DNA of 64,000 nt from assembly GCF_000002425.4 (NCBI RefSeq), contig NC_037269.1:6292288-6356287 (forward strand), read 5' to 3'. The notes beneath the pieces are model-generated. The model saw nothing but the letters and a program-made list of their open reading frames with translations, did not search any database and was not told the origin of the DNA. Shown in pieces: positions 1 to 64,000 of this stretch (positions within the stretch are counted from its first letter, which is position 1; every line of letters starts with the position of its first letter). This DNA comes from Physcomitrium patens (lineage: Eukaryota; Streptophyta; Bryopsida; Funariales; Funariaceae). The position numbers were made by a program, and so were the translations under genes.

Positions 1-2
1 AT

Positions 3-1394
3 CCGGAAGATGGGTCTAATGTGGCGCATGGCAGAATTATTGGTATAGATGAGGTGGTACTGAACAAGGTATTATATCTTCCCATGGGTGAGTTGCCAAT
101 ATCGGGAGATCTGGAGTTTGATTTTGTTTCAAGCAACTACTTCAAGTAGGGAAATGAAGCATTTGAGAAGAATCAAGGGTGAAAAACAGCGGATGCGCTT
201 TTGCTAGAGCTAGTAGAATGGATGCGGTTTGTGCAGAAGAAATTAGGGTTGAATCGGCATACGACATATATATCGAGAAGATTGTTATTTTTGGCAATTG
301 TGACGTTGGAGGGGATGGTCTTCAATTGGACAGCATATGTTGCAACAAGGATCCATGCGGAATTGGACACGAAGAGGAGAACAGGGAAGGTTACGACGTT
401 ATTGTGTTCCAATTACGTGTGTAGCGTCATTAAGTATTAGTTGCAGCAACTAGTATTGGTGGCGAGATCGGGACCTGTAGCGACGGAGACAAGACCGGAG
501 CCAGTACCAATACCATCAACACCAGTAGAAGGAGCGCCGATAGCAGAATGCAGTCAAGCTAGGAATCGCGATCGGACCAATGCGAGTTCATCATCAACGG
601 AATTGGTCCCCCCCAGCACCAGTAGGACAGAAGCAACACCAGTATCAGTGCAGTATTTTCAACGGGTGGATTAATTGGGAGGAAGTCAGCAGGCAGGAGA
701 GCTTAAGGAGTTGATCTTGGCACAGATTAACCAGCTGCATTTGGCAGTTGTAAGGATGGACAACGAGCTGAGTCTTTGACAAAAATTGGAGGAGAAGAAT
801 AAGATTTTGGAAAAGCAACAGCAGAAGATCGAGGATTTACAACGCGTTTCAGTAACGGATGCCCTCAAGTATGCTAAATTGGAGCACCAAGTCAAGGAGA
901 GAGAAGGAGAATAGACCAGGCAGCACAAGATGATGAAGACTCTGGCGGAGCTTAACAAGCAGGAGTGTATTGAGTTGCGAAACCAGTGTCAAGAGGAAAT
1001 GAATTGGGCAGAAGAATTGGCCACCGAGAAGACTAAATCGGAGGACGATTTACGTAGGCAGTCAGAGAGTTCAAAGGTGGAGAACGAGAAGTTAACACTC
1101 CGGATTCAGGAATTAGAAGCCGAGGTGTCTATATTGAACAAGTAGAAGGAAGCAGCCAATCCCGCCAGTACATCGTCAGGAGAATCGGAGATACAGGTGC
1201 ATGTACTCAAAGAGCAGCTGAAGGAGCGAGACAACCAAATCGCATTATTGGAATCTCAGGTGCGCACATTGGGAGCGTTGAACGAAGATCTGACAGCCCA
1301 ACTTAAAGAAGAGCAGATAAAAGAGGGAGAGGAAGACGAAGCCAACCCAATAATGAAGCATATTGGAACAGAACAAGGCGAACAACAAGTTTAA
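3..1394 (+). pseudogene. Decayed coiled-coil protein gene of unrecognised family (3' part)
   Basis: One reading frame runs across the whole interval, interrupted only by nonsense codons (for example near 147, 180, 438, 672, 777, 912 and 1143) and no frameshift that I can see. The N-terminal part (from about 84) starts MGELPISGDLEF and holds WMRFVQKKLGLN and a hydrophobic helix around LLFLAIVTLEG. A Pro/Ser/Thr-rich linker follows (about 470-660), then about 230 codons of heptad-like charged coiled coil (ELKELI, KLEEKNKILEKQ, ELEAEVSIL, QLKERDNQIALLE). The stops are of the kind made by CAG to TAG and TGG to TGA changes, so decay by cytosine deamination is likely. I do not recognise the family. 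It could be a host gene or an accessory ORF of a large retroelement. The 5' end lies outside the window. Confidence 0.5.
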
Positions 1395-2196
1395 AAATTG
1401 GAGGAAGAAGATGATGTACAAATGTTGTAAAATTGGTGTATATTGGTGTTTGCGAGGATGCTGCACAACTAGGAATAAGACTATGTAGAATTAGTAATTG
1501 GTCTTCGAAACCCCATACCAATTCTTTGTTGGTAAAATCTGGAATTGGTCGGATGGTTACCAATTGGTATTGGTAAGAATTGGTAGTTAGCGGGAAAAGC
1601 GGTTAACAGGCCAAAATACATACCTTTTGGAATCTGTTAACTGCCATGTCAGTTGAGTAGGATAAGTGGGTTGAAGAAGATGACCTCCGGGCCAGATTGT
1701 GATGATTGTGAGTCAGGATAAAGCTTGGAGCTACCCTTTTGTTTTCTTTGCTTTTGTGTTTTTCTTTAGTATTGGATTTAAGAAAAAGATTGTTGAAACT
1801 GTGATTGAGATATTGAAAATTATGAATTCGAATTAATTAATTTGGAGAAAGAAAGTGTAATTGTGATAATAGAGATTATTGCATTGTGATAGTAGCACTA
1901 GAAGATTGAGTAAAAGTAAAAGAATTGAGAATTGAAGTACTGTGGAAAGAGATTAAGCATCTTGTAGATGTCAAGAATGTTAGTGATATTTAGTAGCTGC
2001 AGGACAGTGAACGATTGTAGAGATTGTGAAAGGATTGAATTGAGATGAGGAAGAGAACTTTGGAAGTTTTAGATAGTTAATACATAATCAATTGTGACAT
2101 AACATATCCAATTCATACAAAGAGTCTTTCCCCGAGATCGAATCCACCTATACTGATCAAATATCTTGGTATTTTGAGTCTGAGTCAAACGATGAT
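1395..2196. other. Non-coding stretch between the coiled-coil pseudogene and element A1
   Basis: No ORF or RNA gene that I can support. The first part may be 3' untranslated DNA of the preceding pseudogene. Homology to the family A polymerase begins on the minus strand at about 2197, so this stretch contains the truncation point of element A1. Confidence 0.4.
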
Positions 2197-5100
2197 TATA
2201 ATACCTTATTCATCCCATTCATCATATGCGCAACTGAGTTGGTTGCGCCTTGAGGAAGAGAGCACATTCTAACCAATCCAAGTGGTGTCCTTATTGTTGT
2301 CATATCTCTACTTCCTTCAACAAGTTGAAATTGATCATAACCTGAATACAAATCACCCATTCAATAGATCGCCCTTCCAACAAACGCCTCAGCGAATTCA
2401 TCAACAATAGGCCCAATTCCTACATTCCTGATAGTTACTGCATTCACCGGTTGCATATCTTGAATAAACAGTAGTGACCCATTCTTCTTAGGTACCATAA
2501 ATCATCGACTAGAATATGCGCAAATGAAGGCTCCAATATTTTCATCTTTATCTTTTCTTTTAATAGTTCAACCAATTTAGGTTAATATGTCCTCGGTACT
2601 GGAATCGGTCTTAGATTCCAAGGTACATGCGGTACAGTGAAGATAACCATAGGTGTTATAATATTCGGATCTATACACCCAATTTCATGAGATTCGAAGG
2701 CAAACGATCTACCTTGTTTAGCCAACAACTTTTTTGAAACAAGTAATTGCCTCCGGCAATAAAGAACCATCAGAACTAATCTTCAATTCTTCAAAAGTCT
2801 CTTTAGTAAACTGATGTCTAATACTCATTGGATCTCTTAAACTTGCTTTTTTTGATGCTTCTCCCATTTTTTCTTTAGAATCTTATGGTAATGATCCGGC
2901 AACAGGCTTTACCTTCTTATCTGTCATTTTATATCTCGTCTCTACAGTGACTTCTAGTGCTTGAAAAGATTCAACTATGGTATAAACCTCTCTTGAATGA
3001 ATTTCAACAATCTTATCATTATTCCCTAACCCAATAGATGTAATCAATTCCAATGAATCTTCCAGTCCATTTTTTTCATAAACACCTAAAATCCTCTCAT
3101 CATCTTATAATGTCTCTAATTTGCGTAATTTTCCTTCAATATTATATAATCTTTTTCTTTCCTTTCTTTTAAAATCATCAACTTTCTTATACATAATATT
3201 TCCATTCCCCAATACACCAATAAAACTCGCATCAAAGGCACCTTTATCTTATGAGAGTACCTCCTCTTTTGTACCTTCATAATCTCGCTTTGCAGTGGTA
3301 CCTCCCCAAAATCCTTAAATCCTTCAACAATCTTCGGCAATGGTTTCTCCCTCAACCTATCACGATTCTGTTCATGGTTAGGAGGTACTGTTAGAAATTG
3401 TATAGCTTTCCTACCATCTTCGCTCCATACCCTTGCATAAGAAGAACCATCGCCAAGTAATTTTGTTTCCATCCGTGTTGCCGTGATATAAGGTTGTCTT
3501 AAAATCAACGGATAAGACGTTGTATCTTGAACAAAGAAATGTTGCTCCGTCGCAACATTCCCAATCCGAATTTTGACATCTGGACAAGCTCCGTATAATT
3601 CGCCCCGTGTGTTATTAGCTGCTCGAATTGCCCATCCATGTTCCATATCAATTGGCCATTTTTGCTTCTTATAAAGATCTTTAGACATGAGATTTATTTC
3701 AGAACCATGGTCGACTAAAGCAACAATTGGTTCTTCTATATCTCCTACTTTCACCAATACCTTAGTAGTTGCCCTTGCCCAATGCTTTTGAGTATAATGG
3801 CTCAAAGTTTCTATTTCTTTGTCACTGGAATCTTTGAAACGTACTCGTTGATTATATCCATTCTTTTCATTTGATGGTTGCTTGTAACCAATATCAACCC
3901 CTTTTTCATCTTTATATATTCTTGCATCAATAGCATGACTCATTCCAATTTTGCCCATTAATTGCCTCTTTCGCTTAATGCTATCAATGATAACATCATG
4001 AAACTCCTTCTTTGCAATTCTCAAGACCTCTTTCAATGTGAATTCTACCTTAGCGTTTAATATACGTTCTTCCAACACCCCTTTCAAATTTGTTGCCGCT
4101 TCAATGTCAGAAAGTAGCTTATAAGCAATTAATTTGTCCTTATCTTTTGTCTCCTTTGTTTTTTCTCTCAATGATACTGAGGTATCCTTTACAGGCAATT
4201 CTTGTGAAGCTGCCTCTCGGGCCTTGTCTCCTTGAGTTTATCTCTTAGAAGAATTTCCTTCTCTGTATCATCAAAATTTCCTCGTCTCTTTTCTTCCATC
4301 AAAGCTTCATGTTGGCTCTAAGCAATATATTCATGAACTGAAAGAGACTCAATAGGATCCTCCAAACCTGTTCTACCTCATATTGTAGCTGCAGTCATCA
4401 ATAACGCTTCTCGAGGTAATTTCCCTTCTTGCATTGTAGAAACGGCAGAAGCCCAAAACTCACTAGTTTCCGTACTTCCACCAATTTCATCATCTACTCT
4501 AGCACCATAACTTGCACTTTCTCGTGCTGCTGTTTCATGCTCTTTTAAGTAATCTTGAATCAATACTTTCATTCGTCCCTTGCCAAAATTGGTTTGAAGA
4601 AGATCCTCCCTATCTTTCAATGCTATCTTACCATCTTTCCAACAAATAATTCTTTGCCGTATCATATTATTAAATTCATTGCAATCTTTTCTAGTGTGTG
4701 AAGCGTTATCACACCAAATGCATCTTTGTACATATCCTTGCTTTGAAACATTCTTCAAATTGTTTGTAGAAGTATTCTCTTCAAATCTTGCCAATTTGAT
4801 TTGAAGATCTCGCATTCCTCGTATAATTTCTTCCATCTCCATATCTGCTTTCTTTAATAAGGATGTCAAAGGTTGAACTGTAGGTATTGTTGGTGGTATT
4901 GTACGTACTGGAGCTTTGGGTACTTGTAGTGTTTTCAGAATATTGCTCCTATCCTTCCTCCTTTCTCTTTTTGTAAGCAACCTCACCACATCTTCAATGT
5001 TCTTCTACTTTGTTGTCAATCCTTCATCTTCTTCTTTGTCTTCAAGAAGGAGTTCTAATTTCCCTTGCAATTCTCCATCAGCAGCATGAAGAAATAGATC

Positions 5101-5661
5101 AACTTTGTTTGGCTCCAATGTCAATTTTTCTACCTTCAATAATTGAGAGTACTGCCTTTCATATTCCTTTAGTATCTCTGTTGCTTGCAAATTCTTATTA
5201 GGCCATTCAATCCATTCCAAAAACAACTTCTTAGTAACGCGATCAACATCTTTCAAGAAATATTTGTCTTTCAATGCATGTGAAAAAACCTCCCATGAAT
5301 TCCCATAATGATCTGTAATCGATGTAATATGGTCTTTTATCTTCGGTATCGTGGCAAGTCCAAATAATTCAACCATTTTTTTCTCAGAAACTCGATTTAA
5401 TTTCATTTCACAAAAATAACATCTTAAATACCTTGAAATATTTCTTCCATAAAATTGATCAATTTTATTGACCACTGCTTGTAATGCTTTGGTTGCCAAA
5501 GCTTCTTTTTTATCATTGCTTTCTTATTGCTGCATTGATAATGAGCAGGCTTGAAACATACTACCAATAGATGGATCCATGTACATACCTTGTCCTTTCG
5601 AAGAATTCCCACCAGAAACTCCTGCCAAAAATCCTTCAAAACTTTTATTTTCGTTTTTCAT
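2197..5661 (-). pseudogene. Family A retrotransposon gag-pol fragment (copy A1, 3'-truncated)
   Basis: Read on the minus strand, gag starts at the ATG at 5661 (MENKN-like start conserved in the copy at 34498). It continues through a helical capsid-like part (5499-5005, IDQFYGRNISRYLR) and a CCHC zinc knuckle (CIWCDNASHTRKDC, about 4740-4690). A protease-like domain follows (4198-3116) with VALVDHGSEINLM, where DHGS stands in place of DTG/DSG. Then come RT N-terminal blocks (2770-2197) with FTVPHVPWNLRP and MGDLYSGYDQF, which carries the first catalytic Asp. Homology stops before the F-x-DD box, so this copy lacks the RT active-site pair, RNase H and integrase. Stops and frameshifts break it. 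It is a second copy of the element at 33,088-50,139 and shares its order, but lies in the opposite orientation. Confidence 0.8.
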
Positions 5662-5731
5662 AAAATAAAAATAAAATCAAACGAAATCCAATACCTTCCA
5701 CTTCAAGCTTTCACGTCGAGTTCACCACTTA

Positions 5732-6970
5732 TGTTGTATCACGTGCTTTATGCTCGAAAACGCGTCGGGCGTTTGGCTGTAAAAGGTAGTATAGAGATTT
5801 GCCAATATTCAAGCAATCTATCGGTTTTTGACTGTTGGAATATAAACGACTACAAGAATACACCGTAAATCTTTACGGTTACCTTTTGACTGCTCGCCGA
5901 AGTCCTTTTTGCCCCAGTCGGTAGGTCTCTAGACGTTACAGAGAACCCCGAATAACCCAAACTGCTAATCTTCGATACCGCTTTACACTCACGAAATTGT
6001 AACCACTGACTGTCTCGTTAGATTAACCCAACAAATTTCATTCATTCCGCACACTCATTCCTATAGACACCCTTTCAATTCTTCATCATAGACGTAACTC
6101 GATTTCACAAAACAGTCAAGAGTAATCAAACCCACTTCATTAAAAATCCCAATTCACGGTTTCAACACTTCGATTATTCAACAACGATTGCCTCAGTCTT
6201 CCCAAAATCCTATGAAGTAAAAAAATCCAATTCTTTGTCTTTTTTTTCTTCCCGAAGTATGAAGCTCCTCTCTAATCCTTCTCAAAAACCCCCTTTTTTT
6301 TTCCTCCCAAAAAGAGACTCCTCTCTCCCCCTTTCTTAACCTTAATTCTGAATTTCTTCCATCTTTCGTCTTGGATCTAAAATTGGCTTCCGCTGTCAAT
6401 CTTGGATCCGAAATTGGCTCTCGCCTTCAGGTTTAGACCCGAAATTGGCTCTCGCCAACAGAGCTTTCTCCTCCGTTTTTACCTTTAAGAGATCCTTTTA
6501 TCAAAAGGACATTCTCGGAATGGCACAAAGGACGGAACAGCCTGAAACGGAAATAGAGCCCTGTAATCGGAACTACATTGAGTCGTCCGACCAATTCAGA
6601 TCTCATATTGGCTAAGAGGACCCGGATTGGATGTCTTGAGATTGAACCGCATTGGGTTGCTCGATCAATTCAGGTCCCATATTCGATAAGAGACCAGTAA
6701 TAAGATCCGGATGTTTTCGTAATTAAATCAAATTAGTCCTTTGCATTAGATTGGCTGAGGCCCGTAGAAAGACCTGGGTTTTTCCGTAATTAGATTGCAT
6801 TGGGTTTCCTGACCAATTCAGTTCTCATATTGGCTAAGAGGACCCGGATTGGATGTCTTGAGATTGGACCGCATTGGATTGCCCGACCAATTCAGGTCTC
6901 ATAATGCGTAAGAGGACCCGAATTGGATGTCTTGAAATTGGATCTAATTGGTTCTTCGAACGAGGCTCAC
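5732..6970 (-). repeat. LTR of family A (copy A1, 5' LTR, outer end truncated)
   Basis: On the minus strand the LTR ends at 5732 (GCACGTGATACAACA) and is followed by the same leader as after 34432. Its outer part is cut at about 6970, inside the region matching CGAAGAGCCAATTG of the complete LTRs, so about 240 bp of the LTR start is missing. It contains C/T-rich tracts, a 30-bp-scale repeat of the ATTGGCTCTCGCC type (6370-6470) and an 80-bp-scale repeat (6560-6960). Confidence 0.8.
6560..6960 (-). repeat. Imperfect tandem repeat (about 70-85 bp unit) inside LTR A1
   Basis: The phrase CCGACCAATTCAG...CTCATATTGGCTAAGAGGACCCGGATTGG..TGTCTTGAGATTG recurs at about 6587, 6660, 6807 and 6885. The LTR at 7066-8298 has two such units (about 7340-7470) and the complete family A LTRs have about one. 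Copy-number variation in the U3-like part of an LTR is commonly linked to enhancer function; that role is inferred here. Confidence 0.65.
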
Positions 6971-7065
6971 AAACTGAACAAAGACGTAGAGGACATATTT
7001 TAAATCAAACAGCAATTGGGTAAATTGGTGCATACCGGAGGATGCATAGGTATAGAGGGGGTGGA
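6971..7065 (+). other. 3' end of family A internal region with polypurine tract
   Basis: This strip matches 48681-48788, the internal sequence just before the 3' LTR of the complete A element (AATCAAACAGCAA, GGATGCA). It ends in a purine-rich tract (TAGAGGGGGTGGA) directly before the LTR start at 7066, as expected for the plus-strand primer. It joins abruptly to the truncated inverted LTR at about 6970. Confidence 0.7.
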
Positions 7066-8298
7066 TGTCGTGTTATAACATGAGTATACCATGAAAATAT
7101 AAAGAAAGGGGGAATTTTATTAATATTTAGTTACCTCGAATATTGGGGGCAATGACCAATTCCAATGCAAATACTGGGAGGCCAAGGTCAGTCACCCCGT
7201 TACAATTAGCCGAGGCATACTAAAATGCTTCGTTTGATTCCAATAATGGGAGTCAGCAAAAAAAAAATGAAAGAACCAATTCAACAACGGGTGAGCCTGG
7301 CTTGAAGAACCAATTGGATCCAATTTCAAAACATCGAATTTGGGTCCTCTTACACAATATGAGACCTGAATTGGTCGGGTAATCCAATGTGGTCCAATCT
7401 CAAGACATCCAATCCGGGTCCTCTTATCCAATATGAGATCTGAATTGGTTGGGCAATTCAATGTGGTCCCAATTATGGGGCTCCGATTCCGTTTTAGGCT
7501 GTTACGTCGTTTGTGCCGTTCCGGGAATGACCTTTCGGTAAAAAGATCTCTTAAAGGTAAAAATGGAGGAGAAAGCTTTGACGGCGGGAGCCAATTTTGG
7601 ATCCAAGCTTGACGGCGAGAGCCAATTTTAGATCCAAGCTTGACGACAGGAGCCAATTTCGGATCCAAGACGAAAGATTGGAGAAATTCAGAATTAAGGT
7701 TAAGAAATGGGGGGAGAGAATAGAGTTTTTTTAAGGAGGTTTTTGAGAAGGATTAGAGTGGAGCTTCATGCTTCGAGAAGAAAAAAAGACAGAGAATTGG
7801 GTTTTTTTTTTCTTCATAGGATTTTGGGAAGACTGAGGCAATCGTTGCCGAAGAGTCAAAGTATTGTAATGGTGAATCGGGATTTTTAATGAAGTGGGTT
7901 TGATTACTTTTGACTGTTTTGTGAAATCGAGTTACGTTTGTGATGAAGAATTAAGAGGGTGTCTACAGGATTGAGTGTGCGGAGTGAATGAAATTTGTTG
8001 GATTAATCTAACGAGACAGTCAGTAGATACAATATCGTGAGAGTTAAGCGGTATTGAAGATTAGCAGTTTGGATTGTTCAGGGTTCTCTGTAACGTCTAG
8101 AGACCTAACGGCTGGGACAAAAAGGACTTCGACGAGCAGTCGAAAGGCAACCGTAAAGATTTACGGTATATTCTTACAGTCATTTATATTCCAACATTCA
8201 AAAACTAATAGATTGCTTGAATATTGGCGAATCTCCATACTACCTTTTACAGCCAAACGCCTGACACATTCTCGAGCAGGAAAGCACGTAATACGATA
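7066..8298 (+). repeat. LTR of family A (plus orientation)
   Basis: Begins TGTCGTGTTATAACATG and ends near GCACGTAATACGATA, aligning along its length with the LTRs at 33088-34432 and 48789-50139. It carries two units of the 75-bp-scale repeat (7340-7470) and three units of a 31-bp repeat (7583-7672). It is an inverted partner of the LTR at 5732-6970, with the arms separated by about 340 bp. On its right the sequence changes at once to the gag of element B2. Confidence 0.8.
7583..7672 (+). repeat. Three tandem copies of a ~31-bp unit in LTR A
   Basis: GAGCCAATTTTGGATCCAAG-type units repeat three times (around 7590, 7621 and 7652), separated by GACGGCGA-like spacers. The inverted LTR has the complementary units at 6370-6470. 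Confidence 0.7.
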
Positions 8299-9038
8299 GC
8301 GTTCCAAGTTTCGAGGATTTGTCAATCAAATCACGTTGATAACAGTTTTATAGCCCGAACGCTATCCAACGGAGGAGTCACGTGTTGTGCTTGTTGGAAC
8401 CTTACTTACAGGGCAAGGTCTATCATGATTTGCTCCTTTGTTTGAGAAACGATCGTCCATACTAAACAACTTTGAAACCTTTTTGGAGGCGTTTGCGGAA
8501 GCATTTGGTGAATATGACAAGGTTCAATGGGCTATAACAAAGTTCCTGTTACTACGAGAAGGGATGCGCTATACATCAATCTATGCATCGGACTTCAGGC
8601 AATTAGTATGTGACATCAATTGAGATGAAGAAGCGTTGATAAGTCAATTCTATTGGGGTTTAAGGGACGATGTGAAGGATTTACTGTTAACTCTTTCTGA
8701 TCCACAAATGCTCAACGAAGCTATTAACCAAGCTGTAAAGTACGATAACCGCCTATTCTAATGCCACCAAGACCAACGTTCAAGACAACATATAGTTCGC
8801 CACACCCTAAATATGTCGGCAAGCAGCATGAATTCACATTTAGAGGTAGAAGACATGCAAATTAATGCAGTACGTGTCAAATCCCTTACTCTAGAAGAAA
8901 AAAAGTGGCATATAGAGAAAGGTCTATGCTTATATTGCGGTGAAGGCCACAAAGTTGAAAATTGCCCCAAGAAGCAAAATTGATGTATTGTCAAGACTAG
9001 AGGCACATTTATTCAGGAAAACAAGGATGCCCAGCCAT
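8299..9038 (+). pseudogene. Family B chromovirus gag fragment (element B2)
   Basis: Matches the middle and C-terminal part of the intact gag at 43140-44189: FRGF at about 8305, then VGTLL, FAPLFEK, YASDFRQLVCDI and LRDDVKDLLLTL. It ends with a CCHC zinc knuckle (CLYCGEGHKVENC, about 8930-8970, spacing shortened by one residue relative to B1). The N-terminal half is absent because family A sequence abuts at 8298. Nonsense codons (for example at 8621-8623) and frameshifts make it non-functional. Gag of this family forms the virus-like particle in the cytoplasm. Confidence 0.75.
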
Positions 9039-11457
9039 AATAGGAACCGTGTGGCTGGACAGTGAGATATCGCAACAACAATCAGGTTCCTTTCGTTTTG
9101 CTCAACTTGTCTTTTGTTTTACAATCCCTTTGCTTATTGGCTCCTAGAAACTGAGAACAATCCCTTTGCTTACAATCCCTTTGCTTAGCATTATTAGATT
9201 CAGGAGCATCTGCTTGTTTCTTAGACGAAGAATTTATAAAGCATCATAATATCCCTTTAGTACAAAAATCCAAACCTGTTCACGTTGAGGTCATAGATGG
9301 ACGACTTTTATTATCTAGTAGTGTCATCTATGAATCAGAACCTATAGAAGTGATGTTTAAGGGCCATAATAGTCATATTATTTTCAATATTATTAGAATT
9401 CCATCAAATCCTGTTATTCTTGGTCTTTCTTGGTTGGAAAAGCATAATCCATCTATAGATTGGAGGTTGCGGAAGATGACCTTTCTCACAAAACTACCCA
9501 AGAGCAAGCCTAGTAGAAAACCCTGAATAGAATAATTCTTATTCATTTGAGCAAGAGTGTTTATAAGATCGTTCAAGAAAGGCACACCATTTGTCATTTA
9601 TGCGGCTCCAACTATCGGGGAGAAGATCTCGACAGCAAGTATACCTGAGCAATATAAGGATTTTAAAGACGTATTTCAAAAGAAGAATGTCGACATGCTA
9701 CCAAAACACCGACCATATGATTGTGCCATTGACTTGCAGAAAGGAGCACAACCGCTTTTTTGGCCCAATCTACAATCTATCGCACATGGAGTTGGCGGAG
9801 TTGCAAAAGTACATCGATGAGATATTAGCCAAAAACTTCATCCGTCATTCAAAATCGTCAACTGGAACATCCATCTTATTTGTGAAGAAGAAAGATGGCT
9901 CGTTGTCGATGTACGTGAACTATCGAGGCCTCAACAAGGTAATAAAGAAGAATCGTTACCCATTACCCATGATTTCTGATCTCTTAGAACAACTTAAACA
10001 TGCAAGGAACTTTACAAAAATTGATCTAAGGAGAGCTTACAACCTCGTACGAATCAAGGAAGGAGATGAGTAGAAGACAGCGTTTCGTACAAGGTATGGC
10101 CATTTTGAGTATAATGTCATGCCCTTTGGTCTTACCAATGCTCCGACGATCTTTCAATATATGATGAATGTCATTTTTGAAGAGCACCTTGACGATTTTG
10201 TTGTCATCTATTTGGATGATATTTTGATATTCTCCAAAAATGAGAAAGAGCATGAAAAGCATGTTTGTTTGGTCTTGGAGAAACTACGCGAGCGAGGACT
10301 ATATGCCAAGTTAGAAAAGTGTTTATTTCATCAAATTGAGATGGAGTTTCTGGGGTTTGTTGCCACTACGGAAGGTTTGAAAATGAATCCCAAGAAGGTG
10401 GAAGCAATCATGTCCTGGGACGGTTAGAGACGTATAATGCTTTCTTGATTTTGCCAACTTCTATCGGATCTTCATCAAGAATTACTTTCAAGTTGCTGCT
10501 CTTTTCACTCGGTTGACATGTAAAGATGAGCTAGAATGGAGACCTCTAGCGGATAAGGCATTTCAAGACCTGAAGATCGCATTTACTATGGCTCCAATCT
10601 TGGTACATCTAGACTTTACAAAGGCTTTTTATTTAGAAACTGATGCTTCAAATTTTGCTTTGGGAGCTGTACTTTCACAAATGAGAGAAGACATGAAGTT
10701 CAATCTGGTTGCATTCTATTCTCGAAAGTTCTCTACTGTTGAAATCAATTATGAGATCCACGATAAAGAACTTCTTGCTATAGTAGATTCTTTCCAAGAA
10801 TGGCATCACTTTTTTGAAGGAGCTACACATCCAATGACCATATATACAAATCACAAGAATTTGGAGTATATTATGTCGGCTCGAGTTCTAAATTGACGTT
10901 AAGCTCGATGGAGTATGTTGCTATCTAGATTCGATTTTGTTATCACTTATCGATTTGGAAAGCAGCAAGGACTATCTGATGCCTTATCGAGGAGATCGTA
11001 TCTTGTACCAAAGACTGGAGAAGCAGCGTTTGATCAACAATATACGACAATGTTGAAGCAAGAGCAATTTCAGCTTTGCGCAACTATTGTGCCAATTAAT
11101 GCTGACTTCCTGAATCAGGTATGTGTCGTGACCATTGAAGATTCAATAGCCATTGATATCAAGTAGCATGCCAATGATGACAAGTTCAAGGTGGAGGGAG
11201 ATCTTTTATATTTTGAGGAGTGGTTGTATATCTCAAAAGAACTAGCACAACTCCGAGTTCTTCAATCTCACCACGATTTTCCAAGTGCGGGACATTTTGG
11301 ATTCAACAAGTCCTTAGAACTTATTTCTTGAGATTTTTGGTGGCTCCAAATGTGGAAGGATGTGAAAGATTTTGTCTTCTCTTGTGACATCTCTTCAAGA
11401 TTCAAGAATCCTCAATATCGCCCTTATGGACTCCTAAAGCCATTGTCGATTCTATAT
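9039..11457 (+). pseudogene. Family B pol: protease, RT, RNase H and integrase N-terminus (element B2)
   Basis: Domains in order are protease (about 9185-9290, LLDSGASACFLDEEF with catalytic DSG), RT (about 9760-10430) and RNase H (about 10600-10900, LETDASNFALGAVL and [13 protein letters not shown]). A connection (SRFDFVITY) and the start of the integrase zinc domain (about 11230-11460) follow. The RT shows [32 protein letters not shown] and the intact active site YLDDILIF. Several nonsense codons (10429, 10896, 11166) and frameshifts break it. At 11458 it is interrupted by solo LTR C1 and resumes at 13375. Confidence 0.8.
9121..9187 (+). repeat. Three copies of a 16-bp motif in B2 protease
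   Basis: ACAATCCCTTTGCTTA occurs at 9121, 9157 and 9172. The parental phrase occurs once at the matching place in B3 (about 16735). This is a local duplication, probably replication slippage, that also disrupts the reading frame. Confidence 0.7.
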
Positions 11458-13374
11458 TGTCGTAATATGTGAAGTCTTACTTGAAAATGCTTCTGGCACC
11501 TGGCTATAGAAGGAAGAATAGAAATTACGATAATAAAATCCTAATTCTAATAGAATACTAACAATGCTCTAATTAGACTATAATAATGGTAAAAAAATGT
11601 AATCAAATTCAAAACAACTCAAAGAAATTTCAAACAAACAATAAAATTTTTAAAGAAATATTAGAATGATCACAAATATTACTCAAATATATGTCAATTC
11701 AACCTTAATTTAATTCTAGTTAAAATTCTATTGAATTTCACTCAAACTTTAGACCAAACCTAATTAAATCTTAAACCCTAATAAATCCTAAACCCTAAGT
11801 TAAATCCTAAACAAACCTTAAATTAAATCCTAAATCAAACCCTATTTCAAACCCTAAATCCTAAACCAAACCTTAAATCAAATCTTAATCTAAATCCTAA
11901 ATCAAACCCTAACCAAATCTTAAACCCTAATCCAAATCCTAATCCAAATCCTAAATCAAATCATAACCAAATCCTAAATCCTAATCCAAATCCTAATCCA
12001 ACCCTAAATCCTAATCAGATCCTAAATCCTAATCCAAATCCTAATCCAAATCCTAATCCAAATCTTAATCCAAATCCTAATCCAAATCCTAATCAAATCC
12101 TAATCCAAATCCTAATCAAATCCTAATCCAAATCCTAATCAAATCCTAATCCAAATCCTAATCAAATCCTAATCCAAATCCTAAATCAAACCCTAACAAA
12201 ATTCTAAATCCTAATCCAAATCCTAATCTAAACCCTAAATCAAATCCTAACCAAATCCTAATCCAAACCCTAAACTCTAAATCAAACCCTAAATCGAACC
12301 CTAGCCAAATCCTAATTCAAATCGTAGTAATTCCTATGATAGTTTTAAACTTCAATACCTAATGAATAAACCGTTGATCTCAATTCAAAATTTTCACACA
12401 TCTTAAAAATCAAGTTTAAAACAAGCACAAAAAAATTTGAAAAAGATCGGACTTACCAAAATGACAAAAACCTCAAAAATGTGTTTGGGTGTAAGCTGGC
12501 CTCCTCCTCCAATCTTGATGCCAACGATCTAGAGCCAATTTCTTTTCTTTATTCCATTCGATTGGTTTCAAATTACTCATGGACATAGAAAAATAAGTCT
12601 TATACCTTTTGACACAAGGCTTACTCAAATCCAACTAGTAGATTGCATGAAATCTTAAAAACCCTCACTAGACCTAAAATTCTACTTTTTGAGACCTTGA
12701 CCCGCTTAAACCTTAATATCTCTCATTTTAACCGTTAGATTGAGCTCAAATTTACAACATGGATTAAACACAACTATAATCATAAATCCTAAAAACTCCA
12801 CCCATAGATCTGCGACAAAACTCTCGAAATCATTCAAAACATAAACCCTATTTTATTACATAAAATCCAAGTCATCTGAAACAAACCTCTACTTTGCAAA
12901 GCTCTTACAAAGTCATATCAACTCCAAATCATCCAAAATGAATGCCTATAGAAACCTTATCCAATCTTCTATCAAATCTCATTCTCCAATCTGCCAAAGA
13001 GTCCCACAATCGTCGTCGAGACTCGGTTTTGTGCCTCAGGGTCTCATTTCGACCCTAGTTCAAAACCGGCCCTCTTCGTGTATCAACTTTCGTCTTTTTG
13101 AGGTAATTTTTACTAATTTGCACTCCTAACTCTTCCCTACACATATCTATATCCTTTATTTTTCTAATCTACCTTGTTTTGCCTTATTTATGGCCTTATA
13201 AAGTAAATAGAAGCATAATTTTTAAAAAGGTAGCATTAGCACTTTTAATTTTTCTACCCTTTTACTAATATCTATTTTTCCAAGATAATTTGCTACAATA
13301 TTTTTGAAGTGAGAACCTCAAAACATGATATATTTCTTCATCTTTTCACTTATTAGTCATATTACATCATGAAA
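11458..13374 (-). mobile_element. Solo LTR C1 (family C, minus orientation)
   Basis: The block interrupts B2 integrase: upstream codons stop at 11457 and the continuation (GACCATGGTCTTTAG) starts right after 13374. It is the reverse complement of 34589-36584 along its whole length, including a GC-rich stretch GAGACTCGGTTTTGTGCCTC (about 13019) and the array of telomere-like repeats. As read on the plus strand it starts TGTCGTAATATGTGAAG and ends near ATTACATCATGA, which are inverted versions of each other as at LTR ends. No gag or pol is inside, hence solo LTR. The flanking duplication is unclear here. Confidence 0.7.
11755..12315 (-). repeat. Degenerate telomere-like array (CCCTAAA type) in LTR C1
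   Basis: About 560 bp of AAATCCTAATCC, AAACCCTAA and AAATCAAACCC variants, i.e. degenerate copies of the plant telomere repeat TTTAGGG read on the minus strand. Exact CCCTAAA occurs several times among CCTAATC-type derivatives. The array occupies the same place in the paralogous LTR C2, so it is part of the element and not an interstitial telomere scar. Confidence 0.85.
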
Positions 13375-14500
13375 ATGTCGACCATGGTCTTTAGTTTCCA
13401 TAGACTTCATCACGGACTTGCCATCATCGAACTCATTTGACAGCATCTTTGTCATGGTAGATCGGCTTACAAAGATGGTGCACTTTGTCCCTTATAAGAA
13501 GACATCGTCTAGTGAAGTCACAACAAGGCTCTTTCTCAATAATGTATATCGATATCATGGACTACTAGATGATATCGTATCAGATTGAGAAACCCAGTTC
13601 GTATCAAAGTCTTGGAGATCTCTCTTTGAGATACTAAAGATGGATATCAAGCTTTCTTTTGCTTTTCATCCTCAAACTGACGGCCAAACAGAACGGGTGA
13701 ACCAAGTCTTAGAATAGTACTTACGATGCAGCATCAAGTATCAGCAAGATGATTGGACCGCATATTTGTCGCTAACCAAGTTTGCATATAACAACAGCCT
13801 CCATGCATCGACTCAATACACACCATTCTTTTCCAACTATAGATATCATCCAAAGCTTGATTTATTGAGTCCATCAATAAATAACAATCGAGTAGCTGAA
13901 GGATTTGCGAAGCAACTATGAGAGCTTCAAAATACATTGAAGCTTCAATTACAATCCGCTCAAGAATCCTACAAGGCGTCTGGAGATAGATTTTAGAATC
14001 AAGCACCTACTTTCAAAATTGGAGATAAAGCATGGCTTCTTCGATGGAATATCAAGACCAAGCGACCATGTGATAAATTAGACTATCGAAGATTGGGACC
14101 ATTTATCATCCAGAAGCAAATCAATCCAGTGGCATACCGTTTGGAATTACCGGTTTTTATGAAGGTACATCCAGTCTTTCATGTTTCTATACTAGAGCCT
14201 TATCGAGAGTCATCTTTTTCAGGAAGAATGCAATGTCTGCCACCTAGTATTGAGATCGAGAACCACAAGGAATATGAAGTTGAAAAGGTACTCGATTTAT
14301 GATGAAAATAGGACAAATTGGAGTATCTTATTCATTGGTGCGACCACGATATTAATGAGCAAACGTGGGAGCCAACAGAAAATCTCGCCAATGCGCCACA
14401 AAAGATATAGGAGTTTCATCAACAACATCCTCATAAACCTAAGCTGGTTCAACGATAGCTTCCTTTTGAAGCTTGCTCACCCAAGAATATAAGAAAGAAA
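13375..14500 (+). pseudogene. Family B integrase core and chromodomain (element B2)
   Basis: Continuation of the pol broken at 11457. The integrase core shows MVDRLTKM, a degraded second Asp block (IVSD, stop, ETQF), [15 protein letters not shown] with the catalytic Glu, and FAYNNSLHAS. The C-terminal domain (14093-14302) has [19 protein letters not shown] and HPVFHVSILEPYRES. A chromodomain remnant follows (YEVEKVLDL, then QTWEPTENL in another frame). Stops at 13586 and 13715 are shared with B3, and from about 13505 onward this segment is much more similar to B3 than the upstream pol is. Confidence 0.8.
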
Positions 14501-14589
14501 GAGAGCACCACCAAAATTTGTAGTTGATGTAGTTATTTTTACTAAGATAAAGTAGAATTTTTTCAGTAGCCATAGTTTGGTCTTCTGAT

Positions 14590-14943
14590 ATGGATAGCCA
14601 AGAGATAGATACTATGATAGTTAGATTATCTCAACCAACTAGCTCATGAAGGAGACCCCGAGATGAAGAACTGCCTACACCATGACGACAAAGGAGGATA
14701 CCGAGTAACCGATCATTGGTGATTGTATTTGAATTCGAGCCTGTTAACGATGGTCAGCCAGAAGGCATGTTTGCAGCAAAATTTTACAATGAGGACATGG
14801 AAGTTCAAACTTGGTCAGAAGTCAAAGGTGTGGACCACTACCATTGGCTTCAAGGGCCAATAAACCACTTGTCTCATAAACAACAGTAGGAGTTCATAGT
14901 AGACGTTATGCGACAGATCTTTATTTTCTTACATTGGTACTGA
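14590..14943 (+). pseudogene. Accessory ORF downstream of chromodomain (B2 copy, nonsense-mutated)
   Basis: Same length class as the open copy at 47811-48158 and starts MDSQEIDT. It keeps IPSNRSLVIVFEFEP, GQPEGMF, HYHWLQGPINHLSHK and VMRQIFIFLHWY before the stop. A few in-frame stops are present (SS-stop-RRP, QQ-stop-EFI). It lies between the end of pol and the 3' LTR start at 14994. Function unknown. Confidence 0.7.
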
Positions 14944-14993
14944 TTAACAACAACATTGCTTCTCAGAGACCTCGAAGCTAAAGGAGGGGGTGA

Positions 14994-15390
14994 TATTAAG
15001 AACATAGTCCTTAGAACCTTCTAGAGACAAGTTTTTAGAACCTTCTAGAAGCTTCCTAGTTAGTAGAAGATGTTAGGAACATATCCTTAGAACCTTCTAG
15101 AAATAAGTTTCTAGAACCTTCTAGAAATATGTTTCTAGAATCTTCTAGAAGCAAGTCTCTGGAACCTTTTAGAAGCTTCCTAGTTAGTAGAAGTTACTTG
15201 AAAAGCTTCCTAAATAGGAGTATATATTGGAATCAAGGCTGAAGAGTTCTTCAATCTTGATAATACATCTCTTGGAGCTCTAGCCCACCTCTCTAGTAAT
15301 ATTCTTATATTCATCTAATTAATCTAGTTCTTTCCAGTTCTTCTTGAACTTCTTATTAGATCTTGAGTTTGTATTTCTGTATCTATGACA
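14994..15390 (+). repeat. 3' LTR of element B2
   Basis: Begins TATTAAGAACATAGTCC (mutated TGTTAGGGACATAG) after a purine tract AAAGGAGGGGGTGA and ends ATCTATGACA. It contains an internal copy of its own start at 15071. A TATA box (about 15221, GAGTATATATTGG) precedes the R-region hairpin and TCTTGATAA. The right flank is the interior of a family D LTR. Confidence 0.8.
15090..15150 (+). promoter_or_regulatory. Heat-shock-element arrays in B2 LTR
   Basis: Three arrays of alternating GAA/TTC with 2-nt spacing: GAACCTTCTAGAA (15090-15102), TTCTAGAACCTTCTAGAA (15109-15126) and TTCTAGAATCTTCTAGAA (15133-15150). Three or more alternating nGAAn units is the accepted binding site of trimeric heat-shock factor. 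Binding itself is inferred. Confidence 0.65.
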
Positions 15391-15686
15391 TTTCTCCTTC
15401 ATATATATTCCAAATCATACAAGATTTGTACCAAAACCATAGCCAAAAATCTAAACTTATTGATCTTAGCCTTCAAAGCTCAAATGGTTCTGAAAAACTA
15501 ATCCTAATTTCTAATATGGCCTCGAGCAGCCTCTTCAAAGCCCATTGGCCATAATTTTTTATCAATAGGAATAGAGATTTTTATCATCTATCTCCATTCA
15601 TCTATATTGGTGCCTTAATTACTCCCTTTGCTACTAAAATCTTTCTTCAATCTTTTTTTTTATAAGATTTATATAATTTATGTTTT
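15391..15686 (-). repeat. Family D LTR fragment (D3, distal half)
   Basis: Reverse complement of the part of LTR D found at about 18045-18310 and 31345-31620 (CATTCCTATTGG, GGCCTCGAGCAGCC). Its right end continues exactly in the fragment at 21586-21894 once B3 and one target duplication are removed. On the left it abuts the end of the B2 3' LTR, suggesting that B2 also landed in this LTR. Confidence 0.8.
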
Positions 15687-16079
15687 TGTTAGGGACATAG
15701 TACTTAGAACCTTCTAGAGACAAGTTTCTAGAACCTTTTAGAAGCTTTCTAGTTAATAGAAGTTACTTGAGAAGCTTCCTAGTTAGTAGAAGTTACTTGA
15801 GAAGCTTCTTAATTGGTGGAAGTTACTTGAGAAGCTTCTTAATTGGAGGAAGTTATTTGAGAAGCTTCCTAGTTGGTAGAAGTTACTTGAGAAGCTTCCT
15901 AAATAAGAGTATATATTGGAATCGAGGCTAAAGAATTCTTCAATCTCGACAACACATCCTTTGGAGCTCTAGCTCACCTCTCTGGTGTTGTTCTTGTATT
16001 CATTTGATTAATCTAGTTCTTGCTAGTTCTTCTTGAACTTCTTGTTAGATTTCGAGCTTGTATTTCTGTGTCCATGATA
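15687..16079 (+). repeat. 5' LTR of element B3 with five 31-bp tandem repeats
   Basis: Starts TGTTAGGGACATAG and ends GTCCATGATA. Between about 15744 and 15903 the unit GAAGTTACTTGAGAAGCTTC plus about 11 bp is repeated five times; each unit has GAAGCTTC (GAA-nn-TTC). A near-perfect heat-shock-element array lies at the left (TTCTAGAACCTTTTAGAA, about 15723). The TATA box is at 15910 and the predicted mRNA start at 15942. Confidence 0.8.
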
Positions 16080-16081
16080 GT

Positions 16082-16092
16082 TTGTCGAGACT
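16082..16092 (+). promoter_or_regulatory. Predicted self-priming primer-binding site (B3)
   Basis: TTGTCGAGACT, two bases after the LTR end, is complementary at 10 of 11 positions to AATCTCGACAA at 15942-15952, which lies 32 nt after the first T of the TATA box at 15910. Same geometry as in B1. Confidence 0.55.
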
Positions 16093-16360
16093 TCACTCAT
16101 CTCAGATATCAGAGCTAGTTCCTTCCTCATTAGAGTGTGGATTATCATTCTACTTGAAGGTGTACTAGTATTTTAGAGGTTGCAGATTACCCTCCTCTAA
16201 ACTGATACTTCTTTTGTTACAATATTGGAGTCTTATTCTTCTTGGAGAGAGTAAATTATCACTTTTCTTGAAGCTCTTAAGGTATTTTAGAGGTTGTGGA
16301 GTATCCTCCTCTAAACCAATATTATCTTCTTATAGAGTCATTTCTGTCCTTCTCTTAGAA

Positions 16361-17737
16361 TGGCCGGAGGCCAAGACATTAGTATGACAAAAAATTCGGA
16401 GTCGATTTGCTATGCCCCAACTATGTCGGCAAGTAGCGGAAATTCACATTCAAAGGTGGAAGACATGTAAATTGATGTAATACGTATCAAATCCCTTACT
16501 CTAAAAGAAAAAAAGTGACGTAAGGAAGAAGGTTTATGTTTGTATTGCGGTGGAGAAGGCCACAAAGTTGGAAATTTCCCCAAGAAGCAAAATCAACGCA
16601 TTATCAAGACCAGGGGTGCATTTATTGAAGAAAACGAAGATGCCCAGCCACAATAGGAACCGTGCAACTAGATAGTGAAATATTGAAAATAACAACCAGG
16701 TTCCTTTCTTTCTGCTCAACTTGCCCTTTGTTTTACAATCCCTTTATTTATTGGCCCTCAGAAATTGAGAACCTTAGCACTATTAGATTCAGGTGCATCT
16801 GCTTGTTTCTTAGACAAAGAATTTGTAAAACGTCATAAGATTCCTTTAGTACAAAAATCCAAACCTGTTTACGTTGAGGTCATAGATAGGCAACCTTTAT
16901 TGTTTGGTAATGTCATCCATGAATCATAACTTATAGAAGTGACATTTAAGGGCCATAGTAGTAATATTATTTTTAATATTATTAGAACCCCATCAAATCC
17001 TGTTATTCTTGGTCTTTCCTGGTTAAAAAAGTATAATCCATCCATAGATTGGAGGTTGCAAAAGATGACCTTTTCCACAAAACCACCCAAGAGCAAGCCT
17101 AGTAGAAGACCCAGAATAAAGAAACTCTTATTCATTGGAGCCAGAGCATTTATAAGATCATTTAAGGAAGGCACACCATTTATCATTTATGCGGCTCCAA
17201 CTATCGAAGAGAAGATCTCGATAGCAAGTATATTGGAGCAATACAAGGATTTTGAAGACGTGTTTCAAAAGAAGAATGCTGACATGCTACCAGAACATCA
17301 ACCATATTATTGTGCCATAGACTTGCAACAAAGAGCACAACCACCTTTTGGCCCAACTTACAATCTATCGCAAATAGAATTGGCAAATTTGTAGAAATAT
17401 ATTGACAAGAATCTAGCCAAGAACTTCATCCGTCATTCAAAATCGCAAACTAGGGTACCCATCTTATTTATAAAGAAAAAAGATGGCTCATTACGGATGT
17501 GCGTGGACTATCGAGGCCTCAATAAGGTAACAAAGAAGAACTGTTATCCATTACCCTTGATTTCTGGTCTCTTAGATCAACTTAGACGTGCGAGGATCTT
17601 TACAAAAATTGATCTAAGAGGAGCTTATAACCTCATACGAATCAAAGAAGGAGATGAGTGGAAGACAGCGTTCCATACAAGGTATGGCCATTTTGAGTAT
17701 AATGTCATGCCCTTCGGTCTTACCAATGCTCCAGCGG
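16361..17737 (+). pseudogene. Family B gag end, protease and RT N-terminus (element B3)
   Basis: Starts in the gag zinc knuckle (LCLYCGGEGHKVGNF, last Cys of CCHC changed to Phe, about 16540). The gag/pol junction (CAATAGGAACCGTG) and protease (SGASACFLDKEF, about 16780) follow. RT blocks continue up to MPFGLTNAP (about 17706): [19 protein letters not shown] and [20 protein letters not shown]. The frame is broken by stops (16927, 17392). Solo LTR D1 interrupts it at 17738 and the coding sequence resumes at 19073. Confidence 0.8.
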
Positions 17738-19072
17738 TGTTGTGTTGTAGTTCGGCTATTGTATAAAAATAATGTAATTATGTACTTAATATATAATTTA
17801 TTAAGTAACATGGTAAGAGCCATGTTAGTAGATTTAAGTTGCTTGTAGGATATAATTTGATTATTACTTTGAGAAGAGGTTGTTTAAAAAGATTACTATA
17901 GAATTTTTATAACTTTAATTTTTTTTTGATAGTGGCTTTTAAGATTGGTTTTGGTTAATAATAACTTCTAAATATTTAGAGTCACCTTTGTTAGACATTG
18001 GTGACATTTAAAAAACTATTTTGGTTCTTTTATTTGGTGTTTAGAGCATACATTATGTAAATCTTATAAGAAAAAGGATTGAAGAAGGATTTTGGTAGCA
18101 AAGGGAGGAATTAGGGCACCAATATAGATGAATGGAGATGAAAAATAAAAATCTCCATTCCTATTGGTCAAAAATCATGACCAATGGGCTTTGAGGAGGC
18201 TGTCCAATGCCATATTAGAGATTAGGATTAGTTTTTGGAGCCATTCGAACATTGAAGGCTAAGATCAGAAGGTTTAGGTTTTTGATTAAGGTTTTGGTAC
18301 AAGTTTTGTGTCATTTGGGATTTTTATGAAGAAGTTATAGGCGCTCAAAGTTAAGGTGTTAGTTTTGGACCTACTGTCATTCTTTTGGGCATAACGTACG
18401 CTTACAGATGGCAATTGAAGATCGGCAATCGCGATTGGAAAACGCACTTTTGCCACTATACTTTTCACATATTGCTTACTGGATTCCAAGTTGAACTAAA
18501 GGAGTTATTGGATTTTGAAGTCAACAAATGCAATGTAAGGGTAGTTAGTAAACCGATTTACTAGTGTTTGTCTCTTGAGCTATATCTTGAGCAATTTTGT
18601 GAGGTTTTGGCTCAAAATTTCAAAGAATGTGTAATTTCATGTAAGTAAACTTTGTACAAAAGTTTTATGACATTTCGAGTTCGGATTTTTGAGATATAAG
18701 GAAAATAGTTTTTAGATGCTTGTAAATTAGGGTTTGGAGTGTTTGCTAGGGTTTCTTAGATGCCAGAAGATTGGGAGTGAATTTGTAGTAAGTTTTTTTA
18801 TTGTGTTACAACTTAAAGATAAATTCTACCTATCTTATAAATTTGAAACAAATTGAACAGTTCAATCAATAGTTATGATTTTCTAAAGTTCGGGGCTAGA
18901 AAATCCTTCGCGGGAAAAATATGTTTTGAAGGGATTTTGTTATATTTGGAGTTTTATACCAAAAAAAAGGAGTTTTTGGAATCTAAGAAAAGAATCATAT
19001 AAAGGTTTAAGGTACACTCTCTACAGCTAGATATCTATTGTATTTCCAGATAGCAAATCATGCCATACGACA
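17738..19072 (+). mobile_element. Solo LTR D1 (family D) in B3 RT
   Basis: 1335 bp from TGTTGTGTTGTAG to CATACGACA with no coding content. It is flanked by an exact 4-bp duplication GCGG (17734-17737 and 19073-19076). Removing it restores CCAGCGGTCTTTCAATATATG, matching the uninterrupted RT at 45270. It aligns end to end with D2 (31039-32370). TG...CA ends plus a short target duplication mean an LTR integrated by an integrase and later reduced to a solo LTR. Confidence 0.85.
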
Positions 19073-21418
19073 GCGGTCTTTCAATATATGATGAATGACA
19101 TCTTTTGGCAGCACCTTGATGATTTTGTTGTCATGTATTTGAATGATATTCTGATATTCTCCAAAAATAAGGAAGAGCATGAGAAGCACATTTGTTTGGT
19201 TTTGAAGAAACTACGTGAGCAAGGATTGTACGCGAAGTTAGAGAAGTATTTATTTCATCAAATAGAGATGGAGTTTTTGAGGTTTGTTGCGACTATAGAA
19301 GTCTTAAAGATGGATCGCAAGAAGGTGGAAGCAATCGTGTCCTGTGAGGTTCCGAAGACAGTTAGAGACATACAATACTTTCTTGGTTTTGTTAATTTCT
19401 ATCGGATCTTCATCAAGAATTACTCTCAAGTTGTTGCTCCTCTCACTCGGTTGACATGCAAGGATAAGCTAGAATAAAAACCTCTAGAAAAAAAGGTCTA
19501 AAGATAGCATTTACTATGGCTCCAATCTTAGTACATCCAGACTTTGCAAAGGCCTTTTATTTAGAAACTGATGCTTCAGACTTTGCTTTGAGAGCTGTAC
19601 TTTCACAAATGGATGAAGACAAGAAGCTCCATCCGGTTGCATTCTATTCTCGAAAGTTCTCTGCTGCTGAAATCAATTATGAGATCTACGATAAAGAACT
19701 TCTTGCTATAATAGATTCTTTCTAAGAATGGCATCACTTTCTTGAAGAAGCTATACATCCAATGACCGTATACACGGATCACAAAAATTTGGAGTATTTC
19801 ATGTCAGCTCGAGTTCTAAATCGACGTCAAGCTCGGTGGAATATGTCGCTATCTAGGTTCGATTTTGTTATCACTTATCAACCAGGAAAGCAGCAAGGAC
19901 TATTCGATGCCTTATCGAGGAGATCGTATCTTGCACCAAAGGCTTGAGAAGCAGCGTTTGATTAACAATATACGACCTTGTTGAAGCTAGAGCAATTTTG
20001 GCTTGGCGCTACTATTGTGCCAATTGATGCTGACTTCCTGAATCCGGTACATGTCGTGACCATTGAAGATTCAGTAGCTATTGATATCAAGCAGTGTGCC
20101 AATGACGACAAGTTCAAAGTGGAAGGAGATCTTTTATACTTTGAGGAGCGATTGTATATTCCAAAAGGACTAGTACGACTTCGAGTTCTTCAATCTCGCC
20201 ACGATTTTCCAACTCCGAGACATTTTGGATTCAACAAGACCTTGGAGCTTATTTCTTGAGATTTTTGGTGGCCTCAAATGTGGAAAGATGTGAAAGATTT
20301 TGTCCTCTCCTCCGACATCTATTCAAGATCCAAGAATCCTCGACATCATCCTTATGGACTTTTACAGCCATTGCCAATTCCACATCGACCATGGTCTTCA
20401 GTTTTCATGGACTTCATCACGGACTTGGCATCATCGAACTCATTTGACATCATCTTTGTCATGGTAGATCGGCTTATAAAGATGGCGCACTTTATTCCTT
20501 ACAAAAAGACATCGTCTAGTGAAGTCACAACAAGGCTCTTTCTCAATAATGTGTATCGATATCATGGACTACTAGATGATATCGTATCAGATTGAGAAAC
20601 CCAGTTCGTATCAAAGTCTTGGAGATCTCTCTTTGAGATACTAAAGATGGATATCAAGCTTTCTTCTGCTTTTCATCCTCAAACTGACGGCCAAACAGAA
20701 CGGGTGAACCAAGTCTTAGAATAGTACTTACGATACAGCATCAAGTATCAGCAAGATGATTGGACCGCATATTTGTCGCTAACCAAGTTTGCATATAACA
20801 ACAGCCTCCATGCATCGACTCAATACACACCATTCTTTTCCAACTATAGATATCATCCAAAGCTTGATTTATAACAATCGAGTAGCTGAAGGATTTGCGA
20901 AGCAACTATGAGAGCTTCAAAATACATTGAAGCTTCAATTACAATCCGCTCAAGAATCCTACAAGGCGTCTGGAGATAGATTTTAGAATCAAGCACCTAC
21001 TTTCAAAATTGGAGATAAAGCATGGCTTCTTCGATGGAATATCAAGACCAAGCGACCATGTGATAAATTGGACTATCGAAGATTGGAACCGTTTATCATC
21101 CAGAAGCAAATCAATCCAATGGCATACCGTTTGGAATTACCGGTTTTTATGAAGGTACATCCAGTCTTTCATGTTTCTATACTAGAGCCTTATCGAGAGT
21201 CATCTTTTTCAGGAAGAGTGCAATGTCTGCCACCTAGTATTGAGATCGAGAACCACAAGGAATATGAGGTTGAAAAGGTACTCGATTTATGATGAAAATA
21301 GGACAAATTAGAGTATCTTATTCATTGGTGCGACCACGACATTAATGAGCAAACGTGGGAGCCAACAGAAAATCTCGCCAATGCGCTACAAAAGGTACAG
21401 GAGTTTCATGAACAACAT
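19073..21418 (+). pseudogene. Family B RT C-terminus, RNase H, integrase and chromodomain (element B3)
   Basis: RT resumes with MMNDIFWQHLDDF; the active site reads YLNDILIF, so the first Asp of the YxDD box is Asn. RNase H is at 19516-19800 ([20 protein letters not shown]), the connection at about 19850 and the integrase zinc domain at about 20220-20330 (HFGFNKTLELIS, CxxC degraded). The integrase core spans 20390-20900 with shared stops at 20593 and 20722. The C-terminal domain and chromodomain (21068-21400, [24 protein letters not shown]) follow. A 17-bp deletion relative to B2 lies near 20870. No function remains. Confidence 0.8.
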
Positions 21419-21585
21419 ATATTAGAATCGAGGTTGAAGAGTTCTTCAATCTTGACAATACATCTCTTCGAGCTCTAACTCACATCTTTGGTGTTGTTCT
21501 TGTACTCATCTGATTAATCTAGTTGTTGCCAATTCTTCTTGAACTTCTTGTTAGATTTTAAGCTTGTATTTCTATGTCCGTGACA
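21419..21585 (+). repeat. 3' LTR of B3 (only the R/U5 end)
   Basis: Starts in ATATATTAGAATCGAGG (the TATA region of the LTR) and ends GTCCGTGACA. The upstream U3 part with the heat-shock elements was lost in the deletion that removed the accessory ORF. Confidence 0.8.
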
Positions 21586-21894
21586 GTCCTAAACATCAAA
21601 TGAAAGAACCAAAATAAGACTTCAAGGGTCACCAATGTCTAGTAAAAGTGACTCTAAATATTTAAAGTTACTACCAAAAAAAATAAATCTCAAAAGCTAC
21701 TATCAAAAGAAAATAAAGTTATACAAATTCTAATAGTAATCCTTTTAAAGAACCTTCTTTTAAAGTAGTAATTTAATTACATTTTGTAACCAACTAAAAT
21801 CCAATAACATGTTTCTCATCATGTTGTTAAGTAAATTGGACATTAAATATATAATCACATTATTTTCACATGGTAATTGAACCACAATACAATA
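21586..21894 (-). repeat. Family D LTR fragment (D3, proximal end)
   Basis: Reverse complement of the first ~300 bp of LTR D (compare 31039-31345): AAAGAACCTTCTTTTAAAG, TCACATTATTTTCACATGG, ending ACCACAATACAATA. The next bases are ATGG and the RNase H of element F0. Together with 15391-15686 it forms one D LTR split by B3. Confidence 0.8.
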
Positions 21895-23228
21895 ATGGAT
21901 CACAAGAATTTCTAGTACTTTATGTCAGTATGTATTTTAAATCATTGCCAAGCCCGTTTGAGCATGTCTTTATTAAGATTTGATTTCAAGATTACATATC
22001 GACTAAAAAAACAACAAGATTTGAGAGACACCCTTTCTAAACATTCTTATAATGTACCAAAAAAAAGAGATGTATCTTTTGATCAACAAAGAATAATTCT
22101 CTTGAATCCAGAGCATTTTCATCTTCAAGTAATGAAATTCACATTGACTATTTATTCATCCCTTGTGAAACAAATCTAATCAAGTATGTCTTTTGATCTT
22201 TTTATTCATAATATCAAGAATCTTTCTTTTAAGTCCTAAGATACTTCTAAGTTTGAGTTCAAAAATAACCTATTCTATTTTGAAGATCAATTATATGTTC
22301 TAAAAGGAGAAGCATGATTATGTGTTCTTCAAGCACATGACGACTTTCCAACAACAGGATATTTTGGATACAACAAGACTTTGGAGCTTATATCCAGAGA
22401 TTTTTGGTGGCGACAAATGTAAAAAGGTGTAAAAGATTTTATTTGATGATGTAGCATTTGTTCAAGATCAAAAACTCTTCGTCATCAACCTTACAAACTT
22501 CTTCAACCATTACCTATTTCAAAACAACCATGGTCTTCTGTTTTTATAGATTTTATCATGGATCTTTTAATCTCAGGTTTTTATGATTCTATATTTTGTG
22601 ATAGTAGATCATTTTACCAAGATGGCATATTTTGTACTATGTACAAAATCTATCACATGTAAAGAAATAGCTAAACTCTTTCTTAATAATATCTATCATG
22701 AATTATCCAAGGATATTATATCCAATAGGAGAACTTAGTTTGTATCAATATTTTCGTGGACTCTTTTCAAGATTCTAAAAGTAGATATAAAACTATCTTT
22801 GACATTCTATCCTCAAACTGATGGACAAATGAAGTATGTTTATCAAGTCTTAGAATAATATTTAAGATATACCATCAACTACCAATAAGATGATTGGAAA
22901 TTTTTTTTGCCATTGGCAAAGTTTGCTTATAATAATATGGTATATTTTTCTATAAAATAAATACTTTTTTTTATCAATTATGGTTATCATCTATGACTTG
23001 ATACTTTTGACTTTTCAAAAGCTGATAATTTTGTGATGGAAGATTTGGTAAATCATTTATTAGAGCTACATGCAATCATAAAGGCATAGTTAAAAGAATC
23101 TCAAGAACAACAAAAGATCAATGCGGATGTCTTTCGAAAGGAACAACCACCATTCCACATGGATAATAAGATATGGTTACTGCATCACGATTTCAAGACC
23201 ACTCATCCTTGTGACAAGTTGGACTAAA
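21895..23228 (+). pseudogene. Family F RNase H end and integrase (element F0, left part)
   Basis: Begins within RNase H (MDHKNF, then YFMSV) and continues with SMSLLRFDFKITYR. The integrase zinc domain follows (GYNKTLELISRDFWW, about 22364), then the core with a degraded DDE set and HPQTDGQ-like LSFYPQTDGQ (about 22810), ending at DKLDY (about 23225). Many stops. The coding sequence is cut at 23228 by F1 and resumes at 29636. Its missing 5' half is element E on the minus strand (see findings). Confidence 0.8.
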
Positions 23229-23786
23229 TGTCACAAACATACACATATAAGCCAATAATTACATATATAAATAGGTAGAAGTAAGTAAAAGTAGGTAAAA
23301 GTAAATTAATTCTATAGTATTTTATATAGAAGCTTCTCAAAAGCTTTGTAGACATTGCTTTGATTTTATAGGTGTCTCTAATTGACTTTTTGGATTAGAA
23401 ACGTAGTCAACAAGTTGGCCATGTGCCACACATGTTGTTAGCTTGAAGACCAAGTTAACTATGTCACCCACACATAAAAAAATTTGCCCAGTAAATTAAG
23501 GCATGTGTCCTAAAAAGTCAATACATATTGGAGGTCCTATAAAACGTTGCTATGTAGCTCCTAGTTAGATAGTATATATAGAGACAAGAGTGAAGCCTTC
23601 TTTATTCTTATCAACTCTTTTCTTTCTTCTTGTCTAGTTTCAAGGGTCTCTACTTTTCTTATCTTTTGGCAATAGCCATTCCAGTTTCTTTCTTAATATA
23701 AATATCAAGTTATTTCTATTTTATCATCTTTCTTTGAAAGAAGTCTCACTTTTTTATTTATCTTTATTATGTCCTTGTCTTTGACA
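23229..23786 (+). repeat. 5' LTR of F1
   Basis: Starts TGTCACAAACATACACAT and ends GTCTTTGACA (558 bp). The TATA box TATATATA is at 23573 and a hairpin-forming segment lies around 23583-23612. The paralogous LTRs at 29086, 30524 and 52440-52998 (minus) align throughout. Confidence 0.85.
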
Positions 23787-23788
23787 GA

Positions 23789-23799
23789 TTGTCAAGAAT
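23789..23799 (+). promoter_or_regulatory. Predicted self-priming primer-binding site (F1)
   Basis: TTGTCAAGAAT, two bases after the LTR, pairs at 9 of 11 positions with ATTCTTATCAA (23604-23614), which starts 31 nt after the TATA box at 23573. About 20 bases on is AATATCAGAGCT, resembling the core of the plant initiator-tRNA-Met site but lacking its TGG. Confidence 0.5.
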
Positions 23800-23998
23800 A
23801 CAATTACAATATCAGAGCTTTGTCTAATCTTAATTAAGATTCGATTATCCTTTTTTTTTATAAGACATAAAACATATTAGAAGTTACAAATTACCCCTTT
23901 CTAAACTCATATTATTCTTAGTATTTTCTTTGTTCTCAAGTCCTCTCTTCTATTTGTCTTGATCAATATTAGACATCTTCTCTTTTCTAAGTTTTATT

Positions 23999-25041
23999 AT
24001 GGAGAACTTGCTGAAATGAAGAGTGCAATGGCACAAATACAAGAGCAATTAAGGAAGTTAATGCTTATAATGCATCAACTCAATTTACCACCACAAAGAG
24101 CAATAAGATTGGCAGGAAGTGAAGATGTAGAAATGATTGGAGCTGCTTCGACATTTGTACCAAATCATGTCCCTTTTCTTATGGTGGAACGTCCTTCTAG
24201 TGTTAGAAAACCAACAATTATCCTACCTAAGAAGTTTGATGGCTTCAGATCAAAGTTTAGAAGATTTATCAATCAATTACAATTTGTGATTGAACTTCAA
24301 GTCCAAAACTATTCAACTCCAGGATCGCAAGTTAGATTCATTGATATGCTTCTTTCAAATTCAGCATTATCATGATTTTTATCTTTTCTTGAATGATGAG
24401 ATCGAATATTGAATAAACTAGAAGCTTTTTTGGCGGAGTTTTGATCCATGTATGGAGAACATGATGCAATTCTTGTTGCAACCAACAAGATCCATATTTT
24501 ATGACAATGTAATCGATCAGTAATTTTGTATGCTTCACAATTTTGACAACTTACAACTGATATCAAGTGGAATGATGCTACACTTGTTAGCCAATTTCTC
24601 TACGGATTACAATATGAGGTAAAGAAATTTTTATAGATTGTAATATAAAGTAAAGAAATTGATGCTCAACTTACTTGATCCTCAAACATTGAGTCAAGCA
24701 ATTGACTTTGCTGTGAAGTGCAACAATCATCTTTTTGAATTCCGATCTGAGAACCGTACAAATGGACCTTAACATAACTATAATTCAATAACAATACCAA
24801 CATCTCTTCAACACATACATTCAAAAGTAGAGGATATGCAAATTGATGCAATATGTTTCAAACTTCTTATACAGCAAGTAAAGACTTATCATCGTCAAGA
24901 AAGATTGTGCTTATATTGTAGAGAACCTAAGTACAATGCTCAACATTGTCCAAAGAAATAACGCAACCATAAAATGAAGAGTACGGTGATCAAAAGAGAT
25001 AGCATGTCAGAAAACAAATTTGTCTAACTACAATAGGGACC
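23999..25041 (+). pseudogene. Family F gag (F1)
   Basis: An N-terminal helix MKSAMAQIQEQLRKL starts the readable frame; the E copy shows the intended start MVELIKIK, and F1 has lost one base there. KFDGFRSKFRRFINQ matches family B KFDGTRANFRGFVQQ. The zinc knuckle reads CLYCREPKYNAQHC (about 24910-24950), so the His of CCHC is Tyr. A stop at 24375 and later stops disrupt it. Confidence 0.75.
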
Positions 25042-28000
25042 GTGTGGTTAGAACCTTGTACAATACCTAGTGAAGGTCATATCCTCTCCTCAGAACCCTC
25101 TCCATGTTTTACGATAAATGTTATTCTAGGACCCAAACATCTCAAAGCCTCTGCCTTGCTAGATTCAAGAACCTCAGCATGTTTCTTAGATGTAAAATTT
25201 GCTAAAAGACATAGCATATTTTTAATAAAAAAAAATAAACCTATTCATGTAGAAGTCATAGATGGTTGTCCGTTGTCTTCAAGAAATGTTATTCATGAAA
25301 CCTTTCCTATAGAAATAGCAACTAATGATCATAATAGCTTTATAATATTTAATATCATTAGATCTCCTTGTAATCCAATCATTTTAGGTTTATCATGGCT
25401 AGAAAAATATAATCCTAAAATAGATTGGACTTTTTGTAGTTTTGATCTTTTTGAAAGTATAACTAAGAGTGTAGTTAATCAAGTAAAAAGTCATAAGTCT
25501 AATATAATTAAACCTATATTTATAGGTGCAAGTGCTTTCTTGCATGCTGTAAAAGAAGGATCACCTTGTGTCATTTATGCCACTCCTATTTCTATTGGTG
25601 GAAAGACTTCAAGTAGCATTCCAAGCCAATATCAAGATTTTTAAGATGTATTTGAGAAAATAATATGGATACTCTTTTAGAACATCATTCCTATGACTGC
25701 TCAATTGACCTTCAAGAAGGAGCACAACCACTTTTTGGACCAATCTACAATTTATCTCAAAATGAATTGGCTGAACTGAAGGAGTATATTGAAGAGAATT
25801 TTGCCAAGAACTTCATACACCATTCCAAATCTCCAGCAAGAGCTCCAATTTTATTTGTGAAGAAAAAAAATGGATCATTGCAGATGTATGTTGATTATCA
25901 AGGACTCAACAAAATCACTATCAAAAATAAGTAACCACTATCTTTGATATCTGGGCTTCTTGATCAATTGAATCAAGCTAAGATCTATACAAAAAAAGAT
26001 CTACGGGGAGCATATAATTTGGTATGCATCAAAGAAAGAGATGAATGGAAGATTGCATTTCAAATAAGATATGGATATTTTAAATACAACATCATACCTT
26101 TTGGACTTACAAATGCACCAGCAACATTTTGACACTTAATGAATGATGTCTTTCGGGAATTTTTAGATGATTTTATTGTCTATTACCTAGATGATATTTT
26201 AATCTATTCTAAGAATCCAAAAGAACATGAACTTCTTATTTGCCAAGTATAACAAAAACTAAGAGATCCAAGACTCTATGCTAAGATAAAAAAGTGTGTA
26301 TTTTATACTATTTAAGTCAACTTCTTAAGATATATCATTTCAAATGATGGAATTATGATGGATCCTAAGAAAGTTCAAACTATTATTGATTGAAAGATCC
26401 CAAAAATGATAAGAGATGTCCAATGATTTTTGGGATTTGCCAACTACTATTGGATCTTCATCAGACTTCTCTCAAGTTACAGCTCCACTTACACATTTGA
26501 CTTGCAAAGACAAACTTCAATAGAATCAAGAAGAAGAATTAGCATTTCAAGCATTGAAGATAGTCTTTGTTTCTACATCAATCTTGTATTGCATTGACTT
26601 TTCTAAGCCATTTTTTATGAAAACAGACACATCAGATTTTGCTTTGGGTGTTGTATTGTTACAAATAGGAACACATAATAAACTTCATCCAATAGCTTTT
26701 TATTCCAAAAAAATTTCAACAACCGAGATCAACTACAAAATCTATGACAAAGAACTTCTTGCAATCATGGATTCATTTTAAGAATGGCACCATTATCTAG
26801 AAGGTACTTCTAGCCTGGTCACCTTCTATATAGATCACAAGAACCTTGAATATTTTATGTCAACATGTGTTTTGAATCATTGCCAAGCCTGTTGGAATAT
26901 GTCTTTGTCAAGATTCGAATTCAAGAATACTTATCGAATAGAAAAATAACAAGGTTTGTCAGATGCACTCTCTAGATGATCTTATCTTATACCAAAGGAA
27001 AGAAATGCTACTTTTGATCAATAATGAATAATTATCTTGAAGCAAAAGCATCTACATCTTCGAGCAATGAAATCAATACTAACTTTTGATTCAACTTTCA
27101 TTAAGTAAGTTCAGTCAAGTATGTCTTCTAATTCTCTTATTCGTGATATTAAAGGAAATCCTTTAAAGTCTCATGATACTTCCAAGTTTGAATTCAAGAA
27201 GAATCTACTATATTTTGAAGGACGCTTATATATTCCAGAAGATGAAGCTCGATTGCGTGTTTTTCGAACTTGTTATGACTTTCGATCAGCATGACATTTT
27301 GGATACAATAAAACTTTGGAACTAATATCCAAGGACTTTTGGTGGCCACAAATGTGGAAAGTAGTTAAAGATTTTGTACAATCTTGTGATGTTTGCTCAA
27401 GATCAAAAACTCCTCATCATCGACCTTACGGACTTTTTCAGCCATTATATATTTCAGAACAACCATGGTCTTCTATTTCTATGGATTTCATCACGGACCT
27501 TGTAATCTCAAGTTCTTATGACTCTATATTCATGATAGTAGATTGTTTTATCAAGATGGCACATTTTGTATCATGTACAAAATATATCACAAGTGGAGAA
27601 ACATCTAAGCTCTTTCTTGACAATATTTATAGCTATCATAGATTATCCAAGGATATTATATCAGATATGGGAAATCAATTTGTATGAAGATTTTGACAGA
27701 TTCTTTTCAAGATTCTAAAAATAGATATAAAACTATCTTTGGCATTCCATCCTCAAATTGATGGACAAATAGAGCGTGTTAATCAAGTTTTGAAGTAATA
27801 TTTAAGATGTACCATTAACTACCAATAAGATGATTGGACAACTCTTTTGCCATTGGCAAAGTTTGCTTACAATAACACGGTATATTTTTCTACAAAACAA
27901 ATACCATTCTTTGCTAATTATGGTTATCATCCATGACTTGATACTTTTGACTTTTCAAAAGTTAATAATCCTACTACAAAAGATTTGGCAATTCATTTGT

Positions 28001-28517
28001 CAAAGCTATATGCAACGATGAAGGCGTAATTAAAAGAAGCTCAAGAACAACAAAAGATCAATGCGGATGTCTATCGAAAGGAACAACTACCATTCCACAT
28101 AGGTGATAAGGTATGATTACTTCGTCGCAATATCAAGACTACTCGTCTTAGTGACAAGTTGGACTATCAAAGGCTTAGACCATTTTCTATTTTTGTATAA
28201 ATCAATCCAATTGCATATCGCTTACATCTATCGGAGTCAATGAAAATCCATCTAATATTCCATGTATCTCTTCTTGAATCATACAAGACAGTGGACATAC
28301 CAAGAAGACAACAAGCTCCACCTCCTCTTATAGAAGTAGACAATAATGAAGAGTTTGAAGTGGAAGAAGTCTTAGATTCAAGGCTATGCCAAAATAAATT
28401 AAAATATCTTATCCATTGGCACAGATATGATATTAGTGAATGCACATGGAAGCCAATAAAGAATCTTATAAATGCAACAAAGGCGATGGAGGCTTTTCAT
28501 CGACAACATCTATAAAA
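25042..28517 (+). pseudogene. Family F pol: protease, RT, RNase H, integrase, chromodomain (F1)
   Basis: Protease 25042-25644 has ALLDSRTSACFLD; the catalytic DSG has become DSR. RT 25665-26500 shows [43 protein letters not shown] and an intact [11 protein letters not shown] (about 26190). RNase H is at 26554-26860, the integrase zinc domain at about 27300-27410 (VQSCDVCSRSK) and the core at 27460-27900. The C-terminal domain and chromodomain (28240-28515) have FHVSLLESYK, FEVEEVLDSR, LKYLIHWHRYD and CTWKPIKNL. Numerous stops and frameshifts. The domain order matches family B and the residues place it beside B. Confidence 0.85.
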
Positions 28518-28621
28518 ATCAAAATGAAAACATTCTTTATAAAAGAAATAAGATCTAGGGAAGATATCATTCTACTTTCAATCCTTGTTTATAGCTTCTT
28601 TGTAGTTGTGACGCTCTAGAA

Positions 28622-29044
28622 ATGGAAAACCAACAACTAGCAGATTCGATTCAAGAGCCTTTATTTGTTGACCTGCTTAATGAGACATTATGATTATCTC
28701 AACCTTTAAGATGATGCAATCAAGATGAAGATGTTTAAGAACGACATGTTCTTCCTCGAATACATGGAAAAATACAACGCGTTTGGTATCACGACCTTGG
28801 AAGGGACTCCCGATGTTTGGTGATTTTATTAGAGGTAGAAACAACTCTGAATGGTGTTCCAAATATTTTATTCGAAGGAAGTTATGAAGGCCTCAACAAT
28901 GATCAAATAACTAGGTGGTCTTCCCATCCTAGTATGGGATATTACCAATGGTTGAGAGGCCCTAACAATCATCTTCAAAGAGAACAAAGATCAAAGTATG
29001 TAGCGAATATAATTCATCGCATCATAGATTTTTTTAACATATGA
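28622..29044 (+). pseudogene. Accessory ORF downstream of chromodomain (F1 copy)
   Basis: Starts MENQQLADSIQEP; 141 codons including the stop, with a few nonsense codons in the first half. The C-terminal part is open: LVILLEVETTLNGVPN, FEGSYEGL, WSSHPSMGYYQWLRGPNNHL, QREQ, ending HRIIDFFNI. It aligns with the family B ORF at 47811-48158 (VEP/NGQPEG, WS, G-Y-WL-GP-NHL-RE, I--F). No known domain recognised. Confidence 0.7.
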
Positions 29045-29085
29045 TTACTGCTCCTCGTGGAACTCATCCCTACAAAGGGGGGTAA

Positions 29086-29635
29086 TATCATGGACATACA
29101 CATGTAATCCAATAATTACATGTATAAATAGGTAGAAATAAGTAAAAGTAGATAAAAATAAGTTAATTTTGTAGTATTTGGTATGGAAGCTTCCTAGATG
29201 CTTTATAGACGTTCCTTTGATTTTATAGGTGTCTTTAATTGAATTTTTGGATTAGAAATGTAATCAAAAAGTTGGCCATGTGCCACATATGTTGTTAGCT
29301 TGAAGACCAAGCTAACTATGTGGCCTACACATAGAAAAACTTGCCTTGTAAGTCTATCTTAAAAATTCAATACATATTGGAGGTCCTATAGAACGTCGCC
29401 ATGTAGCCCCTAGTTAGATAGTATATATAAAGACAAGAGTGAAGCCTTCTTCATTCTTATCAACTCCTTTATTGTTTCCAGTCTAGTTTCAAGGGTCTCT
29501 ACTTTTTTTGTCTTTTGGCAATAGCCATTCCAGTTTCTTTCTTAATATAAACATCAAGTTATTTCTATTTTATCATCTTTCTTTGAAAGAAGTCTCACTT
29601 GTTTATTTATCTTTATTATGTTCTTATTCTTGACA
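29086..29635 (+). repeat. 3' LTR of F1
   Basis: Starts TATCATGGACATACACATG after the purine tract ACAAAGGGGGGTAA and ends TTATTCTTGACA. Many substitutions and a few indels against 23229-23786. Confidence 0.85.
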
Positions 29636-29975
29636 CTAACATAAGATTGGACCATTTCCTATTTGTACACACATCAATCTAGTTGCATATCGTTTATACC
29701 TACCAGTGTCAATAAAAATCAATCTAGTATTCTTTATGTCTCTTCTTGAACCATACAAGATAATAGACATATCAAGAAGAAGTCAAGCTCCACCTCTTCC
29801 TATAGAAATGGACAATAATAAAGAGTTTGAAGTGAAAGAAGTCTTAGATTCAAGGCGGTGCCGAAATAAATTAAAATATCTTATCCATTGGCACAGATAT
29901 GATATTAATGAACGTACATGGAAGCTAGTAAAGAATCTTAAAAATCTAGCAAAGGTGGTGGAGTCTTTTTATTGA
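29636..29975 (+). pseudogene. Family F integrase C-terminus and chromodomain (element F0, right part)
   Basis: Direct continuation of 23228: ISYR-like block, FFMSLLEPYKIIDISRR, then chromodomain FEVKEVLDSRRCRNKLKY, IHWHRYDINERTWK. It ends with a stop at about 29973. The aromatic cage positions (Tyr/Trp in the chromodomain core) are partly preserved. Confidence 0.75.
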
Positions 29976-30093
29976 TGACATCCATCAAAATCAAGATAAA
30001 AATCTTTCCTATAAAAAAAATAAGATCTAAATAAGATAACATTCTACTTTCAATCTTTATTTTTAACTTCTTTGTAGTTGTGAAACTAAAGAG

Positions 30094-30482
30094 ATGGACA
30101 ACCTACAACTAGCAAAATTGACTGAAGAGCCTTCATTTGTTGACTTGTTAGATGAGACATTGTAATTATCACAACCTTCACAATGACGCAATCAAGATGA
30201 AGATCTTCAAGCACGACATATTTTTCTTTGAATAGATGGCGAGATACAACATGTTTGATAATTTTATTAGATGTAGGAACAACTCCTGATGGTATTTCAA
30301 ATATTTTATATGAAAGAAGTTATGAAAGCTTCAACAACAATCAAATAATAGAATGGTCTTCTTGTCCAAGTATGGGACACTATATATGGTTGAGAGGCCC
30401 TAACAACCATCTTTGAAGAGAACAAAGATCTGAGCATGTGGCAAATATAATTTGTTGCATCATAGATTTTCTCAACATATGA
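30094..30482 (+). pseudogene. Accessory ORF downstream of chromodomain (F0 copy)
   Basis: Starts MDNLQLAKLTEEPSFVDLL and keeps blocks matching F1 (CFNNFIRC-region, SYESFNNNQI, WSSCPSMGHYIWLRGP, NNHL). It ends in the same AACATATGA as F1. Stops and at least one frameshift. Its presence in a fourth copy shows the ORF is a regular part of these elements. Confidence 0.65.
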
Positions 30483-30523
30483 TGATTGCTTCTTCTAGAA
30501 CTCGTCCTTAGAAGGAGAGATAA

Positions 30524-31038
30524 TGTCTCGAACATACACATGTAAGCCAATAATTACTTGTATAAATAGATAGAAGTAAGTAAAATTGAATAAAAATAAG
30601 TTAATTCTATAATATCTTTTATAGAAGCTTCCTAGAAGCTTAATAGATATTGCTTTAACTTTATAGGTATCTATATTTAAATTTTTAGATTAAAAAAATG
30701 GTCAATAAGTTTGCCATATAATACACATACCATAAGCTTGAAGACTAAGCTAATTATGTGGCTTATACATAAAAAAACTTGTGTTATAAGTCAAGGCATG
30801 TGTCATAAAAAATCAACACATATTAGAGGTCCTATAGAATATCGCCACGTAGTCCTTAGTTAGATAGTATATATAGAGACAGGAGTGAAGTCTTCTTCAC
30901 TTTTATCAACTCTTTTCTTGCTTCTAATCTAATTTCAAGAGTCTTAAGTTTTCTTGTCTTTTGGTAATAAGCCATTTTAGCTACTTTTTAAAATACATAC
31001 TTCCTTACTTCTATTTTGTTACTCTTTCTTTAATATGG
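30524..31038 (+). repeat. 3' LTR of F0 (3' end missing)
   Basis: Starts TGTCTCGAACATACACATG after GAAGGAGAGATAA and follows the F LTR to CTCTTTCTTTAATATGG, about 45 bp short of the expected ...TTGACA end. D2 begins immediately after. Confidence 0.8.
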
Positions 31039-32370
31039 TGTCATATTGTGGTTTGGCTACTATGTAAAAATAATGTCATTATATATTTAATGTATAATTT
31101 ACTTAACAATATTATGAGAGCCATGTTATTCGATTTTAGTTGATTATAGAATGTAATTAAATTACTACTTTAAAAGAAGGTTCTTTACAAGGATTACTAT
31201 TAGAATTTGTATAACTTTATTTTTTTTTGATAGTAGCTTTTGAGATTAATTTTTTTTGATAGTAAATTTAAATATTTAGAGTCACCTTTACTAGACATTG
31301 GTGACCCTTGAAGTCTTATTTTAATTCTTTAATTTGGTATTTAGAGCATAAATTATGTAAATCTTATAAAAAAAAAAGAATTGAAGAAAGGTTTTTGTAG
31401 CAAAGGGAGTAATTAGGACACCAATATAGATGAATGGAGATGGATGATGAAAATCTCCATTCCTATTGGTTAAAAATCATGGCCAATGGACTTTGAGGAG
31501 GTTGCTCAAGGCCATATTAGAAATTAGGATTAGTTTTTTAAGACCATTTGAGCTTTGAAGGCTAAGATCAGCAAGTTTAGATTTTTGGCTATGGTTTTGG
31601 TATAAATCTTGTATGATTTGGAGTTTATATGAAGGAGATATAGGCACTCAAAGTTAAGGTGTTGATTTGGAAGCTACTATCACTCTTTTTGACATAACGC
31701 ATGCGTACGGAGGGCAATTGAGAATTGGCAAATACGAATAGAAAGAACACTCTTGTGGCCACACTTTTGCATACCACTTGCTAGATTCCAAGTGGGAGTC
31801 AAGGAGATATTAGATTTTGAAGTCAACACATGCAATCTAAGGGTAGTAAGTAATCTGATTTACTAGTAGTTGTATCTTAAGCTATATCTTGAGAAATTTG
31901 AAAAGATTTTAGCTCAAAATTTCAAGAAATGTATATATTTATGCTAATAAACTTTGTACATAAGTTTGATGGCATTTGAGTATTGGATTCTTGAAATATT
32001 AAGAAAATAGTTCTCAGATGCTTGTAAATTAGGGTTTAGAGCATCTGCTAAGATTTCTTAACTGCCAAAAGATTAGTAGTGAATTTGTAGTTGGTTTTTT
32101 TTGGAGTAAAAATTAAGGGTGAATTCTACCTATCCTATCAATTTGAGGCAAATTGAATGGTTAGATCAAGAATTATAAATTTCTAAAGTTCAAGAAGAGA
32201 AAATCTTTTGCAGAAAAAATATGTTTTGAAGGGATTTTGCTATATTTTGAATTTTATACAAAATAAAGGAGTTTTGGAAGCTAAGACAAGATACATATAA
32301 AATTTTTAGGTAAACTCTCTACAATTAGATATCCAATATATTTTTAGATAGAAAAATACGTGATACAACA
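31039..32370 (+). mobile_element. Solo LTR D2 (family D) at an inversion junction
   Basis: 1332 bp from TGTCATATTGTGG to GTGATACAACA, aligned end to end with D1. Its two flanks come from unrelated positions: F0 LTR on the left (…ATGG) and element E RNase H on the right (CCAT…). The right flank CCAT is the complement of ATGG that precedes F0 RNase H at 21895, which identifies the original duplication. Confidence 0.8.
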
Positions 32371-33087
32371 CCATATATATGGTGATTGGATTAAAAGCAC
32401 CTTCTGGATTATAACGCCATTTTTGAAAAGAATCCACAATTGTAAGATATTCTTTGTCGTGGATTTCATAGTTAATCTTGGCTATTGAAAATTTTCTAAA
32501 ATAAAAAGCTACTATGTAAAGTTTATCATCTATTCCCATTTGTGATAATATGGCACTCAAAGCAAAGTCTGATGTATCTGTTTCTATAAAAAATGCCTTA
32601 GAAAAGTTGATGTAATATAAGATTAGTGCAAAAATAAAAACTGACTTCAAAGTTTCAAAAGATGCTTTAGCTTCTTTGCTCCACTAAATTTTGTCTTTAC
32701 AAGTCAAACATATAAATAGAATTATAACTTGAAAGAATCTTTAATAAAAATCCAATAATAGTTAAAAAATCTTAAAATATATTAGACATCACTTACCATT
32801 TTTGAAATCTTCCAATCCATAATCATTTGAACTTTCTTAGGATCCATCATAAGCCTATCATTTGAAATGATGTATCCTAAAAAGTTGACTTGAGTAGTAT
32901 AGATTATACACTTTTCTATCTTGGCATAGAATCTCACATCTCTTAATTTTTGTAATACATGACAAATATGAAATTCATATTCATCTGTATTTTTAAAATA
33001 GATTAAGATGTTGTCCACATAATAAACAATAAAATCATCTAAAAAATCTCAAAAAATATCATTCATTAAATGTTGAAAAGCTATCGG
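32371..33087 (-). pseudogene. Family F RT C-terminus and RNase H (element E, left part)
   Basis: On the minus strand from 33087: FQHLMNDIF, then the RT active site read as YYVDNILIYF (second Asp changed to Asn), GYIISNDRLMMDPKKVQ, and RNase H FIETDTSDFALSAILSQM, IHDKEYLTIVDSF, FNPITIY. It stops at 32371 where LTR D2 begins; the next codons (M-DHKN) are found at 21895. The upstream part lies beyond the inserted A element at 50140. Confidence 0.8.
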
Positions 33088-34432
33088 TGTCGTATTCTAA
33101 TACGTCTATATGATGAAAATATAAATGAAGAAGATTTATTAATATTTAGTCACCTTGGGTGTTAGAAGCACTGGCCAATTCTAGTGCAAATACTGAGAGG
33201 CCAAGTTCAGTCACCCCATTATAGTCAGTCGGGGCATACTCACCAATAACAAAAAATGCTCCATTCGATTCCAATAATGGGAGTCAGCAGAAAGGGAAAG
33301 GACCAATTCAACGACGGGTGAGCCTGGTTCGAAGAGCCAATTGAATCCAATTTCAGAAGACCTCTAATCCAAGTCCTATTATGGACCTCTTATCCAATAT
33401 AAGACCTGACTTGGTCGGGCAATCCAATGTGGTCCAATTACGGGCTTCGATTTTGTTTCAGGTTGTTCCGTTCTTTGTACCGTTCCGAGAACGTCTTTTT
33501 TATAAAAAGAATCTCTAAAGGGCAAAAATGGGAGGAAAAAAGTAGAAGGTCGGTTGTTCCAATTTGGGGGAGTCCAAGGCAGAGGAATAGGATCTTCTCA
33601 TGGTTAAAGAAGAAAATTAGGATTTTAAGGGGGAGAGAGCTAGCTTCATGCTTCGGGAGAAAAAAACAAAGAATTGGGATTTTTTTTCTTTATAGGATTT
33701 TGAGAAGACTGGGACAATCGTTGCTGAAAGTCAGTGTTATATTGGTGAACTAGATTTTTTCTATAAGAGAAGAAAGGCTGGTACTCTTGATTTTTGATGA
33801 AATGAGAGATACTTTTGTGATTGAAATTCAGAGTTGTCTAGAAAGTTGAGTATACTGAATGCATCCATGGTTGTGTTAATCTGACTATATGGATAGAAGA
33901 TATCTGCCAACAGTTTAAAGAGGTATTGGGAGTTGGTAAATTGGAGGTTGTTTAGGGTTTCTATGATAACTAGGGACCTACCAATAAGGATAAGAGGAAT
34001 ATCGGTGAGCGGCCAAGGGACATCGGTGCGGATTCCAACATAGCCTCACAATCTGTAAGCGAAGTTGAACTAGAACTTCTTGAGCATTCGAAAAGGCTTG
34101 CTGAGATACTAGCGATAGATGTTTCACAACAAGTCGGAAGGACAGATTGAGGATCACAGCTTGCCGAAGTTCACGGTCTAGGATTAAGGTAATTAATGAT
34201 AAAGATAAAATATAAAATATAAAATAAAATAAAAATAATAAAAGAGATTGAAGTTATATAGGGTCTCTAGGCGTTTTATATTAGAATTAAGCTTTTACAT
34301 TGCAGTTCGATATAGATTGTATTTGGGTAGTCAAGAACCCGATAGACTGCTTGAGTATTAGCGAAACACCATACTACCTCCTACAGCCAGACACTTGGCG
34401 CGTTCTCAAGTAAGATAGCACGTAATACAACA
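33088..34432 (+). repeat. 5' LTR of the complete A element
   Basis: Starts TGTCGTATTCTAATACG and ends CACGTAATACAACA; the ends are inverted versions of each other. An R/U5-like part (34250-34432) carries TTTTATATTAG. Aligns with 7066-8298 and 48789-50139. Confidence 0.85.
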
Positions 34433-34436
34433 TAAA

Positions 34437-34453
34437 TGGTGAACCCAACGTGA
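34437..34453 (+). promoter_or_regulatory. Possible primer-binding site of family A
   Basis: TGGTGAACCCAACGTGA lies four bases after the LTR. It begins with TGG as tRNA-primed sites do and contains CCCAACGTG, as in plant tRNA-Lys sites, but with an insertion relative to TGGCGCCCAACGTG. The A1 copy reads TGGTGAACTCGACGTG. The tRNA assignment is tentative. Confidence 0.35.
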
Positions 34454-34588
34454 AAGCTTGAGGTAGAAGGTATTGGATTTCATTTGATTTTATTTTTATG
34501 GAGAACAAAAATAGAAATTTTGAAGGATCTTTGGGAGGAGTTTCTAGTGGGGGTTCTTTTAAAGGATAAGGTATGCACATGGATCCGT

Positions 34589-36584
34589 TGTCATGATATA
34601 ACATAATTAATAGATGAAAGAGTGTGGAGATTATTATAATTTAAGAGATCTTAGTTCAAAGTATTAGAACAAATTATCTTAGAAATATAGTTAATAGCCA
34701 AAGGGGTAGAAAAATTAAAAGGTATCAATGTTGCTTTTTAGAAAGGTGACTTCTACTTACTTTGTAGTACCATAAGTAAGACAAATCAAAGTAGATTGGA
34801 AAAATAAATGATATAGGAATCTTAAGAAGAAAGTTAAGAGTAAATTCTAGAAAAAAGTTACTTAGAAAAACTAGATATTGATATCCGGAAAGGGCCGGTT
34901 ATGAACCAGGGTCGAAATCAGACCCTGAGGCACAAAACTGACTCTCGACGACGATTCCGGGACTCTTTGGCAGATCGGAGAAAGAGATTGGAGAGAAGGT
35001 TTGATAAAGTTTTTATGGGCGTTGATTTTGGATGAATTGGAGTTGATATGAATTTGTAAGAGCTTTGCAAAGTTGAGTTTTTTTTTCGGATGACTTGGAT
35101 TTTATGAAATAAAATAGGATTTATGTTTCGAGTTATTTCGAGTGCTTTGTTGCCGATCTATGGATGAATTTTTTTGAATTCATGGTTATAATTGTGTTGA
35201 ATACATTTTGTAAATTTGAGCTTGATCTAACGGTTGAACTGGGAGATATTGAGGTTTAACTGAGTCAAGATCTCAGAAAGTAGAATTTTAGGTCTAGTGA
35301 GGGTTTTTAAGATTTAATGCAATCCACTAATTGGATTGGAGTAAAACTTATGTGAGAGGATATTAAACTTGTTTTTCTATGTCTATGAGAAATTTGAAAC
35401 CAATCGAAACACGCAAAGAAGAGAAATTGGCTCTAAAAGATTGGCAACAAGATTGGAGAAGGAGGCCGGCTAACACCCAAACACATTTTTGAGGGTTTCG
35501 TCAATTTGGTAACTCCGATCCTTTTCAAAAAAAAATTGCTTGTTTTGAACTTGATTTTTAAGAAGTGTGCAAATTTTGAATTGAGATCAATAGTTTATTC
35601 ATTAGATATTGAGGTTTAAATCTGTCATAGGAATTACTAGGATTTGGATTAGGGTTTGGCTAGGGTTCGGTTTAGGGTTTGGATTAGGGTTTAGGGTTTT
35701 ATTAGGGTTTGGCTAGGATTTGGTTTAGGATTTGGATTAGGATTTGAATTAGGGTTTAGGATTTGGATAGGATTTGATTTAGGATTTGGATTAGGGTTTA
35801 GGATTTGGATAGGATTTGATTTAGGATTTGGATTAGGGTTTGGATTAGGGTTTGGATTAGGATTTGGTTAGGATTTGATTTAAGATTTGATTTAGGAATT
35901 AGAATTTGGATTAGAGTTTAGGGTTGGATTAGAATTTTGGATTTAGTTAGGATTTGATTTAGGATTTAGATTAAAGTTTGGACTAGGGTTTGGTTAGGTT
36001 TGATTTAAGATTTGGTTTAGGGTTTAGAATTTGGATTAGAGTTTAGGGTTGGATTAGGGTTTGGATTAGGGTTTAGGATCTGGTTAGGATTTGATTTAAG
36101 ATTTGAATTAGGATTTGGTTAGGATTTGATTTAAGATTTGGTTTAGGATTTAGGGTTGGATTAGGATTTGGTTTAGGGTTTGATTTAGGGTTTTTTTTAG
36201 GGTTTAGGGTTTGAATAGGATTTAATTTAAGATTTGTTTAGGATTTGACTTACGATTTAGGAATTATTAGGGTTTAAGATTTAATTAAGTTTGATCTAAA
36301 GTTGAGTGAAATTCAATAGGATTTTAACTAGAATTAAATTAAGGTTGAATTGACATATATTTGAGTAAAATTTGTAATCATTCTAATATTTCTTTAAGAA
36401 TTTTATTGTTTGTTTGAAATTTCTTTGAGTTGTTTTGAATTTGATTACGTTTATTTACTATTATTATAGTCTAATTAGAGCATTGTTAGTATTCTATTTA
36501 GGATTTAATTATCGCAATTTCTATTCTTCCTTCTACAGCAAAGTGTCCGAAGCATTCTCAAGAAAGTCTTCACACATTACGACA
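34589..36584 (+). mobile_element. Solo LTR C2 (family C) in family A gag
   Basis: 1996 bp from TGTCATGATATAACA to ACACATTACGACA, flanked by an exact 4-bp duplication CCGT (34585-34588 and 36585-36588). Removing it gives GGATCCGTCTATTACTAG, matching GGATCCATCTATTGGTAG in the A1 copy (minus strand, near 5570). The ends resemble those of families A and D (TGTYRT...TACRACA). No coding capacity. Confidence 0.85.
35636..36260 (+). repeat. Degenerate telomere-like array (TTTAGGG type) in LTR C2
   Basis: About 620 bp made of TTTAGGG, GGATTAGGG, TTTGGATTAGGATTTGG and similar, with exact TTTAGGG units dispersed throughout. Same place and relative orientation within the element as the array at 11755-12315. 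Confidence 0.85.
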
Positions 36585-37961
36585 CCGTCTATTACTAGTC
36601 TGTTTCAAGCCTTTTCATTATCAATGCAGCAATAACACAGCAAATCTCGAAAAGAAGCTTTGGCAACCAAAGTATTGCAAGCAATAGTCAATAAAATTGA
36701 TCAATTTGATGGAAGGAATATTTCAAGGTATTTAAGATGTTATGTTCGTGAAATGGAATTAAATCGAGTTTCTGAGAAGAAAATGGTTGAATTATTTGGA
36801 CTTGCCACAATACCGGAGATAAGAGACCATATTACATCAATTACGGATCGTTATGGGAATTCATGGGAGGTTTTTTTACATGCATTAAAAGACGAATATT
36901 TCTTGATAGATGCTGATCAGGTTACTAAGAAGTTGTTTCTGGAATAGATTGAACGGCCTAATAAGAATTTGCAAGCAACAATGCTACTAAGGGAATTTGA
37001 GGGGCAGTGCTCTCAATTATTGAAGGTAGAAAAATTGACATTGGAGCTGAACAAAGTTGATCTATTTCTTCAAGCTGCTGATGGAGAATTGCAAGGGAAA
37101 TGGGAACTCTTTCTTGAAGACAAAGAAGAAGATGAAGGATTGACAATAAAGTGGAAGAACGTTGAAGATGCGGTGGAGTTGCTTGCAAAAAGAGAAAAGA
37201 AGAAGGATAGGAGCAATATTCTGAAAACATTACAAGCACCCAAAGCTCCAGTACGTACAACACCAACAATAATGCCTATAGTTCAATCTTCGACATCCTT
37301 ATCAAAGAAAGCAAATATGGAGATGGAAGAAATTATAAGAGGAATGCGAGATCTTCAAATCAAATTGGCAAGACTTGAAGAGAATACTTCTACAAACAAT
37401 TTGAAGAATGTTTCAAAACAAAGATATGTACAAAGATGCATTTGGTGTGATGATGCTTCACACACTAGGAAAGATTGCAATGAATTTAATAATATGATAC
37501 GGCAAGAAATTATTTGCTAGAAAGATAGGAAGATAGCATTAAAAGATACGGAGGATCTTCTTCAAACCAATTTTTGCAAGGAAAGAATGAGAGCATTAGT
37601 TTAAGATTACCTAAAAGAGCGCAAAACAGCAACACGAGAAAGTGCAAGTTATAATGCTAGAGTAGAGGATGATCTTAGTGGAAGTACGGAAACTAGTGAG
37701 TTTTGGACTTCTGCCATTTCTACAATGCAAGAAGAGAAATTACCTCGAGAAGCATTATTGATGACTGTAGCTACAATACGAGGTGCAATAGATTGGGAGG
37801 ATCCTGTTGAGTCTCTTTCAGTTCATACATATATTGCTAAGAGCCAACATGAAGCTTTGATAGAAGAAAAGAGACGAGAAAATTTTGATGATATGAGAGA
37901 AGGAAATTCTTCTAAGAGACAAACTCGAGGAGACAAGGCTTAGGAGGCAGCTTCACAAGAA

Positions 37962-40900
37962 TTGTCTGTAAAGGATACCTCAGCATCATTGGAAGAAAAA
38001 ATAAGGGAGACAAAGGATAAGGGCAAATCAATTGCTTATAAGCTACTTTCTGACATTGAAGCGGCAACAAATTTGAAAGGGGTGTTGGAAGAACGTATAT
38101 TAAACGCTAAGGTAGAATTCACATTGAAAGAGGTCTTGGGAATTGCAAAGAAGGAGTTTCATGATGTTATCATTGATAGCATTAAGTGAAAGAGGCAATT
38201 AATGGGCAAAATTGGAATGAGTCATGCTATTGATGCAAGAATATATAAAGATGAAAAAGGGGTTGATATTGGTTACAAGCAACCATCAAATGAAAAGAAT
38301 GGATATAATCAACGAGTACGTTTCAAAGATTATATTGATAAGGAAATAGAAATTTTGAGCTATTATACTCAAAAGCATTGGACAAGGGCAACTATTGAGG
38401 TATTGATGAAAGTAGGAGATATAAAAGAACCAATTGTTGCTTTAGTCGACAATGGTTTTGAAATAAATCTTATGTCTAAAGATCTTTATAAGAAGCAAAA
38501 ATGGCCAATTGATATGGAAAATGGATGGGCAATACGAGCAACCAATCACACACGGGGCGAATTACATGGAGCTTATCCATATGTCAAAATTCGGATTGAG
38601 GATGTTGCGACGAAGTAATATTTTTTTGTTCAAGATACAATGTCTTATCCATTGATTTTAGGACAATCTTATATTACGACAACACAGATGGAAACAAAAG
38701 TACTTGATGATGGATCTGCTTATACAAGGATACGTAGCGAAGATGGGAGGAAAGTTGTACAATTTCTAGCAGTACCTCCTAACCATGAATGGAATCGAGA
38801 TAGGTTGAGGGAGAAATCATTGCCAAAGATTGTTGAAGGATTTAAGGATTTTGGGGAGGTACCACTGTAAAGCGAGATTATGGAGGTACAAAAGAGGAAG
38901 TACTCTCGCGAGATCAATGTGCCTTTGATGCGAGTTTTATTGGTATTTTGGAAAATGGAAATATTATGTATAAGAAAGTTGATGATTTTAAAAGAAAAGA
39001 AAAAAAAAGATTATATAATATTCAAGGAGAATTACGTAAGTTAGGTACATTATAAGATGATGAGAGGATTTTAGGTGTTTATGAAGAAAATAGACTGGAA
39101 GATTCATTGGAATTGATTACATCTATTGGGTTAGGGAATAATGATAAGATTCTTGAGATTCATTCAAGAGAGGTTTATACCATAGTTGAATCTTTTCAAG
39201 CACTAGAAGTCACTGTAGAGACGAGATATAAAATGACAGATAAGAAGGTAAAGCCTGTTGCCGGATCATTACCATAAGATTCTAAAGAAAAAATGGGAGA
39301 AGCATCAAAAAAAGCAAGTTTAAGAGATCCAATGAGTATTAGACATCAGTTTACTAAAGAGACTTTTGAAGAATTGAAGATTAGTTCTGATGGTTCTTTA
39401 TTGCCGGAGGCAATTACTTGTTTCAAAAAAGTTGTTGGCTAAACAAGGTAGATCGTTTGCCTTCGAATCTCATGAAATTGGGTGTATAGATCCGAATATT
39501 ATAACACCTATGGTTATCTTCACTGTACCGCATGTACCTTGGAATCTAAGACCGATTCCAGTATCGAGGGCATATTTACCTAAATTGGTGGAATTATTAA
39601 AAGAAAAGATAAAGATGAAAATATTGGAACCTTCATTTGCGTCGTATTCTAGTGGATGGTTTACGGTACCTAAGAAGAATGGGTCACTACGATTTATTCA
39701 AGATATTCAGTCAATGAATGCAGTAACTGTGAGGAATGCAGGAATTGGACCTATTGTGGATGAATTTGGTGACGCGTTTGCTGGAAGGGCGATCTATTCA
39801 ATGGGTGACTTGTATTCAGATTATGATGAATTTTAACTTGCCGAAGGAAGTAGAGATATGACAACAATGAGGACACCACTTGGATTGGTTAGAATGTGCA
39901 CTCTTCCTCAAGGTGCGACCAACTCAGTTGCACATATGATGAATGGGATGAATAAGGTATTGAGTAATTTTATTTCGAAAAAGACTATGCCTTTTCTAGA
40001 TGATATTCCAGTAAAAGGGTGTAGAGAAGGAGACAAGGATGAAACTTTAGATAAGAGAGGGTGTCGCAAATATGTTGTTGATCATATAAATGATTGTAAA
40101 AAGATTTTAACTCGGCTTGGAGAAGTTCATCTTACATTATCGGGTATGAAGTCCGTATTTGGATCCCTCATTATGCTCACATAGCGGATTCATTATATGA
40201 TTTGTTACGTAGGAGCTACCGATTTAAATGGAAAAAAAGGCATATTCATGCAATGCAAAGATTGAAGAAATTATTAATGTCACCTCCAATATTGAAGAAG
40301 GTTGATTATAAGTGCAATAGATTAGTGATTCTTACTGTGGACACTAACCCAATTGCCATTGGATGGACTGTGGGTCAAGATGATTCAAGTGGGAATAGAT
40401 TTGCAATTCGATTTGGGGCTAAAGTTTTAAGTATTCATCAGTGTGCATATTTATAAGTGAAAAGAGAACTTTGGGGAGTTGTTTTGGCTTTGAAAGCTAA
40501 AAATGACTATTTAATTGAAATAGTAATAGTAATTGAAACAGATTGCTTGCCATTGCTTGGAATGATTACTAACTGTTCAACGCCAGATATTGCAATGTTG
40601 AAATGGATTGCTTATATTAAGTCACTAAATCCAGAATTTAAGCATGTTACTGGGAAAGACAATTTAGTAGCAGACATGCTATCTCGAGTAAGATATGAGA
40701 GGGAAGACAAAATGGTTGAAGACAATGATGACGTCGGATTAAAATTCTATTCATTATCAAATCTCAACAAGGAAGACAAGCTATTTCTTGAAGAATCTTA
40801 CGAAGGAGAATTATTAGATATTGGTCATTACTTGAATATTTTGACTAAACAGAGGAATTGGTCTACAAAAAAATTCAAATAAATAAGAAAAAAAACATAT

Positions 40901-42148
40901 AGATTTTTGCTTTGAGATGGATTCTTATGGAAGAGATCAAAGAAAAGATTTGGGATGCCACAACAAGTGATAGGTAAAAAAGAAGAAAAAATAAAATTAT
41001 TAAAGGAGTTCATGATAGTTTATGGGCAGGGCATAGAGGAATCTGGGCTACTTTTGCTAAACTCAAGGAACGATATTGGTGGAAAAATATGTATCGAGAT
41101 GTGCTCTCATTTGTAGAGTCATGTGAAATCTGTCAATCGTATTCTAATATCCGACATCGAGATGGTCTTCATCCTATATATCCTCTGGCTATTCATTTTA
41201 AATGGGTTGTTGATTTGGTTATTATGCCAGTTGGGTTATGGCAGATGAGGTATTTGGTTTTAGCTCGTGAAGATTTATCAAATCAAGTAGAAGGAAGAGC
41301 ATTGAGGACAAAATCTACAAAGGGGATTTGTAGGTTTTTGCTTGAAGATGTCATTTGTCGCTACAGATGCGTAGGAAAAATCACTACAGATCGTGGAGAA
41401 TGAAATGCACAAGAAGCTCGTAAGTTCTTTGAAAGATGTGGGATTAAACTATCACTGATTACTGCTTATAATCCAAAAGGGAATGCAAAAAGCGAACATG
41501 GTCACCCACCAATTGTGAAAGCATTAGTCAAAGCTTGTAATAGGAAAGTTAAAGAGTGGCCACGCCTTTTGTCATTTGCATTATGGGCTGATCGGACAAC
41601 ACATAGTTCGGTGACAAGATATATGCCAGTAGAACTTATGACAGGTCAAAAATCAATTATACCAATTAAAGAAAGGGTACTTACTTGGAGTATGCTACCA
41701 TGGGAAGATGGATTGACAAGAGAAGAACTTTTGACTATTAAGATTCGACAATTGGAGCAAAGATCGGAAGATGTGCAGATAGCATTAGAAAGGTTAAAAA
41801 GAGCAAGGTTATAAAACAAGGGGCGATTCGATAAGCAACATCGATTGAGACCTAAAGAAATTAAAGAAGGTGATTGGATACTTGTTTATGATAGTAGTTT
41901 GGAGAACTAATATTGCACTTTATAGAAGTTTTCAAAACATTGATTTGGATCGTATATGGTAACAACTATTCATGTTAATGAGACAAACTCATTGCAAGAA
42001 TTAGATTGTACAAGATTAAAAATATCAATTGCAGGGAAGAGAGTAAAATTGTTTAAATAAAGATATACAAAAAAAAATATAGAAGACCTTAATGAAGACA
42101 TAGATATTCCGCAGTGAGAAGATGAAATTGATTTGGATAGCAGAGATG
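37962..42148 (+). pseudogene. Family A pol: protease, RT, RNase H, integrase
   Basis: Protease 38202-38618 has VALVDNGFEINLMSK (DNG in place of DSG). RT 39390-40184 has FTVPHVPWNLRP, KKNGSLRFIQDIQSMN, GPIVDEF, MGDLYSDYDEF, LPQGATNSVAHMMNGM and active site FLDDIPVKG. RNase H 40202-40700 has TVDTNPIAIGWTVGQDD, KRELWGVVLALKAKN and ETDCLPLLGM. The integrase zinc domain (about 41000-41130) has SLWAGHRGIWATFAKLKE and CEICQ; the core (41190-41800) has WVVDLVIMP, ITTDRGE and NAKSEHGHPP, so the D, D, E set is visible. A basic tail follows, without chromodomain. Stops at 39834, 40454 and 41401 and others disable it. The RT and integrase wording resembles fungal Ty3/gypsy elements more than the classic plant clades; this is from memory. 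Confidence 0.8.
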
Positions 42149-42187
42149 TGTTAGGGACATAGTCCTTAGACCTTTCTAGAGACAAGT

Positions 42188-42234
42188 TTCTAGAACCTTC
42201 TAGAAAGAAGTCTCTAGAAACTTCCAGAAGATTC
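42188..42234 (+). promoter_or_regulatory. Heat-shock-element arrays in B1 5' LTR
   Basis: TTCTAGAACCTTCTAGAA at 42188-42205 and GAAACTTCCAGAAGATTC at 42217-42234: each is four perfectly spaced alternating GAA/TTC pentamer cores. Identical copies are in the 3' LTR at 48248-48265 and 48277-48294. Position about 220-265 bp upstream of the TATA box. This matches the consensus for heat-shock-factor trimers. Confidence 0.7.
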
Positions 42235-42452
42235 CTTGAATATTTTCTTAGAATATTCTTCAAAGATTCTCTAAAGATTCTTTGAAGATTTCCTAAAGAT
42301 TCCCTTAGAAGGCTCTAGAAGATTCTTAGAATATTCTAGTAGATTCTAAAAAGTTACTTGAGAAGCTTCCTAGCTCTTGGATAGTTGCTCGAGAAGCTTC
42401 ATAGTTCTTGGGAAGCTTCTTGATGCGCTTCCTTAGAACCATAGGCCAGTAG

Positions 42453-42495
42453 TATATATAGGAGTCGAGGCTGAAGAGTTCTTCAGTCTCGACAA
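42453..42495 (+). promoter_or_regulatory. B1 TATA box and predicted self-primer (mRNA 5' end)
   Basis: TATATATA starts at 42453. The 11-mer AGTCTCGACAA at 42485-42495 begins 32 nt downstream, the usual plant TATA-to-start distance, and is the exact complement of the site at 42623-42633. If transcription starts at 42485 the first 11 nt of the RNA can prime reverse transcription. Confidence 0.6.
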
Positions 42496-42622
42496 CACAT
42501 CTCTTGGAGTTCTAGCTCACCTTTCTGGTGTTGTTCTTGTACTCATCTGTTTAATCTAGTTCTGTCACTTCTTCTTGAACTTCTTGTTAGATTTCAAGTC
42601 TGTATTTTGTGTCCATGACAGT

Positions 42623-42633
42623 TTGTCGAGACT
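42623..42633 (+). promoter_or_regulatory. Predicted self-priming primer-binding site (B1)
   Basis: TTGTCGAGACT, two bases after the 5' LTR, pairs 11/11 with AGTCTCGACAA (42485-42495), and the pairing does not extend beyond 11 nt. No TGG-starting tRNA site follows the LTR directly. Confidence 0.6.
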
Positions 42634-42639
42634 ACCTTT

Positions 42640-43060
42640 ATCTTAATATCAGAGCTGAATCCTTCTTGTTTGAGAGCGGATTACCCCTTTTCTTGAAGGT
42701 ATTCTAGCGCTTTAGGGGTTGCGGATTACCTTCCTCTAAACAGATATTTTCTCAATCACAATATCAGAGCTTAGTTCTTTGAGGCAAAGAGTGGACTACC
42801 CCTTTCCTTGGAGATACTTGAGCGTTCTAAGGGTTGCGGATTACCCTCTCTTGGACTGATGTTAATTCCTTCTTTTTGTTAAGCATAGCTAATAGAAAAG
42901 ACTGTTAACATCGATTTCAGAGCTTTGCCTTCTTGATAGAGTGCGGATTATCCCTCTTCTCGAAAGCATTGAGGCATTTTTAGAGGTTGCAGATTATCCT
43001 CTTCTAAAACTGAAATCGTTTAGTGTTTTTTTTTCCTTTTCTCCGAGTAGGTTTTAGTGA
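42640..43060 (+). repeat. B1 leader: three imperfect ~110-150-bp repeats starting with a TATCAGAGC motif
   Basis: TATCAGAGC occurs at 42647 and 42762 and as TTTCAGAGC at 42915. Each is followed by a purine-rich stretch with GCGGATTACC, a Ser-codon-like pyrimidine tract, and GGTTGCGGATTACC. The same unit is single in B3 (16107-16220). TATCAGAGC is the 9-base core of the plant initiator-tRNA-Met primer site (TGGTATCAGAGC), without TGG. Confidence 0.65.
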
Positions 43061-43139
43061 CAAGTAGTGCTACAATTTTTTCCAAGAGACTTAGCAATTT
43101 CTTCTTCTCTCAAAATTTTAATCCATCTATTCTCTAAAT

Positions 43140-44189
43140 ATGGAAGTAGACCAGGTCATAGACAATGTATCTCCAGAAGTAGACAATAGAGTGGCAACTC
43201 TTGCAGATCTTCAAGCTCTTATGAATAGTGTACGAAAGGAGATTACATTTCTTCGCAATCCAAGTAAAGAACCTCAAATTGATCTAGTGACCGAAGAAGC
43301 TAGACGCAAAATTCATAGCCTACAACAAGAGATTATTCGACTGAGAGAAACAAGACATGTGTCACATACGACCCCTATAGATACTTCAAGGATTAGTACA
43401 AAAGAACCAAAAGCGAGTATGTCAGACAAGTTTGACGGAACAAGAGCCAACTTTCGAGGTTTTGTGCAACAAGTACGGCTTTACCTACGCCTATACCCTT
43501 CTCGTTATCCGAATGTATTTACCCAGGTTGCTTTCATAGGTACTCTTCTATCAGGAAATGCTCGCTCTTGGTTTGCTCCACTATTGGAGAAGGATTCTCC
43601 AATATTATACGACCTAGAGGCTTTCATAGAGAGACTTACTGCTACGTTTGGAGATAGCGATCGAGAAAGAGTGGCTGAAAGAAAGATACAAAATCTGCGA
43701 CAAGGATCACGTTCTGCTGCAATCTATGCTGTAGAATTTCAACAGCTTACATGTGATCTTGATTGGAATGATAAGGCGTTCATGACACGATTTCGATATG
43801 GACTGAGAGATGATGTCAAGAACTTATTGATCACCATGCCTAAGGCGGATACTTTAGAAGAACTTATATCTCAGGCAATTATTTGTGACAACCGCCTCTT
43901 TGAATTACGCCAAAAAAGACGATCAGGCTGGAGAAATGATGGAGCATTTGCTACATTTTCAAAAGGTCCAGAGAATCACTCCACAGATCCTGAACCCATG
44001 CAAATTGATGCGGTACGTTTCAAACCCCTCACAATTGAGGAAAGGAAGCGACGGTTTGAACAAAACTTGTGTTTATATTGCAGAGAAGCGGGCCATAAAG
44101 CTGTAGATTGTCGGAAGAAACAGAAGCCTCAAACAATAAGACTCAAGAGTACAAGCATGCAGGAAAACAAAGATGCCCAGCCACAATAG
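43140..44189 (+). CDS. gag: Gag polyprotein of chromovirus B1 (intact)
   Basis: An uninterrupted 349-residue ORF beginning MEVDQVIDNVSPEV. The N-terminal region has a predicted coiled coil (about residues 55-80, KIHSLQQEIIRLRET). A capsid-like region follows (about 95-255): KFDGTRANFRGFVQQ, GNARSWFAPLLEK, IYAVEFQQLTCDLDW and RYGLRDDVKNLL. A C-terminal CCHC zinc knuckle (CLYCREAGHKAVDC, about residues 305-318) should bind the RNA. The ORF ends in the conserved CAATAGGGACCGTG, and the pol frame (-1) overlaps it from 44108. It is the only intact gag in the window and could in principle still be expressed. Confidence 0.85.
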   Translation: MEVDQVIDNVSPEVDNRVATLADLQALMNSVRKEITFLRNPSKEPQIDLVTEEARRKIHSLQQEIIRLRETRHVSHTTPIDTSRISTKEPKASMSDKFDGTRANFRGFVQQVRLYLRLYPSRYPNVFTQVAFIGTLLSGNARSWFAPLLEKDSPILYDLEAFIERLTATFGDSDRERVAERKIQNLRQGSRSAAIYAVEFQQLTCDLDWNDKAFMTRFRYGLRDDVKNLLITMPKADTLEELISQAIICDNRLFELRQKRRSGWRNDGAFATFSKGPENHSTDPEPMQIDAVRFKPLTIEERKRRFEQNLCLYCREAGHKAVDCRKKQKPQTIRLKSTSMQENKDAQPQ

Positions 44190-44197
44190 GGACCGTG
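44184..44197 (+). other. Conserved gag/pol junction motif
   Basis: CAATAGGGACCGTG is identical in B1 and in F1 (25031-25044), and nearly so in B2 (AATAGGAACCGTG), B3 and E. In the gag frame the TAG is the stop. In the -1 frame it reads ACA ATA GGG ACC GTG (T-I-G-T-V) and leads into protease. Confidence 0.6.
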
Positions 44198-47100
44198 CGG
44201 CTGGACATCTCAACATCCAAAATTAATCAAGGTCCCTTTCTCTCAGCTCAACCTTCAGATTGTTTCATGGTACCTTTACATCTGGGTATTTAAGCACTAC
44301 AAGTCGATGCTTTATTAGACTCGGGTGCATCCGCTTGCTTTATAGATGAAGAGTTTGCCAAGCTTCACAATATTTCTCTTGTAAAGAAACTTAAGCCTGT
44401 CCATGTAGAAGTCATAGATAGACGACCATTGTCTTCGGGCAATGTTATCCATGAAACTAAACCATTGAAGGTATGTCTTGAAAACCATGAGAGCAATATT
44501 GTGTTTAATGTTATCAAGACCCCTTCATGTCCTATCATTTTGGGAATATCTTGGCTTGATAGATATAATCCATTGATAGATTGAAAGTTGCGGAAAGTGA
44601 CATTTCCAACAAACTCCTTGAAGGTGGAATCTGCCAAGACAATGTCTAGAAACAAATCCTTGTTTATAGGTGCAAGGGCTTTCATGAAGGAAGCCAAGCA
44701 AAATATACCTCTTGTCATCTTTGCAACTCCGACTCGAGAAGATGCAACTCCGACTTTGGTTATTCCAAAGCAGTATGAAGAATTCAAAGATGTCTTTGAA
44801 AAGAAGAATGCTGATATGCTGCCAGAGCATCGACCCTATGACTGTGCCATTGAATTGCAAGAAGGAGCACAACCACCTTTTGGACCAATCTACAATTTAT
44901 CGCAGACGGAGTTGACTGAGTTGCGGAAGTACATTGACGAGAATCTAGCCAAGAACTTCATCCGTCATTTGAAGTCGCCAGCTGGGGTACCAATCTTATT
45001 TGTGAAGAAGAAAGATGGCTCACTACGGATGTGCGTGGACTATCGAGGTCTCAACAAGGTGACAAAAAAGAATCGCTACCCACTGCCTTTGATCTCTGGT
45101 CTTCTAGAATAACTTGGGCGTGCAAGGATCTTTACAAAGATTGACCTAAGGGGAGCTTACAACCTTGTGCGAATCAAGGAAGGAGATGAATGGAAGACAG
45201 CTTTTCGAACAAGGTATGGCCATTTTGAATACAATGTCATGCCATTTGGTCTTACTAATGCTCCAACGGTCTTTCAACACATGATGAATGACATCTTTCG
45301 AGAGCATCTAGACGATTTTGTTGTCATCTATCTAGATGATATTTTGATATTTTCTAAGAACGAGGAAGAACATGAGAAGCACGTTCGTCTGGTACTCAAA
45401 AAACTACGGGAGCGAGGACTCTATGCCAAATTGGAGAAGTGCTTATTTCACCAAACTGAGATGGAGTTTTTGGAATTCATCGCGACTACGGAAGGATTGA
45501 AGATGGATCCAAAGAAGGTGGAAGCAATCATGTCTTGGGAAGTTCCGAAGACGGTTAGGGACGTACAATATTTCCTTGGATTTGCTAACTACTATTAGAT
45601 CTTCATCAAGAATTATTCTCAAGTTGCTGCCCACCTCACTCGATTAACGTGCAAGGACAAGCTCGAATGGGGACCTATCGCAGAAAAAGCATTCCAAGAT
45701 TTGAAGATGGTATTTACTACAGCTCCAATCTTGGTACATCCGGACTTTACAAAGGCCTTTTATTTGGAGACAGATGCTTCAGATTTTGCTTTGGGAGCTG
45801 TACTTTTATAGATGGGCGTAGATGAGAAGCTCCATCCAGTTGCGTTCTATTCTCGAAAATTCTCTGCTGCTGAGATCAACTATGAGATCCACGATAAGGA
45901 ACTCCTTGCTATAGTAGATTCTTTCCAAGAGTGGCGCCACTTTCTCGAAGGAACTGCACATCCAGTGACCGTATATACGGATCACAAGAATTTGGAGTAT
46001 TTTATGTCGGCTTGGGTTTTGAATCGGCGTCAAGCTCGGTGGAGTATGTCGCTATTCAGGTTCGACTTTGTTATTACTTATCGGCTTGGGAAGCAACAAG
46101 GGTGGTCCGATGCATTATCAAGGAGATCATATCTTGCGCCAAAGGCTGGAGATGCAGCATTTGATCAACAGTGCACGACATTGTTGAAGCCAGAGAAATT
46201 TCGACTCAACGCAGCTATGTACCAATTGATGCTGACTTCCTCGACCAGGTACGGGCCGCAACCATTGAAGATTCTCTAGCCCTTGATATCAAGCAACATG
46301 CTAGTGATGATAAATTCAAGATGGAAGGAGATCTAGTATATTTCGAAGAGTGGTTGTATATCCCAAAAGGGCCAACACGACTCAGAGTTCTTCAATCTCG
46401 TCATGACTTTCCAGCTGCGGGACATTTTGGATTCAATAAGACCTTGGAACTTATTTCCCGCGATTTCTGGTGGCCTCAAATGTGGAAGGATGTGAAAGAT
46501 TTTGTTGTATCTTGTGACATTTGTTCAAGATCCAAAAACCCTCGACATCGGCCTTATGGACTTCTACAGCAATTGCCTATTCCGCGCCGACCATGGTCTT
46601 CGGTTTCCATGGACTTTATTATGGATCTACCACCATCGAATTCATTTGACAGCATTTTTGTTGTCGTAGATCGGCTTACAAAGATGGCACATTTTGTCCC
46701 TTGCAAGAAGACATCGTCAAGCGAAGACACAGCAAGACTCTTTCTTGATAATGTGTAACGATATCATGGTCTACCAGATGATATCGTATCGGATCGAGGA
46801 ACCCAGTTTGTGTCAAAGTTTTGGAAATCTCTTTTTGAGATATTGAAGGTGGATATCAAGCTTTCTTCGGCATTTCATCCTCAAACGGACGGCCAAACAG
46901 AACGAGTGAATCAAGTTTTAGAGCAATATTTACGTTAAACCATCAACTATCAACAAGATGATTGGGCCGCATATCTACCACTAGCCGTGTTCGCATATAA
47001 CAACACCCTTCATGCGTCAACTCAACAAACGCCATTCTTTCCAATTATGGATACCATCCGAAGCTTGACTTATGGAGTTCATCAACGATTAACAATTCGG

Positions 47101-47665
47101 CAGCTGAAGGATTGGTGAAGGAGCTTTCGCAACTTCAAAATATATTGAAGCTTCAATTGCAAACTGCCCAAGAATCTTACAAGGCGTCCGCGGACAAATT
47201 TCGGAATCAGACACCTAAATTCACGATTGGAGACAAAGTTTGGCTACTTTGACGAAATATTAAGACCAAGCGCCATGTGACAAATTGGACTATCGGAGAT
47301 TGGGACCATTTGTTATCCAGAAGCAGATCAATCCTGTAGCGTATCGTCTGGAGTTACCAGCTACTATGAAGGTACATCCTGTCTTTCATGTTTCTTTGTT
47401 GGAGCCTTATCGAGAATCGTCTTTTCCTAGAAGAGTACAATGTCCACCACCTAGCATAGAAATAGAGAACCACAAAGAATACGAGGTGGAAAAGGTCCTG
47501 GATTCACGGCAAAGACGAGGTAAATTAGAATACTTTGTGCATTGGAGCGGTTACGATATTAATAAACAAACATGGGAGCCGGCCAAAAATCTCGCGAATG
47601 CGTCACAAAAGGTACAGGAGTTTCATCGACGATATCCTGAGAAACCTAAGCCGGTTCGACGATAG
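44190..47665 (+). pseudogene. pol: Pol of chromovirus B1: protease, RT, RNase H, integrase, chromodomain
   Basis: Protease is at about 44300 (ALLDSGASACFIDEEF, catalytic DSG). RT 44850-45600 has [61 protein letters not shown] and [11 protein letters not shown]. RNase H 45720-46010 has [16 protein letters not shown] and [16 protein letters not shown]. The integrase zinc domain (46410-46540) has GHFGFNKTLELISRDFWW and CDICSRSK; the core (46590-47030) has [22 protein letters not shown] and [15 protein letters not shown], i.e. the DDE set. The chromodomain (about 47485-47640) has [37 protein letters not shown]. Stops: 44291, 44582, 45110, 45596, 45809, 46756, 46936, 47250; frameshifts near 46200, 47040 and 47270. 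RT wording is of the Tf1/sushi/Tcn1 type. Confidence 0.85.
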
Positions 47666-47810
47666 CTTCTTACTGAAGCTTGCTCATCCAGAAAACAGAA
47701 AAGAAGAGAGAGCACCACCAAAATCCATAGTTGATGTAGTCATTCTCTCCAAGATAGCGTAGAACTTTGTTAGTAGCCCAAGTTTGTTCTTATTGTTTTA
47801 GCCTTTGAAT

Positions 47811-48158
47811 ATGGATAGCCAAGATACTACACTTGTCATGTCATCTCAAGCAACTAGCTCACGAAGACGACCGCGAGATGAAGAACCGCTTGCACCACGA
47901 CGACGTCGAAGGATTCCGAGTAACAGATCGCTGGTGATTGTATTTGAGGTCGAGCCTGCCTACAATGGTCAGCCAGAAGGAGTGTTTGTAGGACAATTTC
48001 ACAATGAAGACACAGAGGTTCATGCTTGGTCAGAAGTTGAAGGCGTGGGCCACTACCGTTGGCTTCAAGGACCATTGAATCACTTGCCTCGTGAAAAACA
48101 ATTGGAGTTCATAGCAGAGGTTATGCGACAAATCTTCATTTTCTTGCGTTGGTATTGA
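47811..48158 (+). CDS. Accessory ORF of chromovirus B1, unknown function (intact)
   Basis: 115 residues, open from MDSQDTTLVMSSQATSSRR to FIFLRWY. The start is chosen by alignment with B2 (MDSQEIDT); an ATG two codons upstream is alternative. A short basic region comes first (RRRPRDEEPLAPRRRRR), then a compact part: SLVIVFEVEPAYNGQPEG, FVGQFHNEDTEVHAWSE, GHYRWLQGPLNHLPREK and VMRQIFIFLRWY. No signal peptide or membrane helix. It lies 145 bp after the pol stop and 50 bp before the 3' LTR, in sense orientation, so a subgenomic or readthrough RNA would be needed. The basic patch suggests nucleic-acid binding or a nuclear signal (inference). I recognise no known family. Confidence 0.65.
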   Translation: MDSQDTTLVMSSQATSSRRRPRDEEPLAPRRRRRIPSNRSLVIVFEVEPAYNGQPEGVFVGQFHNEDTEVHAWSEVEGVGHYRWLQGPLNHLPREKQLEFIAEVMRQIFIFLRWY

Positions 48159-48208
48159 CTGACGATAACATTGCTTCTCGGAGACCTCGAAGCTAAAGGA
48201 GGAGGTGA

Positions 48209-48680
48209 TGTTAGGGACATAGTCCTTAGACCTTTCTAGAGACAAGTTTCTAGAACCTTCTAGAAAGAAGTCTCTAGAAACTTCCAGAAGATTCCTTGAA
48301 TATTCTCTTGGAATATTCTTCAAAGATTCTCTAAAGATTCTTTGAAGATTTCCTAAAGATTTCCTTAGAAGGCTCTAGAAGATTCTTAGAATCTTCTAGT
48401 AGATTCTAGAAAGTTACTTGAGAAGCTTCCTAGCTCTTGGATAGTTGCTCGAGAAGCTTCATAGTTCTTGGGAAGCTTCTTGATGCGCTTCCTTAGAACC
48501 ATAGGCCAGTAGTATATATAGGAGTCGAGGCTGAAGAGTCCTTCAGTCTCGACAACACATCTCTTGGAGTTCTAGCTCACCTTTCTGGTATTGTTCTTGT
48601 ACTCATCTGTTTAATCTAGTTCTGCCACTTCTTCTTGAACTTATTGTTAGATTTCAAGTCTGTATTTTGTGTGCGTGACA
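48209..48680 (+). repeat. 3' LTR of B1
   Basis: 472 bp, preceded by the purine tract AAAGGAGGAGGTGA. It differs from the 5' LTR at 11 positions, two of them in the final GTGCGTGACA. Followed by AGATG, the target duplication. Confidence 0.9.
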
Positions 48681-48788
48681 AGATGGTGGAGATGGCCTAG
48701 ACAAAGATTTGAAGAACATATTATGAATCAAACAGCAACTAGGTTAATTGGTACATAACAAAGGATGCACAGATTCAGAGGAGGTGGA
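48681..48788 (+). other. 3' end of family A internal region with polypurine tract
   Basis: Continuation of 42148 after removal of B1. Matches 6971-7065 (AATCAAACAGCAA). It ends in CAGAGGAGGTGGA before the LTR. Confidence 0.75.
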
Positions 48789-50139
48789 TGTCGTGTTGTA
48801 ACACGTGTATATGATAAAAATATAAATGAAGAAGATTTATTAATATTTAGCTACCTTGGGTGTTAGAAGCGGTGGCCAATTCTAGTGCAAATACTCAAAG
48901 GCCAGGTTCAGTCACCCCATTACAATCAGCCGAGGCATACTCACCAGTAACAAAATGCTCCGTTCGATTCCAATAAAGAGAATCAAAAGAAAGGCAAAGG
49001 ACCAATTCAACGACGGGTGAGCCTGGTTCGAAGAGCCAATTGAATCCAATTTCAGAAGACCTCTAATTTAAGTCCTATTACGGACCTCTTACCCAATATA
49101 AGACCTGACTTGGTCGGGCAACCCAATGTGGTCCGATTACGGGCTTCGATTTTGTTTCACGTTGTTCCGTTCTTTGTACCGTTTCGAGAATGTCTTTTCT
49201 GTAAAAAGAATCTCTAAAGGGCAAAAATGGGGAGAGAAAAGAAAGAGGTCGATTGTTCCAATTCGGGGGAGTCCAAGGCAGAAGAATAGGATCTTCTCAT
49301 GGTTAAAGAAGAAAATTAGGATTTTAAGGGGGAGAGAACTAGCTTCATGCTTTGGGAGAAAAAGACAGAGAATTGGGGTTTTTTTTCTTTATAGGATTTT
49401 GAGAAGACTTGGGCAATCGTTGCTGAAAGTCAGTGTTATATTGGTGAACTAGATTTTTTCTGTCAGAGAAGAAAGGCTAGTACTCTTAATTGTTGATGAA
49501 ATGAGAGATACTTCTGTGGTTGAAATTCAGAGTTGTCTAGAGGTTGAGTATGCTGAATGCATCCGTGGTTGTGTTAATCTGACTGTATGGATAGAAGGTA
49601 TCTGCTAACAGTTTAAAGAGGTATTGGGAGTTGGCAAATTGAGGATTATTTAGGGTTTCTATAATAACTGGGGACCTACCGACAAAGATAAGAGGAATAT
49701 TGGTGAGCGGCCAAGGAACATCGGTGCGGATTGCAACATAGCCTCACAATCTGTAAGCGGAGTTGAACTAGAACTTCTTGAGCATTCGAAATGACTTGCT
49801 GAGATACTAGCGATAGATGTTTCACAACAAGTCGGAAGGACAGATTGAGGATCACAGCTTGCCGAAGTTCACGGTCTAGGATTAAGGTAATTAACGATAA
49901 AGATAAAATAAAAAACATAAAATAAATAAAATAAAATAAAAATAACAAAAGAGATTGAAATTATATAGGATCTTTAGGTGTTTTATATTGGAATTAAGCT
50001 TTTACATTGCAGTTCGATATAGATTGTATTTGCGTAGTCAAGAACCCAATAGACTGCTTGAGTACTAGCGAAACACCATACTACCTCCTACAGCTAGACG
50101 TCCGACGCGTTCTCAAGCAAAATAGTACGCAATATGACA
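48789..50139 (+). repeat. 3' LTR of the complete A element
   Basis: Starts TGTCGTGTTGTAACACGTG and ends GCAATATGACA. Aligns with 33088-34432 over its whole length with scattered, mostly transition, differences. Confidence 0.85.
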
Positions 50140-52439
50140 CCAGTGCATTTGTAAGTCCAAAAAGCATGATGTTGTATTCAAAATGCCCATATCTAGTTCA
50201 AAATACAATCTTCCATTCATTTCATTTTTTAATATGTACTAAATTATATGCTCTCCATAGATCTATTTTTGTGTAGATCTTAGCTTGATTCAATTGATCA
50301 AGAAGTCAAAATATCAAAGATAGAAGGTATTTATTTTTGATGGTGATCTTGTTGAGTCCTCAATAATCAACACACATCCATAATGATATAACTTTCTTTT
50401 TTATAAATAAGATTGGAGCTCTTACTGGTGATTTGGAATGGCGTATGAAATTCTTGGTTAGATTTTCTTCAATATATTCTTTGACTTTAGCCAATTCATT
50501 TTGTGATAAACTATAGATTAGTCCAAATGGCGGTTGAGCTTTTTCTTGAAGGTCAATTGAGTAGTCAGAGGGATGATTTTTTGGAAGAGTATCCATATTC
50601 TTTTTTTCAAATACATCTTTAAATTCTTGATATTGGTTGAGAATGCTATTTGAAGACTTTGCATTATTAGAAACATGTGTGGCATAAATGACATAAAATG
50701 ATCATTCTTTTGTACCATACAAGAAAGCTCTTGCACATATAAACATAGGTTTAATTGTACTAGACTTATGTCTTTCTATTAGATTAATTTCACTCTTAAT
50801 TATGCTTTTAGATAAGTCAAGGATATGAGAAATCTAATCTATGAAAAGATTATATTTTTTTAACCATGATAAATCAAAAATGATTGGATTAGAGGGAGAT
50901 CTAATTATATTAAAGATTATGCAACTACTATAACCATTTATTGTTATATCTATAGGAAGTATTTCATTTGTAATATCTTCCAAAGATAATGGACGACTAT
51001 CTATGACTTCTACATGAACAGATTTAGTTTTTTGTAGTAATGGAATTTTATGACTTTTAACAAATTCTATGTCTAAGAAACAAGCTGAGGCTTCTAAACC
51101 TATCAAGGTGGAGGCTTTATAATTATTAGGTCCTAAATATATATTTATTATAAAACAAGGAGAGGATTCTGAGGAGAAGATAGGACCTTCATTAAAAATT
51201 GTACAAGATTCTAGCCGCACAATCTCTATTGTAGCTAGACAAATTTATTTTCCAACACATTATTTTCTTTGATAAATGTACTTTTCATTTTATAATTTTT
51301 TTGTTTCTTTGAAAAAATTTGAGTAATATGTTTAGGTTCTCTACAATATAAGCACAATCTTTCTTGACAATGATGAGTCTTTTCTTACTCAGTAAGAGGT
51401 TTAAAATATACCACATCAATTTGTATATCTTCTACTTTTGAATGTATGTATTGAAGAGATGTTGGTAATGCCATCGAATTGTAGTAACATTGATGCTTAT
51501 TTGTACGACTCTCAAATCAAAATTCAAAAAGTCGATTGTCATATTTCATAGCAAAGTCAATTGTTTGATTCAATGTTTGAAGATCAGGTAAGTTGAGCAT
51601 CAATTTCTTTACTTCATATTATAATCCATAGAAAAATTGGCTAATAAGTACAATATCATCCCACTTGATATCAATTACAAGTTGTCAAAATTATGAAGCA
51701 TATAACATTACAAATCGATTACTTTATTGTAACATATGGATCTTATTCGTTGCAACATAAGTTGCATCATGTTCTCCATACATAGACCGAAATTCCACCA
51801 AAAATACCTCCAGATTATCCAATATTGGATCTCGTCATTCAAAAAAAGATGAAAACCACGTTAGTGTTGAACTTGAAAGAAGTGTACCAATGAATCTAAC
51901 TTGTGATCTTGAAGTTGGATAGATTTGAAATTGAAGTTCAATCACAAGTTGTACTTGATTGATAAATCCTCAAAATTTGGATCTTATACCATCAAACTTC
52001 TCAAACAAAGCAATTCTTGGTTCTCTAACACTTGAAGGATGTTCCATCATGGGTGGAAGGACATGATTTGGTGCAGATATTAAAGCAACTCTAATCATCT
52101 CTGTATCCTCACTTCCTGCCATTATTATTGATTCTTGTAGTGGTAAGCTAAGTTGATGCATTGCAAGCATCAACTTCTTCAATTGCTCTTGCATTTGTGC
52201 CATTGCACTCTTTATTTTAATAAGCTCTACCATAATAACACTCAAAAAAATATCTAATACCATTCAAGTCAAGTAAAAGAAAGAACTTGAGAACAAAAAA
52301 AATACTAAGAAAAATATCAATTTAGAAGAGGGTAATCCGTAACTTCTAATATACTTACATCTTATCATGAGAAACGAATAATCTACTCTTAATCAAGATA
52401 AGATAAAGCTCTAATATTATAAGTGTACTCTTATCAATT
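50140..52439 (-). pseudogene. Family F gag, protease and RT N-terminus (element E, right part)
   Basis: On the minus strand: gag from MVELIKIKSAMAQ (about 52230) with EKFDGIRSKF; a decayed zinc knuckle near 51330-51370; protease region 51220-50834 (STLIGLEASACFLD, so DSG is lost); RT 50736-50140 with YSLSQNELAKVKEYI, FIRHSKSPVRAPILF and FGLTNAL. At 50140 it is cut by the family A LTR and resumes at 33087. Stops throughout. Confidence 0.8.
52427..52437 (-). promoter_or_regulatory. Predicted self-priming primer-binding site (element E)
   Basis: Minus-strand TTGATAAGAGT, two bases after the LTR end at 52440, pairs 11/11 with ACTCTTATCAA of its LTR (52622-52612), which starts 31 nt after the TATA box (minus-strand first T at 52653). 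The sequence differs from that of B1 at several positions while pairing is kept. Confidence 0.6.
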
Positions 52440-52998
52440 TGTTAAAGACATGAACTACAAGATGATGCATAAATCAATGAAATCCATATCAAAGAAAGAG
52501 TAAAAAATAGAAGTAAAGAAGTGCATATATTAAAAAGAAAATAGAATAGCTTATTGCCAAAAGAGAAGAAAACTTGAGACTCTTGAAACTAGAGTAGAAC
52601 CAAGAAATGAGTTGATAAGAGTGAAGAAGACTCCGCTCTTGTCTCTATATATACTATCTAACTAAGGGCTACATGGCAATGTTCTATAGGACCTCTAATA
52701 TGTGTTGAATTTGTATGATACATGCCTTGACTTACAAAGCAAGTTTTTCTATGTGTAAACCACATAATTAATTTAGTCTTCAAACTAACAATATATATAA
52801 TAAATGGTCAACTTGTTGACTACTTTTCTAATCCAAAAAGATAATTATAGATACCTATAAAGTCAAAGTAGTATCTATGAAGCTTCTAAGAAGCTTCTAT
52901 GAAAGATATTATAGAATTAACTTATTTTTATCACTTCTACTTATTTCTACTTATTTATACAAGTAATTACTAGCTTACATGTGTATGTCTGTGATACA
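52440..52998 (-). repeat. 5' LTR of element E (family F)
   Basis: On the minus strand starts TGTATCACAGACATACACATG and ends CATGTCTTTAACA, 559 bp, aligning with 23229-23786. GAAGCTTCTTAGAAGCTTC at about 52890 gives several GAA/TTC pairs. TATATATA box at 52646-52653. Confidence 0.85.
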
Positions 52999-53029
52999 TA
53001 TCTACTATTGACAATCTATTTTCTATTTT

Positions 53030-53870
53030 TTCTTAATAATTCTATTATTCACTCAAAAAAAATTTTGATTTTAAGTACATTAAGTATATTTTTTTATATT
53101 AAATATTCAAGTGATTCAATTCAATGACTCACAAAAGCATAAGATAGTTTAGAATAATATTGTCGAGAAGAGTTACTACTCGATTTTGGAATATGTGAGG
53201 ATCTATTATTTTTAATAAATTTTCTTTCATATAAAAAGTACTATTTTTAGAATTATATTTTAAATAATTCATTGATATTTATTATAATATATTAAATAAT
53301 TATGTTGAAAAACTTAAATCATTAATTCTACCTTGGAAAGTAATGAATGCATTCCATGAATCAAGAAGAGTAGCTAATAATAAATTGACTTATTGTGATT
53401 TTGTGAAAATAAAACTAGTAATAATAGCTTCCTTGAGAATATACTTCTAATTTTTTTTATAAATGCATGAATATCTTCATTCTCATTTATAGTTAAATGA
53501 CAAAGATTCTTGTAAAAATATATTTGAGAAGCTTTATTTGATTGTTTGTAAGTATGCTTGATTTAATCCCAAACTACCTTTGATGAAGACAATTTGAGTA
53601 GTATTATAAGTTACTTATCTCTATAATACAAAAGTATTTGTGCAAAGGCTTTGACATAGTTCAAATTCCAGACATGATATTGTATCAAATTAAATGTATC
53701 AAATGCAACTTTAGAGCCATTAACTACTCCCCATAATTCTACTTGACTTCAGATAATCTCTATTTTAATATTCCAAGTGCAATAGTTATTTGCAAAAAAT
53801 AAGGATATTAATAGAGTACAATAAGAGCTATGAAAAGCCATAGTAGATAGAGTTTCTTACTTATACTAAA
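53030..53870 (-). pseudogene. Ty1/copia gag remnant
   Basis: Minus-strand translation gives NNYCTWNIKIEI, VELWGVVNGSK, AFAQILLYYRDK, SSSKVVWDxIKHTY and YKNLCHLTINENEDIHAF, the block order of copia gag (YxxWkxxm, W-vv-g, A-I-l-i-d, A-e-aWd-L, L---km-e---v--hi). A LLATLLDSWNAFI block lies at about 53370. Heavily decayed, no pol found. Confidence 0.6.
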
Positions 53871-53886
53871 GAGAATGAAGGACAAT

Positions 53887-53902
53887 TTGTACTCTAATAT
53901 CA
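53887..53902 (-). promoter_or_regulatory. Copia primer-binding site (initiator tRNA-Met type, mutated)
   Basis: Minus-strand TGATATTAGAGTACAA directly after the LTR end, resembling TGGTATCAGAGC with two changes. Confidence 0.5.
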
Positions 53903-54113
53903 TGTAAGAGAAAGAATAATAAAAATGATAAAATAAAGCATGAAGTATATTAATAAAATAACTTCATTACATCATATTCATAAAAGCCTTTTATATTGTC
54001 TTATGGAGGGAAGTAATCATAACTTCTCCATAACTACTTTGTAACTACCTAAAGGTAATTCTTCATTTACTAACATGTATTAATTAATCTAATATATATT
54101 AATAAATCTAACA
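53903..54113 (-). repeat. Short LTR of the copia remnant
   Basis: Minus strand TGTTAGATTTATTAATATA ... TTTCTCTTACA, 211 bp, placed immediately upstream of the primer site and gag. TG...CA ends. Confidence 0.55.
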
Positions 54114-55450
54114 AGGAACTGGTTTGATGAGGCTCGAATGCTCAATGTAATTATATTAGCTTCCTCATTGATACAATAATATCTGCCTCTCATAAACCAA
54201 ACAATGCAATTGTCAGATATGAAAGATAGACTAATTAATGATCTTCTAGTGGCTCGCACTACAATCTGTAGTAACTTAGTGTCCTTACAAATAACCTTGT
54301 AGTCCCTAAAATTTGTACTTCAAATCGGGTGGAGACGAGCTCTGCGCAATGCAGATGGGTTTGACTCTAGTCCAATGAATACTGGGCAGAAACATAACCT
54401 TGTGTCGAGTTTTACAATATAACTCAAGGAACTTCTATCCTGTTTCTTTGTAACCCCTAATGTTGCTAAAACATTTCAGCATCAGATCTATAATCTATTA
54501 ATAGTAAAATCTAAAGTTAAATTCGCAACACAACAATAACAGTACATCATTCGATGGCTTGATAGCATTTTAAAATAATTCAATTTTGACCAGAGAGATT
54601 TTTAATTTGACTTACCTAAAAAGTCCTCCCTAGATCCCTCATTTTCGTTGGCTTTGATGTTCTGATCTTGCAAGGGGTGAGGGGGGTGGCCTATGGAACT
54701 CTTTGCACTAAGTGTGTTGGTGAAAAGTGAGGAAAGGCTGTACTGGAGCAATTTGGAGGAAGAGCAGGTGAGATTGGTGTGTTGGTTTCTCATGGACATT
54801 ACTCGGAGCGTCTACTGCAATGAATTTGAGTATGAGCTACAAAAGGTAGAAAGAAGCAGTAAGTCTATTTTACATTGTAAGAATGTTGGATAGGCCTTGG
54901 AGTTGAATTGTGAAAAAAGATTAGTGAGAACAGTGTGGTGTGAAAAAAAGTTTCTAAAAACACCAAATAATACTAAATGTTTTGGTGAATAATTGTATTT
55001 TAGTGACAATGAATTCATTTAAGATTCAAGTGGGTCAATTTAATATTCCCAGAAAATAAAAGGTGATTAAGAATCCGCAGCATTATCATACTAGTTGTTT
55101 CTGAACTCTAATTACGATGTAGTTATGTTCAAAGTGGGAACAGCTGATTTGTTGAGAAAAGAACTTACATGGAGTTGTACTTGCTGGTGTATGGTTTGTA
55201 CAACTAAGCATCGTTATTCCTGAGGCATGCAATGAAGTGAACTAGACTGGTTTGCATTACTCACTGGAGTGGATCAAGAGGCTCCGGAAAAAGCCAAGTG
55301 GTGATAATCGGTTGAATCAAGAAAATCCTCGCCATGTAGATCGATAAGAGAGGCTGGTTGCTGCAGTGAAGATCCAATCAAAAGTTCCATGAGGTGGGAG
55401 TGGGCATGTAAAGGACCGCAATACTTTTTTACCTGTCCGCCACTTGGGAA
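54114..55450. other. Intergenic stretch, no gene supported
   Basis: AT-rich unique-looking DNA between the copia LTR and the upstream region of the LEA-like gene. Short ORFs here show no domain or codon pattern I would trust. Could contain distal regulatory DNA. Confidence 0.4.
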
Positions 55451-55454
55451 ACTA

Positions 55455-55483
55455 ACGTGCCTCAGTGCCTGCATGGACACGTC
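55455..55483. promoter_or_regulatory. Two ACGT-core (ABRE-like) motifs upstream of the LEA-like gene
   Basis: AACGTGCC (ACGTG at 55455-55459) and GACACGTCTC (CACGTC at 55478-55483, reverse GACGTG) lie 20 bp apart, about 690 bp upstream of the start codon. Paired ACGT elements are a known basis for ABA response, but the distance is large. Confidence 0.25.
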
Positions 55484-56165
55484 TCTCCTGCGAAGCGGCT
55501 GGTTTTTGCAATCAGAATTCCTCTCCATATATTGCCCAACCTGAAACCATGCTTTCAGAAGTCAAGCTCTAGTGTGTACTCCTATCTCTGTAAACATTGC
55601 AGTTGCATCAAGGAATACTTTCAATCTCGAAATTTGTGAATATCCAGGTGAGTGCACTGAACGACATCTTCGGTAGTTGCTTCATGTAAACCATGGAAAT
55701 AGGTGTTACAATTTGCAGGAATTAGTAGAAATGCACTGATCACGCCATCGGTTCAATAAACGGGGTAAAGAAATCAGTCTCTGTGGGAGACAGTTAGAGA
55801 TCTTTCCTTGACAATGTTAGATACATCCTTGTTGACATGATAGCAGTCGTCCTGCCATTTTTTGTAAATAAATCAGAGTCTTGGTCAAGAACATTACATA
55901 ACATTTCCAGTGGTTGTGATTGCGGTTGAGTCAGTGTCTGATGATGTTGCAACATCATTACAACGATTTCCATTATTTTCCATGAAATATTTGTGTCGGA
56001 TTAAGTTGGCTCGTCTGCAGGCTTGTTAGTTATGGTGCAATCTGAATCTACGAAATCGCTGTGTGAAACACTCGTTAAACGCCGATTCTGATTTATGAAA
56101 CCTAATTCCAATCCGTTTTCACCTTCATTCGGTGCAGGAGAGTGCATTTCATTCATACTCAGAAA

Positions 56166-56869
56166 ATGGCAGCCATGGCAACAGTGAACGGTACATCAAT
56201 AATGCAGACTACCAACTTAGCAATCACACCCGTGGCTGCAAGCCATTTGGGCTCGCGCACCGTCCAGCTCGGAGTCACACGCGTACTCTACAACGCCACC
56301 CTTACCACCAGGTCTGCAAGGAGGCTCGTCGTGGTCGCCGCCGGAAACCCGGAACGAATTGACAACTTCGTCGACGGAGCCAGGAAAGACGCCAGCCAAA
56401 ACGCGAAGAACTTCGGCAACCAGGTGGCGGACGCCTTCGGCAACGCCCAGGAGACCGCGAAGGACGTGGGTCGGGACATGGGCGCCAAGGCACAGGAAGC
56501 CGTCGACCAAGGCAGTAAGAAGGTCGACGAGGCAGGAGACAAGGCCAGGGATGTAGCCAAGGAAGTGAGGGGCTCCACCGAGGATACCTTGAATGCTGCC
56601 AAAGCAAACAACGGCCAATCTGTTGCGGTACATTCCATGGCCTCTACGTACCGCATTCTTCCAACCTCAAAAGCATAGATCACCCAAAACCTTAACTAAT
56701 CCGATATTCTAATCTGTGAGTTACGTCGCTGCAGGACAAGGCGCAAAATGCTGCATCCAACGTGGGTGACAATTTGAAGCAGAACTTCGATTACGGAACT
56801 GGGGCCGTGCAGAACGCCGCCGATGACGCGAGCAAAAACGTGAAAGACGCCACTAACCGCAACCTCTAG
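56166..56869 (+). CDS. Plastid-targeted LEA-like (group 3/LEA_4-type) protein, two exons
   Basis: Exon 1 is 56166-56627, intron 56628-56734 (GT...GCAG, 107 bp, phase 0), exon 2 56735-56869; 198 residues. The first ATG of the frame is at 56142, but MAAMATVNGTS at 56166 is chosen because it starts a typical chloroplast transit peptide (Ser/Thr/Arg-rich, few acids, ending RRLVVVAA at about residue 60). The mature part is hydrophilic, Ala/Lys/Asp-rich, with 11-mer amphipathic repeats (KNFGNQVADAFGNAQETAKD, KKVDEAGDKARDVAKEV, then AQNAASNVGDNLKQN, VQNAADDASKNVKDA in exon 2). Such proteins protect membranes and enzymes during drying or freezing, as COR15-type proteins do in the stroma. The GC-rich coding region contrasts strongly with its AT-rich surroundings. 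Splice sites are by inspection. Confidence 0.75.
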
Positions 56870-57405
56870 ATTTTTAGGGTTTGCGATGTCGATGTGTACA
56901 GGAAAAGTTCTGTACAACCGAATCTAAAAAGTATATTTGTTATTAAAAAAAAGGTATCATAATCAGGAGTTGTGTTCGAAGATTTGATTTCGTCTCAAAC
57001 TTTTCAATGTAACTATTTACTTTTATAAAGTACCTTTTGCCTTGTATGATAATGCCGTCTTTCCTAGTGTTTGATAAGTTGCCTTTCTTGACAACATTGT
57101 CGTGCATAATATTACTTTGATAAAGAAGATTGAAGTAAAAGAAAATGGTTTTGAATGATAAGTTCATCTCCTCAGTATATTATTTGTATCTTGTTGGAGA
57201 ATGAAAGTGATCAGCAAGTAAATGTAATCAATTTCAAACATAAGAAAAGTTTTACATTTATTTACATGTGCAAATAATAAAATCATTTTAAGATAATATA
57301 GAGTATTACAAAGAATGAAACAAATTACTGATGATGCAAAATGAAAAATTTATGATATCAATCTTCACCTTCACAAGTAATACAGCTATAATTTAACTAT
57401 TATAA

Positions 57406-57456
57406 ATATATATATATATATATATACACATTTAACTTAATTTTGATTATAAATAA

Positions 57457-57492
<36 letters not shown>
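57406..57492. repeat. (TA)n microsatellites
   Basis: Two uninterrupted TA runs, 57406-57426 and 57461-57492, separated by 34 bp. Confidence 0.9.
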
Positions 57493-57494
<2 letters not shown>

Positions 57495-59260
57495 TATCTA
57501 AAGAGATGTTGTTCCATATAAGATTATTTTTTTAATTCTCTTATCTACATAAAAATACAACTTGAGACATTTACTTGTGTTTTATAAATTTTTATATTTG
57601 TACTAATGTATTTTATTTTATGAATTTTGCAAGAGTATTTCTAAACTATAAAAAAATTATTTAAAAAATATAACTAAGACATATCTATAGTTTTTATTCT
57701 TTATTTAAGTACTTATTGAAAAAATAATAGAAAATTACAAAAGAAAATTAAATTCCATTACCTAACATAATTTGTAGTAAAATTAAAAGTTATTTAGCAA
57801 ATACCACAATTAAGACTAAAACATAAAAGGTATAACATGATAGAAGATTCTATTATAGATAAATGCTTTAAACCATGAAAAGTATTTCAATTAGACTACT
57901 TCTTTAAATAATAAAAAGAGTTGGACTTACAAATAAAATAACATCCTAGTAAATAAGAATAAGGTATGATACAAGAAGTGGCATGTAGTATAGAAATAAA
58001 ACTTCAAGATTATATTTTAATAGTATGTATAAAAGATTAGTTTAAATCCAAAATAATCAATTTTAAAAATTAGAAAATCAATTGCCTATAATAATGAAGT
58101 CAAACAATCTTATCTTCAACCTTCCATAACAAAATAAGAAAATATATACTTATTATTACAAATGTGTAACAATGAAGTTAAAAGTGATAAATAGAGCTTA
58201 TAAATCCAAAACATAACCAGGAAGGTATAGAACTAAGGCAAAGTTGTTTAATAGACGTTACTCTTTAATTTTTTTTTGGTTCTCAATTAAAATTTTAGTT
58301 GTCGTCAAAGACTTAAGACTACTTTTAAAAACAACCAAAATAATAGAGTTAAGAAGTAATTGCTATAAGAAGGGGAATAGGTAATTGATCTCAATAATTT
58401 GTTACTTCAAATTAAAAATTGTATACTATATATTTTTATGTTATTATTTACGATATTAAAATAATTTACAAATTATGTTAAAATTTGAACAATCTGGTAA
58501 TATTTTAATACTACTAATGTACAATTTAATTAGAATAATTTCAAAAGAATTCTATGGCTGTTGATAAAAGGAAGAAGAATATAGTATCTTTGAGAATTGT
58601 TTTGATTAAAAAATACTAAATCTTGCACAAAAAGATATAATATCTATATTATTATTTTTCTTTTATTATTTATTTTATTAATACATTTTAATTTAATTTT
58701 TAATAATTTTTAAATTGACTATTACAAAATACTTATTAATAAGTATAGTATTTTTATTTTATTATATATATATTATAATTAATGATTTAAATAAGTAAAA
58801 AATTGAAAATAAAAAAATAATTTTTTTTATAGAAATAATTTTGTAATAAGTGATGATTGCACTACAGAAATAGAAAAAGAAAAAAAATGATACATCTTCT
58901 AATTGTTGTATAAATCCATTCTTCAAAAAATAAGTGATAAATAGTGTTTTTATTTTAATACCTTTGAGCATCTTAGATTACTTTTTTAAAAATTAAAAAA
59001 TTAATTTTAGATACTTAGAGCAATTAAAAAGATAGAAACCAAGTATTGAAAAGACTTGGTAGTTTTTTAATATTTTTACTAGTACTCAAAAAAATAAATC
59101 TTGGAATATAGGATTGAAAGACAAACGGCATTATTAAATCATTATCAATAAAATAGTCATATAAAATCAAAAAAATAAAAATAAATAAATAAATCTTAGA
59201 CCACCACAAAAGTATAAAGAATATCTAAATCATCTTCATAAAAACATAGTAAAAAGAAAA

Positions 59261-59477
59261 TATATATATATATACTGCAGTAATTTTTAATTTTTTTGAG
59301 GAATAAAAGATAATAAAAATATTTTTCTAAGCAAAAGCCTAGAGCTAGATGTAAACTAGATCTAAAATTTTATTAAAGAAGACAATGGAGGTCTTAAACT
59401 TAAGGCTATACTTAACCCATTATTTAAAGATAATTAGACCAAATTCATGAGATGACAAGATCAATTATCAACCTTAA

Positions 59478-59516
<39 letters not shown>
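59261..59516. repeat. (TA)n microsatellites
   Basis: TA runs at 59261-59273 and 59484-59516 with AT-rich DNA between them. Confidence 0.9.
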
Positions 59517-59517
<1 letters not shown>

Positions 59518-62500
59518 AGAGAAGATAAAGGTTAATATAAATAAGATAACTACGAGAAATAATTTATTATAATTTTTAATAGAATAAAAAAAATTACCTA
59601 AAATTACAATATTTAGTCAAAAACTAACAAATCTCAGGTAATTTTTTTAAATAATTGATTTTCTTAAAAGCAATTGAAATTTCATATTATTATAAACTAA
59701 AATAATATAATTGAGTAATTTAAAATTATATTTTTTGAAAAATAAAAATATCTTAATTTTTATTTATTTATTTATTTATTTAAATTCTAAATCATGATTT
59801 ATTCTTCAAAGACTATTTTCATCAAAAACCTCAATATCTAATAATTCAGTATATAAAATAAAATAAAGATTTAGATTATTCAAAGAACTTCAATATAAGT
59901 GTTTTAAAAAAAATTATTGATTAAGATTAGATTTTGAAGAAATTTTAATTTTGGCCAATAATTTTTGAAGATTAAGGTAGCATTACCTTTGATATTTCTA
60001 ACTACTAGTTTTATATGTTTTGTCAAGATTTGAGCACTTCTTGAATCAAAGATTAAATAAGTATATACTAAATTAAGATAAAATAGATTATTTATATATT
60101 ATTTAATAATATAAAATAAAAGTAGATAAAAAATGATTTCATATTTTATGATATTTCAAAAATAAAATAAGAAAAAGTTTGTATTTAAAAAGCATTCAAA
60201 ATAAAAATTACTTAATGGATTGTAAATTTTACTAAGCAAAGATCTTTTAGTTGTCATCTATATTATTAAATGTAAGAGATGAAAAAATAAGAGATTTGAA
60301 GCAATAGACATTTATTACTTATACTTTTGAAATTACTACATGAACTTATTTTGGATTCTATAGAATTTACATAAAATCACTTATTTAGCTTTGATAAATA
60401 TAATATCAAAATTTAAAGTGTCTTTTTTGAAAAAAAATTATTTCTTCTGTCATAAATACCTCATCAAAAGCTTTGAAAATGCCACTTGTGACAAATTGAA
60501 ATATTAAAAAATCTATTTGTAAACTCTATAAAATAATCATTGAATCTTTGGAGCCTTGATCTCAAAGAATCATGTCTCATAAATCTCTTATTATGCTTTT
60601 GGAAGCCAGTTATTTGTTACAAACAATCATGAAAAGAACTTTCAACAACTTAGTGGTTATGACAAGTTATAGAATCATCATTAATATTTTTTACTCACAA
60701 TAATACAACTCATCATGACTTGATAATTTTTTGATGTCTGAATGCATGACTTGAAAGGTTTTCCACAATTGCAATTATAGAGGTTAGTACAAAAACCACA
60801 AGTTAACCAAAACAACAAGAATAGTAAACTCTTTTGGTGTACTTACTAATTGCCTTTACAAGATGATTAGAACCAAACATCTTGGTAAGCACTTCATTTT
60901 TTTATTTTACCTTTTCATCAATGTCATGATTAATTTTTTTTATTATTATTATTTCTTAAATATTTTGTAGAAATTTTCTATAGAAGAACTAAACCATAAA
61001 CACAAACCTTCATTCCACTCTATTGCTTATTCTATTTACTTGAGGTTGATTGAAAAAGAAAAAAAAAAAAGTTATCACCAAATTGTTTGATTTAGGCATG
61101 CATTCTAAAAACATCTAGACTTACCTACAATATAAGAATAATAGAGCAAAAGTTACATTTAAAAATAATAAATTTTGTACCAACAATAATTTTTAAGAGA
61201 TTAGATAATAGAATTTGTATAGATTTATTTGTAGATAATTTTTATTTGGCATCTTTTTAAATCAAACTAAAAAAAGATTCAAATAGATATGTCTCATGTA
61301 TCTTCTTTATCCATCTCAAATTTTTAGACCTCTTGCATACTTAGAATGTGGTGTTCTTTGTAAATGCTATGTATAAAACCATCAAGACTAAATTTTTTCT
61401 ATTCTATATTGTCAAAATCATAATGTTGTATATATCCTTCTTTGTAGCCTTTGTCTTGATAAAAATTGAGAATAAATATTATTGCACTATTGCCATTATG
61501 TTCTTATAATTTTTTTTTTTCATACCAATTACACACCAATTGTTTTTGTCATAAACCAAAAACTTATATTAATATATGTCTTAGACAATCAATTTTTGGA
61601 TATCAATATTTTGCTCTATATTTGGTACATTGAGATAAATGTGCTTACAAAATATAAAAGATATTTTACTTGGAGATCCAATAAAGATTTCAATAATTTT
61701 TTTAAGGATTAGAAAGTAATAAGTCTTAAATATTATCTTTTGCAATTCAACATAGAACACTAAAAAAAGTGATTGACTAAGATTTTTTCTACTCATTGAT
61801 CAAATCATGTATGCAGACATCAAAAAAGAAGTCAATAAGAGTTAGGCTTCCCTATAATAAAAGTACCAAAAATTATCCAACATAACTACATGCCTTCAAA
61901 ACACCTAGATTTTTCTGCACGAGAAAAGATTTATTTGTGCATGGACAAACTTGATTTGGCATTTTTGTGCACTAATATCACATAGAAAGAGAGCTCACAT
62001 GAAAATTAAAGTTTACATAACAACCAAGAGAAACAATTTACTGAGTTTTTATAAATAGATTGGCTAATCTATCGAAAATATTCTTACCATATATCATTTA
62101 GAACTAAGAAAGCAACAAATAAAGATCTTAGACTTTGCGCAACAGACTCTATTTAAATAGATGTTAAAAAAATATATATATATATTTTTTTTTCTACCAT
62201 GCACTTTGTAAAATCTATGTTCAAGCAAGTGAATACTTATTTTTACTTACAATGGCATAGTTGAAGTATATGTTTTAACTTTGATCTTTTAATGCAATTA
62301 GAGGTTATAAAAAAATACTTGAACAAATAAATATATAAAACCTTGTTGCAACACTTTTACAACCATAAAGAGCCTACTATAAAGCATAAGTTAAGAGATC
62401 TTATTACAAAATAGAGGTTAGAAATCATTGACTTTGCAAATCAATGGCATCTAATTCAAAAAGTTTTAATTCTTTTTAAGAAAATAAAAAAAAATTAATA

Positions 62501-63250
62501 AATCATTGTATGTTTTATTAGAGTAAGTGCACAACAACTTTATCAAGTTTCCAAATTATCAATAAGACTACAAGAGGCAAGGAAATTGGAAACAATGGGC
62601 TTTAATGACATTGGATTCTTGAAAAACATATTTTTTTGTTAATATGTGTGAGATATCTTCTTGTGATTTGTTGTTGTTATTTCTAGAAATTATTTATTTA
62701 TTCATTTAAATATTATAATCATCAATCAAGTGCCAACTAACAAACATATGCTTGTTAAACATTGAATTAAGTGTTGCCAAGGTAAATGGTTTTAGAACAT
62801 GAGTTAGATAGAAATAACTTGACTTTGTAGTAGGACCTAATTTAGAATTATGAAATAATATTTTATAAAGAAAAACGTAGAAACAAGCCATTATGGATAA
62901 ATAGATTGTCATAATAATATTATATAATTTTTTGCCAAATTCTACATATTTATTTGTTGCCAAAGTAATAACTTTTGTGGCCATAGTTAGGACATTTCTA
63001 CATTGTCAACTAATAAAGACCTAAATAAGATCTATGGCTAGCTCTAAATTTTTTATTTTATTTTTTGAAAAAAAATTCTTGAATTTTTTTGAAATTTTAA
63101 TATTAAAAATATTGTGGCCACTTATGATTGATACTTGCATTTGAACAACTTAATATCAATAAAAAAAAAAAAATTACCTTTAACAACAAAGTGTGCCCAC
63201 ATGTTAAACTAGAATAAATTAATTAATATAGGATCATAGAATAAAACAAG

Positions 63251-63576
63251 ATATGTTGCTTCTAGTTCTAACTACCCCATATAGTCTGACCACCTTATAT
63301 AATCATGCCAATGTTGAAACATACAAGTGGCAAAACAAGGACACTAAACTCCAACACAATATTCCAATGCCAAAACTGCAGGCTCACCAGCTAAGTATTT
63401 ATCTTATTGCAAACGATGTGAGCCCACAACCAGTGAGCAGACAAGACTGGTTACGAGCAGTTGCTGTTCATGGCAGGTTTCTGAGAGGTTGTGTGAGCAC
63501 TTAGCTCCCAGACTGAGAAGGGTTCAAAACATGTGCAGCTGGGGTCTAGCTACATGGGGAACATGGCTGTGGTGTC
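63251..63576 (-). other. Probable 3' flank/UTR of the transporter gene
   Basis: Base composition rises to near the coding level after about 63380, consistent with 3' untranslated sequence of the gene on the minus strand. No polyadenylation site was pinned down. A short plus-strand ORF here shows no family. Confidence 0.35.
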
Positions 63577-63957
63577 TCAATCCACAAGCTCTTCAGCGGT
63601 TTTCTTCTGATCGTAGTTATGCTGAGGGCTCTTGAACCAGTTGCGAGCGCTGAGGAGCCAGTATGAGACAACTAGCAGGAAGAGACCGCCCACAGCAATG
63701 GGGGTGTAGTTCAGGAACTGGAGTGTCGAGGGGTATCGCACTGGCAAGCTGAAGAGGACGGTGATGGTGGCCACCCACAGCACCGCAACCCAGCCAACGG
63801 TGAGGCTCCACCAGCGGGGACCCAGGTTTATAGGCCCTGGGACGAATGTGCGGTGGGCGGCAGTGATGTGGATCAGTATTGGGAGAGCGTAGGAGATGTA
63901 GTTTCCGGTTGTGGCAATCGACGTCATGGCTTGGAAAGCCACCAGGTTCCCCAAAGA
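63577..63957 (-). CDS. Amino-acid/GABA permease (BAT1-like, APC family), last exon
   Basis: Minus strand. The coding exon begins after a splice acceptor TGTGGCAG at 63958-63965 (phase 0) and ends with a stop at 63577; 126 residues. Sequence: NLVAFQAMTSIATTGNYISY (membrane helix), RTFVPGPINLGPRWW, VGWVAVLWVATITVLFSLPV (helix), QFLNYTPIAVGGLFLLVVSY (helix), and a charged C-terminal tail with ARNWFKSP. This is the C-terminal end of plant bidirectional amino-acid transporters (BAT1/GABA permease), 12-helix proteins of the plasma or mitochondrial membrane that move amino acids or GABA. The rest of the gene lies beyond the window. Only three helices are seen, so substrate cannot be judged. Confidence 0.8.
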   Translation of the reverse strand, partial: SLGNLVAFQAMTSIATTGNYISYALPILIHITAAHRTFVPGPINLGPRWWSLTVGWVAVLWVATITVLFSLPVRYPSTLQFLNYTPIAVGGLFLLVVSYWLLSARNWFKSPQHNYDQKKTAEELVD

Positions 63958-64000
63958 CTGCCACAGCACAATTCATATGAATTCACACGGCTTTGAGATT

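Follow-up and report, generated by a model that had tools for sequence, protein, structure and literature searches.

A moss Tf1/Sushi-like chromovirus with a predicted mRNA self-primer, a U3/R hairpin and a tRNA-iMet-like site

The systems closest to the element described here are the Tcn1 chromoviruses and the Tf1/Sushi retrotransposons. Neumann et al. (2019) reported most moss and clubmoss Tcn1 elements to be without tRNA primer binding sites (PBSs) and predicted that they self-prime in the manner of Tf1/Sushi, a prediction built, as ours is, on sequence evidence; among plants, they assigned this lineage to mosses and clubmosses alone (PMC6317226). For SM-Tcn1, neither a tRNA PBS nor self-priming was found by Novikova et al. 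(2010) (PMC2864245). Group I chromodomains occur in Tcn1 (PMC3350952), and the ‘pretzel’ structure of Tf1 has been described (PMC10085805). In the literature searched, self-priming in plants has so far been a sequence prediction. An earlier note on this DNA had presented self-priming as a departure from the initiator tRNA-Met of plant chromoviruses. tRNA-Met is indeed the commonest primer among plant LTR elements, but the note set the novelty too high, since the Tcn1 lineage had already been predicted to self-prime (PMC6317226). We analysed a window of 64,000 nt, the whole stretch of DNA presented, and find that one element in it, B1, belongs, with a probability of about 0.9, to an abundant family of moss Ty3/gypsy chromoviruses of Tf1/Sushi-like (Tcn1) type, in which reverse transcription would be primed by the element's own mRNA.

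B1 occupies positions 42149–48680 on the forward strand and is flanked by a 5-bp target-site duplication, AGATG (42144–42148 and 48681–48685). Its 5′ LTR (42149–42620, TG...CA) and its 3′ LTR (48209–48680), whose terminus ...GTGACA abuts the duplication, are 97.7% identical, and a polypurine tract, AAAGGAGGAGGTGA, lies at 48195–48208. The gag gene is intact as an open reading frame (ORF) of 349 amino acids (43140–44189; Retrotrans_gag, 4.5e-13), with relatives found, and pol is broken into separate open pieces, its whole frame being interrupted. These pieces encode a reverse transcriptase part (45167–45598; RVT_1, 1.3e-25), for which the top matches among solved structures are 4ol8 and Ty3 Gag-Pol (7q5b), an RNase H part (45812–46279; RT_RNaseH, 4.6e-27), an integrase part with a zinc-binding domain (46171–46758; Integrase_H2C2, 2e-20), and an integrase C-terminus that combines a Tf2-1-like SH3 domain with an HP1/CDYL-like chromodomain (47285–47665; SH3_Tf2-1, 5.6e-16; Chromo, 1.4e-16). 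The chromodomain aligns to CDYL across YEVEK..HWSGYD, residues which we take to be the aromatic cage, and it falls in group I. Two LTRs, a target-site duplication, a polypurine tract, gag, the order reverse transcriptase, RNase H and integrase, and a chromodomain together make B1 an LTR retrotransposon of the Ty3/gypsy chromovirus class; the Tf1/Sushi type of its reverse transcriptase was judged by domains alone, namely the Tf2-1-like SH3 domain and the HP1-like chromodomain.

A relative of the B1 gag, at 96%, is found in contigs of the source ‘lgn’, and fungal relatives in Cetraspora and Dentiscutata reach 42–50%. A search of viral_contigs returned no relative of the integrase. Fern gag relatives from Ceratopteris richardii (P0054, P0061 and P0072) are 48–54% identical, an observation that contrasts with the placement of Tcn1 in mosses and clubmosses only (PMC6317226). 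The moss host is evident from a neighbouring ORF at 56163–56678, for which the best named match, at 63%, comes from Ceratodon purpureus; it is likely to be a host gene for a small protein with moss relatives. A second likely host gene, at 63577–63972, encodes part of an amino-acid permease (AA_permease_2, slightly below the cut-off). Elsewhere in the window, degenerate telomere-like arrays of AAACCCTAA and inverted TTAGGGTTT variants (11756–12363 and 35638–36261) lie in or next to large inverted duplicate blocks (2200–5574/36585–39961 and 11549–13263/34700–36498), and the ORFs tested in this region gave no Pfam match above the cut-off.

We now turn to the sequences that would initiate reverse transcription. 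The 5′ LTR of B1 carries a TATA box, TATATATA, at 42453–42460, and the predicted mRNA start, 32 nt on from 42453, falls on a CA step. The first 11 nt of the predicted mRNA, AGTCTCGACAA (42485–42495, with a 3′ LTR copy at 48545–48555), are complementary at 11 of 11 positions to TTGTCGAGACT (42623–42633), which begins 2 nt (GT) past the LTR end at 42620. The duplex stops exactly there, its flanks (42484 C/42634 A and 42496 C/42622 T) being unpaired. All that the earlier note had said of this pair, that it is exact, not extendable, 32 nt after the TATA box and two bases past the LTR, was verified. Consequently, if the mRNA begins where predicted, its 5′ terminus can pair with the PBS, as in the Tf1 type of priming. 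Among 5000 dinucleotide-shuffled LTRs, 12 contained a complement of at least 11 nt to the 25 nt past the LTR, a figure that counts complements at any distance from the TATA box.

The proposed mechanism can be stated as a series of predicted steps. Transcription would begin at 42485, at the 32-nt distance from the TATA box given above, and the leading 11 nt of the transcript are predicted to fold back on the PBS located 2 nt past the LTR. By analogy with Tf1, RNase H would cut behind nucleotide 11, and the freed 3′-OH of the 11-nt RNA, AGUCUCGACAA, would prime minus-strand DNA. Plus-strand strong-stop DNA would then copy the primer and thereby renew the PBS from R in every cycle, which would explain the exact match kept by each family. 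At the other end of the mRNA, the 3′ copy of the primer would be locked in a 13-bp U3/R hairpin, and the 5′ copy would be free of the hairpin because U3 is not transcribed at the 5′ end.

The genome contains many such pairs. Our counts cover 470 Mb in 101 contigs and are lower bounds for repeats; because the pair patterns are identical to their own reverse complement, every site enters the count one time on each strand. The B pair occurs at the B1 spacing in at least 1640 places (0 in a backwards-read control), the pair of the sister C family, ACTCTTGTCAA/TTGACAAGAGT, in at least 3578 places (control 0), and a variant C′ pair, ACTCTTATCAA/TTGATAAGAGT, in at least 173 places (control 1). Swapped B/C combinations at the B spacing number four, each joining a B-like LTR to a C PBS. 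The co-change of primer and PBS between families B and C is therefore clean. The distance from the TATA box is equally regular: 19 of 20 B loci have 32 nt, and all 20 C loci have 31 nt. The same counts bear on the alternative that an internal or half tRNA with a 3′ end of the form ..ACAA primes these elements and that the match to R is due to chance. Half-tRNA priming has been reported in some plant Ty1/copia groups (PMC6317226), but two families with different PBS letters each match their own R exactly, with four swapped combinations set against 1640 and 3578 matched ones, and we consider this alternative extremely improbable.

Covariation of the two 11-mers, which the earlier note had named as a check, thus holds between families and is weak within family C. 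Comparing C with C′, one-sided mismatches amount to 454 + 433 = 887, versus 173 double changes, where an even division of the 887 one-sided copies between the two kinds would predict about 55 doubles. This position mostly reflects decay with a modest surplus of doubles, and differences in copy age could produce that surplus. With one-sided copies outnumbering doubles, we dropped within-C covariation as strong evidence.

We also assembled junctions without regard to their match, from the window and 24 chunks of 10 kb on its contig, of which 4 adjoin the window and 20 are evenly stepped. Eleven five-prime junctions with both sites were read by eye, including the L005 junction at 5.6 kb; 3′ or solo LTRs, copies that had lost the leader and copies with the TATA region absent were excluded, as was L020, in which the PBS is present and the primer absent. 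Over these 11 junctions, 108 of 121 positions form Watson-Crick pairs, a value equalled by 18 of 20000 random re-pairings; leaving out L005, ten junctions have 100 of 110 positions paired (13 of 20000 re-pairings equal). Four of the 11 junctions are perfect (11/11) and the remaining seven are imperfect, with 8 to 10 of 11 positions paired. The window itself contains an older B-family relative on the forward strand (15687–16092; LTR 15687–16079, PBS 16082–16092) with a one-base primer difference (10/11). A C-family relative on the reverse strand (52427–52653) has its TATA box from 52653, the primer ACTCTTATCAA from 52622, at TATA +31, and the PBS TTGATAAGAGT at 52437–52427 (11/11). A second C-family relative, on the forward strand (23573–23799), has an imperfect pair (9/11) of the primer ATTCTTATCAA and the PBS TTGTCAAGAAT (23789–23799). 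A mechanical scan for a TATA box plus an exact complement was set aside; it returned 53 filtered rows, most of which do not represent this type of element, versus 28 and 23 in two controls.

Leaders were folded from the predicted start through the end of the PBS. The minimum-energy fold includes the primer:PBS duplex in all six leaders, complete in B1, C52, L004 and L015 and partial in both A and C23; in C23 no pair probability exceeds 0.44. The counterpart of the Tf1 ‘pretzel’ duplex beyond the PBS did not rise above shuffles in B1, where 52 of 300 shuffles were as good. Shuffles matched the corresponding duplex in 29 of 300 cases for A, 6 of 300 for C52 and 194 of 300 for C23, the latter two being slightly out of register.

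In LTR elements, the end of U5 is determined by the position of the primer. We therefore inspected LTRs of the B and C families with a purine tract before them, and 10 of 10 stop at TGACA, after which comes sequence other than the two bases plus PBS. These 3′ LTRs end 2 nt before the PBS position, which indicates that minus-strand DNA begins 2 nt after the LTR. The template at that point (TTG.. or similar) cannot pair with the CCA end of a tRNA. Together with the family-specific matched 11-mers and the fixed TATA distance, the 3′ LTR ends support the Tf1-like self-priming that the earlier note had predicted.

The LTR ends also bear on a tRNA-like site that lies farther downstream. B1 contains TATCAGAGC at 42647–42655 (forward strand), which presumably corresponds to the central part of the PBS for plant tRNA-iMet and lacks the TGG of that motif, and TGGTATCAGAGC is, we assume, the full 12-nt tRNA-iMet PBS. 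With one mismatch allowed, TATCAGAGC follows the self-PBS at a distance of 13–14 nt in all 20 B loci and of 10 nt in 18 of 20 C loci, and it is present in 9 of 20 C′ loci; no more than 28 of 10000 shuffles do as well. A perfect TGGTATCAGAGC follows the B PBS in at least 298 genomic places. Among the matches listed (about 100 of the 298), it stands 10 nt past the end of the B PBS and is preceded by CAC, CAT or CAG, which is somewhat LTR-end-like. It could accordingly be proposed that tRNA-iMet primes at TATCAGAGC/TGGTATCAGAGC, 10–14 nt past the 11-mer, and that the 11-mers do something else. The fixed place of TATCAGAGC in B and C loci and the 298 perfect copies of the motif speak for this proposal; however, it predicts that U5 ends beside the iMet site, with about 23 nt more in the 3′ LTR than the 10 LTRs ending at TGACA possess. 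The iMet-site subfamily behaves likewise: from six stretches taken about 6 kb downstream, the five with readable primer sequence have downstream LTRs that all terminate at GTGACA. Four of these copies have a perfect site and one (L042/L085) has one mismatch, and each downstream LTR was assigned to its named copy by distance and strand. Moreover, B1 reads TAA instead of TGG, so that the CCA end would not pair. On the LTR ends we rejected tRNA-iMet as the actual primer, and priming from this site appears very unlikely.

With self-priming as the preferred reading, we take the iMet-like site to be a relic, or the captured leader of a tRNA-primed element; it may also be a live second primer site. 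A motif similar to TATCAGAGC recurs near 42762, with a degenerate version near 42921. The B1 leader at 42640–43008 contains imperfect repeats of about 115 bp, each starting with an TATCAGAGC-like motif. Two B-subfamily copies, L033 and L037, carry a self-PBS and a perfect tRNA-iMet PBS in tandem. In the titles and abstract openings of the open-licence literature searched, a self-PBS beside a tRNA PBS is undescribed.

The primer has a second complement, on the other side of the predicted start; the earlier note is silent on it, on the tRNA-iMet-like 9-mer and on the window relatives whose primer and PBS have other letters. A U3 arm, GTCGAGGCTGAAG (42464–42476), and an R arm, CTTCAGTCTCGAC (42481–42493), both on the forward strand, form a stem of 13 bp with a 4-nt loop, spanning −21 to +9 across the start site, with a predicted free energy of −22.7 to −22.8 kcal/mol. 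To follow this stem, 26 LTR copies were gathered by similarity to five promoter probes, with a TATATA box required, two antisense hits removed and the poly-T copy L019 retained though misaligned. Pairing holds in 89.9% of cells, versus 42.9–56.5% in slid controls, and 8 of the 13 pairs have changed on both sides, a pattern of covariation. A further 60 loci were taken by exact primer and PBS, 20 per type, from the first places among the matches listed, and at least 12 of the 13 pairs are present in all but one of the B loci (19 of 20), all but two of the C loci (18 of 20) and only 6 of 20 C′ loci; the U3 arm thus did not track the C′ change.

Of the two structures that the primer could enter, the hairpin is predicted to be the stabler, at −22.7/−21.5 versus −16.2/−14.4 kcal/mol for primer:PBS. 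Only the 3′ part of the transcript would include U3, and the hairpin would consequently form only there. The hairpin may in this way hide the 3′ copy of the primer and leave the 5′ copy alone to reach the PBS, a tentative model toward which we lean less than halfway; a DNA-level role for the hairpin may also apply. A separate alternative would make the 11-mers themselves a DNA feature, a core-promoter dyad copied once into the leader and of no consequence for priming. The U3/R palindrome does lie between the TATA box and the start in the 26 aligned LTR copies, but the PBS sits precisely where minus-strand synthesis starts, and one position separates the two possible sources of its letters: opposite a T, the PBS has A in all 20 B loci, which had been selected by their exact PBS, and the U3 arm has G in 19 of 20. 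The PBS therefore follows R rather than the U3 arm, and we regard a purely DNA-level origin of the 11-mers as highly improbable. A U3/R hairpin of the primer is undescribed in the open-licence literature searched, at the level of titles and abstract openings.

Taken as a whole, the arrangement might be a record of a primer switch, with a self-site after the LTR, a tRNA-iMet site beyond it and a compensatorily kept hairpin hiding the 3′ primer; we consider this composite possible but rather unlikely. Should the tRNA site be retained because it is used, the elements could have two alternative primers. Its position beside the self-site would bear on switches between tRNA and self-priming and on the proposed transfer of these elements between fungi and plants. 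The hairpin, if its proposed function is true, would explain why the same sequence at the 3′ end of a self-primed element is not used. Because this moss family is abundant and its primer/PBS pairs are matched and family-specific, self-priming becomes directly testable in a plant.

Compared with described elements, B1 shares with Tf1 of Schizosaccharomyces pombe and its Tf1/Sushi relatives Tj1 and Tosmo an mRNA 5′ end, here predicted, that is complementary to a PBS directly past the LTR, and with Tf1/Sushi elements the combination of a Tf2-1-like SH3 domain and a chromodomain. A possible difference from Tf1 is that the flanking ‘pretzel’ duplexes found no support in B1. SM-Tcn1 of Selaginella moellendorffii resembles B1 as a Tcn1 chromovirus of a non-seed plant with a TATA box in its LTR, and RLG1 of Physcomitrium patens does so as a highly abundant moss gypsy element with a chromodomain (PMC7466625). 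The Tcn1 lineage matches B1 in its moss host, HP1-like chromodomain, Tf1-like integrase end and predicted self-priming, whereas neither a U3/R hairpin nor an iMet-like site is mentioned in the available text on that lineage (PMC6317226). The self-priming predicted for B1 is of a kind already known from the Tcn1 prediction, and what merits closer attention is the hairpin, together with the tRNA-like site.
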